Shown one piece after another: positions 1-64,000 of a DNA stretch of 64,000 nt; the first letter of the stretch is position 1; every line of letters begins with the position of its first letter. Source of the stretch: Prochlorococcus marinus XMU1408 (GTDB lineage: Bacteria > Cyanobacteriota > Cyanobacteriia > PCC-6307 > Cyanobiaceae); the NCBI RefSeq assembly GCF_003208055.1, contig NZ_QJUE01000002.1, positions 310,001 to 374,000 of the forward strand. The letters run 5' to 3'. The notes beneath the pieces are model-generated. The model did not search any database. It had not been told where the DNA came from and was given only the letters and a program-made list of their open reading frames with translations. The translations under genes and the position numbers were made by a program.

Positions 1-1689
1 TATAATAGGGAAATTGTTTTAGATAATGGAAATATCTTTTTTAAAGATAATTATCTTGATTTTGATATTAATCTAAGGGATAAGACTTCTCTAAACCCTG
101 TTAGACTCAGTGGGATTTACCCATTAACTAATTCTTTGCCTATTGACTTAAGAGTCGAAAGTCATGGGGATGGATTGGCGTTTTTAACTGGGCTAACAAA
201 AGGAAGCCTTTCTTGGACTTCTGGAACAGCTGATTTAAGTTTGCTGATTAGGGGAAAACCTTCAAGTCCAATTGCAAATGGTTTTGTGGTTTTTAAAAAT
301 AGTGATCTTCTTTTTCAGGATAAAGAAATTAATAATTTTAATAGCACAATTGTTTTTGATTTCAATCGTATTGAAGTTAGAAAGCTCAGAGCGAGTATTG
401 GTCCGAAAGGATTTATTGATGCTCAAGGTGGTATTTCGTTATTTGATGCTCGACAAAGTGAAAATGATCCATTGGCTTTTTCAATAGAAAAAACTCGTAT
501 TAAAACGGCATTTACTGATGTCAATGTTTCATCCAAGATTATTGTCAAGGGATCTATTTTGAATCCTCAATTAGCTGGTGAAGTATTGATATCAGAGGGA
601 TCGATTTTTGCAAAAAGAGCTAATAATTCTGGTATGACTACTTCAGACAAATTAAATCCCAAAAAAGATTCTAAGCTCAAGAAAATTCGTAGATTTCCCG
701 AGCAAGACTGGGATCTCAGTGATCCCTTGATCTTATTTATTCAAGATGAGGATGCTCCTGCAAGTCGCATGGTGAGTGCTGGGTTGCCGAAAGGATTCGA
801 GTCTATAATATTTGATAATTTAAAGCTGGTACTTGGTCCTTCATTGCGATTGGTTTCTCAACCATTGGCTAGCTTTGATACGAATGGATTTCTGTTTTTA
901 AATGGTGCTTTTGATGAAACCCTTGATGTTAGTGGTGTTATTAAGCTTGTAAGTGGCTACGTTAATCTTTTTACGACTACTTTTAATTTAGATCAAAGTG
1001 AACCTAATGTAGCTGTATTTGTACCTTCTATGGGCTTGGTACCTTATGTAGATGTGACATTGAAAAGTAGAGTCCCAGACAATGTTAGAGAAACAAGTAA
1101 TTTTTCCTCTAATGGAATGGCATCATTTGGTATTGGAGGATCTCGTTTTGTAAATGTAGAGGTGACGGCCTCCGGACCTGCTGATCGAATTAGTGAAAAC
1201 TTTCAATTAAGAAGTACTCCAGCGTTAGGAAGAAGTGAGATTTTAGGACTCATTGGAGGAAATTCTCTTACAAATCTATTAACTAGTGGAGGAGATGGAG
1301 AAGTTATCACTAGTTTTTTGAATAGATCTTTTGCTTCATATATTCAAGGAAATATAAATGGATTTTTAAGTGATAAGCTTCAAATATCTTTGTATCCCAC
1401 CTATATAAGTGGATCAGACTTGGATGATGATGTAACTGAAAATAGTTCAACAAGTACAGATCAAGACGATACAAGTCCAAGCCTTCTTGGTCAACAGGCA
1501 TGGGTAACTGAAATAGGAATTGACCTTAGCGAGAAAATTAATTTTTCAGTTCAAGCTGCTCCTAACCGACAAGATATTCCACCGAAAGGAAATATTACTT
1601 TTCAAATGAATCCAAATATAGGCTTACTTGGTTCTTTTGATAAAAATGGGAATTGGCAAAGTCAGGTTCAACTCTTTTTTAGATATTAG
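1..1689 (+). CDS. TamB-like translocation/assembly module protein, C-terminal part (5' truncated by window)
   Basis: The frame is open from base 1, so the gene starts outside the window; 562 residues of its C-terminus are visible. They show beta-rich, Asn/Ser/Gly-rich repeats and a terminal block resembling the TamB (DUF490) C-terminal domain: 'DLSDPLILFI', 'VSGVIKLVSGYVNLF', 'LRSTPALGRSEILGLIGG', and a last residue pair RY as in outer-membrane-associated proteins. TamB-family proteins span the periplasm and carry lipid or help insert proteins toward the outer membrane; in cyanobacteria the large homologue has this C-terminus. An Asp/Ser-rich insert lies near codons 477-493 (DDDVTENSSTSTDQDD). 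The family call rests on pattern recognition. Any ATG or TTG inside the visible part is not a true start. Confidence 0.75.
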   Translation, partial: YNREIVLDNGNIFFKDNYLDFDINLRDKTSLNPVRLSGIYPLTNSLPIDLRVESHGDGLAFLTGLTKGSLSWTSGTADLSLLIRGKPSSPIANGFVVFKNSDLLFQDKEINNFNSTIVFDFNRIEVRKLRASIGPKGFIDAQGGISLFDARQSENDPLAFSIEKTRIKTAFTDVNVSSKIIVKGSILNPQLAGEVLISEGSIFAKRANNSGMTTSDKLNPKKDSKLKKIRRFPEQDWDLSDPLILFIQDEDAPASRMVSAGLPKGFESIIFDNLKLVLGPSLRLVSQPLASFDTNGFLFLNGAFDETLDVSGVIKLVSGYVNLFTTTFNLDQSEPNVAVFVPSMGLVPYVDVTLKSRVPDNVRETSNFSSNGMASFGIGGSRFVNVEVTASGPADRISENFQLRSTPALGRSEILGLIGGNSLTNLLTSGGDGEVITSFLNRSFASYIQGNINGFLSDKLQISLYPTYISGSDLDDDVTENSSTSTDQDDTSPSLLGQQAWVTEIGIDLSEKINFSVQAAPNRQDIPPKGNITFQMNPNIGLLGSFDKNGNWQSQVQLFFRY

Positions 1690-1839
1690 GTCTAAAAATA
1701 CTTGAAGAAATTTATCTACATTGAGAATTTCTTAGCTCGATTGAATTTTATCTTTTTTTATTGCTTGATTAGGTCCAAAGGAATAGTTTAAGGAAAGTGG
1801 ATAAAAATTATCTTTGAATAAAAGGTAGATCTAAAACTA

Positions 1840-3156
1840 ATGAGTACAAATTTATCAGTTCCTAATCCAACTCCTGAGTTGATTAAAGTTGCAGAGAATG
1901 CTAAAGAAGCCTCTATTCTGCTTGGTCAAGCCACTAATAAACAAAGGTGCGAGGTTTTGATAGAAATGGCAAATGCTTTGAATGATAATGCTGATAAAAT
2001 TTTAAAAGCAAATTTAGTAGATATTGAAAGATCAGAAAAAGAGGGGTTGAATAAATCACTTTTATCCAGACTTCAGTTAACAAAAAATAAACTTGAAGGA
2101 TGTATTGATGGCGTTTTAAAAGTTTCAAATCTTGCAGATCCAATTGGCAATAGGCAACTCCATAGAAAATTAGATGAAAATCTTATTCTTGAAAGAGTTA
2201 CAGTTCCATTAGGTGTGTTAGGAGTGATTTTTGAATCCAGACCTGATGCATTAATACAAATAGCTTCTCTAGCGGTTCGCTCTGGTAACGGTGCATTATT
2301 AAAAGGAGGAAGTGAAGCAAGGGCCACAAATCAAGCCATAATGGATTCTCTTGATATAGGTTTAAGCAAATCAAATGTGGGCACAGGAGCATTGTCTTTG
2401 CTCACTACACGTCAAGAAAGTCTGGGTTTACTGCATTTAAATCGATTTGTTAATTTGATAATTCCAAGAGGAAGCAATGAATTAGTTCAATTTATTCAAG
2501 ACAACACACGTATCCCTGTATTAGGGCATGCTGATGGAATTTGTCATCTATATGTAGATGCTTCTGTAGATATTGACAAAGCTATAAGTATTGCTTTGGA
2601 TAGCAAGATTCAATATCCTGCTGCTTGTAATGCAATTGAGACATTATTAATTCATGAAGATGTCGCGGAAATATTTTTGAAGAAAAGCTTACCAATTTTT
2701 TCTAATTCAGGAGTTACTCTTAAGGGAGATAGTAAGAGCCAAGCTTTAGGGGTGAAAAACCCAGCTATTGATTTAGACTGGTCTACAGAATATCTTGACT
2801 TAATTCTTTCAATAAAAATTGTTAGCAACGTAGACGAAGCCATTGAGCATATTCGGAAATACAGCTCCCGTCATACTGAAGCAATAGCTACTAATGATAA
2901 GGACGTTGCTGAGAAATTTCTCCGTTCAGTTGATAGTTCAGGTGTTTATCACAATTGCTCTACTCGTTTTGCAGATGGCTTCAGATATGGTTTTGGAGCT
3001 GAAGTTGGGATAAGTACTCAGACCCTTCCCCCAAGAGGTCCAGTTGGCCTGGAGGGTTTAGTTACCTATCGTTACTTCCTAAGAGGTGATAGTGATCTCG
3101 TTAAGGATTTTGCCTCTGGAGATAGAATCTTTTCTCATACGGATTTGCCGTTATGA
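1840..3156 (+). CDS. proA: Gamma-glutamyl phosphate reductase
   Basis: ProA reduces L-glutamyl 5-phosphate to glutamate semialdehyde with NADPH, the second step of proline synthesis in the cytoplasm. The 438-residue protein has the usual length. Seen motifs: '[19 protein letters not shown]' near residues 122-140, '[12 protein letters not shown]' and the catalytic cysteine C263 in '[12 protein letters not shown]'. The C-terminal '[20 protein letters not shown]' block is typical of the aldehyde dehydrogenase-like fold. It starts at ATG 1840 and overlaps the next gene, folB, by four bases (ATGA), which suggests translational coupling. The proline kinase ProB is not in the window. Confidence 0.96.
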
Positions 3157-3542
3157 ATTACTTTCTTAATTCCAATGCAATTCATATAAAAGATATAAAT
3201 CTTTGGGCTCATGTAGGTGTTTTAGAAAGTGAACGTATTAATGGTCAGGATTTTGTCCTTGACATCAGCTTTTGGTTGGATTTGGATGAGTCATCAAAAC
3301 TTGATCGATTAGATAAATCTATTGACTACTGCGAAGCGATTAAAGCAGTTCAAAAACTTTCATATGAAATTAAATGCTTAACGATTGAATATTTTAGTGA
3401 TCAAATTTTGAACCTTCTTGAGTCTCTATATGGTCAAGTTCCAATTTGTATTCTGTTGAAAAAATGTTCTCCACCCATAAAAGGATTTACTGGAAGTGTT
3501 TTAATCGAAAAAAAAAGGAATTTCTCATCTCTAAATAATTAA
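3153..3542 (+). CDS. folB: Dihydroneopterin aldolase
   Basis: FolB converts 7,8-dihydroneopterin to 6-hydroxymethyl-dihydropterin in folate synthesis. The 129-residue protein is normal in length and shows the FolB pattern: '[22 protein letters not shown]' (residues 17-38, broken here only by small substitutions, conserved E25), '[10 protein letters not shown]', and the late '[20 protein letters not shown]' region with the proposed catalytic lysine. The ATG overlaps the proA stop as ATGA and the stop codon directly abuts the TTG of the next gene. The three genes therefore look like one transcript. Confidence 0.9.
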
Positions 3543-4145
3543 TTGAATCCAAACAAAAGACCAATTTTTCTTGTTCATGGTTTATGGAATAATCCTAAAT
3601 TATTTGAAAAATTAATAAAAAGAATAAACGAAGATGATTATCAATTGTATAGACCACATTTGCCACATAAATTTGGGAAGACATCCCTTAGGCGTTTAGC
3701 TATAGATCTTGATTCTAAGATTGAGGAATTAGTGGGGCCAGAAAAAGAAATCGATATTGTTGGTTTCTCAATGGGTGGATTAGTTAGCAGGATTTGGTTG
3801 CAAAAACATAATGGCTTTTTAAGAACAAAACGTTTTTTTAGTATTGGTACGCCTCATTTTGGTACTTATACAGCTCAGATGATACCTTCTTCTTTTATGC
3901 CTGGGATTGCAGAGATGAAAAGAGGTAGTAGTTTGTTATCTCAATTAAATACTGATTTGAGTTCTCTAGAAAAGGTTGAATGCGTTAGCTTTTTTACAAA
4001 ATGGGACTTGATGTCCTTTCCAGGTTGGCAAGCAAAGCTTTCTATAGGCGACTCTTATCACTTACCTGTATTGACACATAAAGAATTGATAACCAATTCT
4101 AATTCATTAAAAATTGTAGTTAAAAAAATTTTTAATGATACCTAA
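3543..4145 (+). CDS. Alpha/beta hydrolase, lipase/PGAP1-like
   Basis: This 200-residue protein is a compact alpha/beta hydrolase. It shows the oxyanion-side 'FLVHGLWNNP' at residues 9-18 and a nucleophile elbow 'GFSMGG' with S76, followed by 'IGTPHFGTYTAQM', a pattern of the triacylglycerol lipase/PGAP1 group. No signal peptide is evident, so it is probably cytoplasmic; the natural ester is unknown. The start is TTG directly after the folB stop codon with no intervening base, implying coupling. Its last four bases overlap the convergent prlC stop. Confidence 0.8.
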   Translation: MNPNKRPIFLVHGLWNNPKLFEKLIKRINEDDYQLYRPHLPHKFGKTSLRRLAIDLDSKIEELVGPEKEIDIVGFSMGGLVSRIWLQKHNGFLRTKRFFSIGTPHFGTYTAQMIPSSFMPGIAEMKRGSSLLSQLNTDLSSLEKVECVSFFTKWDLMSFPGWQAKLSIGDSYHLPVLTHKELITNSNSLKIVVKKIFNDT

Positions 4146-6253
4146 TCAAGACCACTATGCCTTATTAAGGCTTTTGTAGAGGGGAGTCTTCCTCTAAATT
4201 TTTTGAAAACCTGATTGGGTGAACGACTACCACCAAGACTCAAAACTGAATCGCGATATTTTTTACCAATCTTTCGGATTTCATCTTGATTAGCAAGGCC
4301 TGCCTCCTCAAAGGCGGCAAAAGCATCAGAACTGAGTACCTCAGCCCATTTGTAAGAGTAGTACCCAGCTGCATAACCACCAGCAAAGATATGACTGAAG
4401 GCACACAGAAATTGATCTTCAGGAATGGGAGCAAGTACAGTTGTTTTTTTTGCGATTTGTCTTCGTAACTCATCTGGGGATATGCCTAGATCTTCATTCC
4501 ATTGACTATGAAGTTTCAAATCAGTAAGGGCAAAATGTATTTGCCTTAGAGTCGCAAGCCCAGAATTAAATGTTCTGCTTTGTCTCAATTTAGTGATTTC
4601 TGATTCAGCTAATGGCTCTTTAGTCTTCCAATGAATTGCTATCTCTGAAATTGTTTGCTCCTCTAAGCACCAATTTTCCATAAATTGACTTGCTAATTCG
4701 ACCGCATCCCATTCGACGTTATTAATACCGGCTGCTTGAGGGTAATCTACAGTTGTGAGCATATGTTGTAAGCCATGCCCAAATTCATGGAAGAGTGTTT
4801 CTACTTCCTCGAAACTCATGAGACTAGGTTCGTCCGCAATAGGGGGGGTTTGATTACAGACTAAATAGGCTACTGGAAGAATAATGTTATCTTTCTCTTT
4901 TTGATTTCTGCATAAACATTCATCCATCCATGCCCCTCCTCTTTTTGTCGCAGGGCGACTGAAAGGATCTAGATAGAAAGAAGCAATTTTCTGGCCATCT
5001 AAATTTTTAACATCAAAGAAACGTACATCTTTATGCCATAAAGGTACTATATCACTTGCTTCTTCTATTTCTATTTCGAAGAGTCTTTTGCATAAATTGA
5101 ATAGACCATTGAGAACTTGATCCAAAGGGAACCATGGCCTTAGTTTCTCTTGGTCAAGTTCGTACTTTTCTTTTCGTAGAACTTCTGCCCAAAAACTTAT
5201 ATCCCATGGAGATAGATCGAAATCATCGTCTTCTCCATTTCTCTTGGCGCACTCGGTTAGCTGTATAAGTTCTTTTTTTGCATGAGGCATTGCAGCTAAT
5301 CGTAATTCTTCGAGTAACTTCTCAACTGCTTCTTCATTATCAGCCATTTTTGTAGCTAAGCTAATTTCACACCAGTTTTTGTATCCCAATTGTCTTGCTT
5401 GTTTATTTCTGAGATCTAAAATTTCTTCAATTATTTTCTTGTTATTAAGCTCCCCGTGGCTAGCCCTACTTACAAAGGCTCTATAAACTTTCTCTCTAAT
5501 GGGTCTATTTTTTGCATAAGTTTGAAAAGGAATGTACCTAGGTAAATCCAAGCCAACTCTCCAGGGGCCAGTGGATGCTGTGGGATCATTACCTCCTTCA
5601 GCTTTATCACCAGCTTCTTTCGCTGCAAGAGCCAATGTCTCAAGAGCTCTATCAGGAAGGCCTTCAACTTCAGAATTGTTTTTTAATAAAAGACTCCAAT
5701 TCTTAGTCGTATCTAATACGTTGTTACTAAAAGTAGTTGATAATTTAGCTAATCGTTCACTGCGAGAATTGAAGAGTGTTTTTTCCTCAAGCTCTAGACC
5801 AATTCCTTTATTTTTCATAGTTATTAGCTCTGTTTCAATTATTCTTATTTGCGTTTCATTCTTTAAACCTCCCTGCTCTTTTAAATTTGAGAGCGCTTTA
5901 AAAATAACTTCATTTTGAGCAAGTTGATTACTAAATCTAACGATTTTAGGTTGTTGATTTGAATGGACTTCACGTAATTCGGAGGAATTGCATACTGCAT
6001 TCAGATGACTTACAACTCCCCAGCTCCATCTAAGCTTTTCACCTATTTCATAAAGTTGAGGCATTACATCTTCCCACCTTAAAAAATTTTCCTTTAATAA
6101 CTTCTTACCTAGTTGTTCTTCTAGTTTATTTAATTTTTCATTTAGATCTTTTATAAGTTTGGGTATATTTTCAGTAATCTCTTCAGGGGTGATTTTATCG
6201 TAATCAGGAAGGCCCTCACCTTTTAATATTGCTGCTGGCTTAATTGAAGTCAT
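4142..6253 (-). CDS. prlC: Oligopeptidase A-type M3 metallopeptidase
   Basis: A zinc-dependent M3 peptidase that degrades short cytoplasmic peptides, including cleaved signal peptides. Its 703 residues match the family's usual 680-700. The zinc site HEFGH lies at residues 489-493 and the downstream 'EWDAVELASQFMENW' supplies the third ligand glutamate. The N-terminal two thirds form the alpha-helical lid seen in this family. ATG 6253 fits the normal N-terminus. It lies 17 bases downstream of ndhD on the same strand but is functionally unrelated. Known distinction between PrlC and Dcp is subtle, so exact substrate range is uncertain. Confidence 0.9.
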   Translation of the reverse strand: MTSIKPAAILKGEGLPDYDKITPEEITENIPKLIKDLNEKLNKLEEQLGKKLLKENFLRWEDVMPQLYEIGEKLRWSWGVVSHLNAVCNSSELREVHSNQQPKIVRFSNQLAQNEVIFKALSNLKEQGGLKNETQIRIIETELITMKNKGIGLELEEKTLFNSRSERLAKLSTTFSNNVLDTTKNWSLLLKNNSEVEGLPDRALETLALAAKEAGDKAEGGNDPTASTGPWRVGLDLPRYIPFQTYAKNRPIREKVYRAFVSRASHGELNNKKIIEEILDLRNKQARQLGYKNWCEISLATKMADNEEAVEKLLEELRLAAMPHAKKELIQLTECAKRNGEDDDFDLSPWDISFWAEVLRKEKYELDQEKLRPWFPLDQVLNGLFNLCKRLFEIEIEEASDIVPLWHKDVRFFDVKNLDGQKIASFYLDPFSRPATKRGGAWMDECLCRNQKEKDNIILPVAYLVCNQTPPIADEPSLMSFEEVETLFHEFGHGLQHMLTTVDYPQAAGINNVEWDAVELASQFMENWCLEEQTISEIAIHWKTKEPLAESEITKLRQSRTFNSGLATLRQIHFALTDLKLHSQWNEDLGISPDELRRQIAKKTTVLAPIPEDQFLCAFSHIFAGGYAAGYYSYKWAEVLSSDAFAAFEEAGLANQDEIRKIGKKYRDSVLSLGGSRSPNQVFKKFRGRLPSTKALIRHSGLD

Positions 6254-6270
6254 TTTTTAAGATTCAAAAA

Positions 6271-7845
6271 CTAACTGATTGGTATAAGGTTATTCGTAAT
6301 TAATGATTGTGCGAGAGCATTAGTTGATACCTCATATAAATCAATAGCTATTCTTGGCCAAAAACCAATTACCAATGTAGGAACTAAAAGGCTTAATCCT
6401 ATTGAAAGCTCTCTCGCATCCATTTCTTTAACGATTGATAACGCTGGTATCCTAGGGCCAAAGAAGACTCTTCTACACATTGAGAGAAGATATATGGGAG
6501 TCAAAACCAGTCCAATCGCTGCGAGTAAGATTGTTATAGCTCTAAATAACGATGTGAATCCTTCTTGACTTGTTATACCTAGAAAAACGGTGATTTCACT
6601 TATGAACCCACTCATCCCTGGCAAAGCAAGAGATGCTAGAGAACTGGCTAGAAAGAATGCAAAAGTAATAGGTAAAGCTTTTGCTAATCCACCCATGTTG
6701 GGGATTGAGAGAGTGTTAGTTCTTTCATAAAAACTTCCGGTAACAAAAAACATTGCGGCAGCAATTAGTCCATGACTAATCATTTGGAGCATCGCTCCAC
6801 TTATTCCAAGTGCATTAACTGCCCCAATTCCAACAAGAACAAAACCCATATGACTTACAGAACTGCAGGCTATGCGTCTTTTTACATTGTCTTGAGCAAA
6901 AGCATTTAGAGCTCCATAAATAATATTTACTATTCCAATAATGATTAGAGCTGGAGCGAGTATTAAATGAGTATCCGGTAAGATTTGTACGTTAAACCTT
7001 ATGAGAGCATAACCTCCCATTTTTAATAAAACACCAGCTAATAACATTGAAACAGGTGCATTTGCTTCTCCATGAGCATCTGGAAGCCAGGTATGAAGTG
7101 GAAAGATAGGAAGTTTTACTCCAAAACCAATTAAAAAACCTAAATAACAAAATATACCAAAATTACCAGTAAAAGATTTAGATGCAATTTCACTTAAATT
7201 GAAGGTAAATTGATCTCCAGAAAGTGCTAAAGCAAGCCCACTAATTAATATTAAAAGTGAAGCTAGTGCCGTATAAAGTATAAATTTTGTTGCTGCATAA
7301 AGTTTTCTGTTGCCTCCCCAAATAGCAATCAAGAGATAGACAGGGACAAGTTCCAGCTCCCAGGCTAAAAAGAATAGTAAGAAATCCTGTGATAGGAAAA
7401 CTAACGCTTGCGCAGAAGCTTGTATGAGTAATAAAGCAAAATATAGTCGTGTTTTTTGTTTTACTTTCCAGCTGGCTGCTGCGGATAAAAACGTGATGAG
7501 GCCGCTAAGTACAACTAGCGGAGCAGAAATTCCGTCTACGCCTAATGACCATTCGAGTCCAATTGAGGGAAGCCATTGAAGTCTTTCAACCAATTGAAGC
7601 CTTTCGCTCCCTGGATCAAAAAGATTTGCAAATGCCCCTATAATTATAAAAAAATCTGCTAATAAAATAACTAGAGATATATTTCTTGGAAGATTAGAAT
7701 TTTTGCTTTCTTGCGTTGGAATGAATGGCATTATTAATGCTCCAACAGCTGGAAGGAGCACAATGAGTGAAAGCCATGGAAAAGCTGTCTGAGAATCTAT
7801 GCTCATAGGCAGATTGGCATCCATAATTTGGGGCAAGTCAGCCAT
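6271..7845 (-). CDS. ndhD: NAD(P)H-quinone oxidoreductase subunit 4
   Basis: NdhD is a large antiporter-like proton-pumping subunit of the cyanobacterial NDH-1 complex in thylakoid membranes, used in respiration and cyclic electron flow around photosystem I. The 524-residue protein is almost entirely hydrophobic, consistent with about 14 membrane helices. It has family motifs such as '[17 protein letters not shown]' and '[28 protein letters not shown]' split across helices, plus '[14 protein letters not shown]'. The last quarter resembles respiratory NdhD1 rather than the CO2-uptake forms, a call I hold loosely. ATG 7845 gives a slightly long N-terminus; a start at the M14 codon is possible. 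Confidence 0.94.
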
Positions 7846-7881
7846 AAAGCTATCAGTTTTTGTTCGTTTTCATGAGTAAAA

Positions 7882-8829
7882 CTACCCAATCGTGTTTGAA
7901 ATGCATTCGCTTCCTCTTTGTTGGAGGCTCATTAAAGGAGCACGACTTGCTACACCAGCAGCTTCCCAGGCTTTGACCATCGCAACACTGACTTCTCGAC
8001 CTTTAGTCGCTTTGCATAATGCCAAAATGCTTGGTCCTGCTCCGCTAATTGCACATCCTAAAGCTCCGGCTGCCTTCGCGGCCTCTCTTACCTCTAAACC
8101 ACCTTTAATCAATCCCCATCTATATGGCTCATGGAGCTTGTCATGCATACCATCTGCAATTAAATCCTCATTTCCGGTCCTTAGTCCCTGAAGAAGAAGA
8201 GTAAGTGCGCCCAAGTTAATCACTGCATCATTTACAGGGATGTTCTCTGGCATGACGCGTCTTGCTTCGCTAGTGGAAAGACGAATAGATGGGATTGCGA
8301 CCACTGCTTTTATCGATTGATCCCAATCGCAGCGAACAACACGCCATCTATCAGTTGCAGTTTTAGCTGTTACACATAGTCCCCCAATTAAGGATGGGAC
8401 AACATTGTCTGGATGTCCTTCTATGTCTATAGCTAGTTCTAGAAGCTTCTCTTTAGGCAATGGATATCCAGCAAGTGCATTTGCTCCAACTAGGCCTGCC
8501 ACGATAGCAGTAGCGCTGCTTCCCAGCCCTCTTGCTGGAGGTACAGCTAGTTTTACTCTTGCTTCAAGGGCAACAGGCTCTATACCTGCAGTTCTCCAAA
8601 CTCTTTGAGCAGCTCGATAAAAAAGGTTCTCAGGGCCACCCCTTAAATGATTTCCCTCAGTACTTTCCATTATTAATTCAAATCTTTCTCCATTACCTTC
8701 AATTCTTCTGATAGTGAAGTGGTTTGAGAGATCTAATGCGGCTCCAAGGCAATCAAACCCTGGTCCAATATTGGCTGTAGTAGAGGGAACTTCTACTACG
8801 ACAGTTTGTCCTATTTTTGGCGGCCCCAT
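7882..8829 (-). CDS. thrB: Homoserine kinase
   Basis: ThrB is a GHMP-family kinase that makes O-phosphohomoserine from homoserine and ATP for threonine synthesis. The protein has 315 residues. The GHMP ATP-binding loop 'PPARGLGSSA' lies at residues 97-106 and the N-terminal 'VPSTTANIGPGFDCLG' is diagnostic. The C-terminal 'ALGCAISGAGPSILAL' is the second GHMP motif. It sits 11 bases downstream of glk on the minus strand. Homoserine is also used by metA at 62468 in this window, so the branch point to threonine and methionine is represented at both ends. Confidence 0.96.
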   Translation of the reverse strand: MGPPKIGQTVVVEVPSTTANIGPGFDCLGAALDLSNHFTIRRIEGNGERFELIMESTEGNHLRGGPENLFYRAAQRVWRTAGIEPVALEARVKLAVPPARGLGSSATAIVAGLVGANALAGYPLPKEKLLELAIDIEGHPDNVVPSLIGGLCVTAKTATDRWRVVRCDWDQSIKAVVAIPSIRLSTSEARRVMPENIPVNDAVINLGALTLLLQGLRTGNEDLIADGMHDKLHEPYRWGLIKGGLEVREAAKAAGALGCAISGAGPSILALCKATKGREVSVAMVKAWEAAGVASRAPLMSLQQRGSECISNTIG

Positions 8830-8840
8830 GTTTTTATCCT

Positions 8841-9884
8841 TTAACTAAGTCTCCCATTTGATTCGGCACTTAAGTGTGCTCTGCAAGCTGAACTGAATAA
8901 TGTCGCTTCTGGATCTTTTAGAACAATCAATGGAATGTCCTTTAAATAAGATTGAAATCGACCTTTATTACTAAATGCATCAAGGAAGTTTGTAGAGTTT
9001 ATTCCATTGAGGTTTTTTATTGCAGTCCCCCCTGCAATCCATAATCCAGAAGAGCAAAGTTCTTGTAAAGCAAGGTCTCCAGCTGCAGATCCATAAGCAT
9101 TTAGCCATAATTGCATAGCTTCAGACATTAATTTGTCTCCGTTATTTGCTTTTTCCCAAACAAGTGCGGGTAAATCTGTGAAAGCAGATTGGTCAGTATC
9201 CATTTTTTTTAAAGTTTCCTGAAGTGGGTGGTTTTCATTTATTGGATCATCCAATTTCCATCTCGCAATCATTCCAAGGCCTGTCCCACTGACTATTCTT
9301 TCAATCGATACTCTTTGAATATTTAGCTTCTTTTTTAGCCATTTGACTAATTCCCATTCGTTTTCTGTTCTTGGGGAAAATTCCCGATGACCTCCTTCAC
9401 TGGGAAATATAAAAATGCTTTTAGGTGTAATTAAGCCTCTGGACATTCCTAATCCAGTACCAGCTCCGATAATTGCAACTAATTCTTGGTTGGTTTTTGT
9501 CTCAGAATTTAATGTTCCTTGGATTACTTCATATTGGGATTTTTTGAAAAATGGTATTCCATATATTAAAACTGAGAAATCATTTATTAATTCAATATTA
9601 TTTATTTTTGAAAGCTGAGATAATTCTTCTGTTTCTATATCCCAGCCTAGATTTGTAATCGTAACTTTCTGGTCTTTTATTGGGCCTGCTACTCCAATAC
9701 ATCCATATTCCGGGAGTGATATATGATCTGGTAAATGTTTGAAAAAATCTTCAGATATTGAGTAAAAAGATTCCCATTCTGAAGAAATATAGTATTTTTC
9801 AAATAATTTTTTTGGATAGTTCTCGTTTGAATAAACAGCTAATATAGTTTTTGTCCCTCCAAGGTCTCCAGCAAGTAAATTCAT
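8841..9884 (-). CDS. glk: Glucokinase
   Basis: Glk phosphorylates glucose to glucose 6-phosphate in the cytoplasm. The 347-residue protein belongs to the Glk (non-ROK) group: the phosphate-binding 'GDLGGTKT' is at residues 6-13, with 'ELINDFSVLIYGIP', 'IGAGTGLGMSRG' and 'EGGHREFSPR' following. The C-terminus 'DPEATLFSSACRAHL' is also family-like. ATG 9884 directly precedes the conserved loop and fits well. Its role in Prochlorococcus probably includes sugar salvage and re-entry of glycogen-derived glucose; that part is inference. Confidence 0.92.
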   Translation of the reverse strand: MNLLAGDLGGTKTILAVYSNENYPKKLFEKYYISSEWESFYSISEDFFKHLPDHISLPEYGCIGVAGPIKDQKVTITNLGWDIETEELSQLSKINNIELINDFSVLIYGIPFFKKSQYEVIQGTLNSETKTNQELVAIIGAGTGLGMSRGLITPKSIFIFPSEGGHREFSPRTENEWELVKWLKKKLNIQRVSIERIVSGTGLGMIARWKLDDPINENHPLQETLKKMDTDQSAFTDLPALVWEKANNGDKLMSEAMQLWLNAYGSAAGDLALQELCSSGLWIAGGTAIKNLNGINSTNFLDAFSNKGRFQSYLKDIPLIVLKDPEATLFSSACRAHLSAESNGRLS

Positions 9885-9907
9885 TAGTTATTAAAATCGT
9901 TTTTGAT

Positions 9908-11833
9908 TTAGGATTGATTAACTTGTATACCTTTTTTGCTAATTGATTCGTCAATTATTAATTTAAACTTGTCTATACTCATATTTCCAAGATCTTTACC
10001 TTCTCTTGTCCTTACTGAGATTTCATTATTCTCTTCTTCCTTATCTCCAATAATTATCAAGAAAGGTATTCTTTGCATAGTATGTTCTCGTATTTTAAAG
10101 CCAACTTTTTCATTTCTAATATCAATTTCAGTTCTGAAGCCAAAGTCAACTAATTTGTTTTTAGCACTAAAACATGCTTCATTATTTCTATCAGTTATGC
10201 CCATAATCATTATTTGAACAGGTGATAACCATGTAGGAAAATTTCCTGAATAATTCTCAATTAATATCCCAATAAATCTCTCAAATGAACCTAAAATAGC
10301 TCTGTGAAGCATTACAGGTGTTTGTTTCCTTCCTGTAATATCGATATAACTTGCATTGAGCCTTTGAGGCATAGAGAAATCCACTTGAATTGTTCCGCAC
10401 TGCCATACTCTGTTGAGACAATCTTTTAAGGAGAATTCAATTTTTGGACCATAGAAGGCGCCTTCCCCAGGGAGTAGTGACCAGTCTAATCCTTTTGAAT
10501 CAAGAGCCTCAGATAAGGCTTTTTCTGATTTGTCCCAGATATCATCACTCCCAACCCTTTTCTCTGGTCTTGTTGAGAGCTTAATAAGAATTGAATCAAA
10601 GCCAAAGGTTTTATAAACCTCAAATACCAAATCAATAAAATTTTGGACTTCTTCTTGGATTTGTTCATCGGTACAAAATATGTGTGCATCATCTTGAACA
10701 AAATTTCTTACCCTCATTAAGCCATGCAGTGCACCAGAAGGCTCATTGCGATGACAAGAACCAAATTCAGAAAGTCTAATAGGAAGATCTCGATAGCTTT
10801 TTAAACCTTGATTGAATATTTGTATGTGGCATGGACAATTCATAGGTTTTATTGCATATTCCCTGTTTTCTGAAGTTGTAGTAAACATATCTTCTTTAAA
10901 TTTATCCCAATGGCCTGATTTCTCCCAAAGACTTCTATCTACTACTTGCGGAGATTTAACTTCTTGATAATCATATTTTGTAATCGTTTCCCGAATAAAA
11001 TCTTCTAAAATTCTATAAATAGTCCACCCTTTAGGGTGCCAAAAAACCATACCGGGTGCTTCTTCTTGTGAGTGAAAAAGTGAATACTTTTTCCCTAATT
11101 TTCTATGATCTCTTTTCTCAGCTTCTTCAATTCTAGAGATATATTCTTTTAATTCTTTAGAGCTTTTCCAAGCTGTTCCATATATTCTTTGTAGCATTTC
11201 ATTGTTAGAGTCTCCGCGCCAATAAGCCCCGGATACTTTCATTAGCTTAAATACTCTTAGATGCCTTGTATTTGGCACATGAGGACCTCTGCACATATCA
11301 ATATATTCTTGATGTTTGTATAACTTTATGATTTCATTTTCAGGGATATTTTTAACTATATCTAGCTTGAAAATTTCACCTCTATCAGTAAAAACTTCCG
11401 TTGCTTTCTCTGGACTAACTATTTCAACACCTACATTATAATCTCTGTTAACTAACTCTTTCATCCTTTTCTCAATTTTGAGAAGATCATCAGGAGTAAA
11501 GGTATCTTTATAAGAAATATCATAATAAAAACCATCTTCAATTACAGGCCCTATTGCCATTTTTGCTTCGGGGTATAATTGCTTTACAGCATGTCCAAGA
11601 AGATGAGCGAATGAATGTCTAATAATTTCTAGTCCTTCATCATCTTTAGATGTAATAATCTGTATATGAGAATTTTGAGTTATAGGAATACAAGTATCAA
11701 TTAATTCCCCATTCACTCTCCCCGCTAGCGCTGCTTTTGCTAAACCAGGACCAATTTCTGATGCTATTTGGTCAATTGTGACTGCGGAATCATATTTTTT
11801 TTCAGTTCCATCAGGTAATGTAATTATTGGCAT
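9908..11833 (-). CDS. thrS: Threonyl-tRNA synthetase
   Basis: ThrS charges tRNA-Thr. At 641 residues it has the full bacterial architecture: an N-terminal TGS domain ('[16 protein letters not shown]'), an editing domain with '[15 protein letters not shown]' and '[10 protein letters not shown]', a class II catalytic core ('[12 protein letters not shown]', '[17 protein letters not shown]', '[14 protein letters not shown]') and a C-terminal anticodon-binding domain. It is followed on the minus strand by glk and preceded six bases upstream by trpS, making an RGG protein-trpS-thrS series of translation-related genes. No T-box or long leader is visible, so no special regulation is suggested. Confidence 0.97.
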
Positions 11834-11839
11834 AATTTT

Positions 11840-12853
11840 CTACAAATTTGAATAAAATCCTAGAGCTTCTTTGACTCTATTTAATGTTAACTTAGAAACC
11901 TCCTCGGCAGTAAGTTTGCCTTTATTTAGTATTCTTTTTAGCTCTTCTGGATCATTCATTAGTTCTTTATATTTTTCTTGAATAGGTTTGAGAACGTTAA
12001 TCATTGCCTCTGTAAATTCTGGTTTGAATTTACCCCAGCCCATTTCTGCGCAATACTCAGCTGCTTTTTCTCTGCCTAGGCCGGAAATTATAGAATAAAT
12101 TGTTAAAAGATTATCAGCTTCAGGTCTTTCAGTATTTCCGAATTCTAATCCTAATTCTGAGTCGGTTTTTGCACGTTTTATTTTTTTAGTAATGATATCT
12201 GGACTGTCTAATAAAGTAATCCTACTATTTTCGTTTGGGTCGCTTTTACTCATTTTCTTTGTTCCGTCTGTCAAGCTCATGACTTTGGAACACTCTTTCA
12301 AAATTAAGGGATTTGGGACTTTTAGTATTGGATTCTCTTTTGTTCCAAATTTTGAATTAACTCTTTGAGAAGCAATATCTCTTGCGAGCTCTAGATGTTG
12401 CTTTTGATCTTCTCCAACAGGAACCAAATCAGCGTCATAGAGAAGAATATCCGCTGCCATAAGGACTGGATAATCTAATAATCCAATAGATACATTGTCG
12501 CCTTGTTTAATTGACTTTTCCTTGAACTGAATCATTCTCTCCATCCAGTTTAAAGGAGTTAAGCAATTTAATATCCAGCAAAGCTCGCTATGGGCGCTTA
12601 TCTGACTTTGAATGAATATTGAGCATTTATCAGGATTCATCCCACAAGCGATATACAAAGCCGCTGTAGATAAAGAATTTTGATGAAGAGATTTTGGGTC
12701 ATGCGGAGTCGTTATCGCATGAAGATCAACAACGCATACAAATGTTTCATAATTTTCTTGTAATTCAACCCAATTTCTTATTGCTCCAAGCCAATTACCA
12801 ATATGAACATCTCCTGTGGGTTGAACACCAGATAAGACTCTCTTCTGATTCAC
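11840..12853 (-). CDS. trpS: Tryptophanyl-tRNA synthetase
   Basis: TrpS charges tRNA-Trp. It is a class I synthetase with 337 residues. The HIGH-like motif appears as 'GDVHIGNW' at residues 14-21 and KMSKS at 200-204. The start codon is GTG at 12853-12851, directly after the TAA of the upstream RGG-rich gene with no gap, which suggests coupled translation. The next gene, thrS, begins six bases downstream. Nothing is missing from the catalytic core. Confidence 0.97.
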   Translation of the reverse strand: MNQKRVLSGVQPTGDVHIGNWLGAIRNWVELQENYETFVCVVDLHAITTPHDPKSLHQNSLSTAALYIACGMNPDKCSIFIQSQISAHSELCWILNCLTPLNWMERMIQFKEKSIKQGDNVSIGLLDYPVLMAADILLYDADLVPVGEDQKQHLELARDIASQRVNSKFGTKENPILKVPNPLILKECSKVMSLTDGTKKMSKSDPNENSRITLLDSPDIITKKIKRAKTDSELGLEFGNTERPEADNLLTIYSIISGLGREKAAEYCAEMGWGKFKPEFTEAMINVLKPIQEKYKELMNDPEELKRILNKGKLTAEEVSKLTLNRVKEALGFYSNL

Positions 12854-13378
12854 TTATCCTTGCTCGCTTGTATTTGTGGAATCAGCTTCATTTGAACTTG
12901 CTTCTGTTGCTTGATCATTATCTTTTTCTGCAGGATCTTGAGCAACGTTGTTTGCCTGATCAGTATCAGCTACCTCTTGTTCTTTAGCTGGCTTTGCTGG
13001 TCTTGCAAAAGGGTTGGGCTTTGTGCTGGGTGAGTTGTTATTTTCACCGTTATAATTTCCCCTGTTACCCCTGCCTCTTCTTTGGTCATTGGCGGGCGCT
13101 TGAGACCTATATTCGTTGACTAAATTTTCAAGACTTCCATCTTCAAGCATTTGGGCAAGAGTTCTTACTGCGAAACCTAAAACAGCAACAGTAGAACGAA
13201 GATTAAAGGCTTCTTGTAATGATCTGGCTGCTCGCATTTCATTATCACTTAAGCGAATACGAAAGCCTCCCTCTCTATTGTTAGGACCTCGGCCACCTCT
13301 GAAATTATTACGACCATTTTGTCTTTGGTTTTGAAAATCTCCACCACCTGACTGATTATTGGTGTAAGAGTCACTCAT
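12854..13378 (-). CDS. RGG-rich protein with a short conserved helical core, possible RNA-binding protein
   Basis: I do not recognise a named family. A strong start is ATG at 13378 (MSDSYTNNQSGG); an open frame continues to 13402 but adds only eight residues. From 13378 it is 174 residues. Seen: an Asn/Gln/Gly/Arg-rich stretch with 'NNFRGGRGPNNREGGF', a compact core of about 50 residues ('RIRLSDNEMRAARSLQEAF' to 'EDGSLENLVNEY'), another Arg/Gly patch 'QRRGRGNRGNYNG', and an acidic Asp/Glu/Ala tail. RGG-like patches often bind RNA, and its stop codon abuts the trpS start. A role in RNA handling is inference. Homologues would be expected only in cyanobacteria. Confidence 0.7.
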   Translation of the reverse strand: MSDSYTNNQSGGGDFQNQRQNGRNNFRGGRGPNNREGGFRIRLSDNEMRAARSLQEAFNLRSTVAVLGFAVRTLAQMLEDGSLENLVNEYRSQAPANDQRRGRGNRGNYNGENNNSPSTKPNPFARPAKPAKEQEVADTDQANNVAQDPAEKDNDQATEASSNEADSTNTSEQG

Positions 13379-13614
13379 GAACATATTTGCCAATAGGGGC
13401 AAGTGTGACGCATAGCCGGTACTTTTGCGACATATTTGAATATCTTGATTAGCACTTTCACATCTAATGATATTGATCCCAGCGGAATGATTTGATTTCT
13501 TTAGGCATAAATTTTTCTTCTTAAAAACGTAAAACCTTCTTTCTTTGCGGTTATTAAGGGAAAATTTGCTTTAAAATGAAAGTTAGCTAAGAAGAAACTG
13601 TATTTATTGAAATC

Positions 13615-14970
13615 GTGGAAAATCATTCATTAACAAAATCTTCTCTCTCCTTACCTTCTTTTTCGATTCCGAAAATTAGTCTTTTTATTGGGCTAACTAT
13701 TACGGGGCAATGGGTTTTAAGTGATGTGGCCCATATCCCTGGGGGTGGACTTGGATTGCTATTAGGACTTGGTTGTATTTTTTATTTTTTAAAACCAGGA
13801 AAGGTTTCATTTGATGCTCCCTCTACTGTTCAAGGATGGGTAAGAAGATGCCATGACGTTTTAGAGAATTTTGAGTACTTGCTTGAGGATGGAGAGCAAA
13901 GTGAAAGAAAAAAAGAAAGAATTAATTCCTTGCAAAAAATTATTGATAGAAGCGAAGATCAAAGCATTGGCTTCTTGAAAACAAAAGGCGTAAAATTACC
14001 TGATAAAGAGCAAATGGAAAAAGTTTTAGGAATAAATAATCAAATAAAAGTTTCTTTTCCACCAGCTCTTCCTGTAAGAGATAGAAATTGGATTTTGCCA
14101 GATTTAATCCAAGAGCAAGATTTTATTGTTTATTCTTTGGCACTTCCAATGAGCGCAGCGGATCTTTTGTGGATTAAAAATATCCCTACAGATCAACCAG
14201 CCTGGCTAATGGTTGCCAGTAAAGAATCTACTGATTGGTCTGATGAGCGAAATGCATTAGAGGCTCAATTACCAGATAGATGGACTAACAGAGTATTGAA
14301 ATGGGATGGATCTCAAACAGAAATGGCAACGGTTCTTTCTCCAGTTAAGAAACTTCTTGAAAATCCAAAGAAAAATACAGACATTACTAAGCAAAGACTT
14401 TTGTCTCGATTGCATACTTCTTGGCAAAAAGATTTAGAAAAATTAAGAAGAGAAAAATTCAAGGTTATTCAAACAAGATCTCAGTGGATAGTTGCAGGTA
14501 TCGTTTTCGCCTCCCCTGTCGCCTCAACTGATTTGCTTGCAGTTGCAGTGGTTAATGGCTTGATGATCAAAGAAATGTCGAAAATATGGTCTTCCAAAAT
14601 GAAGCCAGAATTACTTGAGGCAGTCTCACGACAACTAGCAATGGCTGCAATTGCTCAAGGAGTGGTCGAATGGAGTGGACAGTCCTTGTTGAGCTTGGCA
14701 AAGCTTGATGGCTCCTCTTGGGTTGCTGCTGGAACAATTCAGGCCTTGAGTGCTGCTTATTTAACAAGAGTGGTTGGGAGATCGATGGCTGATTGGATGG
14801 CTCTCAATAATGGAGTAACTCAACCTGATTTAGAACTTATTAAGCAACAAGCTCCTCAACTAGTATCAAAAGCTGCTGAGCTAGAAAGAGTTGATTGGGT
14901 GGCTTTTTTAAAGCAATCAAAAGAATGGATTCAGTCTCAATCTATTAATTACAAAGTTAAATCAGTTTAA
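13615..14970 (+). CDS. DUF697 (YcjF-like) membrane protein
   Basis: A 451-residue protein with two hydrophobic segments near the N-terminus ('LFIGLTITGQWVLSDV' and 'GLGLLLGLGCIFYFL'), a long charged central part, and a C-terminal region resembling DUF697, seen in 'VASTDLLAVAVVNGLMIKEMSKIW' and 'AAGTIQALSAAYLTRVVGRSMADW' written here in part. DUF697 occurs in proteins tied to small GTPases and membranes, but no GTPase motif is present here. The start is GTG 13615 preceded by an AG-rich stretch. Flanked by 212 bp upstream without a gene and by the Mn transporter downstream; no clear functional link. Confidence 0.65.
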   Translation: MENHSLTKSSLSLPSFSIPKISLFIGLTITGQWVLSDVAHIPGGGLGLLLGLGCIFYFLKPGKVSFDAPSTVQGWVRRCHDVLENFEYLLEDGEQSERKKERINSLQKIIDRSEDQSIGFLKTKGVKLPDKEQMEKVLGINNQIKVSFPPALPVRDRNWILPDLIQEQDFIVYSLALPMSAADLLWIKNIPTDQPAWLMVASKESTDWSDERNALEAQLPDRWTNRVLKWDGSQTEMATVLSPVKKLLENPKKNTDITKQRLLSRLHTSWQKDLEKLRREKFKVIQTRSQWIVAGIVFASPVASTDLLAVAVVNGLMIKEMSKIWSSKMKPELLEAVSRQLAMAAIAQGVVEWSGQSLLSLAKLDGSSWVAAGTIQALSAAYLTRVVGRSMADWMALNNGVTQPDLELIKQQAPQLVSKAAELERVDWVAFLKQSKEWIQSQSINYKVKSV

Positions 14971-14997
14971 GTTTATAACTTTTCTTCTGGTATATCT

Positions 14998-15027
14998 TTG
15001 ACTTATATTTAGATAAAACATTAATAT
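14998..15027 (+). promoter_or_regulatory. Candidate sigma-70 promoter for the manganese transporter operon
   Basis: TTGACT at 14998-15003 and TAATAT at 15022-15027 are separated by 18 bases, a plausible but imperfect -35/-10 pair about 18 bases before the mntC ATG. I saw no palindromic Mur, Fur or ManR operator there. Predicted from sequence only. Confidence 0.35.
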
Positions 15028-15044
15028 TTTCTAATTTCAAATAT

Positions 15045-16010
15045 ATGTTTAATAAAAAGGTTGTTTCTGATTATATTTATAAGAAAAACAAGATACTTAG
15101 TTTATCTATTTTCCTTGCTTTAAATATTTTATTCCTGACAGGATGTGTAAATAAAAACACTTATGGACCAAGTAATGATAAGCCTTTTGTTTTAACTACT
15201 TTTACAATTTTGGCCGATCTTGCTAGAAATGTTGCTGGGGATAGACTTCTAGTTAAATCAATAACGAAACCAGGAGCAGAAATCCATAGTTATCAATTTA
15301 CACCTAGTGATATTGTAAAAACTAAAGGAGCAAAACTGATTATTGAAAATGGTTTAGGTCTTGAAGCGTGGTTTTCGAAATTTATGATTAGCACTGGCGA
15401 TATTCCCAGTGTGAAATTAACCGAGGGGATTAAGCCATTATTGATAGAGGGTGATCTTTATTCAGGGAAGCCAAATCCTCATGCCTGGATGTCGCCCAAA
15501 AGAGCTATGAATTATGTAGATAAAATAGTTGATGCTTTTATCAAAATTGATCCTGATGGAGCTCTTGAATATACATCTAACGCTTCAACCTATAAAGCTA
15601 AACTTGAATTGCTTGATAAAGAGCTAAGAGATTCATTATCCTCTATTCCTAAAGAAAGAAGATTTTTGGTGACATGCGAAGGTGCCTTTACTTATTTAGC
15701 CCGTGATTACGGAATGAATGAGGCATATTTGTGGCCAGTTAATGCTGAAAGTCAAGTAACCCCTAGGAGAATGGTTAATCTAATAAAAACAATTAAAGAA
15801 AATGAAATCCCAACAATTTTTTGTGAAAGCACTGTGAGTGCAGAAGCACAAATGGAAGTCGTGAAATCAAGCGGAGCTGTTTTTGGTGGGACCTTCTACG
15901 TTGATTCACTCTCAGATATAAATGGTCCTGCTCCTACCTATATAGATTTACTAAGGCACAATGTTCGATTAATTATTAAGGGCCTATCCAACTCAGAAGT
16001 GACAAAATAA
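15045..16010 (+). CDS. mntC: Manganese ABC transporter, substrate-binding lipoprotein (MntC-like)
   Basis: This captures a divalent metal in the periplasm and hands it to the permease. It has an N-terminal membrane segment and a lipobox ending in C34 ('LFLTGC'). The four metal ligands are visible at H81, H146, E212 and D287; the spacings of 65, 66 and 75 residues are what I recall for Synechocystis MntC (H89, H154, E220, D295). No His-rich zinc loop is present, favouring manganese over zinc. The C-terminal 'YVDSLSDINGPAPTYIDLLR' is also MntC-like. The gene ends in TAATG shared with the ATPase start. Manganese supply matters for photosystem II. Confidence 0.9.
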   Translation: MFNKKVVSDYIYKKNKILSLSIFLALNILFLTGCVNKNTYGPSNDKPFVLTTFTILADLARNVAGDRLLVKSITKPGAEIHSYQFTPSDIVKTKGAKLIIENGLGLEAWFSKFMISTGDIPSVKLTEGIKPLLIEGDLYSGKPNPHAWMSPKRAMNYVDKIVDAFIKIDPDGALEYTSNASTYKAKLELLDKELRDSLSSIPKERRFLVTCEGAFTYLARDYGMNEAYLWPVNAESQVTPRRMVNLIKTIKENEIPTIFCESTVSAEAQMEVVKSSGAVFGGTFYVDSLSDINGPAPTYIDLLRHNVRLIIKGLSNSEVTK

Positions 16011-16807
16011 TGAACCCAATTTTTAAAAGTCACGAGAAAGATTTTATGCGTATTGAGGCAGACCAAGTTTGTGTTGACTACAACGGTACAGTCGCTCTTT
16101 ATGACGCAAGTTTAAATTTAAAAGCAGGTTCTATATGTGGTCTTGTTGGGATGAATGGTGCAGGAAAATCAACTTTTTTTAAAGCTCTAATGGGTTTTGT
16201 TAGACCATCAAGGGGAAAAATAAGGATTAATGGGATTAAGGTTAATCAAGCTCAAAAGGAGCAATCGGTTGCATATGTTCCTCAGAACGAAGGAATAGAT
16301 TATTCATTCCCTGTGAGTGTTTGGGATGTTGTGATGATGGGGAGATATGGTGCGATGAATATTTTCCGAATACCAAGAGAGTCAGATAGAAGAGCAGTTG
16401 TTCATGCCCTTGAGCGAGTTGATCTTTTGGATCTCAGAGAACGACCAATAGGATCTTTATCTGGTGGACAACGCAAAAGAGCTTTTCTTGCAAGAGCAAT
16501 TGCTCAACGAGCATCAGTGCTTCTTTTAGACGAACCTTTTTCTGGAGTTGATGTACCCACTGAAAAGCTTATGGCTGATCTATTTCTTCAGTTCCGACAA
16601 GAAGGACATACTATTTTGATATCTACTCATGACCTGAATCATGTGCGAGATTTTTGTGATTTTGTTGTCCTTATCAATAAAACTGTTCTTGCGTATGGTG
16701 AAACCTCGGAAGTTTTTACTTCGGAAAATTTAAATAAAACATTTGGAGGAATTCCACCAAATCCTTTATCAGGTCCAACTTCAAGTAAAAATTTTATAAA
16801 TGAGTGA
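16010..16807 (+). CDS. mntA: Manganese ABC transporter, ATP-binding subunit
   Basis: Energises metal import. Seen: Walker A 'GMNGAGKST' (residues 47-55), ABC signature LSGGQ (150-154), Walker B 'LLLDEP' (171-176) and the switch histidine in 'LISTHDLNHV'. The 265-residue length is typical. The track-length start at 16010 overlaps the mntC stop by one base; a second ATG at 16046 (M13, 'MRIEADQ') is an alternative that would give the more usual short N-terminus. It overlaps the permease gene by eight bases. Nomenclature mntA follows Synechocystis usage (mntCAB). Confidence 0.9.
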   Translation: MNPIFKSHEKDFMRIEADQVCVDYNGTVALYDASLNLKAGSICGLVGMNGAGKSTFFKALMGFVRPSRGKIRINGIKVNQAQKEQSVAYVPQNEGIDYSFPVSVWDVVMMGRYGAMNIFRIPRESDRRAVVHALERVDLLDLRERPIGSLSGGQRKRAFLARAIAQRASVLLLDEPFSGVDVPTEKLMADLFLQFRQEGHTILISTHDLNHVRDFCDFVVLINKTVLAYGETSEVFTSENLNKTFGGIPPNPLSGPTSSKNFINE

Positions 16808-17672
16808 ATTTCTAATTTCCATTACGCCAATTGATTGGTTATTGGATCCATTAACGCATGATTTCATGAGAAGAGCTTTAATGGTTAGCGCATTAGTTGG
16901 AGGTGTTTGTGGGCTTTTATCTTGTTATATGACATTAAAAGGTTGGGCCTTAATGGGTGATGCTGTTTCTCATGCAGTTATGCCAGGAGTAGTTGTTGCT
17001 TATGCACTAGGGCTCCCTTTCTCTTTAGGTGCTTTTGTTTTTGGAGTTGGTTCAGTTGCTTTAATTGGATTCGTCAAACAAAAATCTAGGATCAAAGAAG
17101 ATACAGTTATAGGACTTGTTTTTACCGGCTTTTTCGCATTAGGTCTTGTATTGGTTTCAAAAATTAAAAGTAATATTGATCTAATGCAAATACTTTTTGG
17201 AAGTCCTCTAGGGATTTCACGCTCAGATGTTAACCAGACTTTAATAATTTCGTTTATTGTTATATCTATTTTGCTTATATTTAGAAAAGATTTAATGCTT
17301 TATTGTTTTGATGCTAAGCATGCAAGGTCTATAGGTATAAATACAGGCATGCTTCATTATTTATTGCTAACGTTGTTATCTCTATCTGCAGTAGTAGGTT
17401 TGCAAACTGTTGGTATTATTTTAGTAGTAGCAATGCTTATTACGCCTGGTGCTACAGCTTACTTGCTGACTGATCGTTTTGACAAAATGACTTTATTAGC
17501 AGTAATTAGCAGCTCATTTTCAAGCATTCTAGGTGTGTATATAAGTTATTGGTCAGATATTGAAACAGGTGGATCTATCGTTTTAGTTCAAACATTAATT
17601 TTTCTAATAGCATTTTTATTTGCCCCAAGATATGGAATATTTAAAAACCAGACTTTTATAAATAATAATTAA
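16800..17672 (+). CDS. mntB: Manganese ABC transporter, membrane permease
   Basis: A member of the ABC-3 metal permease family (ZnuB/MntB). The 290-residue protein has about eight or nine hydrophobic segments. Family patterns are 'GWALMGDAVSHAVMPGVV' near residues 48-65 and 'VGLQTVGIILVVAMLITPGA' in the second half. ATG 16800 overlaps the end of the ATPase gene (ATGAGTGA), which fits coupled translation of the three subunits. The three genes form one operon. Zinc rather than manganese cannot be excluded from the permease alone. Confidence 0.9.
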   Translation: MSEFLISITPIDWLLDPLTHDFMRRALMVSALVGGVCGLLSCYMTLKGWALMGDAVSHAVMPGVVVAYALGLPFSLGAFVFGVGSVALIGFVKQKSRIKEDTVIGLVFTGFFALGLVLVSKIKSNIDLMQILFGSPLGISRSDVNQTLIISFIVISILLIFRKDLMLYCFDAKHARSIGINTGMLHYLLLTLLSLSAVVGLQTVGIILVVAMLITPGATAYLLTDRFDKMTLLAVISSSFSSILGVYISYWSDIETGGSIVLVQTLIFLIAFLFAPRYGIFKNQTFINNN

Positions 17673-17684
17673 ATTAAGCAAACG

Positions 17685-18863
17685 ATGAGTAATTTTTCTA
17701 GTGAACAAAAATGGAGTTGGTGGCCACTTTTACCGCTCTATCCTTATGGCAGAAAAAGAACAATATTCAGGGAATTAGTTCCTAATCAGATTTGGAGTTT
17801 TGAACAACTTCAGGGAATTTATTATGTTGCTGTCCCTGTGAGGCTATTAGTTGTAAGAGTAAAGAATGAATTGATGATAATTAACCCTCTACCTCCCACG
17901 GAAGAATTGCTAAGAGACATTGATGTACTTGTAAAAAAAATCGGCCCTGTAAAAACTATTGTTTTACCAACGGCCTCTGGTTTGGAACATAAAATTGCTC
18001 TTCCTGCTTTGGCTAGAGCTTTTCCTGATTCAAAAATATGGGTTTGCCCAGGACAATGGAGTTTCCCATTTCAATTGCCTTTTGATTGGTTGGGAATTCC
18101 GTCTAAAAGAACAAATATTTTATTGGCGGATGGATTTCCTCATAGTGATTATTGTGACTGGCTCCCATTGGGTCCAATTGATATTGGACTAGGACGCTTT
18201 CAAGAAATATCTTGTTTTCATAAACCATCAAAATCTCTTTTGGTAACTGATGCACTTGTGGGTATTGAAGAGACTCCTCCAGAGCTCTTTGATTTAGACC
18301 CTACACCTTTATTGTTTCATTCAAGGGATAAGGGTTCTGAAGATCTTATTGACTCTCCAATCGCGAGAAGAAAAGGATGGCTTCGTTTGGTTCTTTTTGC
18401 TTCTTATTTAAGACCTGAAAAGTTGGAGATACCAAAAATAAAAGAAATTTTTGAAAATTCTTTCAAACCAAATTTAAGAAACAAAAGAGCACATTTTGGA
18501 ATATATCCTTTTAATTGGCAAAAAGGTTGGGAGTTGTCTGCTAAAAAAATTGTTGGAAAAAACAATCCTTTAATACAAATTGCTCCTGTAATAGAAAGAT
18601 TGGTTTTCCCTAGAGCACAAAAAGCTTTTATAACTTGGCTGAAGAATATTGAATCCTTACAGGGTATTTCTTGGCTAATTTCTGCTCATTACAGCGGTAA
18701 AGTTAGATTCTCAAAAAATGAAATACAAGCGTTAAAAAATAAAATTAATAAATCAGATTGGGCTAATAACGAAGGTGACTTTGGATTCCTAAGCTGGTTA
18801 GATCAAAAATTATTGAAAATTGGTGTAGTCCCTAAAAACCCGTTAGAAAAATTTGGCGATTAA
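17685..18863 (+). CDS. DUF4336 domain protein
   Basis: A 392-residue protein that fits DUF4336, a group common in cyanobacteria and plants with a metallo-beta-lactamase-like look. Visible are an N-terminal 'PLYPYGRKRTIFRELVP', 'PVRLLVVRVKNELMIINPLPP', and 'VLPTASGLEHKIALPALARAFP' as in that family. The histidine-rich metal-binding signature HxHxDH is not present, so enzymatic activity is doubtful. It begins 12 bases after mntB and may be transcribed with the transporter. Its function is not known to me. It ends overlapping the convergent DUF760 gene by four bases. Confidence 0.65.
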   Translation: MSNFSSEQKWSWWPLLPLYPYGRKRTIFRELVPNQIWSFEQLQGIYYVAVPVRLLVVRVKNELMIINPLPPTEELLRDIDVLVKKIGPVKTIVLPTASGLEHKIALPALARAFPDSKIWVCPGQWSFPFQLPFDWLGIPSKRTNILLADGFPHSDYCDWLPLGPIDIGLGRFQEISCFHKPSKSLLVTDALVGIEETPPELFDLDPTPLLFHSRDKGSEDLIDSPIARRKGWLRLVLFASYLRPEKLEIPKIKEIFENSFKPNLRNKRAHFGIYPFNWQKGWELSAKKIVGKNNPLIQIAPVIERLVFPRAQKAFITWLKNIESLQGISWLISAHYSGKVRFSKNEIQALKNKINKSDWANNEGDFGFLSWLDQKLLKIGVVPKNPLEKFGD

Positions 18864-19204
18864 ATTTTATCCGGGTCGACTGACATATCCTCGTCAGATA
18901 AAAGTGTTTCTTCTAATTGCTTTCTTTGTTCCATTTGTCTTAAAAAATAACCAGTCATCATGGCTGAGGCTAATAAACTAGCAAGGTTATCTTTACTAGA
19001 GGTTACTTTTACCTCAAATTGTTCCCCAGGAAGCATTCCAAGCAAACCTTGGACGTTGTGTCTGATTATTTCTTGGATTTCAGGACTAGCAGATTTAGCA
19101 ACTCTTTGCAAAACATCTGCAGGTTGATCTTGTAAGTATTGAATTAGCGCATTTGCCTCATGGCCTTCATTATTGTCAGTAGCTAAAAATTCAGGATTAA
19201 ACAT
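18860..19204 (-). CDS. DUF760 domain protein
   Basis: A 114-residue protein matching DUF760, a domain of cyanobacteria and chloroplasts. Key pattern: 'LIQYLQDQPADVLQRVAKSA' followed by 'EIQEIIRHNVQGLLGMLPGE' and 'SKDNLASLLASAMMTGYFLR'. The tail is acidic. Function is unknown; plant homologues have been linked to chloroplast protein stability, but I cannot transfer that here. ATG 19204 is a clear start. It converges with the DUF4336 gene, overlapping by four bases, and lies downstream of lepB on the same strand. Confidence 0.75.
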   Translation of the reverse strand: MFNPEFLATDNNEGHEANALIQYLQDQPADVLQRVAKSASPEIQEIIRHNVQGLLGMLPGEQFEVKVTSSKDNLASLLASAMMTGYFLRQMEQRKQLEETLLSDEDMSVDPDKI

Positions 19205-19266
19205 CCAGTTTTTTATATGTATTTATAGAATATCGCAAAAAGTACTCTTATAAAATTTAATTTAGG

Positions 19267-19833
19267 TTATGGGAACCGAATAGGTCCTATTTCTTTTAAT
19301 GGCCAGTACCTTGCAAGTGCTGTGCCTATAAGATTTTTTTCAGGGAGAGGTCCCCAAATATGAGAATCTAAGCTGTTGTTTCTGTTGTCTCCTAAAACCC
19401 ATAGTGAAAAATCAGGTACTTTTATTGCTTCCATTTCATATTGAATGGGTTCTTTAATCCAGGGTTCATTTATTTCTTTTTCATTTCTATATAGTTTTCC
19501 ATTTGAAACTTTTATTTTATCTCCCGGTAATCCAACAACTCTTTTTATCAATGCTGAACCATCGCTATACCCAGCATCTGTAAGAATTTTTGGAGGTTTG
19601 AAAATTACAATGGTATTTAGAGATAAATGTTTATTTAGTTTTTTATTAAGTCTGGGGGTTATTTTCTCTATCAATATGCGGTCTTGAATTTGTAAAGTTG
19701 GAATCATTGATCCAGAAGGGATCCATCTAGGTTCAACTGCTTGCCATCTTAATAAAAGCGCAATTAATATCCAAATAATCCATCCTTTCCAGCTATTTTG
19801 GTTTTGATTTTTTTTTGATCCAGTTGATGTCAT
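19267..19833 (-). CDS. lepB: Signal peptidase I
   Basis: Cleaves signal peptides from exported proteins at the membrane. The 188-residue form is the short single-anchor type. One membrane segment lies at residues 17-30, followed by box B 'PSGSMIPTLQ' with catalytic S42, box D 'ALIKRVVGLPGD' with K97, and box E 'GDNRNNSLDSHIWGPL'. It is divergent from menD with a 63-bp gap that must hold both promoters. Cyanobacteria often have two LepB copies; only one is in this window. Confidence 0.94.
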   Translation of the reverse strand: MTSTGSKKNQNQNSWKGWIIWILIALLLRWQAVEPRWIPSGSMIPTLQIQDRILIEKITPRLNKKLNKHLSLNTIVIFKPPKILTDAGYSDGSALIKRVVGLPGDKIKVSNGKLYRNEKEINEPWIKEPIQYEMEAIKVPDFSLWVLGDNRNNSLDSHIWGPLPEKNLIGTALARYWPLKEIGPIRFP

Positions 19834-19896
19834 GAATTTTTTTTGTTTTAGTTTCTTGTTAGAAAAATTTCTACAAAATTTGAAATAGTTGTTCTT

Positions 19897-21693
19897 TTGG
19901 AAATTTCATTAGCACGATACAATTTTTTTATTAGCTTAGAGCTCCTCAAAACTCTAGTAGCAAAGGGAATGAAACATATTATCCTTTGCCCTGGAAGTAG
20001 ATCAGGACCTCTTGCTTTAGCGGCGGCAAGTTTATATAAAAAAAAAGAATTAATTCTAATAACATCTATTGATGAAAGATCGGCTGCTTTCCTTGCATTG
20101 GGAATAAGTGCTGCAAGTGGTCAAGTGACTTGCGTTATTACAACTTCTGGAACTGCAGTCGCTAATCTTTTGCCTGCAGCAGTTGAGGCAGATAGATCAT
20201 GCCACCCCCTTTTGTTTTTAACCGCAGATAGACCTTTGAGATTAAAAGAATGTGGTGCGAATCAAGCAGTGAATCAAGAGGATTTCTTGAAGTCTGTTTG
20301 TAGACATTATGATGAAACTCCTAGAGAAGGAATTCATTTAATTTCTAGAGAAAGACTTAATTCTCTAGTAGGAAAGTCGTTTGAAATGGCTAAAAATATT
20401 CCTGGTCCAGTTCATATAAACCTCCCTTATGAAGAGCCTTTGCACCCTTGTGTGCTTGATCAAAAAGAAGTTATAAATGGATGGGAAATTGATGGATTTT
20501 CAACAAAAAAAATCACTTCAAGTTCGGGAGATTTTCTTTCAAATGTTTCATCTTTGAAGCTTCCAAGATTAGATCCATTTTCATTAGGAATAATAATTGT
20601 TGGTCCTTGGAGGGGGAAAGCAAAACAACTTGATTCTTTTAGAAATGCATTAAAAAAATGGCAAAAATTATCTGGATGGCCAATTCTTGCGGATCCACTT
20701 TCTGGAGTTGAAAATAATCAAGAGGGATTGATAAAGCACTGGAATCTTATTCTCTCAACAAGTTTATTTGAAACAGTTAAGCAAATCCAAGTTTTACGAT
20801 TGGGGCCATTACCTCCAAGTAGAGAATTACAATTTTGGCTAGAGAAACCTGGAAAAATTCAATTACTTATTACTGAGGGAGATTATAGAAATCTTGATCC
20901 TATTGGTGGTTCAACTCAATTTAGTGAAGGATTTTCTTATTGGGTTAATAAATCCATAGGGAGTATTTCAACATTGCCTAAAACAAATAAAAATATTATT
21001 AGTGAAAAATTTACTTCGGAACTAATAAAATATGATTTATTTATCAATAATTGGCTTGATAAAAGGTTATTGAGAAAAGCAATAATTACTGAACCTGCTT
21101 TGGCTAGATTGCTTCCTAGATTATTGCCAAAGTCTATTCCTGTAATGCTTGCCTCAAGTAGTCCTATAAGAGATTGGTTGAATTATTCAGGAGAGGGGGC
21201 TTTTTTAAGAAGATGCTTTGGGTTTAGAGGAGCTTCAGGAATTGATGGGACACTTTCAATGGGGATGGGATTATCAATAATTATGGGAAGGATGATATTA
21301 GTTACAGGTGATTTAGCACTTCTTCATGATACAAATGGATGGTTGTTTTCGAAGGATAGGAATATTAGTCTAATAGTAATAATGATAGATAATGGAGGAG
21401 GTGGTATTTTTAACCAGCTAAATATAGATCAGGTTGAAGAGGGTGATTTTAAAGAGATTTTTCTTATGCCTCAACAAGTTTGTCCTCTGACACTTGCTAA
21501 AGCTTATGGGGTGAAATATAAGCAGGTAGCATGCATAGATGATTTAGAGCAAGCGATTGAATGGAGCTTTTCTTTATCAACTAATGCATTAATAAGAGTT
21601 TGTACTAACTCTATTGAAGATCATAAATTGAGAGTAAGTTTACGTAATGATCTAAAAAAAAGATTACCTGAGAACTTATTAAGTTTTGATTAA
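19897..21693 (+). CDS. menD: SEPHCHC synthase (MenD)
   Basis: MenD joins 2-oxoglutarate and isochorismate using thiamine diphosphate. In cyanobacteria the pathway leads to phylloquinone, the photosystem I quinone. The 598 residues match the family. Seen: 'HIILCPGSRSGPLALAA' near residue 30, 'CVITTSGTAVANLLPAAVEA', and the ThDP-binding 'GDLALLHDTNGW' with the 'IDNGGGGIF' part. The start is TTG 19897 ('MEISLARYNFF'); no in-frame ATG lies near. menB follows 13 bases after the stop, so the two are likely cotranscribed. Confidence 0.95.
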   Translation: MEISLARYNFFISLELLKTLVAKGMKHIILCPGSRSGPLALAAASLYKKKELILITSIDERSAAFLALGISAASGQVTCVITTSGTAVANLLPAAVEADRSCHPLLFLTADRPLRLKECGANQAVNQEDFLKSVCRHYDETPREGIHLISRERLNSLVGKSFEMAKNIPGPVHINLPYEEPLHPCVLDQKEVINGWEIDGFSTKKITSSSGDFLSNVSSLKLPRLDPFSLGIIIVGPWRGKAKQLDSFRNALKKWQKLSGWPILADPLSGVENNQEGLIKHWNLILSTSLFETVKQIQVLRLGPLPPSRELQFWLEKPGKIQLLITEGDYRNLDPIGGSTQFSEGFSYWVNKSIGSISTLPKTNKNIISEKFTSELIKYDLFINNWLDKRLLRKAIITEPALARLLPRLLPKSIPVMLASSSPIRDWLNYSGEGAFLRRCFGFRGASGIDGTLSMGMGLSIIMGRMILVTGDLALLHDTNGWLFSKDRNISLIVIMIDNGGGGIFNQLNIDQVEEGDFKEIFLMPQQVCPLTLAKAYGVKYKQVACIDDLEQAIEWSFSLSTNALIRVCTNSIEDHKLRVSLRNDLKKRLPENLLSFD

Positions 21694-21706
21694 TGAGATT
21701 TAAACA

Positions 21707-22600
21707 ATGGCCTTAGAACCTATTAATCCTAAAAATATCTCTAGAAGAGTTTTGCCTGGGGAAATTATTACCTCATGGGTTGCTATTGGTGAATACAAAG
21801 ATATTTTCCTTGACGTTAGCCCTGAGGGGATTGCTCGAGTTGCGATAAATCGTCCTGAAAAAAGAAATGCTTTTAGGCCTCAAACTATTTCAGAACTTTG
21901 TGATGCGTTTATCAGAATCAGAGAAGATCCTGATATTGGAGTGGTATTACTTACAGGAGTTGGTCCTTCTAAAGATGGAAAGTTTGCTTTTTGTTCTGGT
22001 GGAGATCAAACTGTTCGGGGAAGTGGAGGTTATCTCGGTGATGATGGAGTCCCTCGTTTAAATGTCCTTGATTTACAGCGAATAATTCGTAGCCTTCCTA
22101 AAGTAGTTATTGCTCTTATCCCAGGTTTTGCAATTGGGGGCGGACAAGTTTTACATTTAGTTTGTGATTTGAGCTTGGCTGCTGAAAATGCAATATTTGG
22201 TCAGACTGGTCCTAAGGTAGGTAGTTTTGATGCTGGTTTCGGATCAAGTTATTTAGCTAGGGTTGTAGGCCAAAAAAAGGCCAGAGAAATTTGGTTCCTT
22301 TGTAGGAAATATGGAGCAAATGAAGCATTAGAAATGGGGCTTATCAACAAAATTTCACCATTGAATTTGCTCGAGTCAGAAGGTGTTAAATGGGCGAGAG
22401 AAATACTTCAAAACAGTCCAACTGCTATAAAATGTTTGAAATTTTCTTTTAATGCCGATACGGATGGTTTAGCAGGTATCCAAGAGCTTGCAGGTCAGGC
22501 AACACATCTTTTTTATACGACTGATGAGTCAAAGGAGGGAAGAGATGCTTTCATGGATAAAAGGGATCCTGATTTTTCTAAATCAAAATGGCTTCCATGA
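21707..22600 (+). CDS. menB: 1,4-dihydroxy-2-naphthoyl-CoA synthase
   Basis: MenB closes the naphthoquinone ring in phylloquinone synthesis. It is a crotonase-fold enzyme of 297 residues. Conserved: '[15 protein letters not shown]', '[11 protein letters not shown]', '[22 protein letters not shown]' region, and '[20 protein letters not shown]' with the active-site aspartate. It follows menD in what looks like a menDB operon. A short hairpin with a T run follows the gene (see terminator at 22609). The start ATG 21707 is supported by the length of known homologues. Confidence 0.95.
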
Positions 22601-22608
22601 TTTTATTT

Positions 22609-22640
22609 GATTTATCCAAAAAGATAAATCGTACTTTTTT
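22609..22640 (+). terminator. Weak candidate terminator after menB
   Basis: An 8-bp perfect inverted repeat (GATTTATC / GATAAATC, 22609-22616 and 22623-22630) with a six-base loop is followed after four bases by six T at 22635-22640. The stem is AT-rich and weak, and it lies only 10 bases before glgA, so leaky read-through is likely. Confidence 0.35.
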
Positions 22641-22649
22641 ATGAATTAA

Positions 22650-24119
22650 ATGCGAATACTTTTTGCTGCTGCTGAATGTGCCCCAATGATAAAAGTTGGA
22701 GGAATGGGTGATGTCGTTGGTTCATTGCCTCCTGCCTTGAAAAAACTTGGACATGACGTTCGATTAATAATTCCAGGGTATGGAAAATTATGGACCTTGA
22801 TGGATATTTCTCCTGAGCCTGTTTTTCGTGCTAACACAATGGGGGTTGATTTCGAAGTTTATGAAACAAGGCATCCCTCTAATGGGTTGCCAATTTATTT
22901 AGTTGGACATCCTTGTTTTGATTCTGAGCGTATTTATGGCGGAGAGGATGAAGATTGGAGGTTTACTTTTTTTGCTAGCGCAGTTTCTGAATTTGCATGG
23001 AATTCTTGGAAGCCGCAAGTACTCCATTGTCATGATTGGCATACTGGAATGATTCCAGTTTGGATGCATCAGGACCCTGAAATTAGTACAGTATTTACTA
23101 TTCACAATCTCAAGTATCAAGGTCCATGGAGATGGAAACTTGATCAAATAACTTGGTGCCCATGGTATATGCATGGTGACCACACCATGGCATCAGCAAT
23201 GTTATACGCCGATAGAGTGAATGCAGTTTCTCCTACCTATTCAAGGGAAATTTGTACATCTGAATATGGAGAAAAATTAGAGGGACTTTTGAATTATATT
23301 TCTGGCAAACTACGTGGAATTTTAAATGGAATTGATTTAGAAGAATGGAATCCAGCAACGGACAATTCATTACCAGCTAAATTTAGTTCTGATAATATTT
23401 CTGGTAGAGCAATTAATAAAAGAGTTCTTCAAGAAAGAATGGGACTTGAAGTGAATCCAGATAAATATCTAATGGGAATGGTTGGTAGACTTGTTGATCA
23501 AAAAGGTATTGATCTCTTATTGCAAGTAGCTAATAGACTTCTTTCTTATACTGACTCTCAAGTCGTTGTCCTTGGTACAGGTGATCGCTATCTAGAGTCA
23601 GCTTTATGGCAATTGGCAATTGAGTATCCAGGTCGTTTCTCAGTTTTCCTTACGTATGACGATGCATTATCTAGGCTGATTTATGGAGGCTCTGATGCAT
23701 TCCTAATGCCTAGTCGTTTTGAACCATGTGGAATAAGTCAGTTATTAGCTATGCGTTATGGTTCTATACCTATAGTTAGAAAAGTAGGTGGTCTGGTTGA
23801 CACTGTCGAGCCTTATAACCCTATGAATGAAACTGGTTCTGGATTCTGTTTTGATCGATACGAACCAATTGATTTTTATACAGCATTAGTTCGTTCTTGG
23901 GAAGCGTACAGGCATCAAAAAAGTTGGAAGGATTTGCAACTAAGAGCAATGTCAAATAAATATAGTTGGGATAGATCAGCTAAGGAGTATGAGTTGATGT
24001 ATAAAGATGTTTGTGGGATTAAGGAACCCTCTCCAGATGCTGCAGAAATTGAAAAATTTTCTTATGGGCAAGAAGCAGATCCTTCAAGGAAAGGGTTAAG
24101 TAAAAAAATAAAATCATAG
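22650..24119 (+). CDS. glgA: Glycogen synthase
   Basis: A GT5 enzyme that extends glycogen from ADP-glucose. The 489 residues fit. The N-terminal ADP-glucose motif KVGGMGD lies at residues 15-21 (a GM variant of KxGGL). '[14 protein letters not shown]' and '[18 protein letters not shown]' with '[10 protein letters not shown]' are the second-domain motifs. It acts in carbon storage during the light. Glucokinase (8841) may recycle the glucose released; that link is inference. Its tail after residue 470 is charged and variable. Confidence 0.96.
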
Positions 24120-24164
24120 GATTTTTGATGATTTAATTGAATTTGCTTATTTCCAAATAGTTAT

Positions 24165-25562
24165 ATGGATATTACTTTTAAAGATTTAACAAAACTTTGG
24201 GGGAAACCAATTAATCAAGAGAAAATTGACCTTGATTTACCTATTGGTTTTATTTCTACTGATACAAGGACAATTGAAAAAGGAAATTTTTTTGTTCCTT
24301 TAGTAGGTGATAAATTTGATGGTCATGATTTTTTAGGAATGGCTTGTGATATTGGTATACAAGCAGCAATAGTTGCAAAAGAATTTAATGGTTTAGTCCC
24401 AAGTGGCTTACCTCATTGGTTGGTCCCAGATACTCTTTTTGCTTATCATCAGATCGCGTTGCTTCATAGGAGAAAATTAAATCTCCCTGTTGTTGCTGTT
24501 ACTGGATCTGTTGGAAAAACAACTACAAGAGAATTGATTCGGTTAGTTTTGTCTTCCCTTGGTGAAATCGTTTCAAGTAGAGATAATGAAAATAACGATA
24601 TTGGAGTCCCCAAGACTCTGCTAAGAGGGTCAGCAAGCGATGCTGCGTATGTACTTGAAATGGGTATGCGTGGCTTGGGTCAAATTGAACGTCTTTCAAA
24701 AGTTGCTGAACCTGACATCGCAATTATTACAAATATTGGGCAAGCTCATATTGGCATTCTTGGTAGTAGAGCTAATATTGCAAAAGCCAAGTCAGAAATA
24801 ACTACAAATTTAAAACCTGACGGCGTTGTAATTATTCCATTTGGGGACAATCTTTTAGAGAAAGCTTTAAGAGAAAAATGGTCAGGTCGTATTGTTCGAG
24901 TAGCTATAGAGGATTATTCATTGGATTGGTTGGGATCTGGTGATGATGATTTTGCTTTTAATGATATAGAACCAGATTATATTTCTCAAATTGATATGCA
25001 AAATAATCTCATATATTTTGAGAAGCTTAAATTAAAATTGCCTTTAGAAGGTAGACATAATGCTATGAATTTTATGATGGCCCTTACTGTTGCAACTGAA
25101 TTGGGGCTATCAATAAAGAATCTTAATAAATTTAATATCAATATGCCAAAAGGAAGAAATAGATTGGTCGATTATGGAAAGTTTTTAGTTTTAGATGAGA
25201 CGTATAATGCTTCTCCTGAGTCTGTTATTGCATCGTTAGAATTATTAGTAAGTAAGCCTGGACGACACTTTGCAGTTTTAGGTACAATGCTTGAGTTAGG
25301 CTCAGAGAGTATTAAACTTCATAAAAAGGTTTTTCAAAGAGCCGTTGAGTTAGGTCTTACTGGAATTGTTTTTGTTTCTTGTGGTAAGGAATCTAATATC
25401 ATAAAGAAAATAATCAAAGAATTACCAAAGCATGAAGTAGTTAGAACTCCAAAAGATGCAGCTTTAGCACTATTGTCATGGCTTACACCGGGAGATAATA
25501 TTTTGATTAAAGGTAGTCGCAAATTGGAACTAGAAAAAGTATTACCTTATTTACAGCAATAA
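24165..25562 (+). CDS. murF: UDP-N-acetylmuramoyl-tripeptide--D-Ala-D-Ala ligase
   Basis: MurF adds D-Ala-D-Ala to the peptidoglycan precursor. The 465-residue Mur ligase has its ATP-binding loop 'TGSVGKTTTRE' around residues 113-123, 'NENNDIGVPKTLL' and 'VLEMGMRGLGQI' in the central domain, and 'GRNRLVDYGKFLVLDETYNASPES' split across the domain boundary. ATG 24165 is the natural start. It converges on glmU, the enzyme that makes another precursor, UDP-GlcNAc, with 14 bp between the two stop codons. Confidence 0.95.
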   Translation: MDITFKDLTKLWGKPINQEKIDLDLPIGFISTDTRTIEKGNFFVPLVGDKFDGHDFLGMACDIGIQAAIVAKEFNGLVPSGLPHWLVPDTLFAYHQIALLHRRKLNLPVVAVTGSVGKTTTRELIRLVLSSLGEIVSSRDNENNDIGVPKTLLRGSASDAAYVLEMGMRGLGQIERLSKVAEPDIAIITNIGQAHIGILGSRANIAKAKSEITTNLKPDGVVIIPFGDNLLEKALREKWSGRIVRVAIEDYSLDWLGSGDDDFAFNDIEPDYISQIDMQNNLIYFEKLKLKLPLEGRHNAMNFMMALTVATELGLSIKNLNKFNINMPKGRNRLVDYGKFLVLDETYNASPESVIASLELLVSKPGRHFAVLGTMLELGSESIKLHKKVFQRAVELGLTGIVFVSCGKESNIIKKIIKELPKHEVVRTPKDAALALLSWLTPGDNILIKGSRKLELEKVLPYLQQ

Positions 25563-25576
25563 GCTTGATGTTCTAG

Positions 25577-26917
25577 TTAATTATTTTTTTTTCTAATTAT
25601 TGCTTTTGATCTTTCAACTACTAAACTCTGATCTGGGATATCTTTACTTATAGTTGAGCCTGCTCCAATCGTTACATGAGAACCGATCTTTATAGGTGCA
25701 ACCAAGACTGAATTTGCACCAGTTTTTGAATAATCATCAATTATTGTTCTATGTTTATTCTTGCCATCAAAATTAGCTGTAATAGTTCCTGCTCCCACAT
25801 TAATATTTTTCCCTAGAGTTGAATCGCCTACATAGCTTAAATGATTGATTTTTGTTCCTTCACCAATAAAACTTTTTTTTATTTCTACAAAGTTCCCTAT
25901 CTTAGAATTTTCGCTTATGCTTGATTCCGGTCTTATATGAGCAAATGGACCAATTGACGTATTGTTCCCAATCGTTGCTTCATTGATGAATGAATGAATG
26001 GCTAGAACATTTTTCTCAAGCGTTGAATTTGTTATGACACTGCCCGGTCCTAAACGACATCCATTCCCAATATTGCATTTACCACGAAGATGAGTTTGTG
26101 GCTCAATAATTACGTCTGTACCAAAATCTGAATCCTCGCTTAGCGAACAGCTAATAGGATCAATAAATGAAACACCCTTACTCATCCAAAAGGATTTAAG
26201 CGTTTCTTGGATATGTTGTTCGCATTCAGAGAGTTGATATCTATCATTAATGCCTTTAACCTCAAATGGATCATCGACTTCAAAATGCAATGCTTTTTTG
26301 AGTAATTTTATTGTATCAGTTAGATATAGTTCATTTTGACTATTTTTGCTAGATAATAAATTTAAAACATCTGATAATTGTTGCCAATTAAAACAATATA
26401 TACCAGCATTTATTAATTTATTCTTTCTTTGTTCATTGGTGCAATCTCGTTCTTCAATGATTTCGCTAACTAGTCCTGATTCATTTGTGATTACTCGTCC
26501 ATATCCTGTTGGCGATTCTAAACTTGCAGATAAAAAAGTAACACTCGCATTGGACTTTTTGTGAAATTTTAAAAGTGAATTTAAAGTTTCCTCTTTTAGC
26601 AATGGCACATCGCCATTTAAAACTAAAAGCTCTCCTTTAAATCCTTTTAATTGGGTACCTAATTGTTGAATAGCGTGTCCAGTTCCGTTTTGAGGTTGTT
26701 GAAGTACAAAATCTAAATCTTGATAATTTTTTAGAGAGTCTTTTACTACGTTGGCTTGATGTCCTACAACTATTAGTCTACGGTTTGGATTTAGTCGTTG
26801 AGTACAAGATAACACTCTATCAATGAGCGATTTTCCTGCTAATGAGTGAAGAACCTTAGGTAGGTCGCTTTTCATTCGCGTACCTTTCCCAGCCGCTAAA
26901 ATTGCGATGGCAAGCAT
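25577..26917 (-). CDS. glmU: Bifunctional GlcN-1-P acetyltransferase/UDP-GlcNAc pyrophosphorylase
   Basis: GlmU makes UDP-GlcNAc for cell wall and lipopolysaccharide. The N-terminal uridylyltransferase has '[18 protein letters not shown]' at residues 7-24; the C-terminal half is a left-handed beta helix with hexapeptide turns, and '[17 protein letters not shown]' is the usual acetyltransferase signature. The 446 residues are near the 450 of bacterial homologues. It is read on the minus strand just before an MnmC-like gene (26954). Nothing is missing. Confidence 0.96.
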
Positions 26918-26953
26918 TAGAGTATTTTTTTTAGAAATCTAATTGCTTTATTG

Positions 26954-27850
26954 TCATTGCGCAGCATTCCATTTTTTTCTCCAGGAGGATGTGTTTATTA
27001 ATTGACTTTTAGATTGTTCTATCTCTCTAGATAAAATGATTTCTTTAGAGTTACCTCTCCCGGTTGGATCTCTATATGGAATTGATGATCGAGTATTGAG
27101 ATGTTCTAATTCCCTATCGCTCAAGTTTTTAATCTGACAATTTTTTGAAATGAATTGTTGTTCTAATTGTTGTTTCATAGCAACGGTTCCCAAGCTCCAT
27201 TTGTTTTGCTTATCTGTTGAGGGGATTATTGAATAGATTTTTAAACCAGCTTTTTTTAAACTCGCTCTTATTGAAGCAGCACTTGAATAAGTAATCAAAC
27301 GTCCATTTAAAGATAGCCTTGAGGATAATAAAGATATGAATTGTTCACTCCAAAGTTCTGGACACTTTTGTGGAGAAAAAGGATCAAGAAGGATCAAATC
27401 AAACATCAGTGAATCTTGTATTTCAGATATTTTTTGTCTTGCATCGCCCCAGTGGATAGTACCTTTATTAAGACCTTCTATCCATCTTTCTGATTTTTTT
27501 AAGCAATCGAAAAATCTCAATACTTTTGGAGACCAAAGCTTTTGAAATGTTTTTTCATTAAGACCAATATTTAAAGGCCTTTGATCAATCTCAAGACCAT
27601 GCCACTCGATTTTATGATTGCGTTTAAGCAGTTCTTCAAGAATAGATCCAGTGTTATATCCCAAGCCCATACAAACATCTAAAACAACTATTTTTTTTGA
27701 GTTGGAAAATCGATCTAATTGAGCGGGTAAGAGATATTTATTAATTGATTCTTTAAGTGCTCCTTCAGTATCATGAAAACATTCTTCATAGTTCGAGCTA
27801 TAAAGACTTAAACTTCCATCTTTTGTTGTTTGTTTCTTTAAATCATCCAA
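26954..27850 (-). CDS. MnmC-like SAM-dependent methyltransferase (DUF752)
   Basis: A 298-residue protein similar to the methyltransferase domain of MnmC, which finishes the 5-methylaminomethyl-2-thiouridine modification at tRNA position 34. The SAM-binding strand 'VVLDVCMGLGYNTG' lies at about residues 55-68, and 'LILLDPFSPQKCPELWSEQFI' is the DUF752 signature, spanning 'DPFSPQKCPELW'. The oxidoreductase half of bifunctional MnmC is absent, as in many cyanobacteria. It sits between glmU and aroA on the minus strand. The tRNA role is inferred from family. Confidence 0.8.
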   Translation of the reverse strand: MDDLKKQTTKDGSLSLYSSNYEECFHDTEGALKESINKYLLPAQLDRFSNSKKIVVLDVCMGLGYNTGSILEELLKRNHKIEWHGLEIDQRPLNIGLNEKTFQKLWSPKVLRFFDCLKKSERWIEGLNKGTIHWGDARQKISEIQDSLMFDLILLDPFSPQKCPELWSEQFISLLSSRLSLNGRLITYSSAASIRASLKKAGLKIYSIIPSTDKQNKWSLGTVAMKQQLEQQFISKNCQIKNLSDRELEHLNTRSSIPYRDPTGRGNSKEIILSREIEQSKSQLINTSSWRKKWNAAQ

Positions 27851-27864
27851 CTCTAAAAAAGAAG

Positions 27865-29199
27865 CTAATATTTTTGTTGGAGTCTTTTGAGATCACTCCA
27901 AAAATCAGGATATGAGATTGCCGCAGCTTCACTACGTTTTAATGTTGAATTAGAATTAGCCATTATTGATGCTATCGCTAAGCTCATGGCTATGCGGTGA
28001 TCATCTTCGCTATCAAGCTCGCATCCTCTTAAATTACTCCCTCCATAAATAGTTAAACCATCTTGGTGCTCTTCTACTTTTGCTCCCATTCTTTTTAATT
28101 GCCTGGCCATTACCGCTAAACGATCAGTTTCTTTGACTCTTAATTCACCTGCTCCTGTTATTTTACTGATACCGTTGCAGAAACATGCAGCTACAGACAA
28201 TATGGGTATCTCGTCTACTAGTCGAGGGATTATCTCACCATCAAGATTAAATGGTTTCAAGTTCTCTTTGTAGAAGACCTCAATGTCTCCAACAGGTTCA
28301 CCGGCAACATCTCTTTTGTTGGTTACATTGATTTTTGCATCCATTTTTTCTAGTACGTCCAGTATTCCAGTCCTCGTTGGGTTTAGACCAACATTTTCGA
28401 TAATTAGTTCTGATCCAGGAATGATGCTACCTGCAACAAGCCAAAATGCTGCTGAACTAATATCACCTGGAACGATAATTGATTGACCTTTTAGATCTTT
28501 CCCAGGGTAAACAGTTATATGTCTACCCATTTCACCACCTACTTCTAGATTAGCTCCAAAGGCTTTTAACATCCTTTCACTATGATCTCTAGATCTGGCG
28601 GGTTCAATAACAGTGGTTGAGCCCTCTGCATTAAGAGCAGCAAGTAGGATTGCAGATTTTATTTGAGCACTTGCTACTGGAGTACCAATTACTGCACCTC
28701 TTAATTTATTCCCAACAATCGATAGCGGAGCGAAGTCTCCACCGCTTCTTCCTGAAACTTTACCCCCCATCATTTTTAATGGCTGTCCAACTCTTTTCAT
28801 TGGCCTATTTCGAAGTGATTTATCTCCCGTAAGTATGAAATGATGATCTTCTTGGCCAGCTAATAATCCCATTATTAATCTCATAGTTGTTCCTGAATTT
28901 CCGCAATTCAAAATATCTTGAGGCTCTTGAAGACCATTTAATCCAACACCATCAACTTCAACAATGTCTCCTTTTTTAATGGGACTAATTCTTACTCCCA
29001 TTGATCTCAGGCATTCAGCTGTACTTAATGGATCTTCAGCAGGTAAGAGCCCCTCAATTATTGTTTTCCCTTTAGCTATTGCCCCAAACAGTAGTGCACG
29101 GTGTGATATTGATTTGTCTCCAGGTACTTTAACCTTCCCGCAGAGCTCCCCTCCTCTATGAAGGTCTCTTAAATACTGATCTTTAGTGGGAACTTTCAA
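27865..29199 (-). CDS. aroA: 5-enolpyruvylshikimate-3-phosphate synthase
   Basis: AroA makes EPSP in the shikimate pathway, feeding chorismate to aromatic amino acids and to MenD's substrate isochorismate. The 444 residues show '[19 protein letters not shown]' (residues 24-42), '[19 protein letters not shown]', '[14 protein letters not shown]', and '[16 protein letters not shown]'. The N-terminal glycine pair pattern 'CGNSGTTMR' does not show the P-to-S change of some tolerant forms; I draw no further conclusion. The 14-bp gap to the MnmC-like gene suggests cotranscription. Confidence 0.96.
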
Positions 29200-29254
29200 T
29201 GAAAAAACAATATTTTTATTTTATTTTATTTATCAATAAGCTTTAATTCCTTAT

Positions 29255-30820
29255 TTATGAATTGTTTATCTTTTTTTGACGCATTAGCTCATCAATAACG
29301 TAACCAAATAATTCTGGACTCGGTTGTTTATTTTCTAGCTCTGATAATCCTAGTTCGGCCCATCTTTCATCTACTTTGTCTTCAAGTTCTTTAGGCCTTG
29401 TTAATGGCTTACCCCAATCATGATTTTTTTCTGGGCCAATCTTTGTAGTTGCATCAATAGCTAATCTTCCACCTAAGCCTATATGTTCACTTGCGAAATC
29501 AAGAGTATCAAAAGGAGTATTTTCTAGTACAAATAAATCTCTTTGAGGGTCGACTTGGCTGGACAAGACCCAAACTACTTGTCTAGGGTCTCTTACGTTT
29601 ATGGTTGAGTCGACGACGACGACAAATTTTGTATAGGTGAATTGGGGTAAAGCACTCCAAAAAGCCATGGCAGCTCTTTTTGCTTGACCAGGATATGCTT
29701 TGTCTATTGAGATAACGGCTAATTTGTAACTCAACGCTTCCATTGGAAGGAAAAAATCAATAATTTCAGGGATTTGTTGTTTGAGTATGGGTGTATAAAT
29801 TCGATTCAGGGCTATTGCCAGCATTGCCTCTTCTTTTGGAGGCCTACCACTGAAGGTTGTTAAAAATATTGGGTTTTTCCTTTGGGTCATGCAGTGGAAT
29901 CTGATTAAAGGTGAAGACTCAGCACCGCCATAGAACCCCATGTGGTCTCCAAAAGGACCATCCATCATTTCTTCTCCAGGAGAAATGAATCCTTCCAAAA
30001 CTATTTCACTATGACTTGGTACCTGTAAATCGATAGTTTTGCATTTTGTTAATCGAACTCCCTCTCCTGCATATAAACCTGCAAAGAGCCACTCGCTGAG
30101 CTGTACTGGAATAGGAGTTGCGGCAGCCATTACAAGAAGTGGATGAACTCCAATAGCTACAGCAACTTCTAATTTCTTATTCATAGCAGCTGCTTTTCGA
30201 AGATGCCTGGCGCCTCCTCTAACACTTAACCAATGTACTGTCATGCTCTTGGCAGATTGTCTTTGTAGCCTGTAAACACCAACATTTGGTACTCCTGTCT
30301 CTGGATCTTTTGTGATCACTAGACCTAACGTGATGGCACCTCCTGCATCCTCTGGCCAGGGACGCAAAAGTGGTAAAAGATTTAGATCCAAATCTTTTTC
30401 ATCGATTACTTTTTGATGGCATGGTGGTAAAAGATCAATATCAGGGCGAGCTTTAAGTAGATCCCAAGCAACTGAAGCAAATGCTTTGGTTTCTTTAAAT
30501 CCTTTCGGTGGTCGCGGTTGCTGAAGAAGGGCTAATTTTTTTCCTAAGTCTTCCAACTCTTCTTGTTTGTCTAAGCCCATACTCCAAACCACCCTTTCCA
30601 TCGTCCCAAGCAAATTAACTACAACAGGAATTGATGAATCTTTTACATTTTCAAAAAGTAGAGCAGGTCCTCCCATCCCTAAGACTCGGTCACTTATCGC
30701 AGCAATTTCTAAGTCACTATCAACTTGGCAGCTTATTCTCTTTAATTGACCTTTTTTTTCTAGAAGAGTAAGAAAATCTCTAATGTCCCGTGTAAGAGGT
30801 TCTTGACGAAATAATTTCAT
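29255..30820 (-). CDS. ubiD: UbiD-family decarboxylase
   Basis: UbiD decarboxylates prenylated hydroxybenzoates using prenylated FMN; cyanobacteria use it in plastoquinone synthesis. The best start is ATG 30820 ('MKLFRQEPLTRDIRDF'); an upstream ATG at 30832 adds four residues. At 521 residues it is full length. Conserved stretches include 'VPNVGVYRLQRQSAKSMTVHW', shown here in part, 'PFGDHMGFYGG' and 'EEAMLAIALNRIYTPIL'. The UbiX flavin prenyltransferase it needs is not in the window. Confidence 0.92.
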   Translation of the reverse strand: MKLFRQEPLTRDIRDFLTLLEKKGQLKRISCQVDSDLEIAAISDRVLGMGGPALLFENVKDSSIPVVVNLLGTMERVVWSMGLDKQEELEDLGKKLALLQQPRPPKGFKETKAFASVAWDLLKARPDIDLLPPCHQKVIDEKDLDLNLLPLLRPWPEDAGGAITLGLVITKDPETGVPNVGVYRLQRQSAKSMTVHWLSVRGGARHLRKAAAMNKKLEVAVAIGVHPLLVMAAATPIPVQLSEWLFAGLYAGEGVRLTKCKTIDLQVPSHSEIVLEGFISPGEEMMDGPFGDHMGFYGGAESSPLIRFHCMTQRKNPIFLTTFSGRPPKEEAMLAIALNRIYTPILKQQIPEIIDFFLPMEALSYKLAVISIDKAYPGQAKRAAMAFWSALPQFTYTKFVVVVDSTINVRDPRQVVWVLSSQVDPQRDLFVLENTPFDTLDFASEHIGLGGRLAIDATTKIGPEKNHDWGKPLTRPKELEDKVDERWAELGLSELENKQPSPELFGYVIDELMRQKKINNS

Positions 30821-30884
30821 GAAGGTCTGCACGATTAACCTATTTATCTAGTTACTGTGACGCAAGTTATCAGCCTTTGTGGAA

Positions 30885-31613
30885 ATGAAACTTTCTTATT
30901 TTTATGTAGCTGCGGATGTTCCTAGTGGAATTATTCCTGAATCTTCAGTAGTGATTGATGTTCTTAGAGCCACAACAACAATTGCCTGGGCCCTTGAAAA
31001 TGGTGCTGATTCAGTGCAAGTGTTTGCAGATGTTGATGAACTTAAAAATCATGCTAAGAATTTTGACGATAAAGAAAAGATTCTTGTTGGTGAGCGAGGA
31101 GGAAAAAAATTAGATGGATTTGACTTGGGGAATTCTCCATTAGGAGTCTCAACCGAGCGAGTAAAAGGTAAAAGAGTTTTTATGAGTACTACCAATGGAA
31201 CAAGATCACTTCATCGAGTTAGAGAATCAAAAAGTTTGTATACAATGGCACTTCCAAATAGAAAAGCCATTGCTGAAAGATTAAAAACTGACAATCCCCA
31301 GGAAGTATGGATAGTTGGTAGTGGGTGGGAAGGCTCTTATTCTTTAGAGGACTCATTGGCCGCTGGAGCTTTGGCCTCTCTGCTAATGGATCAATTAGAG
31401 TCAGTTCACATTTTAAATGATGAATTAATGTCCTCCATAGCTTTATGGAAAACATGGGAGAATGATGTTGAAGGATGTTTACGTATTGCAAGTCATGGAC
31501 AAAGACTTGCAGGAATAGGTAATCATGATGATGATTTTGCTTGTTGCGCCTCTTTGGACAACCTTTCTGTTATTCCAAAACAGATTGAGATGGGCGTACT
31601 TCGCTCAAACTAA
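30885..31613 (+). CDS. comB: 2-phosphosulfolactate phosphatase family protein
   Basis: A ComB-family phosphatase of 242 residues starting at ATG 30885 (a GTG six bases upstream is an alternative). Seen: '[22 protein letters not shown]' (about residues 20-41), '[18 protein letters not shown]', '[11 protein letters not shown]', and '[21 protein letters not shown]'. In methanogens it acts in coenzyme M synthesis, but cyanobacteria lack that pathway, so its substrate here is unknown, perhaps sulfolactate-like compounds. It is divergent from ubiD with about 64 bp between the starts. Confidence 0.85.
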
Positions 31614-31642
31614 CTTTTAAATTATTTTTATTTTTTAACTCA

Positions 31643-32467
31643 GTGTCAGATTTTTTGGCTGCGGCCTTACAGCTAACAAGTACCTCAGATATAGATGCAA
31701 ATCTCAATGCTGCAGAAGAACAAATTGAGTTGGCGTCAAGGCGGGGGGCAGATCTTGTCGGGCTCCCTGAAAACTTTGCTTTTTTGGGGGAGGACCAAAA
31801 AAAACTAAAAATTGCATCCTCAATATACGAAAAATGTAATAGTTTTTTAGTGACAATGGCAAGGAGATATCAAGTCGTTTTGCTAGGAGGTGGCTTTCCT
31901 GTCCCCGCTGGTGATGGCGTTAGAACGTTAAACAGGGCAGAGTTGTTTGGAAAAGATGGCCAATCCTTGGCAAGATACGATAAAATTCACCTTTTTGATG
32001 TTGATCTTCCTGAAGGAAATACTTATAGAGAATCTGAAACAATAGTGTCGGGAAGTCAGTCTCCACCTGTCGTTGATGTTCCTGATCTTTGTAAAATAGG
32101 ATTATCTATTTGTTACGATGTTCGTTTTCCTGAGCTTTATCGTGATTTGGTCAATAAAGGCGCTGATCTATTAATGATTCCAGCTGCTTTTACTGCTTTT
32201 ACTGGAAAAGATCATTGGCAGGTTTTACTTCAAGCAAGAGCAATAGAAAATACCGCTTATGTTGTTGCACCAGCTCAAACAGGACGCCACTATGGCAGAC
32301 GACAAAGTCATGGTCATGCGATGGTTATTGATCCATGGGGGACAGTTTTAGCAGATGCGGGAGTTGTTCAAGGGGCAGCAATAGCTCCTGCTGATAAAGA
32401 AAGAGTAGAAAGGATTAGAGGACAAATGCCAAGTCTTAAACATCGAAAAACAGAGCTTTTTAGTTGA
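31643..32467 (+). CDS. Carbon-nitrogen hydrolase, nitrilase superfamily (Nit1-like)
   Basis: A 274-residue nitrilase-superfamily amidase. The E-K-C triad is visible: E43 in 'GLPENFAFLG', K114 in 'RYDKIHLFDV', C157 in 'GLSICYDVRFPELYR'. The layout resembles Nit1/NitFhit proteins, which deaminate damaged glutathione; that substrate is inferred from family. The start is GTG 31643. Its stop TGA is shared with the start of the amidase as TGATG, so the two genes are likely coupled. Confidence 0.85.
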   Translation: MSDFLAAALQLTSTSDIDANLNAAEEQIELASRRGADLVGLPENFAFLGEDQKKLKIASSIYEKCNSFLVTMARRYQVVLLGGGFPVPAGDGVRTLNRAELFGKDGQSLARYDKIHLFDVDLPEGNTYRESETIVSGSQSPPVVDVPDLCKIGLSICYDVRFPELYRDLVNKGADLLMIPAAFTAFTGKDHWQVLLQARAIENTAYVVAPAQTGRHYGRRQSHGHAMVIDPWGTVLADAGVVQGAAIAPADKERVERIRGQMPSLKHRKTELFS

Positions 32468-33552
32468 TGTTTAAAGATCAATCTTTAAAGTCCAAATTAG
32501 GATTGGTTGCGGGATTAATTTTTTGTTCCAACTTTTTTCTTTCTTTGCCTCTCAGATCCGCTAGTGCACTTGCTGCATGGGCATTATCTAGTGATGGCAG
32601 TCTTAAATTAAGAACTTCTTCTGGGACGAAATTAGATGCTTTTTTTCAACCATCTACTAATGATAAAGGTGAAAGAGTATGGGTTGATTTTCCTGGAGAA
32701 TTAAGTAGGCCTAGAACTTTAAAAGGCAATGGATCTGTAAAGGAAATCAGGTTAGGAAAACCTTCTGATGGTATTACAAGGCTTGTTATTGAGTTTTTAC
32801 CATCAGTTGAATTAGAATATTCAAAATTAAAATTAATTGGGATTTCTCCAAACACTTGGGAGCTGAAATTTATTGGTTTAGAAAGTAATTCTTTTAGCTC
32901 TATTGGAGAAGGTAATATTTTAAGAAACTCTATAAAACGAACTTTTGAAAAAATCAATATTCAGGATTTAGATATTTCATCTTTGCCAAATGTTCCTTAT
33001 GGGAAGTATAAAGTTGTGATAGATCCTGGGCATGGTGGTTCAGATCCTGGTGCTGTTGGTATAAATGGATTAAGAGAGACTGATATTGTGTTAGAGGTGT
33101 CAAAGAATGTTTCTGAATTTTTAACAAAGAAAGGGGTTAAAACATTACTAACTCGTAATTATGAGAGAACATTAGATTTACAACCTAGAGTTGAAAAAGC
33201 TAATAACTCAAAAGCAGATGCTTTCGTTAGCATTCATGCGAATGCGACTAGAGGAAAAAGAAAGGAAGTAAATGGTTTAGAGACTTATTACTATTCTGGA
33301 TATAAAGGCTATTCCTTAGCTAAAAATATTCATAAACAAATTTTAATAACTTCTACCCAAAGCCCAGATAGAGGTGTTCGGAGATCTCGTTTTTATGTAA
33401 TTAGAAAAACATCTATGCCTGCAGCTCTTGTAGAGATTGGATTTGTTACTGGTATTTATGATGCCTCTTTATTACGTCAAAAAGCTTACAGATACAAAAT
33501 GTCTTTTGCTATTGCTAAGGGGATACTTAATTATCTCAAAGTATCAAATTAA
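32467..33552 (+). CDS. amiC: N-acetylmuramoyl-L-alanine amidase with AMIN domain
   Basis: A periplasmic peptidoglycan amidase of 361 residues, which splits septal wall during division. The N-terminal signal peptide is roughly residues 10-35 ('LVAGLIFCSNFFLSLPL', then 'SASALA'). An AMIN domain (about 35-140) is followed by an Amidase_3 zinc domain: 'VIDPGHGGSDPGAVG', 'LRETDIVLEVSK', 'SIHANA' and 'ALVEIGFVTG'. ATG 32467 overlaps the nitrilase stop (TGATG); a TTG three bases earlier is less likely. Next is murI, three bases downstream, so wall genes are clustered. Confidence 0.92.
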   Translation: MFKDQSLKSKLGLVAGLIFCSNFFLSLPLRSASALAAWALSSDGSLKLRTSSGTKLDAFFQPSTNDKGERVWVDFPGELSRPRTLKGNGSVKEIRLGKPSDGITRLVIEFLPSVELEYSKLKLIGISPNTWELKFIGLESNSFSSIGEGNILRNSIKRTFEKINIQDLDISSLPNVPYGKYKVVIDPGHGGSDPGAVGINGLRETDIVLEVSKNVSEFLTKKGVKTLLTRNYERTLDLQPRVEKANNSKADAFVSIHANATRGKRKEVNGLETYYYSGYKGYSLAKNIHKQILITSTQSPDRGVRRSRFYVIRKTSMPAALVEIGFVTGIYDASLLRQKAYRYKMSFAIAKGILNYLKVSN

Positions 33553-33554
33553 GT

Positions 33555-34352
33555 ATGCGTCTTGGATTGTTTGATAGCGGTGTTGGCGGTTTGACAATTT
33601 TAAAAAAGGTTGTTGATTTATGCCCTAATGTTTCATTTATATATTTAGCTGATACCGCAAGAATTCCCTACGGAGTGAAAACATCTAATGAGATAATTCA
33701 ATTTGCTGATGAAATATCAGAATGGTTTATTTCTCAGAATATCGATGCTTTCTTAGTTGCTTGTAACACAACAAATGCAATTGCCTTGGATGTTATCAAA
33801 AATAAATTAGATGTACCTGTTTTCGACTTGATTCGCTCTGCTTCCTCAACTATCCAAGAATCCAGAGTGGGGGTTCTTGCTACTCCTACTACAGTTAAAA
33901 CTAAAGCTTATACAAATGCGATTTTAGAATTTAATCCAAGAACTTTTGTAATTGAACAATCTTGTCCCGAATTTGTCCCAATGATTGAAATGAATAAAAT
34001 TAATTCAGATGAGATTATTGATTTAGCAATTGGATATTTAGAACCTCTTTTAAAGCAAAAAATTGAGTCTATTATCCTTGGTTGCAGTCACTATCCTCTT
34101 ATAACTTCTTTGCTTACAGAGATATTACCCACTAGTGTCAAATTGATTGACCCCGCCCAGACTCTTGCTTTGAAGTTAAAGCTATATATGGATTCAAAAA
34201 CAAGCAATTTTTCAAAGAAGAAATATTTAGTTGATTCAAAGTTTTATGCAACCTCTGATCCTAAAGACTTTTCTTACAGAGCTAAGCAATGGATGAATGT
34301 GTTTCCTGAAGTTAAACTCGTTTCGCTGCAGAAGAAGCGTTGTGTCTCTTAA
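33555..34352 (+). CDS. murI: Glutamate racemase
   Basis: MurI supplies D-glutamate for peptidoglycan. The 265-residue protein has both catalytic cysteines, C70 in 'VACNTTNA' and C177 in 'LGCSHYPL', and the N-terminal 'FDSGVGGLTIL' motif. It starts at ATG 33555, two bases after the amidase gene, and probably belongs to the same transcript. The following polyprenyl synthase begins 22 bases later. Nothing unusual. Confidence 0.96.
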   Translation: MRLGLFDSGVGGLTILKKVVDLCPNVSFIYLADTARIPYGVKTSNEIIQFADEISEWFISQNIDAFLVACNTTNAIALDVIKNKLDVPVFDLIRSASSTIQESRVGVLATPTTVKTKAYTNAILEFNPRTFVIEQSCPEFVPMIEMNKINSDEIIDLAIGYLEPLLKQKIESIILGCSHYPLITSLLTEILPTSVKLIDPAQTLALKLKLYMDSKTSNFSKKKYLVDSKFYATSDPKDFSYRAKQWMNVFPEVKLVSLQKKRCVS

Positions 34353-34374
34353 TATTGAAAAGTAGAGCGCTTTT

Positions 34375-35346
34375 ATGACCACAGCCACTGAAATTCTTCA
34401 ACCTGTAGAACTTGATCTAGAAGCATTGCTTTCAGATCTTCGCAGCCTTATTGGTGCTGGACACCCAATTTTGCAGGCGGCTGCAGAACATCTTTTTAGT
34501 GCAGGGGGGAAACGATTAAGACCTGGAATAGTTTTATTAATTTCCAGAGCTTTAACTTCTGAAAAAGATCTTCCTTTGAAACATCGAAAATTGGCCCAAA
34601 TCACTGAGATGATTCATACCGCTTCTCTTGTGCATGATGATGTCGTTGATGAAGCCGATACGAGAAGAGGTGTTGAAACTGTTCATAGTCGCTTTAATCC
34701 AAGAATAGCTGTTCTTGCGGGGGATTTTTTATTTGCACAAGCGAGTTGGCATTTAGCAAATCTTGAGAATTTAGATGTTGTTAAGTTGTTAAGTAGGGTG
34801 ATAATGGACCTGGCCGAAGGTGAAATAAAGCAGGGTCTTAATAGATTTGATTCAAGTCAATCTTTTGAGAGTTATTTAGAAAAAAGTTATTGTAAAACAG
34901 CTTCTCTTATTGCTAATAGTTCCAAGGCAATAGGTGTTTTATCTGATGTAAATTCTGAGAGCTTAAATTCATTATATTTTTTTGGAAGACAATTAGGTTT
35001 GGCTTTTCAAGTGGTCGATGATATTCTAGATTTTACTGGTAATGATGAACAATTAGGAAAGCCAGCGGCTAGTGATCTTCAGAGCGGTTATCTTACTGCT
35101 CCTGTTTTCTATGCTTTAGAGGATAATCCAACTCTTGGTGAACTTATTAATAATAAATTCTCAAAAAAAGATGATCTTGATAAAGCTTTGTCTCTCGTGA
35201 GAGATTCAAGTGCTATCAAAAAATCAAGAGAACTAGCTGAAAAATTTGCATCTGAGTCAAAAGATTCAATTTCTTGGTTGCCAGATTCACCATCAAAAAA
35301 AGCATTACTTGAATTACCGGAATTCGTTATAAGTAGACTTTATTAA
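34375..35346 (+). CDS. sds: Solanesyl/polyprenyl diphosphate synthase
   Basis: A trans-prenyltransferase of 323 residues that makes a long isoprenoid diphosphate, here probably the C45 side chain of plastoquinone. The first Asp-rich motif is at about residues 88-96 ('HDDVVDEADTRRG'), the second is 'FQVVDDILDF'. 'GGKRLRPG' is the N-terminal substrate-binding motif. Chain length was not deduced rigorously; solanesyl fits the need for plastoquinone. It overlaps the end of the convergent HAD gene by 20 bp. Confidence 0.88.
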   Translation: MTTATEILQPVELDLEALLSDLRSLIGAGHPILQAAAEHLFSAGGKRLRPGIVLLISRALTSEKDLPLKHRKLAQITEMIHTASLVHDDVVDEADTRRGVETVHSRFNPRIAVLAGDFLFAQASWHLANLENLDVVKLLSRVIMDLAEGEIKQGLNRFDSSQSFESYLEKSYCKTASLIANSSKAIGVLSDVNSESLNSLYFFGRQLGLAFQVVDDILDFTGNDEQLGKPAASDLQSGYLTAPVFYALEDNPTLGELINNKFSKKDDLDKALSLVRDSSAIKKSRELAEKFASESKDSISWLPDSPSKKALLELPEFVISRLY

Positions 35347-36028
35347 TTTGGTGCAAATCTAACATTTCTTCTATTTCTTTTAAGTCGTGAATTTTCTTTA
35401 AATTATTATTTTTTTCAAAGAAATCTTTTTTATCTATTTTCTGATCACTCTCTTTTAAAAATAAAACAAAACAGCCTGCCTTCAGTGCTGAAGATACACC
35501 AGAAATTGAATCTTCAACAGCCCAGCACTCTTTGGGATCAATATTTAATTTTTTAGCAGCTAAAAGATATGGATCTGGAGCAGGCTTCCCTTGAACTAGT
35601 GATTTATCATCGCCAAGAATCTTTACAGAAAATAGATTCATCCATTTATGATGCGCAGTTTTTATTTGTATAGATTCCGAGCTGCTACTAGTTACTAAGG
35701 CCATTGGAATATTATTTTTATGACATCTTTTGAGCAAACTTTCACTACCTGGCATTGCTTGTGCGCTGATAATGAGTCGTCTCGATATAGGCTTGTGAAG
35801 GTTGAGTAAGTCTTCTGTCTTAACCTTCTTGGGAATCATTTTAATAATTTCATTTGCGCAATCAATTCTTCTTCTGCCTCTTAAGAGTTTTAGTTGGCCA
35901 TAAGTTAGATTTAGATCAAAAAGCGCGGCAGTTTCTTTCCATGCTTGTCCATGTAAGGGTTCTGAATCAATTAGAACACCATCAAGATCGAATAATAATG
36001 CTTTAGGAAAATTCCAATTTTTATTCAT
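35327..36028 (-). CDS. HAD-superfamily sugar phosphatase/phosphatase-like hydrolase
   Basis: A 233-residue HAD hydrolase with motif I 'LLFDLDGVLIDSEPLH' (nucleophile D14, D16), motif II 'LVTSSSSES', the lysine in 'KPAPDPYLLAA' and motif III 'AVEDSISGVSSALKAG'. The cap is the small helical C1 type placed like beta-phosphoglucomutase or phosphoglycolate phosphatase. The substrate cannot be told. Its stop overlaps the convergent polyprenyl synthase stop by 20 bp, and it diverges from acs 91 bases away. Confidence 0.83.
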   Translation of the reverse strand: MNKNWNFPKALLFDLDGVLIDSEPLHGQAWKETAALFDLNLTYGQLKLLRGRRRIDCANEIIKMIPKKVKTEDLLNLHKPISRRLIISAQAMPGSESLLKRCHKNNIPMALVTSSSSESIQIKTAHHKWMNLFSVKILGDDKSLVQGKPAPDPYLLAAKKLNIDPKECWAVEDSISGVSSALKAGCFVLFLKESDQKIDKKDFFEKNNNLKKIHDLKEIEEMLDLHQINKVYL

Positions 36029-36119
36029 TATGAATTTGTTTTAAATAAGAGTTTCACTATTCAAGCCTTTTGGTCAGAAATAGCTTGAATGCAATAAATG
36101 AAAAGTTGTTTTATCTTTC

Positions 36120-38096
36120 ATGAATTCAGACAATTCTAACTCTATTGAGTCTGTTCTTCAGGAGCAGAGAGTTTTTCCGCCTTCTGATGACTTTGCTAGT
36201 AAAAGTAGAATCTCATCTTTTTCAAGGTACTTGGAAATCTCAGAGATGGCTAAATCCGATCCAGATAAGTTTTGGGGTGATGCAGCTAGACAAGAATTAC
36301 ATTGGTTTAAACCTTTTGATAGAGTTCTTGATTGGTCAAAACCACCATTTGCTAAATGGTTTGATGGAGGAAAAACCAATATATCCTTCAATTGTTTAGA
36401 TCGGCATTTAAATAGCTCAACAGCTGAAAAAATTGCTTTAATTTGGGAAGGTGAGCCAGGCGATCAAAAAAAATATACCTATAAACAATTACATAAAGAA
36501 GTTTGCAAGGCAGCTAATGCACTCAAGTCAATAGGTATTGGTAAAGGAGATCTTGTGGCTTTGTATATGCCTATGGTCCCTGAAGCTGCAATTGCAATGC
36601 TTGCTTGTGCAAGGATCGGAGCACCACATTCTGTCGTTTTTGGAGGTTTTTCTTCTGAGGCGCTTAGGGACCGATTGATTAACGGAGAAGCGAAAGCAAT
36701 AATTACAGCTGATGGTGGCTTTAGAAAAGATAAAGTGATTCCTCTTAAGGAAGCTGTTGATTCAGCATTGGAAGGTGGTGCTTGTCCAAAGGTCCAATCA
36801 GTTTTAGTTGTTCAACGGACTAAAAAACCTATTGACATGAATGATGGCAGGGATTATTGGTGGCATGAAATTGTCGATAGTCAATCAGAAGAATGTTTGT
36901 CCGAACAAATGGATAGTGAGGATTGCTTATTTGTTTTATACACCTCTGGTTCGACAGGCAAGCCAAAAGGAGTAGTTCATACAACTGCTGGTTATAACCT
37001 ATGGTCTCATTTAACTTTTAAATGGATTTTTGATATTCGTGAGAATGATGTTTATTGGTGTACCGCTGATGTGGGGTGGATAACAGGGCATAGTTATATT
37101 GTCTATGGTCCACTTTCTAACGGCGCAACCACTGTTATGTATGAGGGAGTTCCTAGACCTTCAAATCCAGGGGCTTTTTGGGATGTAATTCAAAAGCATA
37201 AAATCTCGATTTTTTATACTGCCCCAACCGCGATAAGGGCTTTTATGAAAGCAGGCAAAAATATTCCTAATCAATATGATTTATCCAGTTTGAGACTTTT
37301 AGGAACTGTTGGAGAGCCCATTAATCCTGAGGCTTGGATTTGGTATCGAGATGTCATTGGAGGAGGAAACTGCCCAATAGTGGATACTTGGTGGCAAACA
37401 GAAACTGGTGGAGTAATGATTAGCCCTCTTCCTGGTGCGACCCCAACAAAGCCAGGATCAGCAACTTTCCCTTTGCCTGGAATTGAGGCGGATGTAGTCA
37501 ATTCAGATGGAAAGTCTGTAGCGAATAATGAAGGTGGCTATTTGGTAGTTAAAAGGCCATGGCCTGGGATGATGAGAAATGTTTATGGAGATGAAAAAAG
37601 ATTTAGAGAGAGTTACTGGGAGTATTTAAATCCTTTAGATAACGGCTATATGTATTTTGCTGGAGATGGCGCCCGAAAAGATGAAGATGGTTATTTTTGG
37701 GTAATGGGTCGAGTTGATGATGTTATAAATGTCTCTGGTCATAGGCTTGGCACAATGGAAATAGAATCAGCTTTGGTTAGTCATCATTTGGTCTCAGAGG
37801 CAGCTGTTGTGGGTAGACCTGACAATTTAAAAGGAGAATCAATAGTAGCCTTTGTCACATTGAAAACCGGAGCAGAAGCAAACGAGAGTATTAATGCGGA
37901 TTTGAAAAAACATGTTGCTAGTGAAATAGGTCCTATTGCCAAGCCTGACGAAATTAAATTCACTGACGCTCTTCCCAAAACTAGAAGTGGAAAAATAATG
38001 CGCAGAATTTTGAGAGCACTGGCCTCTGGTGATGAGATTAGTGGTGATACGAGTACGCTGGAAGATAGGTCGGTTTTAGATAGATTAAGAAGTTGA
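36120..38096 (+). CDS. acs: Acetyl-CoA synthetase
   Basis: Acs converts acetate, ATP and CoA to acetyl-CoA. The 658-residue enzyme has the AMP-forming motif '[15 protein letters not shown]' and the C-terminal '[12 protein letters not shown]' with the lysine that can be acetylated. '[11 protein letters not shown]' and '[16 protein letters not shown]' are also present. ATG 36120 is a clean start. An 8-bp inverted pair, ATTCAAGC / GCTTGAAT, lies in the divergent spacer about 30 and 60 bases before the ATG, of unknown meaning. Confidence 0.96.
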
Positions 38097-38098
38097 TA

Positions 38099-38824
38099 TT
38101 AAATATCCCAATGAGTTATTTGATCGACTAATGAATCAATTGTTTTATATTTTATAGCACCTTGTAAATTTGTTTTTAATAATTTTTCTCTTAGACCAAG
38201 GCTGACTGGGCTTAGATGGTTGCCATCGAGTTGAATGATTTTAGAATTATCAAAATCTCTTTCTCTTAATGATTTAATTAGTGAATTATTTTGATCCAGA
38301 CTATCATTTTTAAATCTTATTAATAAATTATTTATTTGTTCATAGTGCTCTTTTATAAGATTTAATGTTTCAAAAGGACTAGGACTAAATTCAGTTTGAA
38401 AGTTTAGTCTCTGTGAAATCTTGTTAAGCATAGGTATAGATTTTTTTGCCCTGAAGTTATTAAAACTAATAGCTACCAAACCATTGCAATTTCTTCCTCC
38501 ATCAGGAGCTAGTAGATGTAATTTACATCCAAGGCTATGCCCCAATCTAATTGACTTCGGTATTAAGCCTACTCTTTCTTCAAGGATTTTTCGAGATATT
38601 CGGAATTGCTTCCATGCCTGATTTGCTTGAATCTGATGATCAAAGTTAGGGATATAGCTCCATGAATGTACTGCAAAATTTCTTTGCAAAAGACCAGTAA
38701 TTAGTCTTTTGTATGAAACTTCAGGTTTTATTGAAATATAGCTACCTCCAATTATTTCTATAAGACCAATTGGCTTTGAAGGCCATTGGCACAAAACATC
38801 ACTTATACGTCTAATAGTACCCAT
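38099..38824 (-). CDS. DUF1350 alpha/beta-fold protein
   Basis: A 241-residue protein that fits DUF1350, shared by cyanobacteria and plastids. Visible: 'PIGLIEIIGGSYISIKPEVSYKRLI' split, with 'GLIEIIGGSYI', then 'IRLGHSLGCKLHLL' which resembles a nucleophile elbow (GHSLG, serine), and 'LVAISFNNF'. This suggests an alpha/beta hydrolase fold; activity is unproven. It converges with acs, with two bases between the stop codons. Confidence 0.75.
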   Translation of the reverse strand: MGTIRRISDVLCQWPSKPIGLIEIIGGSYISIKPEVSYKRLITGLLQRNFAVHSWSYIPNFDHQIQANQAWKQFRISRKILEERVGLIPKSIRLGHSLGCKLHLLAPDGGRNCNGLVAISFNNFRAKKSIPMLNKISQRLNFQTEFSPSPFETLNLIKEHYEQINNLLIRFKNDSLDQNNSLIKSLRERDFDNSKIIQLDGNHLSPVSLGLREKLLKTNLQGAIKYKTIDSLVDQITHWDI

Positions 38825-38959
38825 TGATTAATAATTACTTTCTTAAAGAGAAATAAAAATGATTATAGATATAAGTGTCTTTTGTTTCTAATGTGCTGCT
38901 AAGTTTTTATTTAACTCTCTTTTTTGATGATAATAGAACTATGACTAATTAAATTTGAA

Positions 38960-39802
38960 GTGAAAGAAGAGCAAAATCATCAGAAAGAAAGTGAGCAGCT
39001 TGACTTTCTTAATGGAACAATTAAAAAAAATTCCATAGAAAAAGAGAGAGATCAAGGAGGAAAAAGTTCTTCCAAATTTATCGAAGGCCCTATTAAAATT
39101 TTAAATAGCAAGAAGCCTCCAGAGAATATCTTGATTTTGGATACTGAAACAACCGGCCTTGACAATGAAAATGATGATTGCATTGAAGTCGGTTCGATAC
39201 TTTTTAATGTTAAAAGTAGATCAGTATTAGCCCAGCAATCTTTTCTCCTGCCAGTTCAAAATAATAATGCAGAAAAAATAAACAATATTCCTGCAGAAAT
39301 AACAAGATTGCCTCAACCCCTATGTGAGGCGATTAAATATTTTGAATCTTTGGTTCAAGTATCAGATGTAATTGTTGCTCATAATGCCGAATTCGATATG
39401 AAATGGTTTGGTCTTAAAAAATTACCTCTGATTGAGAAACAATGGATTTGTTCTATGGACGACATCACTTGGCCAGCTGATAGACAATTGAAGACGCGAC
39501 CTTCTGTTAGAGATCTTGCATTGGCTTATGGCATCCCAGTCTGGAATGCACATAGAGCTCTTACAGATTGCATATATCTGGCAGAGGTATTTAAAAGATG
39601 TAGTGAGCTCGAAGAGCTTTTGATTAGGGCTCTTGAACCTAAAGTGCTTCTTCGAGCTGAAATCTCTTATGAAGAAAGATATTTAGCTAAAAATGCTGGT
39701 TTTCGGTGGAATGATGCCATTAAGGGTGCTTGGTCTAGAAAAATGAGTCGTAGGGATATGGAAAAATTAGAATTCCCTGTACATGAGGTAGATTTTTCAT
39801 AA
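38960..39802 (+). CDS. DnaQ-like (DEDDh) 3'-5' exonuclease with DUF5710-like tail
   Basis: A 280-residue exonuclease of the DNA polymerase III epsilon group. After a charged, probably disordered N-terminus (1-50), it has 'ILDTETTGLD' (D61, E63), 'VAHNAEFDMKWFG' and 'NAHRALTDCIYLAEVF', the full DEDDh set. The last 60 residues contain 'ERYLAKNAGFRWNDAIKGAWSRK' in part, resembling the DUF5710 fold attached to some nucleases, 'AKNAGFRW' then 'WSRKM'. It starts with GTG 38960. It might serve repair rather than replication; the chromosomal dnaQ role is not shown. Confidence 0.8.
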   Translation: MKEEQNHQKESEQLDFLNGTIKKNSIEKERDQGGKSSSKFIEGPIKILNSKKPPENILILDTETTGLDNENDDCIEVGSILFNVKSRSVLAQQSFLLPVQNNNAEKINNIPAEITRLPQPLCEAIKYFESLVQVSDVIVAHNAEFDMKWFGLKKLPLIEKQWICSMDDITWPADRQLKTRPSVRDLALAYGIPVWNAHRALTDCIYLAEVFKRCSELEELLIRALEPKVLLRAEISYEERYLAKNAGFRWNDAIKGAWSRKMSRRDMEKLEFPVHEVDFS

Positions 39803-39880
39803 AGTACTCATTTCAAATATTGGATATATATTTAATGTATAAAGTAACGAGTTTTCTAAAGCTTTTTCAATGATTGATTT

Positions 39881-40168
39881 ATGAGAAAATATTTTACTAA
39901 GCAAAATATAGTCTCTCAGTGTCATCTGGTTAAAAGTAAGACTGATGGTAATGATTTGAAAAAGCGTCTTAGGCAATGGCAGCACTCAAGAAGTTGGGCT
40001 CGTTTGATTTGTGAAGCTGAAAAGATGTGGAGTCTAGAATCAAGAGAATTAAAAAGGTTAGGGGCTATGGAATTAATTCAACTTCAAAATGAAATGCCTT
40101 TTAATGTTCGAAGAAGAGTGAATTTTTGGTTGGTCAGATATTCAGGTGCTACTCGATTAGAAGATTAA
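39881..40168 (+). CDS. Small conserved-looking protein of unknown function
   Basis: I do not recognise this 95-residue protein. It is basic, rich in Lys, Arg and Trp, with a predicted helical middle ('DLKKRLRQWQHSRSWARLIC', 'EAEKMWSLESRELKRLGAMEL'). No signal peptide or membrane span is visible. ATG 39881 lies 78 bases after the exonuclease gene. The regular codon use and a hydrophobic pattern support coding. It may bind nucleic acid because of its charge, but that is only a guess. Confidence 0.6.
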   Translation: MRKYFTKQNIVSQCHLVKSKTDGNDLKKRLRQWQHSRSWARLICEAEKMWSLESRELKRLGAMELIQLQNEMPFNVRRRVNFWLVRYSGATRLED

Positions 40169-40295
40169 GCTTAAATTACTTTTAGTTGAGCTTTACCCGT
40201 TTATTTTGCTCAGAAGCACAAATTAAATATTGAATTGCCAGTTTACGTAAACAATTACTATTAAACAAACAACAAATAATTTTTCTGAAGCTACT

Positions 40296-41567
40296 TTGAC
40301 CAATCTCAAGAATTTAAGAGGAATGGTAGATCTTTTACCCGCTCAAAGTAGGGGCTGGCAGAAGGTTGAATCAATTGCCCTCAAGCATTTTAGTCGAGCT
40401 GGATTGCAAGAAATTAGAACACCGATCATTGAACAAACTGAATTGTTTTTAAGGGGCATTGGCGAAAACACCGATGTTGTGGGCAAGGAAATGTACAACT
40501 TTCAAGATAGAGGAGGTCGATTGTGCACTCTGAGACCTGAAGGTACAGCTTCTGTTGCAAGGTCTATTGTTCAGCACGGATTATTAAATAATGGTCCTCA
40601 AAGGCTCTGGTATAGAGGACCAATGTTTCGTTACGAGCGTCCTCAAGCAGGAAGACAAAGGCAGTTTCATCAGATTGGAGTGGAGTTTGTTGGATTGGCT
40701 TCAGTTATGAGTGACGCTGAGGTTATTTCAATTGGTTGGGATTTTTTAAAAGCTGTCGGCCTAAATGATTTGACCTTAGAACTTAATAGCCTTGGAAGTA
40801 ATGAAGACAGAAATATTTTCAAAGAAAAGTTGAAAGATTGGCTAAATCAGAGATTTGATTTGTTAGATGAAGATTCTCAGAAAAGAATTAATGTTAATCC
40901 TTTGAGAATATTAGATAGTAAAAATAATTCTACAAAAGAACTTTTATATGAAGCTCCTTCTTTAAGTGAATTTTTATCTAAGGAGAGTAAAACTAGATTT
41001 GATTGTTTACAGGAATCGCTAGATAATCTAAATATCCCATTTAAAATAAATACTAATTTAGTAAGGGGACTTGATTATTATTCTCATACGGCTTTTGAAA
41101 TAACAAGTGATCATCTTGGATCTCAAGCAACAGTTTGTGGAGGAGGTCGTTACGATGGATTAATAAGCGAATTGGGGGGACCTAAAGCACCTTCAATTGG
41201 TTGGGCAATTGGAATGGAAAGATTGATAATTCTAGCCGGAGATAAAATTTTGCATTCAGAATCTCCGGATGTTTATGTAATTCATAGAGGTGCAAATGCG
41301 GAAAAACTTGCTTTGAATATTACTTGTCAGTTAAGATCAGCTAATCTAACTGTTGAATTGGACTACTCAGGCTCATCTTTTTCTAAACAATTCAAACGAG
41401 CAGATAAAAGTATGGCTAAATGGGCAATAGTTATAGGTGAGGAGGAGGTATCAAAAGGACAATTCTCGATGAAGAAATTAAGAGACAATGAAAATGAAGT
41501 AGGTATTAGTCAATATATTTTTTTAAGAGAAGAGATAGATCAGTTAATTAAAAAATTGATTGATTAA
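40296..41567 (+). CDS. hisS: Histidyl-tRNA synthetase
   Basis: HisS charges tRNA-His. The 423-residue class II enzyme shows '[21 protein letters not shown]', abridged, '[13 protein letters not shown]', '[19 protein letters not shown]', '[13 protein letters not shown]' and 'CGGGRYDGL'. It starts at TTG 40296 ('[15 protein letters not shown]'), the only plausible codon there. A 12-bp palindrome, GTTTACGTAAAC, lies 44 bases upstream at 40241-40252; its role, if any, is unknown. Confidence 0.95.
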
Positions 41568-41588
41568 TAAAATGATTGTTTGTTTAAA

Positions 41589-42992
41589 ATGAGCTCTATT
41601 AAAATCCGAAAAATTTGTTGCATTGGCGCTGGTTACGTTGGTGGCCCTACCATGTCTGTTATTGCAGATAAATGCCCTGATTTGGAAGTAAGGGTTGTTG
41701 ATATAAATAAAGAAAGGATTGCTGCTTGGAATGATTCTGATTTAACTAAATTACCAATATTTGAGCCTGGATTAGATCAGATAATTTCAAGGACAAGAGG
41801 TCGAAATCTGTTCTTTAGTTCAGAAATGGAAAAGTCAATATCTGAAGCCGACATGATATTTATATCAGTTAATACTCCAACAAAAACAAAAGGTCTTGGG
41901 GCTGGTAAAGCAAGTGATCTAAGTTGGGTAGAAGCAAGCGCAAGGCAAGTCGCTAAATTTGCAAATGGACACACAATCGTAATAGAAAAAAGCACGCTTC
42001 CAGTTCGTACTGCACAAGCAATAAAAGAAATACTTAAGTCATCAAATTTAAAGAATCAAAAGAATCAAGTCTCAAAAACTTTTTCCGTTTTATCTAATCC
42101 TGAATTCTTGGCAGAAGGAACCGCAATAAATGATTTGGAAAAACCTGACAGAGTTTTAATTGGTGGAGAAGATCCTGCCGCAATAAATGCTTTAGTAAAC
42201 ATTTATTTGAATTGGGTTCCTAGTGAACAAATAATTTGTACTAATTTATGGAGCAGCGAGCTTTCAAAATTAGCTGCTAATGCCTTTTTGGCTCAACGGA
42301 TCAGTTCCATTAATTCTATTTCAGCCTTTTGTGAAGCGACGGGCGCTGATATTCAGGAGGTAGCAAAAGCGATAGGAACTGATAAAAGAATAGGAAATCA
42401 ATTCTTAAGTGCTGGTCCAGGATTTGGGGGCAGTTGCTTTAAAAAAGACATTTTGAATTTAGTTTATTTAAGTGAGTATTTTGGTTTGCCAGAGGTTGCA
42501 AATTATTGGAATCAAGTTGTGCTCCTGAATACTTGGCAACAAGATAGAATATATAAAATTGTTCTTGAAAAACTTTTTGGTACTGTTAATGGTAAAAATA
42601 TAGCAATACTTGGATTCTCTTTTAAGGCAAACACAAATGATACGCGTGAATCGCCTGCTATAAGGATTGCTAGTGATTTGCTAGAAGAAGGTGCTCTTCT
42701 TTCGATTTATGACCCTAAGGTTTCATTTGAGAGAATAAAAGAAGATTTTGAAAAATTTTCTTTTAATAATCAAGGAATTTGGAAAATGGCAAATTCAATA
42801 CCAGATGCATTGAAAAATGTAGACGCAGTTCTAATTCTGACTGCATGGGATGAATTCTTTGGTCTTGATTGGAATTATTTAGCTTCTTTAATGAGATCAC
42901 CAGCTTGGGTGTTTGATACAAGATCAGTTGTCAATCGACAAGAAATAGAAAAAACAGATTTGAATTTGTGGAAGTTGGGCGAGGGGAGCTAA
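41589..42992 (+). CDS. ugd: UDP-glucose 6-dehydrogenase, animal/plant-like
   Basis: Oxidises UDP-glucose to UDP-glucuronate for surface polysaccharides. ATG 41589 gives 467 residues; an upstream TTG at 41580 adds three. NAD-binding 'GAGYVGGP' is at residues 13-20 and the catalytic cysteine is C283 in 'GFGGSCFKKD'. Stretches such as 'FISVNTPTKTKGLG', 'EKSTLPVRTAQAI' and 'SNPEFLAEGTAINDL' follow the eukaryotic UGDH pattern (human C276) rather than E. coli Ugd, which is shorter. It begins 21 bases after hisS. Horizontal origin is possible; phylogeny would decide. Confidence 0.92.
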   Translation: MSSIKIRKICCIGAGYVGGPTMSVIADKCPDLEVRVVDINKERIAAWNDSDLTKLPIFEPGLDQIISRTRGRNLFFSSEMEKSISEADMIFISVNTPTKTKGLGAGKASDLSWVEASARQVAKFANGHTIVIEKSTLPVRTAQAIKEILKSSNLKNQKNQVSKTFSVLSNPEFLAEGTAINDLEKPDRVLIGGEDPAAINALVNIYLNWVPSEQIICTNLWSSELSKLAANAFLAQRISSINSISAFCEATGADIQEVAKAIGTDKRIGNQFLSAGPGFGGSCFKKDILNLVYLSEYFGLPEVANYWNQVVLLNTWQQDRIYKIVLEKLFGTVNGKNIAILGFSFKANTNDTRESPAIRIASDLLEEGALLSIYDPKVSFERIKEDFEKFSFNNQGIWKMANSIPDALKNVDAVLILTAWDEFFGLDWNYLASLMRSPAWVFDTRSVVNRQEIEKTDLNLWKLGEGS

Positions 42993-43081
42993 AGTATCCA
43001 TAATGAGATTTTATGGCTGTGATGAGTCATTAAAAATATGAAAATTCGTTTGATGTTTACAAATTTTTTTAATATATAAAG

Positions 43082-43288
43082 ATGTTCTTTAAATTTATTT
43101 TCAAAAGAAAGACAAAAAACTTTCAAGAAAAAAGAAAAGATAAATTTGATATAAATAATTGGATGGATTTAACTAAAGATGAGAGACTTGAAATAGATTC
43201 TAAGGAAAAGGATGAGTCAATGAGAAAAAAAAAGGCATTGTTAAAAAATATTAGAGAAGAATATGTTAAAATGAAGAATAAAAAATAA
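43082..43288 (+). CDS. Short lysine-rich protein, unknown
   Basis: A 68-residue protein, very rich in Lys, Glu and Asp ('KRKTKNFQEKRKDKF', 'SKEKDESMRKKKALLKNIREE'), likely alpha-helical or disordered, without signal peptide. It starts with ATG 43082, seven bases after an AT-rich box. Low-complexity composition in AT-rich DNA makes accidental ORFs easy, so I am unsure it is made. It lies in a run of short ORFs (43082, 43355, 43820) between ugd and pcb. Confidence 0.4.
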   Translation: MFFKFIFKRKTKNFQEKRKDKFDINNWMDLTKDERLEIDSKEKDESMRKKKALLKNIREEYVKMKNKK

Positions 43289-43354
43289 AGAAAAAATGGT
43301 TATAAAAGATTATGCAAAAAAATCTAAAATATATGATTCAATTAGATTATTTTT

Positions 43355-43681
43355 ATGAATTGGCCTCCATTTAAAGCATGGACTTGTAGGTATGAAGTTG
43401 AGGGACACAGCCATTTTGTTGCTATAAACTATGGTGGTAAACATCAAGATAGATGGGTTCTCTTGATGTCTGTTCTAGATTCTAGTGTAGTATTAAAAGT
43501 TCCTTGGTTAGAATTAGATGACCTACTTTATTGGGAATGCGGTTGGAGCCCAAAACCTTCTAAATTAGTTAACAATAAAACTAAAATAAAAACTACTAAT
43601 TGTATACATCTATCTATTGATTCAGGATTAACTATACCAATTACTAAAGATAGTATTAGACCTTGGTTTAATACTATATAA
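43355..43681 (+). CDS. Small conserved-looking protein, unknown
   Basis: A 108-residue soluble protein with normal amino acid composition and many aromatic residues ('MNWPPFKAWTCRYEVEGHSH', 'INYGGKHQDRWVLLMSVLD', 'LYWECGWSPKP'). No motif known to me is present. It starts at ATG 43355; the 66 bp before it are AT-rich. Its balanced composition in an AT-rich area speaks for a real gene. Homologues in other Prochlorococcus would be expected. Function unknown. Confidence 0.6.
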   Translation: MNWPPFKAWTCRYEVEGHSHFVAINYGGKHQDRWVLLMSVLDSSVVLKVPWLELDDLLYWECGWSPKPSKLVNNKTKIKTTNCIHLSIDSGLTIPITKDSIRPWFNTI

Positions 43682-43819
43682 ATCTTATTCGATAAAAGAC
43701 TTCAATTAAATCTAATAAAAAATTAATTTTAAACTTTGTTTGAAATCTAATAAAGTGCGCAAACTATCTTTCTTTTCTTAACTTTTGATGATAAAAAAAA
43801 GATACTGACTTGTTTAAGC

Positions 43820-44062
43820 ATGACAGAATCTTCTATGTGGTTATCAGGAAAAGAAGCTAGTGATGCTTTAAGAGTCGATGAGAAAACTTTAGAAATATTG
43901 AGAGAGAGGGGCTATTTAAAGCCAGGAAATCACTGGAAAAGTTCAAATGATCCTGAACAATTGCCTTGGAATCCAAAGGCTTTTTATCAAATAAGTGGAT
44001 GCAAAAGAATTATTGAATATTTGAAGGATAATTATAGTTCTATTGATCAAATAGCAGCTTAA
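43820..44062 (+). CDS. Small helix-turn-helix (excisionase/MerR-like) protein
   Basis: An 80-residue protein whose first half ('WLSGKEASDALRVDEKTLEI', 'LRERGYLKPGNHW') resembles the winged-HTH of excisionases and MerR-type regulators: a helix, a turn at 'VDEK', a recognition helix, then a GYL wing. 'PWNPKAFYQISG' follows. It could regulate nearby genes or be the remnant of a mobile element; no integrase is near. I did not find matching direct repeats at an insertion site. ATG 43820 is the start. Confidence 0.6.
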   Translation: MTESSMWLSGKEASDALRVDEKTLEILRERGYLKPGNHWKSSNDPEQLPWNPKAFYQISGCKRIIEYLKDNYSSIDQIAA

Positions 44063-44112
44063 GCAGGAAATTAAAGGAATTTAAATCATTCAATATTTAG
44101 AGTGTTAATTCT

Positions 44113-44277
44113 TCATGCTACTAAATTTTCATCTTTACAGTCTTTAATAGATGACTCTAGGATGGGATAAAGAGAAATCATTTTTCCGTATTCCGGAGAT
44201 GTTCTATAAAAGTTTGCTTTTTTTCTATAGTGGTCTTCTGTCTCCATTTCTAGGCTATTAATTCGTTGGAAGTTCAT
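44113..44277 (-). CDS. Putative 54-residue protein upstream of pcb
   Basis: A frame read on the minus strand from ATG 44277 to TGA 44115-44113 gives 54 residues with balanced composition: 'MNFQRINSLEMETEDHYRKK', then 'ANFYRTSPEYGKMISLYPIL'. It is soluble, charged, with no motif I know. Its amino acid mix (Tyr, Pro, Met, Asp, Glu) is not what random AT-rich DNA usually yields. A ribosome binding site is weak. It lies antisense to the start of the long region between the HTH gene and pcb. Real status needs conservation data. Confidence 0.45.
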   Translation of the reverse strand: MNFQRINSLEMETEDHYRKKANFYRTSPEYGKMISLYPILESSIKDCKDENLVA

Positions 44278-44652
44278 GATGCCGATCTTTATGTATTTAA
44301 TTGTTTGATAGTTGTAAATAAAGACAGCAAATTGATCTTTTATATTAATTACATATTTCCGTGTATTTATATGGATTTTGAGGCTTGATTGGTTTCGATT
44401 GCCTGATATGAGTTTTATTTATGTATCAATTAATTCTTTAATTAAAAAATTCTTCTGAAGTTTTTCCTGATTTTATTTTGTTATTAACCCTACATAGTCT
44501 GTTTTTTTTGTATTTGAAAAACTTCCTTTTTGAATTATTTTTAGCTGTCTTTGGATTTAAATAATAAAAAAAATTTACAGATTCTTTCTCTTACATGAGT
44601 ATTTGGTGTATTTGCAGTAACCTCAGATCGGTTTTGAAAAATAGCACTTCTA
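44278..44652 (+). other. Long AT-rich leader before pcb
   Basis: 375 bases without a gene on either strand that I can support. It contains several T-runs and A/T-only blocks and no strong Shine-Dalgarno before the pcb ATG (the preceding bases are TTTGAAAAATAGCACTTCTA). It probably holds the pcb promoter and an untranslated leader; I could not locate a convincing -35/-10 pair or hairpin. Long leaders are common for highly expressed antenna genes. Confidence 0.4.
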
Positions 44653-45705
44653 ATGCAGACCTATGGAAATTCAGCCGTCACCTACGGGTGGTGGGCTGGT
44701 AACTCAGGGGTCACCAACCGTTCAGGCAAATTTATTGCTGCACATGCCGCTCATACCGGTTTGATTGCTTTCTGGGCTGGTGCCTTCACGTTATTTGAAT
44801 TGGCTCGATTTGACCCTTCCGTACCAATGGGTCATCAGCCTTTAATTGCGCTTCCTCATTTAGCAGCTTTGGGTATAGGTTTCGATGAAACTGGAGCCTT
44901 TGTTGGTGGAAGTGCGGTTGTCGCAGTAGCTGTGTGTCATCTAGTTGGATCCATGGCTTATGGGGCAGGTGGATTGATGCACTCTCTTCTTTTCTCAAGT
45001 GACATGCAGGAATCTTCTGTGCCACAGGCCAGAAAATTCAAGCTTGAATGGGACAACCCTGATAACCAGACTTTCATACTTGGACATCATTTGATTTTCT
45101 TCGGTGTTGCATGTATTTGGTTTGTTGAATGGGCGCGAATTCATGGAATCTACGATCCTGCTATTGGTGCTATTCGTCAGGTTGAATACGACCTAAACTT
45201 GAGTCATATCTGGGATCATCAGTTTGATTTTCTAACTATTGATAGTTTGGAAGATGTTATGGGAGGTCATGCATTTTTGGCTTTCTTGGAAATAACTGGT
45301 GGTGCATTCCATATCGCTACTAAGCAAGTTGGAGAATATACGAAGTTCAAAGGAGCTGGTCTTCTCTCTGCAGAAGCTATTCTTTCTTGGTCATTAGCTG
45401 GTATTGGCTGGATGGCAGTAGTTGCAGCATTCTGGTGCGCACAAAATACTACTGTTTACCCTGTTGAATGGTTTGGTGAACCATTAGCACTTAAATTTGG
45501 TATTTCTCCTTATTGGGTAGATACGGTTGATCTTCCTAATGGAGCTCATACTTCTCGCGCTTGGTTATCTAATGTTCATTATTACTTTGGATTCTTCTTT
45601 ATCCAAGGTCATCTATGGCATGCTCTTAGGGCAATGGGATTCGATTTCAAACGAGTAACGAATGCTTTAAGCAACCTTGATACTGCTTCAGTTTCATTAA
45701 AGTAG
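44653..45705 (+). CDS. pcb: Prochlorophyte chlorophyll a/b-binding antenna protein
   Basis: Pcb is the main thylakoid light-harvesting protein of Prochlorococcus, binding divinyl chlorophylls a and b; it is related to CP43 and IsiA with six membrane helices. The 350 residues start 'MQTYGNSAVTYGWWAGNSGV', then show 'HAAHTGLIAFWAGAFTLFEL', 'VCHLVGSMAYGAGGLMHSL', 'GHHLIFFGVACIWFVEWARIHG' abridged, 'GGHAFLAFLEITGGAFHI' and a C-terminal 'VHYYFGFFFIQGHLWHALRA'. Conserved His residues bind chlorophyll. The gene stands alone, with its own leader and terminator. Which Pcb paralogue it is cannot be said from the window. Confidence 0.96.
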   Translation: MQTYGNSAVTYGWWAGNSGVTNRSGKFIAAHAAHTGLIAFWAGAFTLFELARFDPSVPMGHQPLIALPHLAALGIGFDETGAFVGGSAVVAVAVCHLVGSMAYGAGGLMHSLLFSSDMQESSVPQARKFKLEWDNPDNQTFILGHHLIFFGVACIWFVEWARIHGIYDPAIGAIRQVEYDLNLSHIWDHQFDFLTIDSLEDVMGGHAFLAFLEITGGAFHIATKQVGEYTKFKGAGLLSAEAILSWSLAGIGWMAVVAAFWCAQNTTVYPVEWFGEPLALKFGISPYWVDTVDLPNGAHTSRAWLSNVHYYFGFFFIQGHLWHALRAMGFDFKRVTNALSNLDTASVSLK

Positions 45706-45725
45706 TTAATTAAATTTAACTCAAT

Positions 45726-45756
45726 AAAAAAGCCCCACTTTTGTTGGGGCTTTTTT
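45726..45756 (+). terminator. Strong Rho-independent terminator of pcb
   Basis: AAAAAAGCCCCA (45726-45737) and TGGGGCTTTTTT (45745-45756) form a perfect 12-bp stem around a seven-base loop, with the six T serving as the U-tract. It begins 21 bases after the pcb stop, the clearest terminator in the window, as expected for a very abundant mRNA. Confidence 0.93.
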
Positions 45757-46106
45757 ATTGGATGCTTTTTCCTTCTTCAGACTTAAGTGATATTTTTTAA
45801 TTGGAAAAATCAGAGTTAAGTTTTAGTAAAATAAGAAAATAGATTTAATATTAAAATTTTTTGGTTTACTCAATCTTTTAACCAATTATTATTTGATTCG
45901 GTTGAGAGGTGTTGAATTAGTTATTCAAGAATTAAATTTTATTGACTTAAAGTTCTCCTCCTATTTATCTAATATTAACTAATACTTGATTCAAGTAAAT
46001 GACTTAATTGAGATATAATAAGAATCTAATTTCCTTTCTATATAAAATATTAGTATGAGATAATATTTTTGAGTTGTTTCATTTATTTCCTTTATCGAAT
46101 TAATTG
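45757..46106 (+). other. Gene-poor AT-rich spacer
   Basis: About 350 bases with no supported gene on either strand. It is A/T-rich, with short stops in all frames. The last 80 bases contain TATA-like boxes that may serve the downstream GltS-type gene, but I cannot assign a promoter with confidence. Confidence 0.4.
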
Positions 46107-47492
46107 ATGAGTCAGTTGTTTTTTGGTTTTGAAGACCTATATAAAATTAATGCAATCCCAACTTTATTCCTCTCTTTAGGCTTGCTTGGAATTATAGGGA
46201 TTCTTCTAACACTTGGAAGAAGATTAGATTCTGCAATGAAGTTGGAGAGATTTGGTATTCCAATAGCTCTTTTAGTTGGAGCAATTGGTTTTTTAATTGG
46301 TCCTTATGGACCTTTTTCATTATTACCAGAGAGGGTTTTGAATACTTGGATGCAATTACCAACTCCTTTGCTTACATTGGTTTTTGCAACTTTGATGCTA
46401 GGGAGACCCATCCCTAAACTAAGTGGCTTATGGCAACCAGTAGCATCTCAGGCATTATTGGGGCTTCTACTTGGTTTTGGTCAATATGTTGTAGGAGGAA
46501 TAATTGTTTTGTTATTTTTGCTGCCTTATTTAGGGGTGGATCCATTAATGGGATGCATTATTGAAGTTGGTTTTGAAGGCGGTCATGGGGCTGCTGCAAT
46601 TATGGGGGAAAGTTTTAGAAAATTAGGCTTTCCTGAGGGATTAGATTTAGGCTTCGCAATGGCTACTGTCGGCTTACTTGCTTCTACGTTGCTTGGAAGT
46701 GGATTAGTTGTTCTAGGTAGGTTTTTTGGATGGTTGGTTCCTGCTGATAAAGAGATCAAAAATGATTTAAGCGTCGTCGATCTAGAATTCAAAACAATTG
46801 AACAATTTAAGTTGCTTTTATATAATTTTGCTTTTGCAGGATTAGCTGTATTGGTTGGTATCTTTTTGCTCTATTGTTTAAGGTTTTCTTCTATGTATAT
46901 GGGTGAAATAAGTAAACAGGTTATATTAGCTTTTCCAGTCTTTCCATTGGCTTTAATGGGATCATTCTTTATAAGGTTTGTCTTAGAAAAGTCTAAAAAC
47001 ACAAAATTAGTTTCATCTCTTTTTCAACGTGAGATTGGAATACTTTCCACGGATTTACTTATAATTACAGCTATGGCTGGATTGAATTTACCATTGCTAG
47101 TTAACTATTGGTTACCTATAAGTCTCTTAGCAATTGGTGGATTGATTTGGAACCTTGCAGGGATGTTGATTTTTTCTAGATTGTTTTTTAGAGAAGAGTG
47201 GTTTGAAAGATCAATCGCAGAGTTTGGTAATTCGACAGGAGTTGCTGCTAGTGGATTATTACTTTTGAGATTAGCTGATCCAAGAAATACCACTCAAACC
47301 TTACCTGTATTTTCTATTAAACAATTATTTCTTCAACCACTGCTTTCAGGTGGTTTAATTACTGTAATAGCCCCTTTATTTATTAGTAATTTTGGGCTTA
47401 AAGGATGGACAGAATTTTGTGGATTAATTTCATTATCTTTATGTGCGGTAGCAATATCTCTACAGTCGAAATATACAAAAGCTTCAGCATGA
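46107..47492 (+). CDS. Sodium/glutamate symporter family protein (GltS-like)
   Basis: A 461-residue membrane protein with about ten or eleven hydrophobic segments. The twin glycine-rich signature of the GltS family is visible: 'GFEGGHGAAAIMG' around residue 158 and 'FGNSTGVAASGLLLLRLADP' near the C-terminus, at the two pseudo-repeat positions. Such proteins take up glutamate with sodium in E. coli; here the loop differs, with an A where GltS has T, so the substrate may be another anion. The start ATG 46107 follows a TTG at 46104. The substrate is inferred from family. Confidence 0.8.
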   Translation: MSQLFFGFEDLYKINAIPTLFLSLGLLGIIGILLTLGRRLDSAMKLERFGIPIALLVGAIGFLIGPYGPFSLLPERVLNTWMQLPTPLLTLVFATLMLGRPIPKLSGLWQPVASQALLGLLLGFGQYVVGGIIVLLFLLPYLGVDPLMGCIIEVGFEGGHGAAAIMGESFRKLGFPEGLDLGFAMATVGLLASTLLGSGLVVLGRFFGWLVPADKEIKNDLSVVDLEFKTIEQFKLLLYNFAFAGLAVLVGIFLLYCLRFSSMYMGEISKQVILAFPVFPLALMGSFFIRFVLEKSKNTKLVSSLFQREIGILSTDLLIITAMAGLNLPLLVNYWLPISLLAIGGLIWNLAGMLIFSRLFFREEWFERSIAEFGNSTGVAASGLLLLRLADPRNTTQTLPVFSIKQLFLQPLLSGGLITVIAPLFISNFGLKGWTEFCGLISLSLCAVAISLQSKYTKASA

Positions 47493-47563
47493 CAATTAAG
47501 ACACTTAAGAAAAGTTATAATCTATATAAAATATTATTTTAATTAACTATTAGTTTTTTTAAT

Positions 47564-47821
47564 ATGAACCGACAAATCTACAAAGATATTCCTCCTCAAG
47601 AATTAAAAGAAAAATGGTTTAAAAGTCATCTTTTAGGTAAAGAGGTTGAATTAAGAGAACTCTATGAATTACCTCAGGATCAGTTGGATTTAATCATGGC
47701 AGAAACTGCTGAGTTTAGAAGTGATATTGGAAACAGAGATAGGAATCTAGGGAAATTTTGTACGGCTGGTTATTTTTTAGAATTATCAAGAATTATTGAT
47801 AAAAGAAGGGCTTCAGAATAA
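47564..47821 (+). CDS. Small conserved-looking soluble protein, unknown
   Basis: An 85-residue protein, charged and probably helical: 'YKDIPPQELKEKWFKSHLLG', 'VELRELYELPQDQLDLIMA', 'GYFLELSRIIDKRRASE'. No motif is recognised. ATG 47564. It lies alone between the GltS-type gene and a convergent GST, separated from the latter by 18 bases. Its regular pattern suggests a real gene of the picocyanobacterial accessory set. Confidence 0.6.
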   Translation: MNRQIYKDIPPQELKEKWFKSHLLGKEVELRELYELPQDQLDLIMAETAEFRSDIGNRDRNLGKFCTAGYFLELSRIIDKRRASE

Positions 47822-47839
47822 TTTTGAATTCTGTCTACT

Positions 47840-48505
47840 TCATTGTCCAAAAAATATTGGTTTGCTTTCCTTATCCCAAGGCTTATTTTTCTTCATTACA
47901 ATATGATATTTCTCGTGATTTAAAAAATAATTTAACCAATTCCTTAAGAATTCAATCTCATGATTTTGATCAAATCTTGAGATGTCAGCTATTCTAAATT
48001 GTCTTATAAATGGCCATATAGCCCAGTCAGCAATGCTTTCTTTGGCATCAACAAGAAAAAGTGGCTTCCCTTTATTTGAAAAGCTTTTTAATCTATTATT
48101 TAATGATAAAAGTATTTCATAACAAGCATCCCTATGAGTTTTTAATTCTTGATAGTTGAATCTAGACGCATATTTATATCGATCTAAATGATATTTAAAT
48201 TCTTTATCATTTAGATCGATAAGACTAAGTATTTCTTGTGATTTACAATTTTTAAATAATAATGCATCCATATTTGATTCTTTCAAACTCCAGATCATAA
48301 TGTCTATGCTCTCATCAATTACTTGATTTAAGCTTGTCTTTAATACAGGTACAGTTGCCTTCTTAGAAATCTCAATTAATTCAATAGGTTTCTTCTTTAA
48401 ATCTACCTCTCTTAACTCAACCAATTGATTTGTATTTAATAAAGCCCATCTAGCTCTGATCGCATAGGGACATCTTCTGAAGCTATAAAGAATATTGTGC
48501 TTCAT
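47840..48505 (-). CDS. Glutathione S-transferase-like protein
   Basis: A 221-residue protein with an N-terminal thioredoxin-like GST domain: 'YSFRRCPYAIRARWAL' (C12 in the CPYA motif), 'KATVPVLKT' with the cis-proline, and 'VIDESIDIMIW' for glutathione binding. The C-terminal domain is helical. The cysteine class suggests omega- or glutaredoxin-like reductase or dehalogenase roles rather than classic conjugation; this is inference. ATG 48505. Its promoter lies in a 148-bp spacer that carries a large inverted repeat. Confidence 0.82.
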   Translation of the reverse strand: MKHNILYSFRRCPYAIRARWALLNTNQLVELREVDLKKKPIELIEISKKATVPVLKTSLNQVIDESIDIMIWSLKESNMDALLFKNCKSQEILSLIDLNDKEFKYHLDRYKYASRFNYQELKTHRDACYEILLSLNNRLKSFSNKGKPLFLVDAKESIADWAIWPFIRQFRIADISRFDQNHEIEFLRNWLNYFLNHEKYHIVMKKNKPWDKESKPIFFGQ

Positions 48506-48560
48506 AACTTTCCTGTTAAGATCATATTGTGAGCTTTTTAAATGTATGATTATTCAATCC

Positions 48561-48609
48561 TAAATAGTAAATAGGATATACTCTATAAGTATATCCTATT
48601 TACTATTTA
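48561..48609. repeat. Perfect 22-bp inverted repeat with 5-nt loop
   Basis: Positions 48561-48582 and 48588-48609 are exact reverse complements with a CTATA loop; the left arm starts TAAATAGTAAATAGG and ends in ATACT. On the plus strand the right arm is followed by a T run (48610-48616), so it could act as a terminator for plus-strand RNA, though no gene ends just upstream on that strand. It lies in the spacer between the divergent GST and GIY-YIG genes. It may be an operator, a processed RNA or a mobile remnant. Confidence 0.85.
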
Positions 48610-48653
48610 TTTTTTTATATTCCTCAAGTTTCATTTATTAAAAAAATTCAATC

Positions 48654-49202
48654 ATGTCAGAATTTGTTTATCTAATGAAAAACGGTGATTTATATAAACT
48701 TGGATGCACAAGTAATTTGGAAAGTGAGGCTAATAAAATGAAGCCAGGTGAAATAATTTCTTCTTTTAAAATAAAAAACCCTAAATCTTTTCAGGCAAGA
48801 TTATTGAGGCTTTATAAGAAAAAAAGAATCCCGGATACAAATTATTTTCGTTTATCTGAATCAGAAGTTGATAATTGTAAAAAACATCTAGAAGGTAAAA
48901 GTAATTTACCTAAAAGCTTAGGCGATGAATTGAAAATTGGTTTAAATGGATCTTTATTGTTTGCTAGTTTAACTTTTTTCATTTCATTTATAATTAATAA
49001 GATGCTTATATTCAGTTTATTTCTTGCAATCTTATTAGCATCTCTTCCTATGTGGTCTCTTGCTATTCTTGGTAGCTTCGGGGGCTACGATATTGATGAT
49101 CTTAAACTTTTTTCGACAATTTCTAATAGATTAAAGGGCTTTCTGATTGCTCTTTCAATGACTTCGTTTGCGTATGTTCTATATTCCTTTTTTCATTTTT
49201 AG
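48654..49202 (+). CDS. Membrane-anchored degenerate GIY-YIG domain protein
   Basis: A 182-residue protein with two parts. Residues 1-80 resemble a GIY-YIG/T5orf172 fold: 'FVYLMKNGDLYKLGCTSN' (V5-Y6-L7 and Y14-K15-L16-G17 take the place of GIY and YIG) and 'YFRLSESEVDNCKKHL'. The usual catalytic Arg after YIG is a Glu or Ser here, and the expected late Glu is not in place, so nuclease activity seems lost. Residues 95-180 carry three hydrophobic segments. I call it membrane-anchored from this. It starts at ATG 48654, after the inverted repeat. Confidence 0.65.
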   Translation: MSEFVYLMKNGDLYKLGCTSNLESEANKMKPGEIISSFKIKNPKSFQARLLRLYKKKRIPDTNYFRLSESEVDNCKKHLEGKSNLPKSLGDELKIGLNGSLLFASLTFFISFIINKMLIFSLFLAILLASLPMWSLAILGSFGGYDIDDLKLFSTISNRLKGFLIALSMTSFAYVLYSFFHF

Positions 49203-49206
49203 ATTG

Positions 49207-49232
49207 ATAATTAATTTATATAAATTAATTAT
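49207..49232. repeat. Perfect 26-bp AT-only palindrome
   Basis: A continuous palindrome, ATAATTAATTTA then its mirror, five bases after the GIY-YIG stop codon. It has no spacer and consists of A and T except for none of G or C, so it may form a weak cruciform. In AT-rich DNA short palindromes arise by chance, but 26 bp is long. No T-run typical of a terminator follows. Confidence 0.7.
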
Positions 49233-49297
49233 GATTTCTTGCTTAATTTTAAAACGGAGCTATAAAGATATTGATAAGCTAATGTCCTTTAGCGAGT

Positions 49298-49552
49298 ATG
49301 AACATTTCCGAGTATCTTCAATTCTTAGAACCAATACAAGATCAGCTTAATAAAGTTTACTCAATTGCGTCTTTGGGACTAACTGTATTGATTTGCTTAT
49401 GGCTTTTTAATTTTATTGTTGGTCTAATTCAAAGAACTTATTCCGTTGGTAAAGCTATAGGAAGTTTTTATAGAAATTATATTCATAAGTATATTAGAAG
49501 AGTAATTATTGGCACTTTTAATATATTTAAGAAACCTAGCAATGCAATTTAG
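49298..49552 (+). CDS. Small single-span membrane protein, unknown
   Basis: An 84-residue protein: a charged N-terminus, one membrane segment 'IASLGLTVLICLWLFNFIVG' around residues 23-42, then a basic cytoplasmic tail 'RNYIHKYIRRVIIGTF'. ATG 49298. No homologue is recognised. It follows the membrane GIY-YIG protein by 95 bp on the same strand and could act with it, but this is inference. Another frame, 49168-49350, overlaps both genes and is rejected. Confidence 0.6.
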   Translation: MNISEYLQFLEPIQDQLNKVYSIASLGLTVLICLWLFNFIVGLIQRTYSVGKAIGSFYRNYIHKYIRRVIIGTFNIFKKPSNAI

Positions 49553-49585
49553 TTAAATAATAAAAAGAGTTTTTGTTTTTTTTAC

Positions 49586-50299
49586 TTAGATTGATGTTTC
49601 AAGTTTACAGTTTAGTGCGATTTCAAAAGGAACTGAACTGTTTGCTAAATTTAATAAATTAGAACAAATATTGGCAATATCATTTGGCTGAGTCATTTCC
49701 TCTTTTGGGAAACTATTTACTTCTTTTGCCATATCTGTATTTACCCAGCCTGGGCAAATTGCAGTAACTCTAATACCTTTATTCCATCCTTCATTTCTCA
49801 TCGTTTGGCATAAACTCATTAAAGCGAATTTACTCATTGAGTAACTAGCTAAGCTACCTTTTGATCGTTTTCCACTCATTGATACTAATACAATAATTCT
49901 AGCTGAGTTATTCATTGATAAGTATTTCCAGGCATCTTTTGTTAATATCCATGGTCCCATTACATTAACTTTCCATAGATCTTCTATATCCTGTATTTCA
50001 TTGTCTTTAAAGATTAGATTTGTTCTTTTAAAAATTCCAGCACAATGAATAATGGTATCAATACTTTTAAATGAATTAACTGTACTTTTCACCCATTCTC
50101 TTGATGATTCTCTTTTAGTGGCATCATAAGAATGTACAACAAAATTTTCTGGATTATTTGATTTAGGATCTAACGGTGTATTGAACAAATCTTCTTTTCT
50201 TCTTACTCCCAGGCTTATTGAATGTCCTTCTTTAAGTAACTTTAATGCGATCGCTTTACCTATACCTCTACTTGCTCCAGTTATAAGAATCTTTCTCAT
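49586..50299 (-). CDS. Short-chain dehydrogenase/reductase
   Basis: A 237-residue SDR: the cofactor loop 'GASRGIGKAIAL' at residues 7-18, 'HCAGIFKRTNL' in place of NNAG, and the catalytic 'SYSMSKFAL' with Tyr and Lys. It likely reduces a carbonyl with NADP(H); the substrate is unknown. Its ATG 50299 overlaps the lycopene cyclase stop (ATGA), which suggests translational coupling and a possible link to carotenoid metabolism. That link is inference from position. Confidence 0.85.
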   Translation of the reverse strand: MRKILITGASRGIGKAIALKLLKEGHSISLGVRRKEDLFNTPLDPKSNNPENFVVHSYDATKRESSREWVKSTVNSFKSIDTIIHCAGIFKRTNLIFKDNEIQDIEDLWKVNVMGPWILTKDAWKYLSMNNSARIIVLVSMSGKRSKGSLASYSMSKFALMSLCQTMRNEGWNKGIRVTAICPGWVNTDMAKEVNSFPKEEMTQPNDIANICSNLLNLANSSVPFEIALNCKLETSI

Positions 50300-51582
50300 T
50301 TGTTATCAACTAATAATGCCTTAAACAATAGATTTAATTCTCTTCCATGCATGTTAATTAAACCTTGTTTAATTGTCCAAGGTGATTTCCTAAACATTTT
50401 CCACATAGCAGATATTAATTCTTTAAGGCTCAGTGTATTTGTTAGGAATCCATACCATTGTTTATTAGGCAAACTAAAAAACTCTACAAAAAAACCTCTA
50501 AGCAATTTCTCTTCGAAGCGCATTAATTTTTCTAATCCGAATTTGTATATAGCTTGTTTTCTTCTAAGTTCAGTAGGCCATAACACTTGCCAACCTTTCT
50601 TTGCTAATGATGCGGAGGAAGCTTTTTGGTCTTCCATAGCCAATGAGAGGGCTTTGGCAACTTTAGGAGCTCTTCTTAAAAGACTGCCAACCATATATCC
50701 CGATGCAGGATGAACCATTCCAGCAGAACCTCCAAAGCCAAGGACAGGTTGAGTCAGGTCAGGTATTGGCATATTCATTGGCAGATATGAACCATGTTCT
50801 TCATGCTCAAGACTTTTTATTTTCAAACCTCGAGTTTCTAATCTTTTTTCAAGTCTTCTTTTTAATTCATCAAGTGAGACTGGAGGAAATAGACCTAGAG
50901 ATGTTTCTTCTAAAAAAAACTTCCCATTACCCATATCCATGGCATACAAAAATGTTGGAGCTTCTTTTCTCTCTTCTTGATCCAGATGATCACAGCGATA
51001 ATCCATGAGTACAAATTGCCCTTTTTCGACAGGAGGTGAATTGAATTCCCCTACGATCCCGTAACAAGTTTGAACAGCGACTGGCCCTTGGTTTGGAGCT
51101 TTAATAAAAACAGGTTTGTAGCCAGTTGCATCAATGACTAATCGAGCATTGAGTTCTTTCCCCTTCGAAGTCTTAACCGTGCTGATTAATTGATTAGTTT
51201 CTAAGTCGATTGCCGAACCTTTATGCCATTCAATTTCCGCTTTATTGCATTGCTGAAGCCAATAGGCTTGCAATTTATTTTTGTCAAAAAGGCCATAATC
51301 TCTATTGTGCTTCGTTACTTCATTTTTCTTCGAATTTGGATCCTTGTCGCCTTCCCCAAAATAACTAACGGTGTTAATCCACCGATGCTCAAGCAAATGA
51401 CTTAGTCCAAGCTCGTCTACCTCCTCCCCCCAAATGCCATAGGTAAAGGGCCATGGTTCATCTGGGGATTGTTCAGATAAAATTTCAACTTTTAAGTTTT
51501 CATTAGCTAAGGCAGCCGCTATTGATAATGCACCTGGGCCTGAACCTAGTACTAGAGCATCTTTTAATGCACTAGTCTTCAT
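50296..51582 (-). CDS. crtL: Lycopene cyclase, CrtL type
   Basis: Cyclises lycopene ends to form carotenes in the thylakoid membrane. The 428-residue flavoprotein-like enzyme has its dinucleotide loop 'GSGPG' at residues 13-17, 'PWPFTYGIWGEEVDELGL', 'RLVIDATGYKP', and the C-terminal 'GFGGSAGMVHPASGYMVG' motif. Prochlorococcus has two related cyclases, beta- and epsilon-type; I cannot tell which this is from sequence alone. It is upstream of the SDR with a four-base overlap. A 273-bp spacer separates it from the divergent SDR at 51856. Confidence 0.92.
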   Translation of the reverse strand: MKTSALKDALVLGSGPGALSIAAALANENLKVEILSEQSPDEPWPFTYGIWGEEVDELGLSHLLEHRWINTVSYFGEGDKDPNSKKNEVTKHNRDYGLFDKNKLQAYWLQQCNKAEIEWHKGSAIDLETNQLISTVKTSKGKELNARLVIDATGYKPVFIKAPNQGPVAVQTCYGIVGEFNSPPVEKGQFVLMDYRCDHLDQEERKEAPTFLYAMDMGNGKFFLEETSLGLFPPVSLDELKRRLEKRLETRGLKIKSLEHEEHGSYLPMNMPIPDLTQPVLGFGGSAGMVHPASGYMVGSLLRRAPKVAKALSLAMEDQKASSASLAKKGWQVLWPTELRRKQAIYKFGLEKLMRFEEKLLRGFFVEFFSLPNKQWYGFLTNTLSLKELISAMWKMFRKSPWTIKQGLINMHGRELNLLFKALLVDNK

Positions 51583-51855
51583 AGCTCCCCTTGAGGAATA
51601 TTGACGTTAACTTGGAGTCGAAAATTTGAAGTTAAATTTTTGGAAAATGACTTAGTTATTTGATTGCCTCCCTGAATTACCACTTTAATCACCTCTGCCT
51701 ATAGAATCAACAATAGCTCGTGATGGCATTAACAATGGATTGTATTAATGTTTTTTATCAACCTAACGATTTAATTCTAAAATTAAGTATATATGATGAC
51801 TTTTTATTGAAAGTTAAAAAATAAACAATTTAATTTCATAATTATTGAATATTAA

Positions 51856-52887
51856 ATGAACAAGTTGATGTCAAAAAATTCAAATATACCAAAACAAGAT
51901 AAACCTTTAACAATTTTTATAACAGGTGGTTCATCAGGTATTGGTTATCAAGCTGTCATAAAATTAATTTCCCTTGGATATAATATAATTTTACCATGTA
52001 AAAATATATTACGAGCTAATGAAGTATTGACTAATATATTCAATCAGTTGCCACATTCTCTATCTAAAAAAGGGGATATTGCTACACCTATAATGGATCT
52101 TTCTGACTTGAAAAGTGTTGATTCACTTTGCAATGAACTTAAGAAAAAAAGATTAAAGATTGATATTTTAATTTTGAATGCTGGTCTTCAGTATACTGGA
52201 TCAAAAAGACCTAGAAGGTCGATTCAGGATATAGAATTAACTTTTGCAGTTAATCATTTAGCACATTTTTATTTAACACAAAATCTCTTACCATTGATAA
52301 ATATTAGTAATGATTCTAAAATAATTATCACTTCTTCAGAAGTTCATAATCCTAGTAGCTCTGGAGGTAAAGTCGGACTTAAGGCTAGCTTGGGAGACTT
52401 AAATGGATTAGCTTCTGGTTCAGGATTTGATATGATTGATGGTTCTAAATTTAATGCTGATAAAGCATATAAAGATAGTAAACTGTGTAATATTTTATTT
52501 GCTAAAGAACTAAGTAACCGTTTAAATAAAAAAAAATTACCAATCAAAGTAATAGCTTGGGCTCCTGGCTTAGTTATATCTAGAGATAGACAAGGATTTT
52601 TTAGGTATAGCAGGAAATACAATCAGATAGGACAAGTATTATTTGCTACTTTAGCTAGAGATCTTTTGAGGATTACTACATCAAATGAAAAAGCTGGAAT
52701 GCTTCTAACTAGTTTAGTCTGTTCAGACGAATATGATAGATCTGATTTTAACTATTATAGTAATAAAATTATATCACCAGGTAAATTTATTTTTGAAAAA
52801 ACTAACATTAGTGAAGAGGCTCAGATAGAAGGTTTATCGAACAAATTATGGTATTTATCTAAATCTTTGATTTATGATAAAATTTAG
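51856..52887 (+). CDS. Short-chain dehydrogenase, protochlorophyllide-reductase-like
   Basis: A 343-residue SDR of the retinol dehydrogenase/POR type. It has 'ITGGSSGIGYQAV' at residues 22-34, 'LILNAGLQYTG', 'ELTFAVNHLAHFYLTQNLLP' and the catalytic Y205-K-D-S-K209. The long C-terminus is like POR and related enzymes, but it lacks features needed to call true POR (several conserved cysteines are not seen). A pigment- or lipid-related substrate is possible. It starts at ATG 51856 and faces the mscS gene. Confidence 0.78.
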   Translation: MNKLMSKNSNIPKQDKPLTIFITGGSSGIGYQAVIKLISLGYNIILPCKNILRANEVLTNIFNQLPHSLSKKGDIATPIMDLSDLKSVDSLCNELKKKRLKIDILILNAGLQYTGSKRPRRSIQDIELTFAVNHLAHFYLTQNLLPLINISNDSKIIITSSEVHNPSSSGGKVGLKASLGDLNGLASGSGFDMIDGSKFNADKAYKDSKLCNILFAKELSNRLNKKKLPIKVIAWAPGLVISRDRQGFFRYSRKYNQIGQVLFATLARDLLRITTSNEKAGMLLTSLVCSDEYDRSDFNYYSNKIISPGKFIFEKTNISEEAQIEGLSNKLWYLSKSLIYDKI

Positions 52888-52901
52888 ATAAATACATTTA
52901 T

Positions 52902-53918
52902 TTATTTATTTATGTATATTGTTTGAGTTGGATATGCAAAACTTATATTTTCAATTTGAAACTTTTTCATTATCTCCAGATTGATTTCCTGTTGAGCTGA
53001 CATTGCTTGAACGTAATCACTTGTTGGTATGTAATAAACAAGTTCAAAATCAAGGCTGCTATTTGCAAATTCGATAAAATGACATCTGTCAAAGATCGCA
53101 TTTTCAGTTTTATCAACGATATTTTTAATCATTTCAGGTATATTTTTTGTCTGCTCATATGTGGTTTCATATACCACTCCTAATTTGTGAACAAGTCTTC
53201 TTTGCTTCATCTCAGCATAATTTGAGATAACCCCATTTGTTAGACGGCTATTGCTCATAACTATTGCTTCTCCATTAATGCTTCGCAAGCGTGTTGATCT
53301 AACACCAACGCTCTCAACTTTTGCCCATATTCCATCAATATGAATAAACTGACCACTTTGAAATGGTTTGTCAAGAAGGATAGTGATGTATTCGAAGAAC
53401 TCTTGAACTGGCTCTTTTAAGGCCAGGCCAGCCCCAATACCTCCTGCACTTAAAAGAGCCCAAATTGCTGCCATTTGGACACCCATATTTTGTAGATAAA
53501 AAATAACTCCTATACTCCAAACAGATGCCCCAACCATTGGACTAAGTGAACGAATCATTTCACTGATCGATTGATCATTGATTTTGCTTGCCCATCTTTG
53601 AATTATTTTTAAAAAGACTCTATTTACAAATCGAACTAAATAAATAAGGCAGATAAATTTGCTTATGCCAATTAATGTTTTATCAACTATTCCACCAATT
53701 AATAGAACTTTCCATCCAATTATAAAACTTAAGATAAACCCTAAAGGCTTAATAGTATCAATTAAAAGAGAAGCTATGTAGTCATCAGTTTTGCTTTGAG
53801 TAGCTGATGTTATTTTCCTTAAAACTTTTTTTAAAATTTTTGGACTTACTAGAGAAATAATACAACCAATACTAAAAGTAAGTAATGAAATTATTAGGTT
53901 TTTATAAAAATCATCCAT
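52902..53918 (-). CDS. Mechanosensitive channel of the MscS family
   Basis: A small-conductance mechanosensitive channel for osmotic down-shock release. The 338-residue protein has about four hydrophobic segments; the pore-lining helix is 'SAGGIGAGLALKEPVQEFF' near residues 157-175, and the beta-domain follows with 'VESVGVRSTRLRSINGEAIVM', abridged, 'NSRLTNGVISNYAE'. ATG 53918. It would suit a cell that holds compatible solutes, such as those implied by the StpA-like gene nearby. Confidence 0.9.
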   Translation of the reverse strand: MDDFYKNLIISLLTFSIGCIISLVSPKILKKVLRKITSATQSKTDDYIASLLIDTIKPLGFILSFIIGWKVLLIGGIVDKTLIGISKFICLIYLVRFVNRVFLKIIQRWASKINDQSISEMIRSLSPMVGASVWSIGVIFYLQNMGVQMAAIWALLSAGGIGAGLALKEPVQEFFEYITILLDKPFQSGQFIHIDGIWAKVESVGVRSTRLRSINGEAIVMSNSRLTNGVISNYAEMKQRRLVHKLGVVYETTYEQTKNIPEMIKNIVDKTENAIFDRCHFIEFANSSLDFELVYYIPTSDYVQAMSAQQEINLEIMKKFQIENISFAYPTQTIYINK

Positions 53919-53983
53919 GATGAGATAACACTTCTCTTAAGACTGCCTGAAAAAAAAGATTTGTCTAGATATTATCTTATTAT

Positions 53984-54592
53984 TTAATTTGAAAAAGAAT
54001 TTTTTAAAATTTTACTAACCTCTTTAAACTCTTTTCTTTTGGCGGTTTTACATAATTCACAGATTAGACTTTCAGTTGTTGATGGAACTGCCCCAGACAA
54101 TATAAGCCTTAGAAAAGCAGTATCATTGTCTATTTCATTTCTACTTCCAATAGCATCCCTTGGAATTAGAATATTAAAACCTTGTTCTAAGAGCTCAATC
54201 GATGTTTGGAGAACACAAATATGACTTTCAATTCCGCAAACTATTATATTTTTAAAACAATATTTATTAACATAATCACTAAAATTCTTATTTTTGCTAC
54301 AACTAAATTCCATTTTTTCGAATTTAGGATATTCTTTTTTATCTAGGATTGATTCTAATGTTGAACCAAGCTTTAATGGATTCTGCTCTGAAAAGGCAAT
54401 AGGAACGTTAAGTAAATTACACGATTTTATAAGCTTTTTTATATTAAATATTAATAGTTGATTACCTTTAATATTATTTAAAATTTTTTCTTGCAGATCC
54501 ATTATAAGTAGCAATGTTTCATTTTCTATCAATAATTTATTGTCATTCTCTATTTTTTTTATTGAGGGGCTACTTTTAAAAAACTGCTCCAT
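53984..54592 (-). CDS. Isochorismatase-family cysteine hydrolase
   Basis: A 202-residue amidohydrolase-like protein. The triad is visible: D32 in 'LLIMDLQEKIL', K93 in 'FEKMEFSCS', and C126 in 'CGIESHICVLQTSIELL'. It resembles ISOC1/YcaC-type hydrolases rather than true isochorismatase, since it lacks the aryl carrier domain. Its substrate is unknown. ATG 54592. It is divergent from fur with about 140 bp between them. Confidence 0.85.
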   Translation of the reverse strand: MEQFFKSSPSIKKIENDNKLLIENETLLLIMDLQEKILNNIKGNQLLIFNIKKLIKSCNLLNVPIAFSEQNPLKLGSTLESILDKKEYPKFEKMEFSCSKNKNFSDYVNKYCFKNIIVCGIESHICVLQTSIELLEQGFNILIPRDAIGSRNEIDNDTAFLRLILSGAVPSTTESLICELCKTAKRKEFKEVSKILKNSFSN

Positions 54593-54684
54593 TATTAGGA
54601 TATTTTTTCTTTTATTAAATATAAATCATTTAGTAAATCCAGGCATCATATTTTATTAAAAAATTTATGGAAAGCTTTTACAAG

Positions 54685-54712
54685 TTGCAACCTGTTCTCA
54701 TTACGCTAGACT
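54685..54712 (+). promoter_or_regulatory. Candidate sigma-70 promoter for the Fur-family gene
   Basis: TTGCAA (54685-54690) and TAGACT (54707-54712) are 16 bases apart, a good pair in the right place about 20 bases upstream of the TTG start. No clear Fur box is visible around it. Confidence 0.5.
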
Positions 54713-54733
54713 ATTGAGAAAATAAAGCTGATA

Positions 54734-55192
54734 TTGGTTGCTCCCAGTTCTTTTCGTGCTCATCCTTCTCCTTTGGAGTCTGGACTTCGTCTAGACGGTA
54801 AACGTATGACACCTCAAAGGAAAAAAGTTCTTTCCTTGTTTGAAGAAATAGGTTCCGGAATACATCTTAGTGCGGAAGAAGTTCATTCCAAGTTGACAAG
54901 TTCAGGGGAAAGAGTTTCTCTCGCAACTATTTATAGAACTTTAAGACTTTTAGTCAAGATGACTTTTCTTAATGAACTGGATTTAAGTGAGGGGGGAAAT
55001 AGATTTGAGTTGCTGAGTCATGATCACCCTGATCATCATCATTTGATTTGTATTCGCTGCGGTAGAACAGAAGAGTTTGAAAATAATGCAGTTATTAATG
55101 CAGGAAAGGCTGCTGCCAAAAAATTTGGATTTAAATTATTAGAATCTTCTTTAAATGTAAGAGCATTATGTCCAATGTGTATGAATAAGTAA
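54734..55192 (+). CDS. fur: Fur-family metalloregulator
   Basis: A DNA-binding regulator of metal uptake. The 152-residue protein has the winged helix 'RMTPQRKKVLSLF' to 'VSLATIYRTLRLL', the metal-binding 'HDHPDHHHLICIRCG' with C106 and C109, and the second zinc pair C146-C149 ('CPMC'). The start is TTG 54734; no ATG fits better. Whether it senses iron, zinc or manganese cannot be read from sequence. Prochlorococcus often has one to three such proteins. The Mn transporter at 15 kb is one possible target, by inference only. Confidence 0.9.
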   Translation: MVAPSSFRAHPSPLESGLRLDGKRMTPQRKKVLSLFEEIGSGIHLSAEEVHSKLTSSGERVSLATIYRTLRLLVKMTFLNELDLSEGGNRFELLSHDHPDHHHLICIRCGRTEEFENNAVINAGKAAAKKFGFKLLESSLNVRALCPMCMNK

Positions 55193-55203
55193 AACTTTGT
55201 TTT

Positions 55204-56148
55204 TCAAGTTAATTCTCCTCCACAACTAGAACCAGCTCCAGCAGTGCATCCGAAACAATGATCGCCTATTGCAATAGGGTTGTTTTTTAATGAGACTAGT
55301 GGAATCAATAGATCATCCAAATGCTTTATATTGCCCTTTTTCCTGATCCCAAGTTGTTGGTTGAAATCGCAGTCATACAAATGCCCTTTCCAGTCAACAC
55401 TAAGAGTTGTCTTACACATTACTGAGTTAAGATTTCTAGAATTATGATTATCGTTAAGTAATTTCTTATATTCCTTTAGTTTCCCGATTACATTTAAATA
55501 TTTTTCATATCTATTGATTGGCATATTTGCTAAAACAAATAAATTAGAGAAATAGATGCCATGCCTTTCCTTTAGTTCGTGCCTATAAATATCTTCTAAT
55601 TCTTTCTGGGATGGTGGTAGCTCTGGACCACTTGGGTTATAGACTAAATTTAATATAAGGCCTTTATTCTTAATACCGTATCCATAAGAGTTAAGTTGTT
55701 TGAGCGCAAAAATACTTTTTTCAAAAACACCTTTTCCTCTTTGTTTGTCTACATTACCTTGTAGATAACATGGAAGAGAAGCCGTTATCTGTACTTTGTT
55801 TGATGCTAAAAAACTTGCTAAGTTTTCATGACCTGGCTCAGTAAGTATAGTTAAATTGCATCTATCCATAACTTCAACATTAAGACTCCGAACTTCTTTT
55901 ACTAATTGTTTAAATTTAGGATGAAGTTCAGGAGCACCTCCAGTAATATCTAACATTTTAATATTGTTAGCTTTGATAACTTTTGGTATAAGTTTTATAA
56001 TATCACTGCTCATCATCTCTGTTCTATTTGGGCCAGCATTAACATGACAATGGCTACATGATTGATTACATTTATAGCCTATATTTATTTGTAAAGTATC
56101 AAGATAGTCTCTTTTTATCTTGGGGAACTTTGTTTTAATTCTGTCCAT
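55204..56148 (-). CDS. arsS: ArsS-like radical SAM protein
   Basis: A 314-residue radical SAM enzyme. The cluster motif is C27xxxC31xxC34 ('CNQSCSHC'), with 'LDITGGAPELHPKF' after it. The C-terminal half is the ArsS-type domain (DUF3641): 'LASFLASNKVQITASLPCY', 'CDFNQQLGI', and the end 'HCFGCTAGAGSSCGGEL'. ArsS is implicated in arsenosugar synthesis from methylated arsenic. No ArsM methyltransferase is adjacent. It converges with fur, 11 bp apart. The arsenic role is inferred from family. Confidence 0.85.
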   Translation of the reverse strand: MDRIKTKFPKIKRDYLDTLQINIGYKCNQSCSHCHVNAGPNRTEMMSSDIIKLIPKVIKANNIKMLDITGGAPELHPKFKQLVKEVRSLNVEVMDRCNLTILTEPGHENLASFLASNKVQITASLPCYLQGNVDKQRGKGVFEKSIFALKQLNSYGYGIKNKGLILNLVYNPSGPELPPSQKELEDIYRHELKERHGIYFSNLFVLANMPINRYEKYLNVIGKLKEYKKLLNDNHNSRNLNSVMCKTTLSVDWKGHLYDCDFNQQLGIRKKGNIKHLDDLLIPLVSLKNNPIAIGDHCFGCTAGAGSSCGGELT

Positions 56149-56238
56149 AAAATTTAATATATAATTAATATCATAAAAATATTATAGTTAAATTATTTGT
56201 TAATATACGAAAATTTTATAAAATTTTCTAATAATAAT

Positions 56239-57438
56239 CTAAAAGTTTCTAGCTAATTTTTTAAACCACTCTATATATTCTTCTGGACCATCATTAATCA
56301 CCATATTGAACTTTAGATCATCATTAGGATCACTAATTCCTCTCATGTCAGAGCCAGAGATTCGTGGTCTCAATACTTGATCATTACAGCTATTCACGAA
56401 TATAACTTGATTCGTTTTTTTGTATGATTCTCCTAATCTTTGAATCAATGTTAAGAATCCTCTGTCGCTTCCGCCTCTTTGCCAGACGTTGTTTTTAGTG
56501 TCTTTTGAACTTGTAACTGTATCACCAACACCTATGAGCATAGGCATTTGATCAATAGGAATCTCATCTCTGCATAAGTTTACTAATTCTTTAAGTGTCT
56601 TTGGAGCATCTCTAACGTTGAAATTTTTTCCAAAAGGGTATGTTCCTGTTTTATTGGATATGTACTTATTTAAGAGTAATAAAAGACCTGCTTCTTTTAT
56701 TGCGCCATTAATAATAAACTGAATATCTGTTGTCCCAAACTCATTTTTAGTTGCATATTTCATTATCTCTGTGCCTTCTTTTAATCCTAGATTAGGCATC
56801 ATATGTAGATAAAAGGAATTTTCTAATCCATAATTGTTCGATTCTTTTAGTATATTATTCATTATCTTTTCCATAGTTAATTGTAAATCTTTTACTTTCT
56901 CGAAATCTGCTTTTACGTAGGTAAAAATTTCATTGAAGTTTAATGTGGGAGTGAAACGAGTATCACATATAGCTACGTCAATCAATTTAGTTCTTTCTTC
57001 GTTTGACAGGTTAGGTAAAAATATTTGTAATTCTTTAGTTAACATTGATTTCATCATCTTTGGCACTTTTGCTAAAAAGTTAATCTCTTTATCTTTGAGT
57101 CCTGGATGTGATGAATTACCAAACCTGTCTTGAAACTCAACTCCGCAGGCGGCAAGGCCAGGCAAATAAAGTCCATTTTCTTTTGCTTTTGTTTTTGAGG
57201 CAAGTGCTTTTTCAACTAATCGATTAACTCCTCTTCTCCCTTCATGTTCGCCACAAGTTAATACTGAAAATTTTTCTCTTAATTTTGCAACAGCATTCAC
57301 ATATTCTTCATTGAGCCTTCTTTTGAGTGGGTCTTGAACTAGAGGAATACATACCCCATCAAGATCCTGAACTATTAGAATATTTTCCTCACTTATTATG
57401 GTGTTAATAACCTCTTCTTTTGTCCGGAAACTCTTCAT
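56239..57438 (-). CDS. stpA: Glucosylglycerol 3-phosphate phosphatase (StpA) homologue
   Basis: A 399-residue HAD-type phosphatase. Visible: the nucleophile motif 'IVQDLDGVCIPLV' (D25, D27), 'LTCGEHEGRRGVNRLVEKAL', 'GVGDTVTSSKD' (acidic motif), and 'RGGSDRGFLTLIQRLG'. In Synechocystis, StpA removes phosphate from glucosylglycerol phosphate, the last step of a salt-stress solute. No GgpS synthase is in the window. It is divergent from the pair at 57602 and 59152, with 163 bp between start codons. Its exact substrate in this organism is unproven. Confidence 0.85.
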   Translation of the reverse strand: MKSFRTKEEVINTIISEENILIVQDLDGVCIPLVQDPLKRRLNEEYVNAVAKLREKFSVLTCGEHEGRRGVNRLVEKALASKTKAKENGLYLPGLAACGVEFQDRFGNSSHPGLKDKEINFLAKVPKMMKSMLTKELQIFLPNLSNEERTKLIDVAICDTRFTPTLNFNEIFTYVKADFEKVKDLQLTMEKIMNNILKESNNYGLENSFYLHMMPNLGLKEGTEIMKYATKNEFGTTDIQFIINGAIKEAGLLLLLNKYISNKTGTYPFGKNFNVRDAPKTLKELVNLCRDEIPIDQMPMLIGVGDTVTSSKDTKNNVWQRGGSDRGFLTLIQRLGESYKKTNQVIFVNSCNDQVLRPRISGSDMRGISDPNDDLKFNMVINDGPEEYIEWFKKLARNF

Positions 57439-57574
57439 TAATGATGCCTTAAAATGTCAATTTAGTCTAGATCAAATAAACTTATAATTCCAAGATAGTT
57501 CTTATTCTTAAATAAGTACATGGATACATATTCATTTACTTTAAAACTATTTTTAAAGTTTTCATATTATTGTA

Positions 57575-57580
57575 TATAAT
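57575..57580 (+). promoter_or_regulatory. -10 box for the 57602 gene
   Basis: A perfect TATAAT lies 21 bases before the GTG start, predicting a short 5' leader. A matching -35 is not evident; a six-base inverted pair (AAAACT/AGTTTT) lies just upstream and might be an operator. Confidence 0.45.
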
Positions 57581-57601
57581 ACTAATGTATGCAAACAAAA
57601 T

Positions 57602-59143
57602 GTGTTTGAAAAGAATTTAACTAATAGCTTCTTTAATGAACCTTATTCAAGTGATCATATAGCTATAAGAATTAATGAGGTTTTAAAAGGAAAAGTAGGA
57701 TTTTATAGTGTTGGCTTATACCCAGCATCTCTTGCTTATAACTGTGCAATGCAAAATAATGATTTAAATATTCTTTTAGCACCTAGAAACGGCAGAGAGC
57801 TTTTTGGAGCTTTTTCTGAGAGAGATCTTTCTGACATGGATAACGACATAAAAAATAAAATTGAATCTATGGCGATTTCATTTGATAATAAATCACGGAG
57901 ATATAATACGCTTAAAGATTTATTAATTAAATGTGAATTAGTTGTTTTAAGTTCAAATAGTAAAAATATTATAAATGATATCAATTTCGCTTTTAAACTA
58001 AGAAAAGAACTTGATCGTGAAAATGTTCTAATTGCCTGCTTAGTAGGTTCATTTTGTCATGATAATGATTTGAATGAGTCTTTTGTATTATGCGAAAAGT
58101 TAAATAATTTGGCTTTCTTTTCAGGATTTCATCGTCATGGAGCACTTCGTAATCCTTTAGATAGTTTCACCGCTAATTTTTGTCATCCTGATGCAATGAA
58201 TGCAATATTAGGTGCAAAACTATTGAATAAGATTTCTCCAAATATTCAAGTCTCTGCAGGTGTTCATAATGTTGAAGGTCAATATATAAAAGCAGCTAAA
58301 AATATTTCTTCAATTTTAGCCGGTTTTGGTCATACTTATCATAAGAAAAATCCTGGATTGCTTCCAACTTTATTAACTCTTTTATTAGATCAATGCCTTG
58401 ATCAGGCTGCCTATGTTTCTATGAGTCGAGAAGATAGAGAGAATTTATACAAAAAACAACCTTTTCCTATTACTGAACTTGGATATGGCGTTCAACTTAT
58501 AGAAGCTTCTCTTTATAAGGATGGAAATTTTGTTCAAGTAAGAGACCATACTTTTAGTCAGTTGAAGGCAATGGTTGCCGATGTTAGGGGAAGCATGATG
58601 CTGCCTGTAAGTGGTAGCCCAACAAGAAATTTTCAAGCTGGGGAGGTCTTGGCTGAAAAGATGATTGAACATAAAAGATGTCCTTATGGGGTTGAAGAGT
58701 TTCTTGTATGGTGTGAAAATTCTGGACTTAAAAGAGGAGCTTTAGAAGGTATTAATTCTCTAAATTATTGGCCAGATATAATTAAAAAATATTTAATACC
58801 ATTAAATGATTCCTCAATGATTAATCTTTTATATATGTGTATAATGGGTCCTATAGATATTAAAGATGATATTTATAATGTTATGACTAATAGTCGTGAA
58901 CTAACAAATTACTGTCAGGAGTCTGTTAAATCATTTCATAGTAAAAAAATATCAGATTCTCTAAATAACTTTCATTTAAAGATAGCAATGGATTTCATTG
59001 CGGGTTCACTGACTGACCAAGATAGTTTATTTTTTGAATCCAATGATATTAATTTTACAGATCCTGTAGAATTAGAAAATAAACCAATTTATAATAAGGT
59101 TATAGATTATATAGAAAATTATTTCATTGAAGTTAATCCCTAA
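57602..59143 (+). CDS. Uncharacterised protein with Rossmann/GpsA-like N-terminus
   Basis: I do not recognise a named family. The 513 residues begin with 'GKVGFYSVGLYPASLAYNCA', like a Rossmann phosphate loop with changed glycines. 'CELVVLSSNSKNIINDI' and 'LIACLVGSFCHDNDL' recall the glycerol-3-phosphate dehydrogenase pattern, and 'RHGALRNPLDSFTANFCHPD' follows. The GpsA-type catalytic lysine is not obvious. The C-terminal 200 residues are helical and unusual. Start GTG 57602. Its stop is eight bases before the kinase gene, so they form a unit beside stpA. A dehydrogenase role is inference only. Confidence 0.6.
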   Translation: MFEKNLTNSFFNEPYSSDHIAIRINEVLKGKVGFYSVGLYPASLAYNCAMQNNDLNILLAPRNGRELFGAFSERDLSDMDNDIKNKIESMAISFDNKSRRYNTLKDLLIKCELVVLSSNSKNIINDINFAFKLRKELDRENVLIACLVGSFCHDNDLNESFVLCEKLNNLAFFSGFHRHGALRNPLDSFTANFCHPDAMNAILGAKLLNKISPNIQVSAGVHNVEGQYIKAAKNISSILAGFGHTYHKKNPGLLPTLLTLLLDQCLDQAAYVSMSREDRENLYKKQPFPITELGYGVQLIEASLYKDGNFVQVRDHTFSQLKAMVADVRGSMMLPVSGSPTRNFQAGEVLAEKMIEHKRCPYGVEEFLVWCENSGLKRGALEGINSLNYWPDIIKKYLIPLNDSSMINLLYMCIMGPIDIKDDIYNVMTNSRELTNYCQESVKSFHSKKISDSLNNFHLKIAMDFIAGSLTDQDSLFFESNDINFTDPVELENKPIYNKVIDYIENYFIEVNP

Positions 59144-59151
59144 ATTAAATT

Positions 59152-60315
59152 ATGGATTTATCAAAATTAATTTTTATCACACAAAACTTTTTTACTAATA
59201 CTAAAGTTATAAATATAGATTTTATAAGTTCTGGTTTAATTAATAAGACCTATATAGTTGAACATTTATATAAGGGTATAAAATCTAAATTTATTTTACA
59301 GAGTCTTAGTAATATTTTTGAATCTCCTGAAAAAGTTACAATGAATCATATGTTAATAACTGAGCATCTGAAAAATAAAATTAATGGTGGTTATTTAAAG
59401 TTCGATCAAAAAAGATGGGAAACACCAAATTTAATTAGATGCAAATCAAATAATCTTTTTATTTTCCCTTATCAATCTGAATTTTGGAGAGCGATGGTAT
59501 ATATAGATAAAACTTTTTGCTTGGATGTTTTAGAGGATGATTTAATGGCTTATCAAACAGGTATAGGTCTTGCTAAATTTCATTTATCTTGCTCTGACCT
59601 AGACAGTTCAAAATTAAAAGATAATATTAAAAATTTTCATAACACTAAGTATTATTTAGATCAATATATCATGGCAATTAAAGATTCTATGTATTTAGAC
59701 TTAGACAATGAAATAAAAAAGAGAGTTCAATTTCTAATTATTTCTATATCTAATCATTTAAGATATATTGAAAGATTATTAATATCTTTAAATAAGGAAT
59801 CAATTGATCATAATATTATTCATGGTGATCCTAAGCTAAGCAATTTTCTATTTGACGTTCCCAAAAAGTATGTTGTTTCTTTGATTGATCTAGATACAGT
59901 TTCCTCTGGCTATTTTCTCACGGATTTAGCTGATTGTATTCGCTCAATATGTAATTTGGCTGGCGAAGAACCAGCAAAAAATGAGAATATTTGCTTTGAT
60001 ATTACTTCTTGTAGGTATTTCCTGAAGGGCTATAGATCAATAATGAATGCAAAGCTAGATTCTTCTTTTAAACTTCTTCCTGAGTTTATATATTTATTAA
60101 TATTTGAATTATCGATTAGATTTTTGACTGATTTTTTACAATCAAATAGGTATTTTGAAATTAGATATTCAACTCATAACTTATATAGAGCTGAGGTTCA
60201 ATTTTCTTTACTTTCTAGTTTTCTTGACCAAATGCCTGATTTTTTATTTGTGCTTGATGAAATTGGGATTTCCCCTGGCTCAACTTTTGTCTCAGATGTA
60301 CAAAATTTTGCGTAG
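59152..60315 (+). CDS. APH/NahK-like sugar kinase
   Basis: A 387-residue kinase of the aminoglycoside phosphotransferase fold, closest in pattern to N-acetylhexosamine 1-kinase (NahK): 'ISSGLINKTYIVEH' at residues 25-38, 'FILQSLSNIFESPEKV', the catalytic 'HGDPKLSNFLFD' (H224-G-D226) and 'LIDLDTVSSG' (D246, D248). NahK phosphorylates GlcNAc or GalNAc at C1. The acceptor here is unknown; near stpA it may act on a glycerol- or sugar-type solute. It begins eight bases after the 57602 gene. ATG 59152 follows directly. Confidence 0.78.
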   Translation: MDLSKLIFITQNFFTNTKVINIDFISSGLINKTYIVEHLYKGIKSKFILQSLSNIFESPEKVTMNHMLITEHLKNKINGGYLKFDQKRWETPNLIRCKSNNLFIFPYQSEFWRAMVYIDKTFCLDVLEDDLMAYQTGIGLAKFHLSCSDLDSSKLKDNIKNFHNTKYYLDQYIMAIKDSMYLDLDNEIKKRVQFLIISISNHLRYIERLLISLNKESIDHNIIHGDPKLSNFLFDVPKKYVVSLIDLDTVSSGYFLTDLADCIRSICNLAGEEPAKNENICFDITSCRYFLKGYRSIMNAKLDSSFKLLPEFIYLLIFELSIRFLTDFLQSNRYFEIRYSTHNLYRAEVQFSLLSSFLDQMPDFLFVLDEIGISPGSTFVSDVQNFA

Positions 60316-60370
60316 GGTTTTCATAATACCCGACTTGTCACTAAAGTAAAAATTATAATTATTTTTTCTA

Positions 60371-62445
<2,075 letters not shown>

Positions 62446-62451
62446 ATTCAT

Positions 62452-62459
62452 AAGGAGGT
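62452..62459 (+). promoter_or_regulatory. Perfect Shine-Dalgarno of metA
   Basis: AAGGAGGT fully matches the 16S rRNA anti-SD and lies eight bases before the metA ATG. Most genes in this window have weak or no SD, so this is unusual and should give strong translation. Confidence 0.9.
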
Positions 62460-62467
62460 ATATAGAC

Positions 62468-63361
62468 ATGGCTTTAATACTTCCTCGTAGTTATCATAAA
62501 ATATCTTCAATTGAGAAAAATCATATTTCATGGATTGAGCCTGAGTTAGCAGAAAGACAGGATATTAGGCCTCTTAGAATTGGGATATTAAATATTATGC
62601 CCCTTGGAAAACAATATGAATTTAATTTATTGCATCCATTGGGTCTTTCCCCACTACAAATAGAACCTATATGGATAAGATTAAAATCCCACTCTTATAG
62701 AACTTGGGACCTTGAGCATTTAAAAAATTTATATGTTTATTGGGAGGAGGCAATGTCCCCAACGCCATTAGATGGTTTGATTATTACTGGGGCTCCTGTC
62801 GAGCATCTTCCTTTTGAAGAAGTTAATTATTGGAAAGAATTAGTAAGTCTAATTGAAGAATCAACTATTAAATGCGCAAGTACCCTTGGTTTATGTTGGG
62901 CTGGTTTCGCTATGGCATATATTGCTGGAGTAGAGAAAAAGAATTTCAATAAAAAACTCTTTGGTGTATATCCAATGAGGAGTCTTGTGCCAGGTCATTC
63001 TTTAATGGGGACACAAGATGATGAGTTCCTATGCCCACAAAGTAGGCATGCTGGCTTGCCAGACTTTGAAATGGAACAAGCAGAAAAAAAAGGTAAATTA
63101 AGATTATTAGCTCATGGAGAAAAAGTTGGATACACGATTTTTGAAACTCCTGACCAAAGGCAGTTAATGCATTTAGGGCATCCAGAATATAATGTTGATC
63201 GATTGAGATCTGAAATGGAAAGAGATAAAAAAAGAGGGGATGTTCCACCTCCAGAAAATTTTGATTTGGCTAAATCAAAAACCTCATGGCGATCACATAG
63301 GAACTTGCTATTTCAACAATGGCTATGGTTCTGTTATCAACATGTAAGCCTAAGTGTTTAA
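62468..63361 (+). CDS. metA: Homoserine O-acyltransferase (MetA)
   Basis: MetA acylates homoserine at the first step of methionine synthesis. The 297-residue protein has the catalytic C143 in 'TLGLCWAGFAMAYI' and the His/Glu part in 'LMHLGHPEYNVDRL'. In the family the acyl donor may be acetyl- or succinyl-CoA; the metY neighbour, which prefers O-acetylhomoserine, hints at acetyl transfer. The N-terminal 'LNIMPLGKQYEFNLL' differs from the common 'LNLMPTKIETE' version, so it is somewhat divergent. It is preceded by an exact SD. The donor call is inference. Confidence 0.92.
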   Translation: MALILPRSYHKISSIEKNHISWIEPELAERQDIRPLRIGILNIMPLGKQYEFNLLHPLGLSPLQIEPIWIRLKSHSYRTWDLEHLKNLYVYWEEAMSPTPLDGLIITGAPVEHLPFEEVNYWKELVSLIEESTIKCASTLGLCWAGFAMAYIAGVEKKNFNKKLFGVYPMRSLVPGHSLMGTQDDEFLCPQSRHAGLPDFEMEQAEKKGKLRLLAHGEKVGYTIFETPDQRQLMHLGHPEYNVDRLRSEMERDKKRGDVPPPENFDLAKSKTSWRSHRNLLFQQWLWFCYQHVSLSV

Positions 63362-63393
63362 AAAATTTTTTTTCAGAGTTTAGATTTAATTAA

Positions 63394-64000
63394 CTAATTT
63401 AAAGGTGGCATTATATTGTTTGGATCATAAAAGGATTTAATTTCTTTTAATTTTGGAAGCCAATTTTTGAATGCTGATGATAATTCTCTTTTATGCCAAG
63501 TCAAATGGGGATGTATTTGAGCTAGATGAATACCTGGGCATATGAATTCTAGATTGCTCCAACATTCCTCCATCCATTTAAGGGTCATATTTCTCTTTGA
63601 TGGATCATTGGCTTCCCAAGACCCATTAATCCAAGGTTTCCATATTGAATCTCGATGAAGAAAAGATGTATCTATATCCCTTAAATGTGTTAAACCTCCT
63701 AGTTGTTGGGAAGCTATATAACAACTTTTATTAGGTCTTCTATCTATTAAATCGTTAATAATTTTTAAAACCTTTATATTATTGTCTTGCCAAGCAGGAC
63801 CCAATAATCCAAGCACCTCAGAATGATTGGTGTTATTCCTTTGATTGTTGCCTAAGTTTAGGGCTGGCAACTTATTCAAATTTTTAACTTTAGTTATGAT
63901 TCTATTAGATGTGAAGGGTAATTTTTCTAATAAATTAGTGAGGATGAATTCATGATCAGAATTTATAACTTCACCAATTGCATGTGCAAAAATATTCTCT
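63394..64000 (-). CDS. FAD-binding oxidoreductase (BBE-type), C-terminal part (5' truncated by window)
   Basis: The frame is open on the minus strand from the window edge to the stop at 63394, so only the C-terminal 202 residues are seen; a TTG at 63879 is internal. The end 'LKEIKSFYDPNNIMPPLN' is typical of the berberine-bridge (BBE) end of FAD-linked oxidases, and 'HLTWHKRELSSAFKNW' lies before it. The FAD-binding domain would be outside. It converges with metA, 32 bp apart. The substrate is unknown. Confidence 0.7.
   Translation of the reverse strand, partial: ENIFAHAIGEVINSDHEFILTNLLEKLPFTSNRIITKVKNLNKLPALNLGNNQRNNTNHSEVLGLLGPAWQDNNIKVLKIINDLIDRRPNKSCYIASQQLGGLTHLRDIDTSFLHRDSIWKPWINGSWEANDPSKRNMTLKWMEECWSNLEFICPGIHLAQIHPHLTWHKRELSSAFKNWLPKLKEIKSFYDPNNIMPPLN

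Follow-up and report, generated by a model that had tools for sequence, protein, structure and literature searches.

The window is the whole stretch of DNA analyzed here, 64,000 nucleotides of the genome of Prochlorococcus marinus XMU1408. Three of its genes are considered: (i) ggpP (stpA), (ii) a gene, hereafter mid, for a 513-residue protein, and (iii) a gene for a predicted kinase (Table 1). Since relatives of all three are present in many genomes, we regard them as genuine genes. Their layout matches exactly that given by the sequence-only reading, an earlier interpretation made from the letters and their open reading frames: ggpP and mid lie head to head, 163 bases apart, and the kinase gene starts 8 bases past mid (59143/59152). 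A TATAAT box located ~21 bp upstream of the GTG start of mid reads ATTGTATATAAT in 10 of the 11 aligned sequences and ATTGTCTATAAT in the remaining one. The MscS-type channel previously placed close by is encoded at positions 52902-53918, ~2.3 kb from ggpP.

Table 1. Features of the ggpP-mid-kinase region (positions within the window).
Feature	Position	Strand	Length, start codon and basis
GgpP (StpA), glucosylglycerol-3-phosphate phosphatase family, motif variant LTCGEH (C62, C98)	56239..57438	-	399 aa; family models and motif comparison
Divergent intergenic region with conserved TATAAT box	57439..57601	.	163 bp; alignment of 11 sequences
Mid, resembling GpsA; putative member of a new, diverged family of glycerol-3-phosphate dehydrogenases	57602..59143	+	513 aa; GTG start; ORF, distribution, weak GpsA profile similarity, invariant positions
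Mid residues 33-40 (GFYSVGLY), Rossmann-like start	57698..57721	+	alignment of relatives
Mid K233-N234, paired with GpsA K-N	58298..58303	+	profile alignment; invariant 61/61
Mid residues 317-343: T317-F318, A326-D327, R342-N343, paired with GpsA TF, GD, RN	58550..58630	+	profile alignment; invariant 61/61
Mid E382-G383, paired with GpsA EG	58745..58750	+	profile alignment; invariant 61/61
NahK-like APH-family kinase (predicted)	59152..60315	+	387 aa; Pfam, PDB matches, genome survey

GgpP is a full-length member of its family, scoring 549.6 bits with the equivalog model TIGR02399 (cut-off 365.5) and 575.5 bits with PF09506, which confirms the earlier identification of a glucosylglycerol-3-phosphate phosphatase homologue. 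Residues D25 and D27, forming the DxD that we take to be the catalytic motif of HAD phosphatases, are invariant among 52 aligned sequences. The synthase GgpS, reported absent by the sequence-only reading, has no match in the whole XMU1408 genome or in any of the 10 genomes of a genus sample; XMU1408 thus does not encode both GgpS and GgpP, as the classic glucosylglycerol pathway demands. In core Prochlorococcus, GgpP carries LTCGEH and C98 in 36 of 36 sequences (g1, g11, g18 and g4; 15 genomes and 21 loci, partly overlapping), versus LTNGEH and G98 in 28 of 28 from genomes containing GgpS. Judged by this motif comparison, the C62/C98 variant suggests a new substrate or a new mode of control.

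Mid has no match to any Pfam family, two NCBIfam matches that are both far under cut-off, and no PDB sequence match in either single-protein or profile searches. None of PF07479, PF01210 and the GpsA NCBIfam models is matched over its curated cut-off; PF07479 (the Pfam GpsA domain) is hit by 2 of 34 Mid family members (best E 0.0087) and NF000942 likewise by 2 of 34 (best E 0.03). With a GpsA profile, 61 Mid sequences scored a median of 4.2 bits and at best 10.6, versus best scores of 4.5 for 1830 shuffled sequences and 0.7 for reversed ones. The profile-profile alignment of Mid with GpsA is colinear over 255 columns and pairs KN, D, RN and EG at a register probability of only ~3%; 2 of 300 column-shuffled controls attained its score, and the longest shuffled alignment covered 199 columns. 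Homology to GpsA by sequence alone is not significant (hhalign probability 2.4-3.2%, P 0.014-0.019), a global alignment found nothing, and hmmsearch aligned two short stretches only, which include RN, with the KN motif in neither. The HMM search proposed in the sequence-only reading thus returned weak GpsA similarity and no family model over cut-off. Pyruvate-kinase and citryl-CoA-lyase NCBIfam matches (E 0.02-0.06) are far under cut-off, and Mid was rejected as a kinase or lyase. One unrelated haloacid-dehalogenase (HAD) model was matched by 7 of 34 members (best E 0.0044), but a Pfam scan of the same 34 shows no HAD family; we read this match as probably due to chance. No relatives were found in viral contigs scanned with the 34-sequence alignment.

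The KN, TF, AD, RN and EG positions of Mid are the same in all 61 relatives and, together with the weak profile similarity, bear out its description as GpsA-like. We take K-N, D, R-N and EG to be catalytic or signature positions of GpsA, with roles known from GPD1 work. Mid differs from GpsA (PF01210 and PF07479; structures 3k96, 1z82, 1evy, 1txg and 1x0v) as follows: (i) GxGxxG is replaced by a Gly-rich loop, S36-V-G38-L-Y-P41, with G at the second place only (S36 and G38 in 61/61 relatives, P41 in 59/61); (ii) the KG-motif lysine, presumably corresponding to human K120, is V, A or S at position 148, the next G being retained; (iii) Mid has its own motifs, FHRH (61/61 relatives) and DSFTANF; and (iv) it is ~500 residues long, versus 303-342 in most canonical ORFs. 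Many polar residues are invariant among members 49-84% identical to Mid. The structure prediction that had been proposed for this protein gave no confident fold: AlphaFold2 models built with 22 close relatives were poor for both the full-length protein (pLDDT 46.4) and residues 26-439 (pLDDT 41.7). The full-length model suggests, at low confidence, a GpsA-like arrangement in which a beta-alpha-beta unit opens the chain and the C-terminal region is helical; we base no assignment of the fold on it. A Foldseek search with this poor model found no match at E <= 0.001, the best being arogenate dehydrogenase 2f1k (E 6.8e-3), and glycerol-3-phosphate (G3P) dehydrogenase 6iuy of Dunaliella ranked 34th (E 0.24, not significant).

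In 82 of the 98 picocyanobacterial genomes holding both, ggpP and mid are divergently oriented and lie no more than 8 kb apart, which contradicts a chance gene cluster. In G064 (locus L067), mid lies inside an island with ggpS, an ABC transporter, ggpP, a glpD-like gene and glpK; matches to GgpS, mid, ggpP, GlpD and GlpK follow the same order in G024 (L073).

A survey of 201 genomes (131 good-quality and 70 lower-quality) showed that the distributions of mid and GpsA are complementary. Among the good-quality genomes, 55 have mid without GpsA, 54 have GpsA without mid, 20 have the two together and 2 lack both (131-75-74+20), the last figure comparing with ~24 expected under independence, although the genomes are related and the counts are not independent. 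In the two genomes with neither, read as G013 and G073, ggpP stands at a contig end, just where mid should begin (contigs of 3324 and 3231 bases). By arithmetic, 31 of the lower-quality set (70 genomes) have neither gene. Two genomes from outside the family, G239 (99% complete) and G235 (87%), have no PF07479 match and are not among the mid matches; absence of PF07479 alone therefore does not imply mid.

Where GpsA is retained, mid accompanies the glucosylglycerol genes. GgpS is over cut-off in 21 of the 22 genomes with GpsA and mid, the exception being G069, where the GpsA domain is whole and mid, ggpP and ggpS are each fragmentary; among the 68 genomes with GpsA and no mid, GgpS is over cut-off in only two (G102 and G103). 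Since G102 encodes GgpS, GgpP and GpsA but not mid, a genome containing GpsA can dispense with mid in the glucosylglycerol module.

G3P provides the backbone of membrane lipids, and bacterial glycerolipids are assembled on it. The XMU1408 genome encodes a protein matching TIGR00023 (194.9 bits, cut-off 137.2), which we take to be the G3P-using enzyme PlsY. No GpsA, GlpK or GlpD match was found in this genome, and GpsA, GlpK and the searched GlpD domain are absent from 10 of 10 genomes of the genus sample. The search for G3P sources covered GpsA, GlpK and GlpD; uptake, phosphodiesterases, G1P dehydrogenase and GlpA types without the PF16901 domain lay outside its scope. Of the 55 good-quality mid-only genomes, 27, including XMU1408, also have no GlpK and GlpD matches, which leaves them with no recognised G3P source and with mid as the sole candidate identified.

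In two published surveys, EC 1.1.1.94 is unannotated in the compared Prochlorococcus strains and in Synechococcus Syc7803 (PMC3369817, 2012), and gpsA is assigned to freshwater and subcluster 5.2 brackish strains, with marine and brackish strains having an FAD enzyme, glpA (PMC9361551, 2022). No description of the Mid protein was found in the literature searched, most subscription papers being outside its scope. We consider Mid, with a probability of roughly 70%, to be the missing G3P dehydrogenase, which came from the salt module, replaced GpsA and fills the EC 1.1.1.94 gap. The evidence comprises the observed conservation, neighbourhood, GpsA complementarity, lack of a match to any other searched G3P enzyme, presence of PlsY, and invariant GpsA-aligned positions; the stronger part of it is genomic and not the profile similarity. 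Mid would be a strongly diverged relative of GpsA that uses NAD(P)H to reduce dihydroxyacetone phosphate to sn-glycerol-3-phosphate, and its gene may originally have been part of the glucosylglycerol (salt) set of marine strains, supplying GgpS with G3P. Canonical GpsA would then have been lost in marine picocyanobacteria, leaving Mid as the sole such enzyme, which would now feed membrane-lipid synthesis via PlsY; GgpS, GlpK and GlpD would have been lost next in core Prochlorococcus, where mid could not be. The fold, reaction and cofactor of Mid, as well as the sequence of gene losses, are inferred. A single named candidate gene makes the EC 1.1.1.94 gap directly testable and, if correct, the assignment would help to close a gap in the metabolic models of phototrophs that are very abundant, and would be a case of an essential housekeeping reaction passing to a gene for salt tolerance.

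The sequence-only reading had proposed a modified route, shared by the three proteins, to a glycosylated polyol or sugar-phosphate solute. Supply of G3P by Mid is the simpler account, because no GpsA, GlpK or GlpD match was found in XMU1408. Yet a lipid role of Mid does not account for GgpP, which persists, always without GgpS, in all 27 good-quality mid-only genomes lacking GlpK and GlpD, and this retention leaves room for a joint role of the pair in a second pathway. Yeast and Dunaliella make glycerol by dephosphorylating G3P, and the Dunaliella enzyme, presumably a fusion of a HAD phosphatase with a G3P dehydrogenase that serves glycerol synthesis, likewise unites a phosphatase with a G3P-dehydrogenase-like protein, which in XMU1408 are encoded by separate divergent genes. 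Mid might thus convert dihydroxyacetone phosphate to G3P, with the altered GgpP releasing glycerol or acting on another glycerol-phosphate glycoside. The uniform LTCGEH/C98 variant speaks for such solute synthesis without GgpS, which we nevertheless think rather unlikely: the pair also occurs beside GgpS in many genomes and requires no new pathway, the motif changed once, on a single branch, and the GgpS-less g30 (2) and g37 (1) genomes retain the old motif. Moreover, glycerol accumulation in Prochlorococcus is not mentioned in the available text of the publications consulted (PMC6753628, PMC9361551, PMC9606707, PMC10654061, PMC9948718, PMC5217662, PMC3369817, PMC5862535, PMC7393227, PMC12834511, PMC2874817). 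A bolder version, to which we assign low odds, is that core Prochlorococcus rebuilt the remains of its salt pathway as a route to glycerol, in which Mid, a G3P dehydrogenase of a new family whose active site is altered, would make all G3P of the cell, and the orphan GgpP, with C62/C98 as a possible redox switch, would release glycerol or another polyol under light control.

We give little credence to Mid being an oxidoreductase of the glucosylglycerol module with another substrate, the G3P of core Prochlorococcus coming from a different enzyme or from uptake, outside our search. This would suit the association of mid with GgpS in 22 of 22 GpsA-containing mid genomes (one as fragments), the atypical Rossmann loop and the replaced GpsA lysine, but mid is kept in the 27 genomes without GgpS, GlpK, GlpD and GpsA matches, and the module of G102 manages without it.

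The kinase belongs to the APH family (PF01636, 35.6 bits, cut-off 23.2), and its closest solved relatives are N-acetylhexosamine 1-kinases (NahK; 4wh1, 4ocj), 4wh1 being aligned over residues 9-357 of 387 (E 1.8e-23), a distant similarity; the NahK-like assignment made earlier therefore stands. A functional part in the set, as a sugar-1-kinase recycling the sugar of a solute, seems doubtful at best. Among 100 genomes with mid, 46 have the kinase gene no more than 600 bp downstream of it and 62 no more than 8 kb downstream, but the kinase gene was not found in 14 of the 100, including all nine g18 genomes that retain the ggpP-mid pair, and relatives are present in 138 of the 201 genomes, many without mid. 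In L061, an SbcCD-like gene pair separates it from mid, and two similar-sized genes take that place in L059 and L064. The neighbourhood survey thus upheld the GgpP-Mid part of the proposed trio and left the kinase as a loose partner.

It is highly improbable that Mid is a catalytically dead regulator or scaffold of the salt module, as its degenerate GxGxxG loop and lack of family matches over cut-off might indicate, given that its invariant polar residues, including KN, D327, RN and FHRH, are what one would expect if the enzyme were active.

The three genes of the divergent cluster proposed by the sequence-only reading are genuine open reading frames of the 1.795 Mb genome: a phosphatase rightly recognized as a homologue of GgpP (StpA; the glucosylglycerol-3-phosphate phosphatase family), a GpsA-like protein (mid) and an APH-family kinase. 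Searches of Pfam, NCBIfam and PDB with mid returned nothing over threshold. The TATAAT box preceding this gene is conserved in 11 of 11 aligned sequences and its distance from the GTG start implies a very short leader.

Features of the ggpP-mid region (window coordinates)
Feature	Position	Strand	Remarks
ArsS-type arsenosugar radical SAM gene (arsS)	55204-56148		TIGR04167, 446 bits
ggpP	56239-57438	-	ORF; TIGR02399-type equivalog cut-off passed (549.6 vs 365.5 bits)
Divergent intergenic region	57439-57601		TATAAT box ~21 bp 5' of the mid GTG start
mid	57602-59143	+	ORF; 513 aa
APH-family kinase	59152-60315	+	ORF; resembles solved NahK enzymes (E 1.8e-23)
231-aa protein without Pfam family	60371-61066		kept in several genera between kinase (or mid) and metY

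The searches for mid, GgpP, the kinase, GgpS (the synthase partner of GgpP), GpsA, GlpK and GlpD were run on the same 201 family genomes. Of these, 100 carry mid, 104 carry GgpP and 138 encode a relative of the kinase; GgpS matches occur in 80 (76 over cut-off). The ggpP-mid pair is a conserved neighbourhood: among the 98 genomes with both genes these are divergent and, measured between match ends, within 8 kb of each other in 82 and within 600 bp in 66, while in nine they lie on different contigs, where the distance is not measurable. The kinase is found downstream of mid within 8 kb in 62 of the 100 mid genomes (within 600 bp in 46). In three loci (L061:9044-13011, L059:8495-12542 and L064:9687-13634) a pair of genes lies between mid and the kinase; those of L061 encode a Rad50/SMC-like protein and a calcineurin-like phosphoesterase (SbcCD-like), and those of the other two are similar in size. 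Judged by mid, the window is closest in the genome collection to 21 loci labelled Prochlorococcus (79-84% identity). Loci L001-L021 show the fixed order mscS, isochorismatase, fur, arsS, ggpP, mid, kinase, conserved unknown gene, metY, metA; this ten-gene block is complete in 20 of 21, the exception (L015) lacking only mscS on a contig that starts inside the block, and much of the order is also kept in several other genera.

We propose, with a probability of roughly 70%, that mid fills the missing GpsA step, i.e., that of the canonical NAD(P)H glycerol-3-phosphate (G3P) dehydrogenase, which refines the earlier suggestion of a modified route to a glycosylated polyol or sugar-phosphate solute. 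Of 59 genomes drawn from the whole phylum, only XMU1408, G239 and G235 have no match to canonical GpsA (PF07479), which is present in the remaining 56. Within the family it occurs in 90 of the 201 genomes and in 74 of the 131 of good quality, 75 of which carry mid. These 131 comprise 55 genomes with mid only, 54 with GpsA only, 20 with both (one, G069, carrying only mid fragments) and 2 with neither, against ~24 expected under independence, in counts uncorrected for kinship. The last two, read as G013 (90% complete) and G073 (94%), each carry ggpP right at a contig edge (contigs of 3324 and 3231 bases, respectively), where mid would begin. By the same arithmetic, neither gene is present in 31 of the 70 lower-quality genomes, for which incompleteness may be the cause. 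An N-terminal GpsA model applied to 15 chosen genomes recovered true GpsA in four (G102, G005, G083 and G270) and only partial or weak Rossmann matches in the other 11, those of G003 and G061 being over cut-off and short.

The sequence of mid suggests a relationship to GpsA. A profile built from 37 canonical GpsA proteins gave 61 mids a median score of 4.2 bits (best 10.6), compared with 4.5 for the best of 1830 shuffled sequences and 0.7 for the best of 61 reversed ones; the aligned stretches are short. Profile-profile comparison gave a colinear alignment of 255 columns (mid residues 102-430), at a reported probability of only 3.2% (P 0.014), that pairs K233-N234, D327, R342-N343 and E382-G383 of mid with their GpsA counterparts, positions ascribed catalytic roles in work on GPD1. 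Two of 300 column-shuffled controls reached its score, and the longest shuffled alignment had 199 columns. An earlier comparison with fewer sequences covered 134 N-terminal columns (probability 2.4%), and a global comparison yielded no alignment. The paired residues are identical in 61 of 61 mid relatives, including that of G270, from a distant cyanobacterial family. Thus, the supposed GpsA likeness of mid stands as a weak profile resemblance with invariant signatures, but no family model matches over its threshold, the GxGxxG loop of GpsA is replaced by an SVGLYP-like sequence (P41 in 59 of 61 relatives) and the KG-motif lysine is V, A or S; two structure models were too poor to inform the fold. 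Because of these differences in family model, loop and lysine, mid is not assigned to the GpsA family, and what we propose for it is a GpsA-like function.

Two other G3P enzymes were searched for, with the models for GlpK (glycerol kinase; TIGR01311) and PF16901 (C-terminal domain of the FAD G3P dehydrogenase, GlpD). Neither had a match in any of the 10 genomes of the XMU1408 genus sample, and both were likewise missing in 27 of the 55 good-quality genomes that carry mid only; these 27 all have GgpP and none has GgpS. The XMU1408 genome encodes PlsY (TIGR00023), a consumer of G3P. Among the 22 genomes with GpsA and mid, GgpS is over cut-off in 21; in the other, G069, mid, ggpP and ggpS are reduced to fragments and the GpsA domain is whole. 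The 68 genomes with GpsA and no mid include five with a GgpS match, over cut-off only in G102 and G103. G102 has GgpS and GgpP without mid; G083 has mid and GgpS without a GgpP match. The salt island of G064 (locus L067) carries htpG, ggpS, a solute-binding protein gene, two further genes, an ABC ATPase gene and mid, followed by divergent ggpP, a treS-like gene, a glpD-like gene and glpK; GgpS, mid, ggpP, GlpD and GlpK matches recur in this order within 13 kb in G024. The simplest joint reading of the GpsA, GgpS and GlpK/GlpD distributions is that mid makes G3P: it would be dispensable where GpsA exists, its product would be useful to GgpS, and genomes that have lost GpsA, GlpK and GlpD could not do without it.

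In published comparisons, EC 1.1.1.94 is listed as not annotated in the compared Prochlorococcus strains and Syc7803 (PMC3369817); gpsA is reported from freshwater and subcluster 5.2 brackish strains, a glpA-type FAD enzyme from marine and brackish strains, and glycerol kinase from all brackish and marine isolates of that study (PMC9361551); and GgpS co-occurs with a G3P dehydrogenase of EC 1.1.5.3 (PMC5862535). The passages on these points do not name mid. In Synechococcus WH8102 GgpP is SYNW0860 (PMC2874817), and a mid homologue is expected next to it.

Outside the family mid is rare: 49 of the 50 mid genomes in a phylum sample of 386 belong to it. G270, an outside genome with its own GpsA, encodes a mid with 55% identity (L148:8706-10214). 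The 19 kb examined there contain no GgpP match, and the neighbouring genes encode an amine oxidase, an aminotransferase, a sodium:alanine symporter and a TetR regulator; this mid was possibly acquired by horizontal transfer.

GgpP itself is altered at residues 62 and 98. In core Prochlorococcus (genera g1, g11, g18 and g4) all 36 sequences counted (15 genomes plus loci L001-L021, some being the same contigs) have LTCGEH and C98, the second new cysteine. In GgpS-containing genomes LTNGEH with G98 was found in 28 of 28 compared (18 genera) and the cysteine form in none; GgpS-less members of genera g30 (two) and g37 (one) retain this old form. We can only infer what the C62/C98 change means. All 43 C/C sequences group together in a single clade (support 0.73), so the change arose once. 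ArsS adjoins ggpP in the window and in many related loci, some from GgpS-containing genomes.
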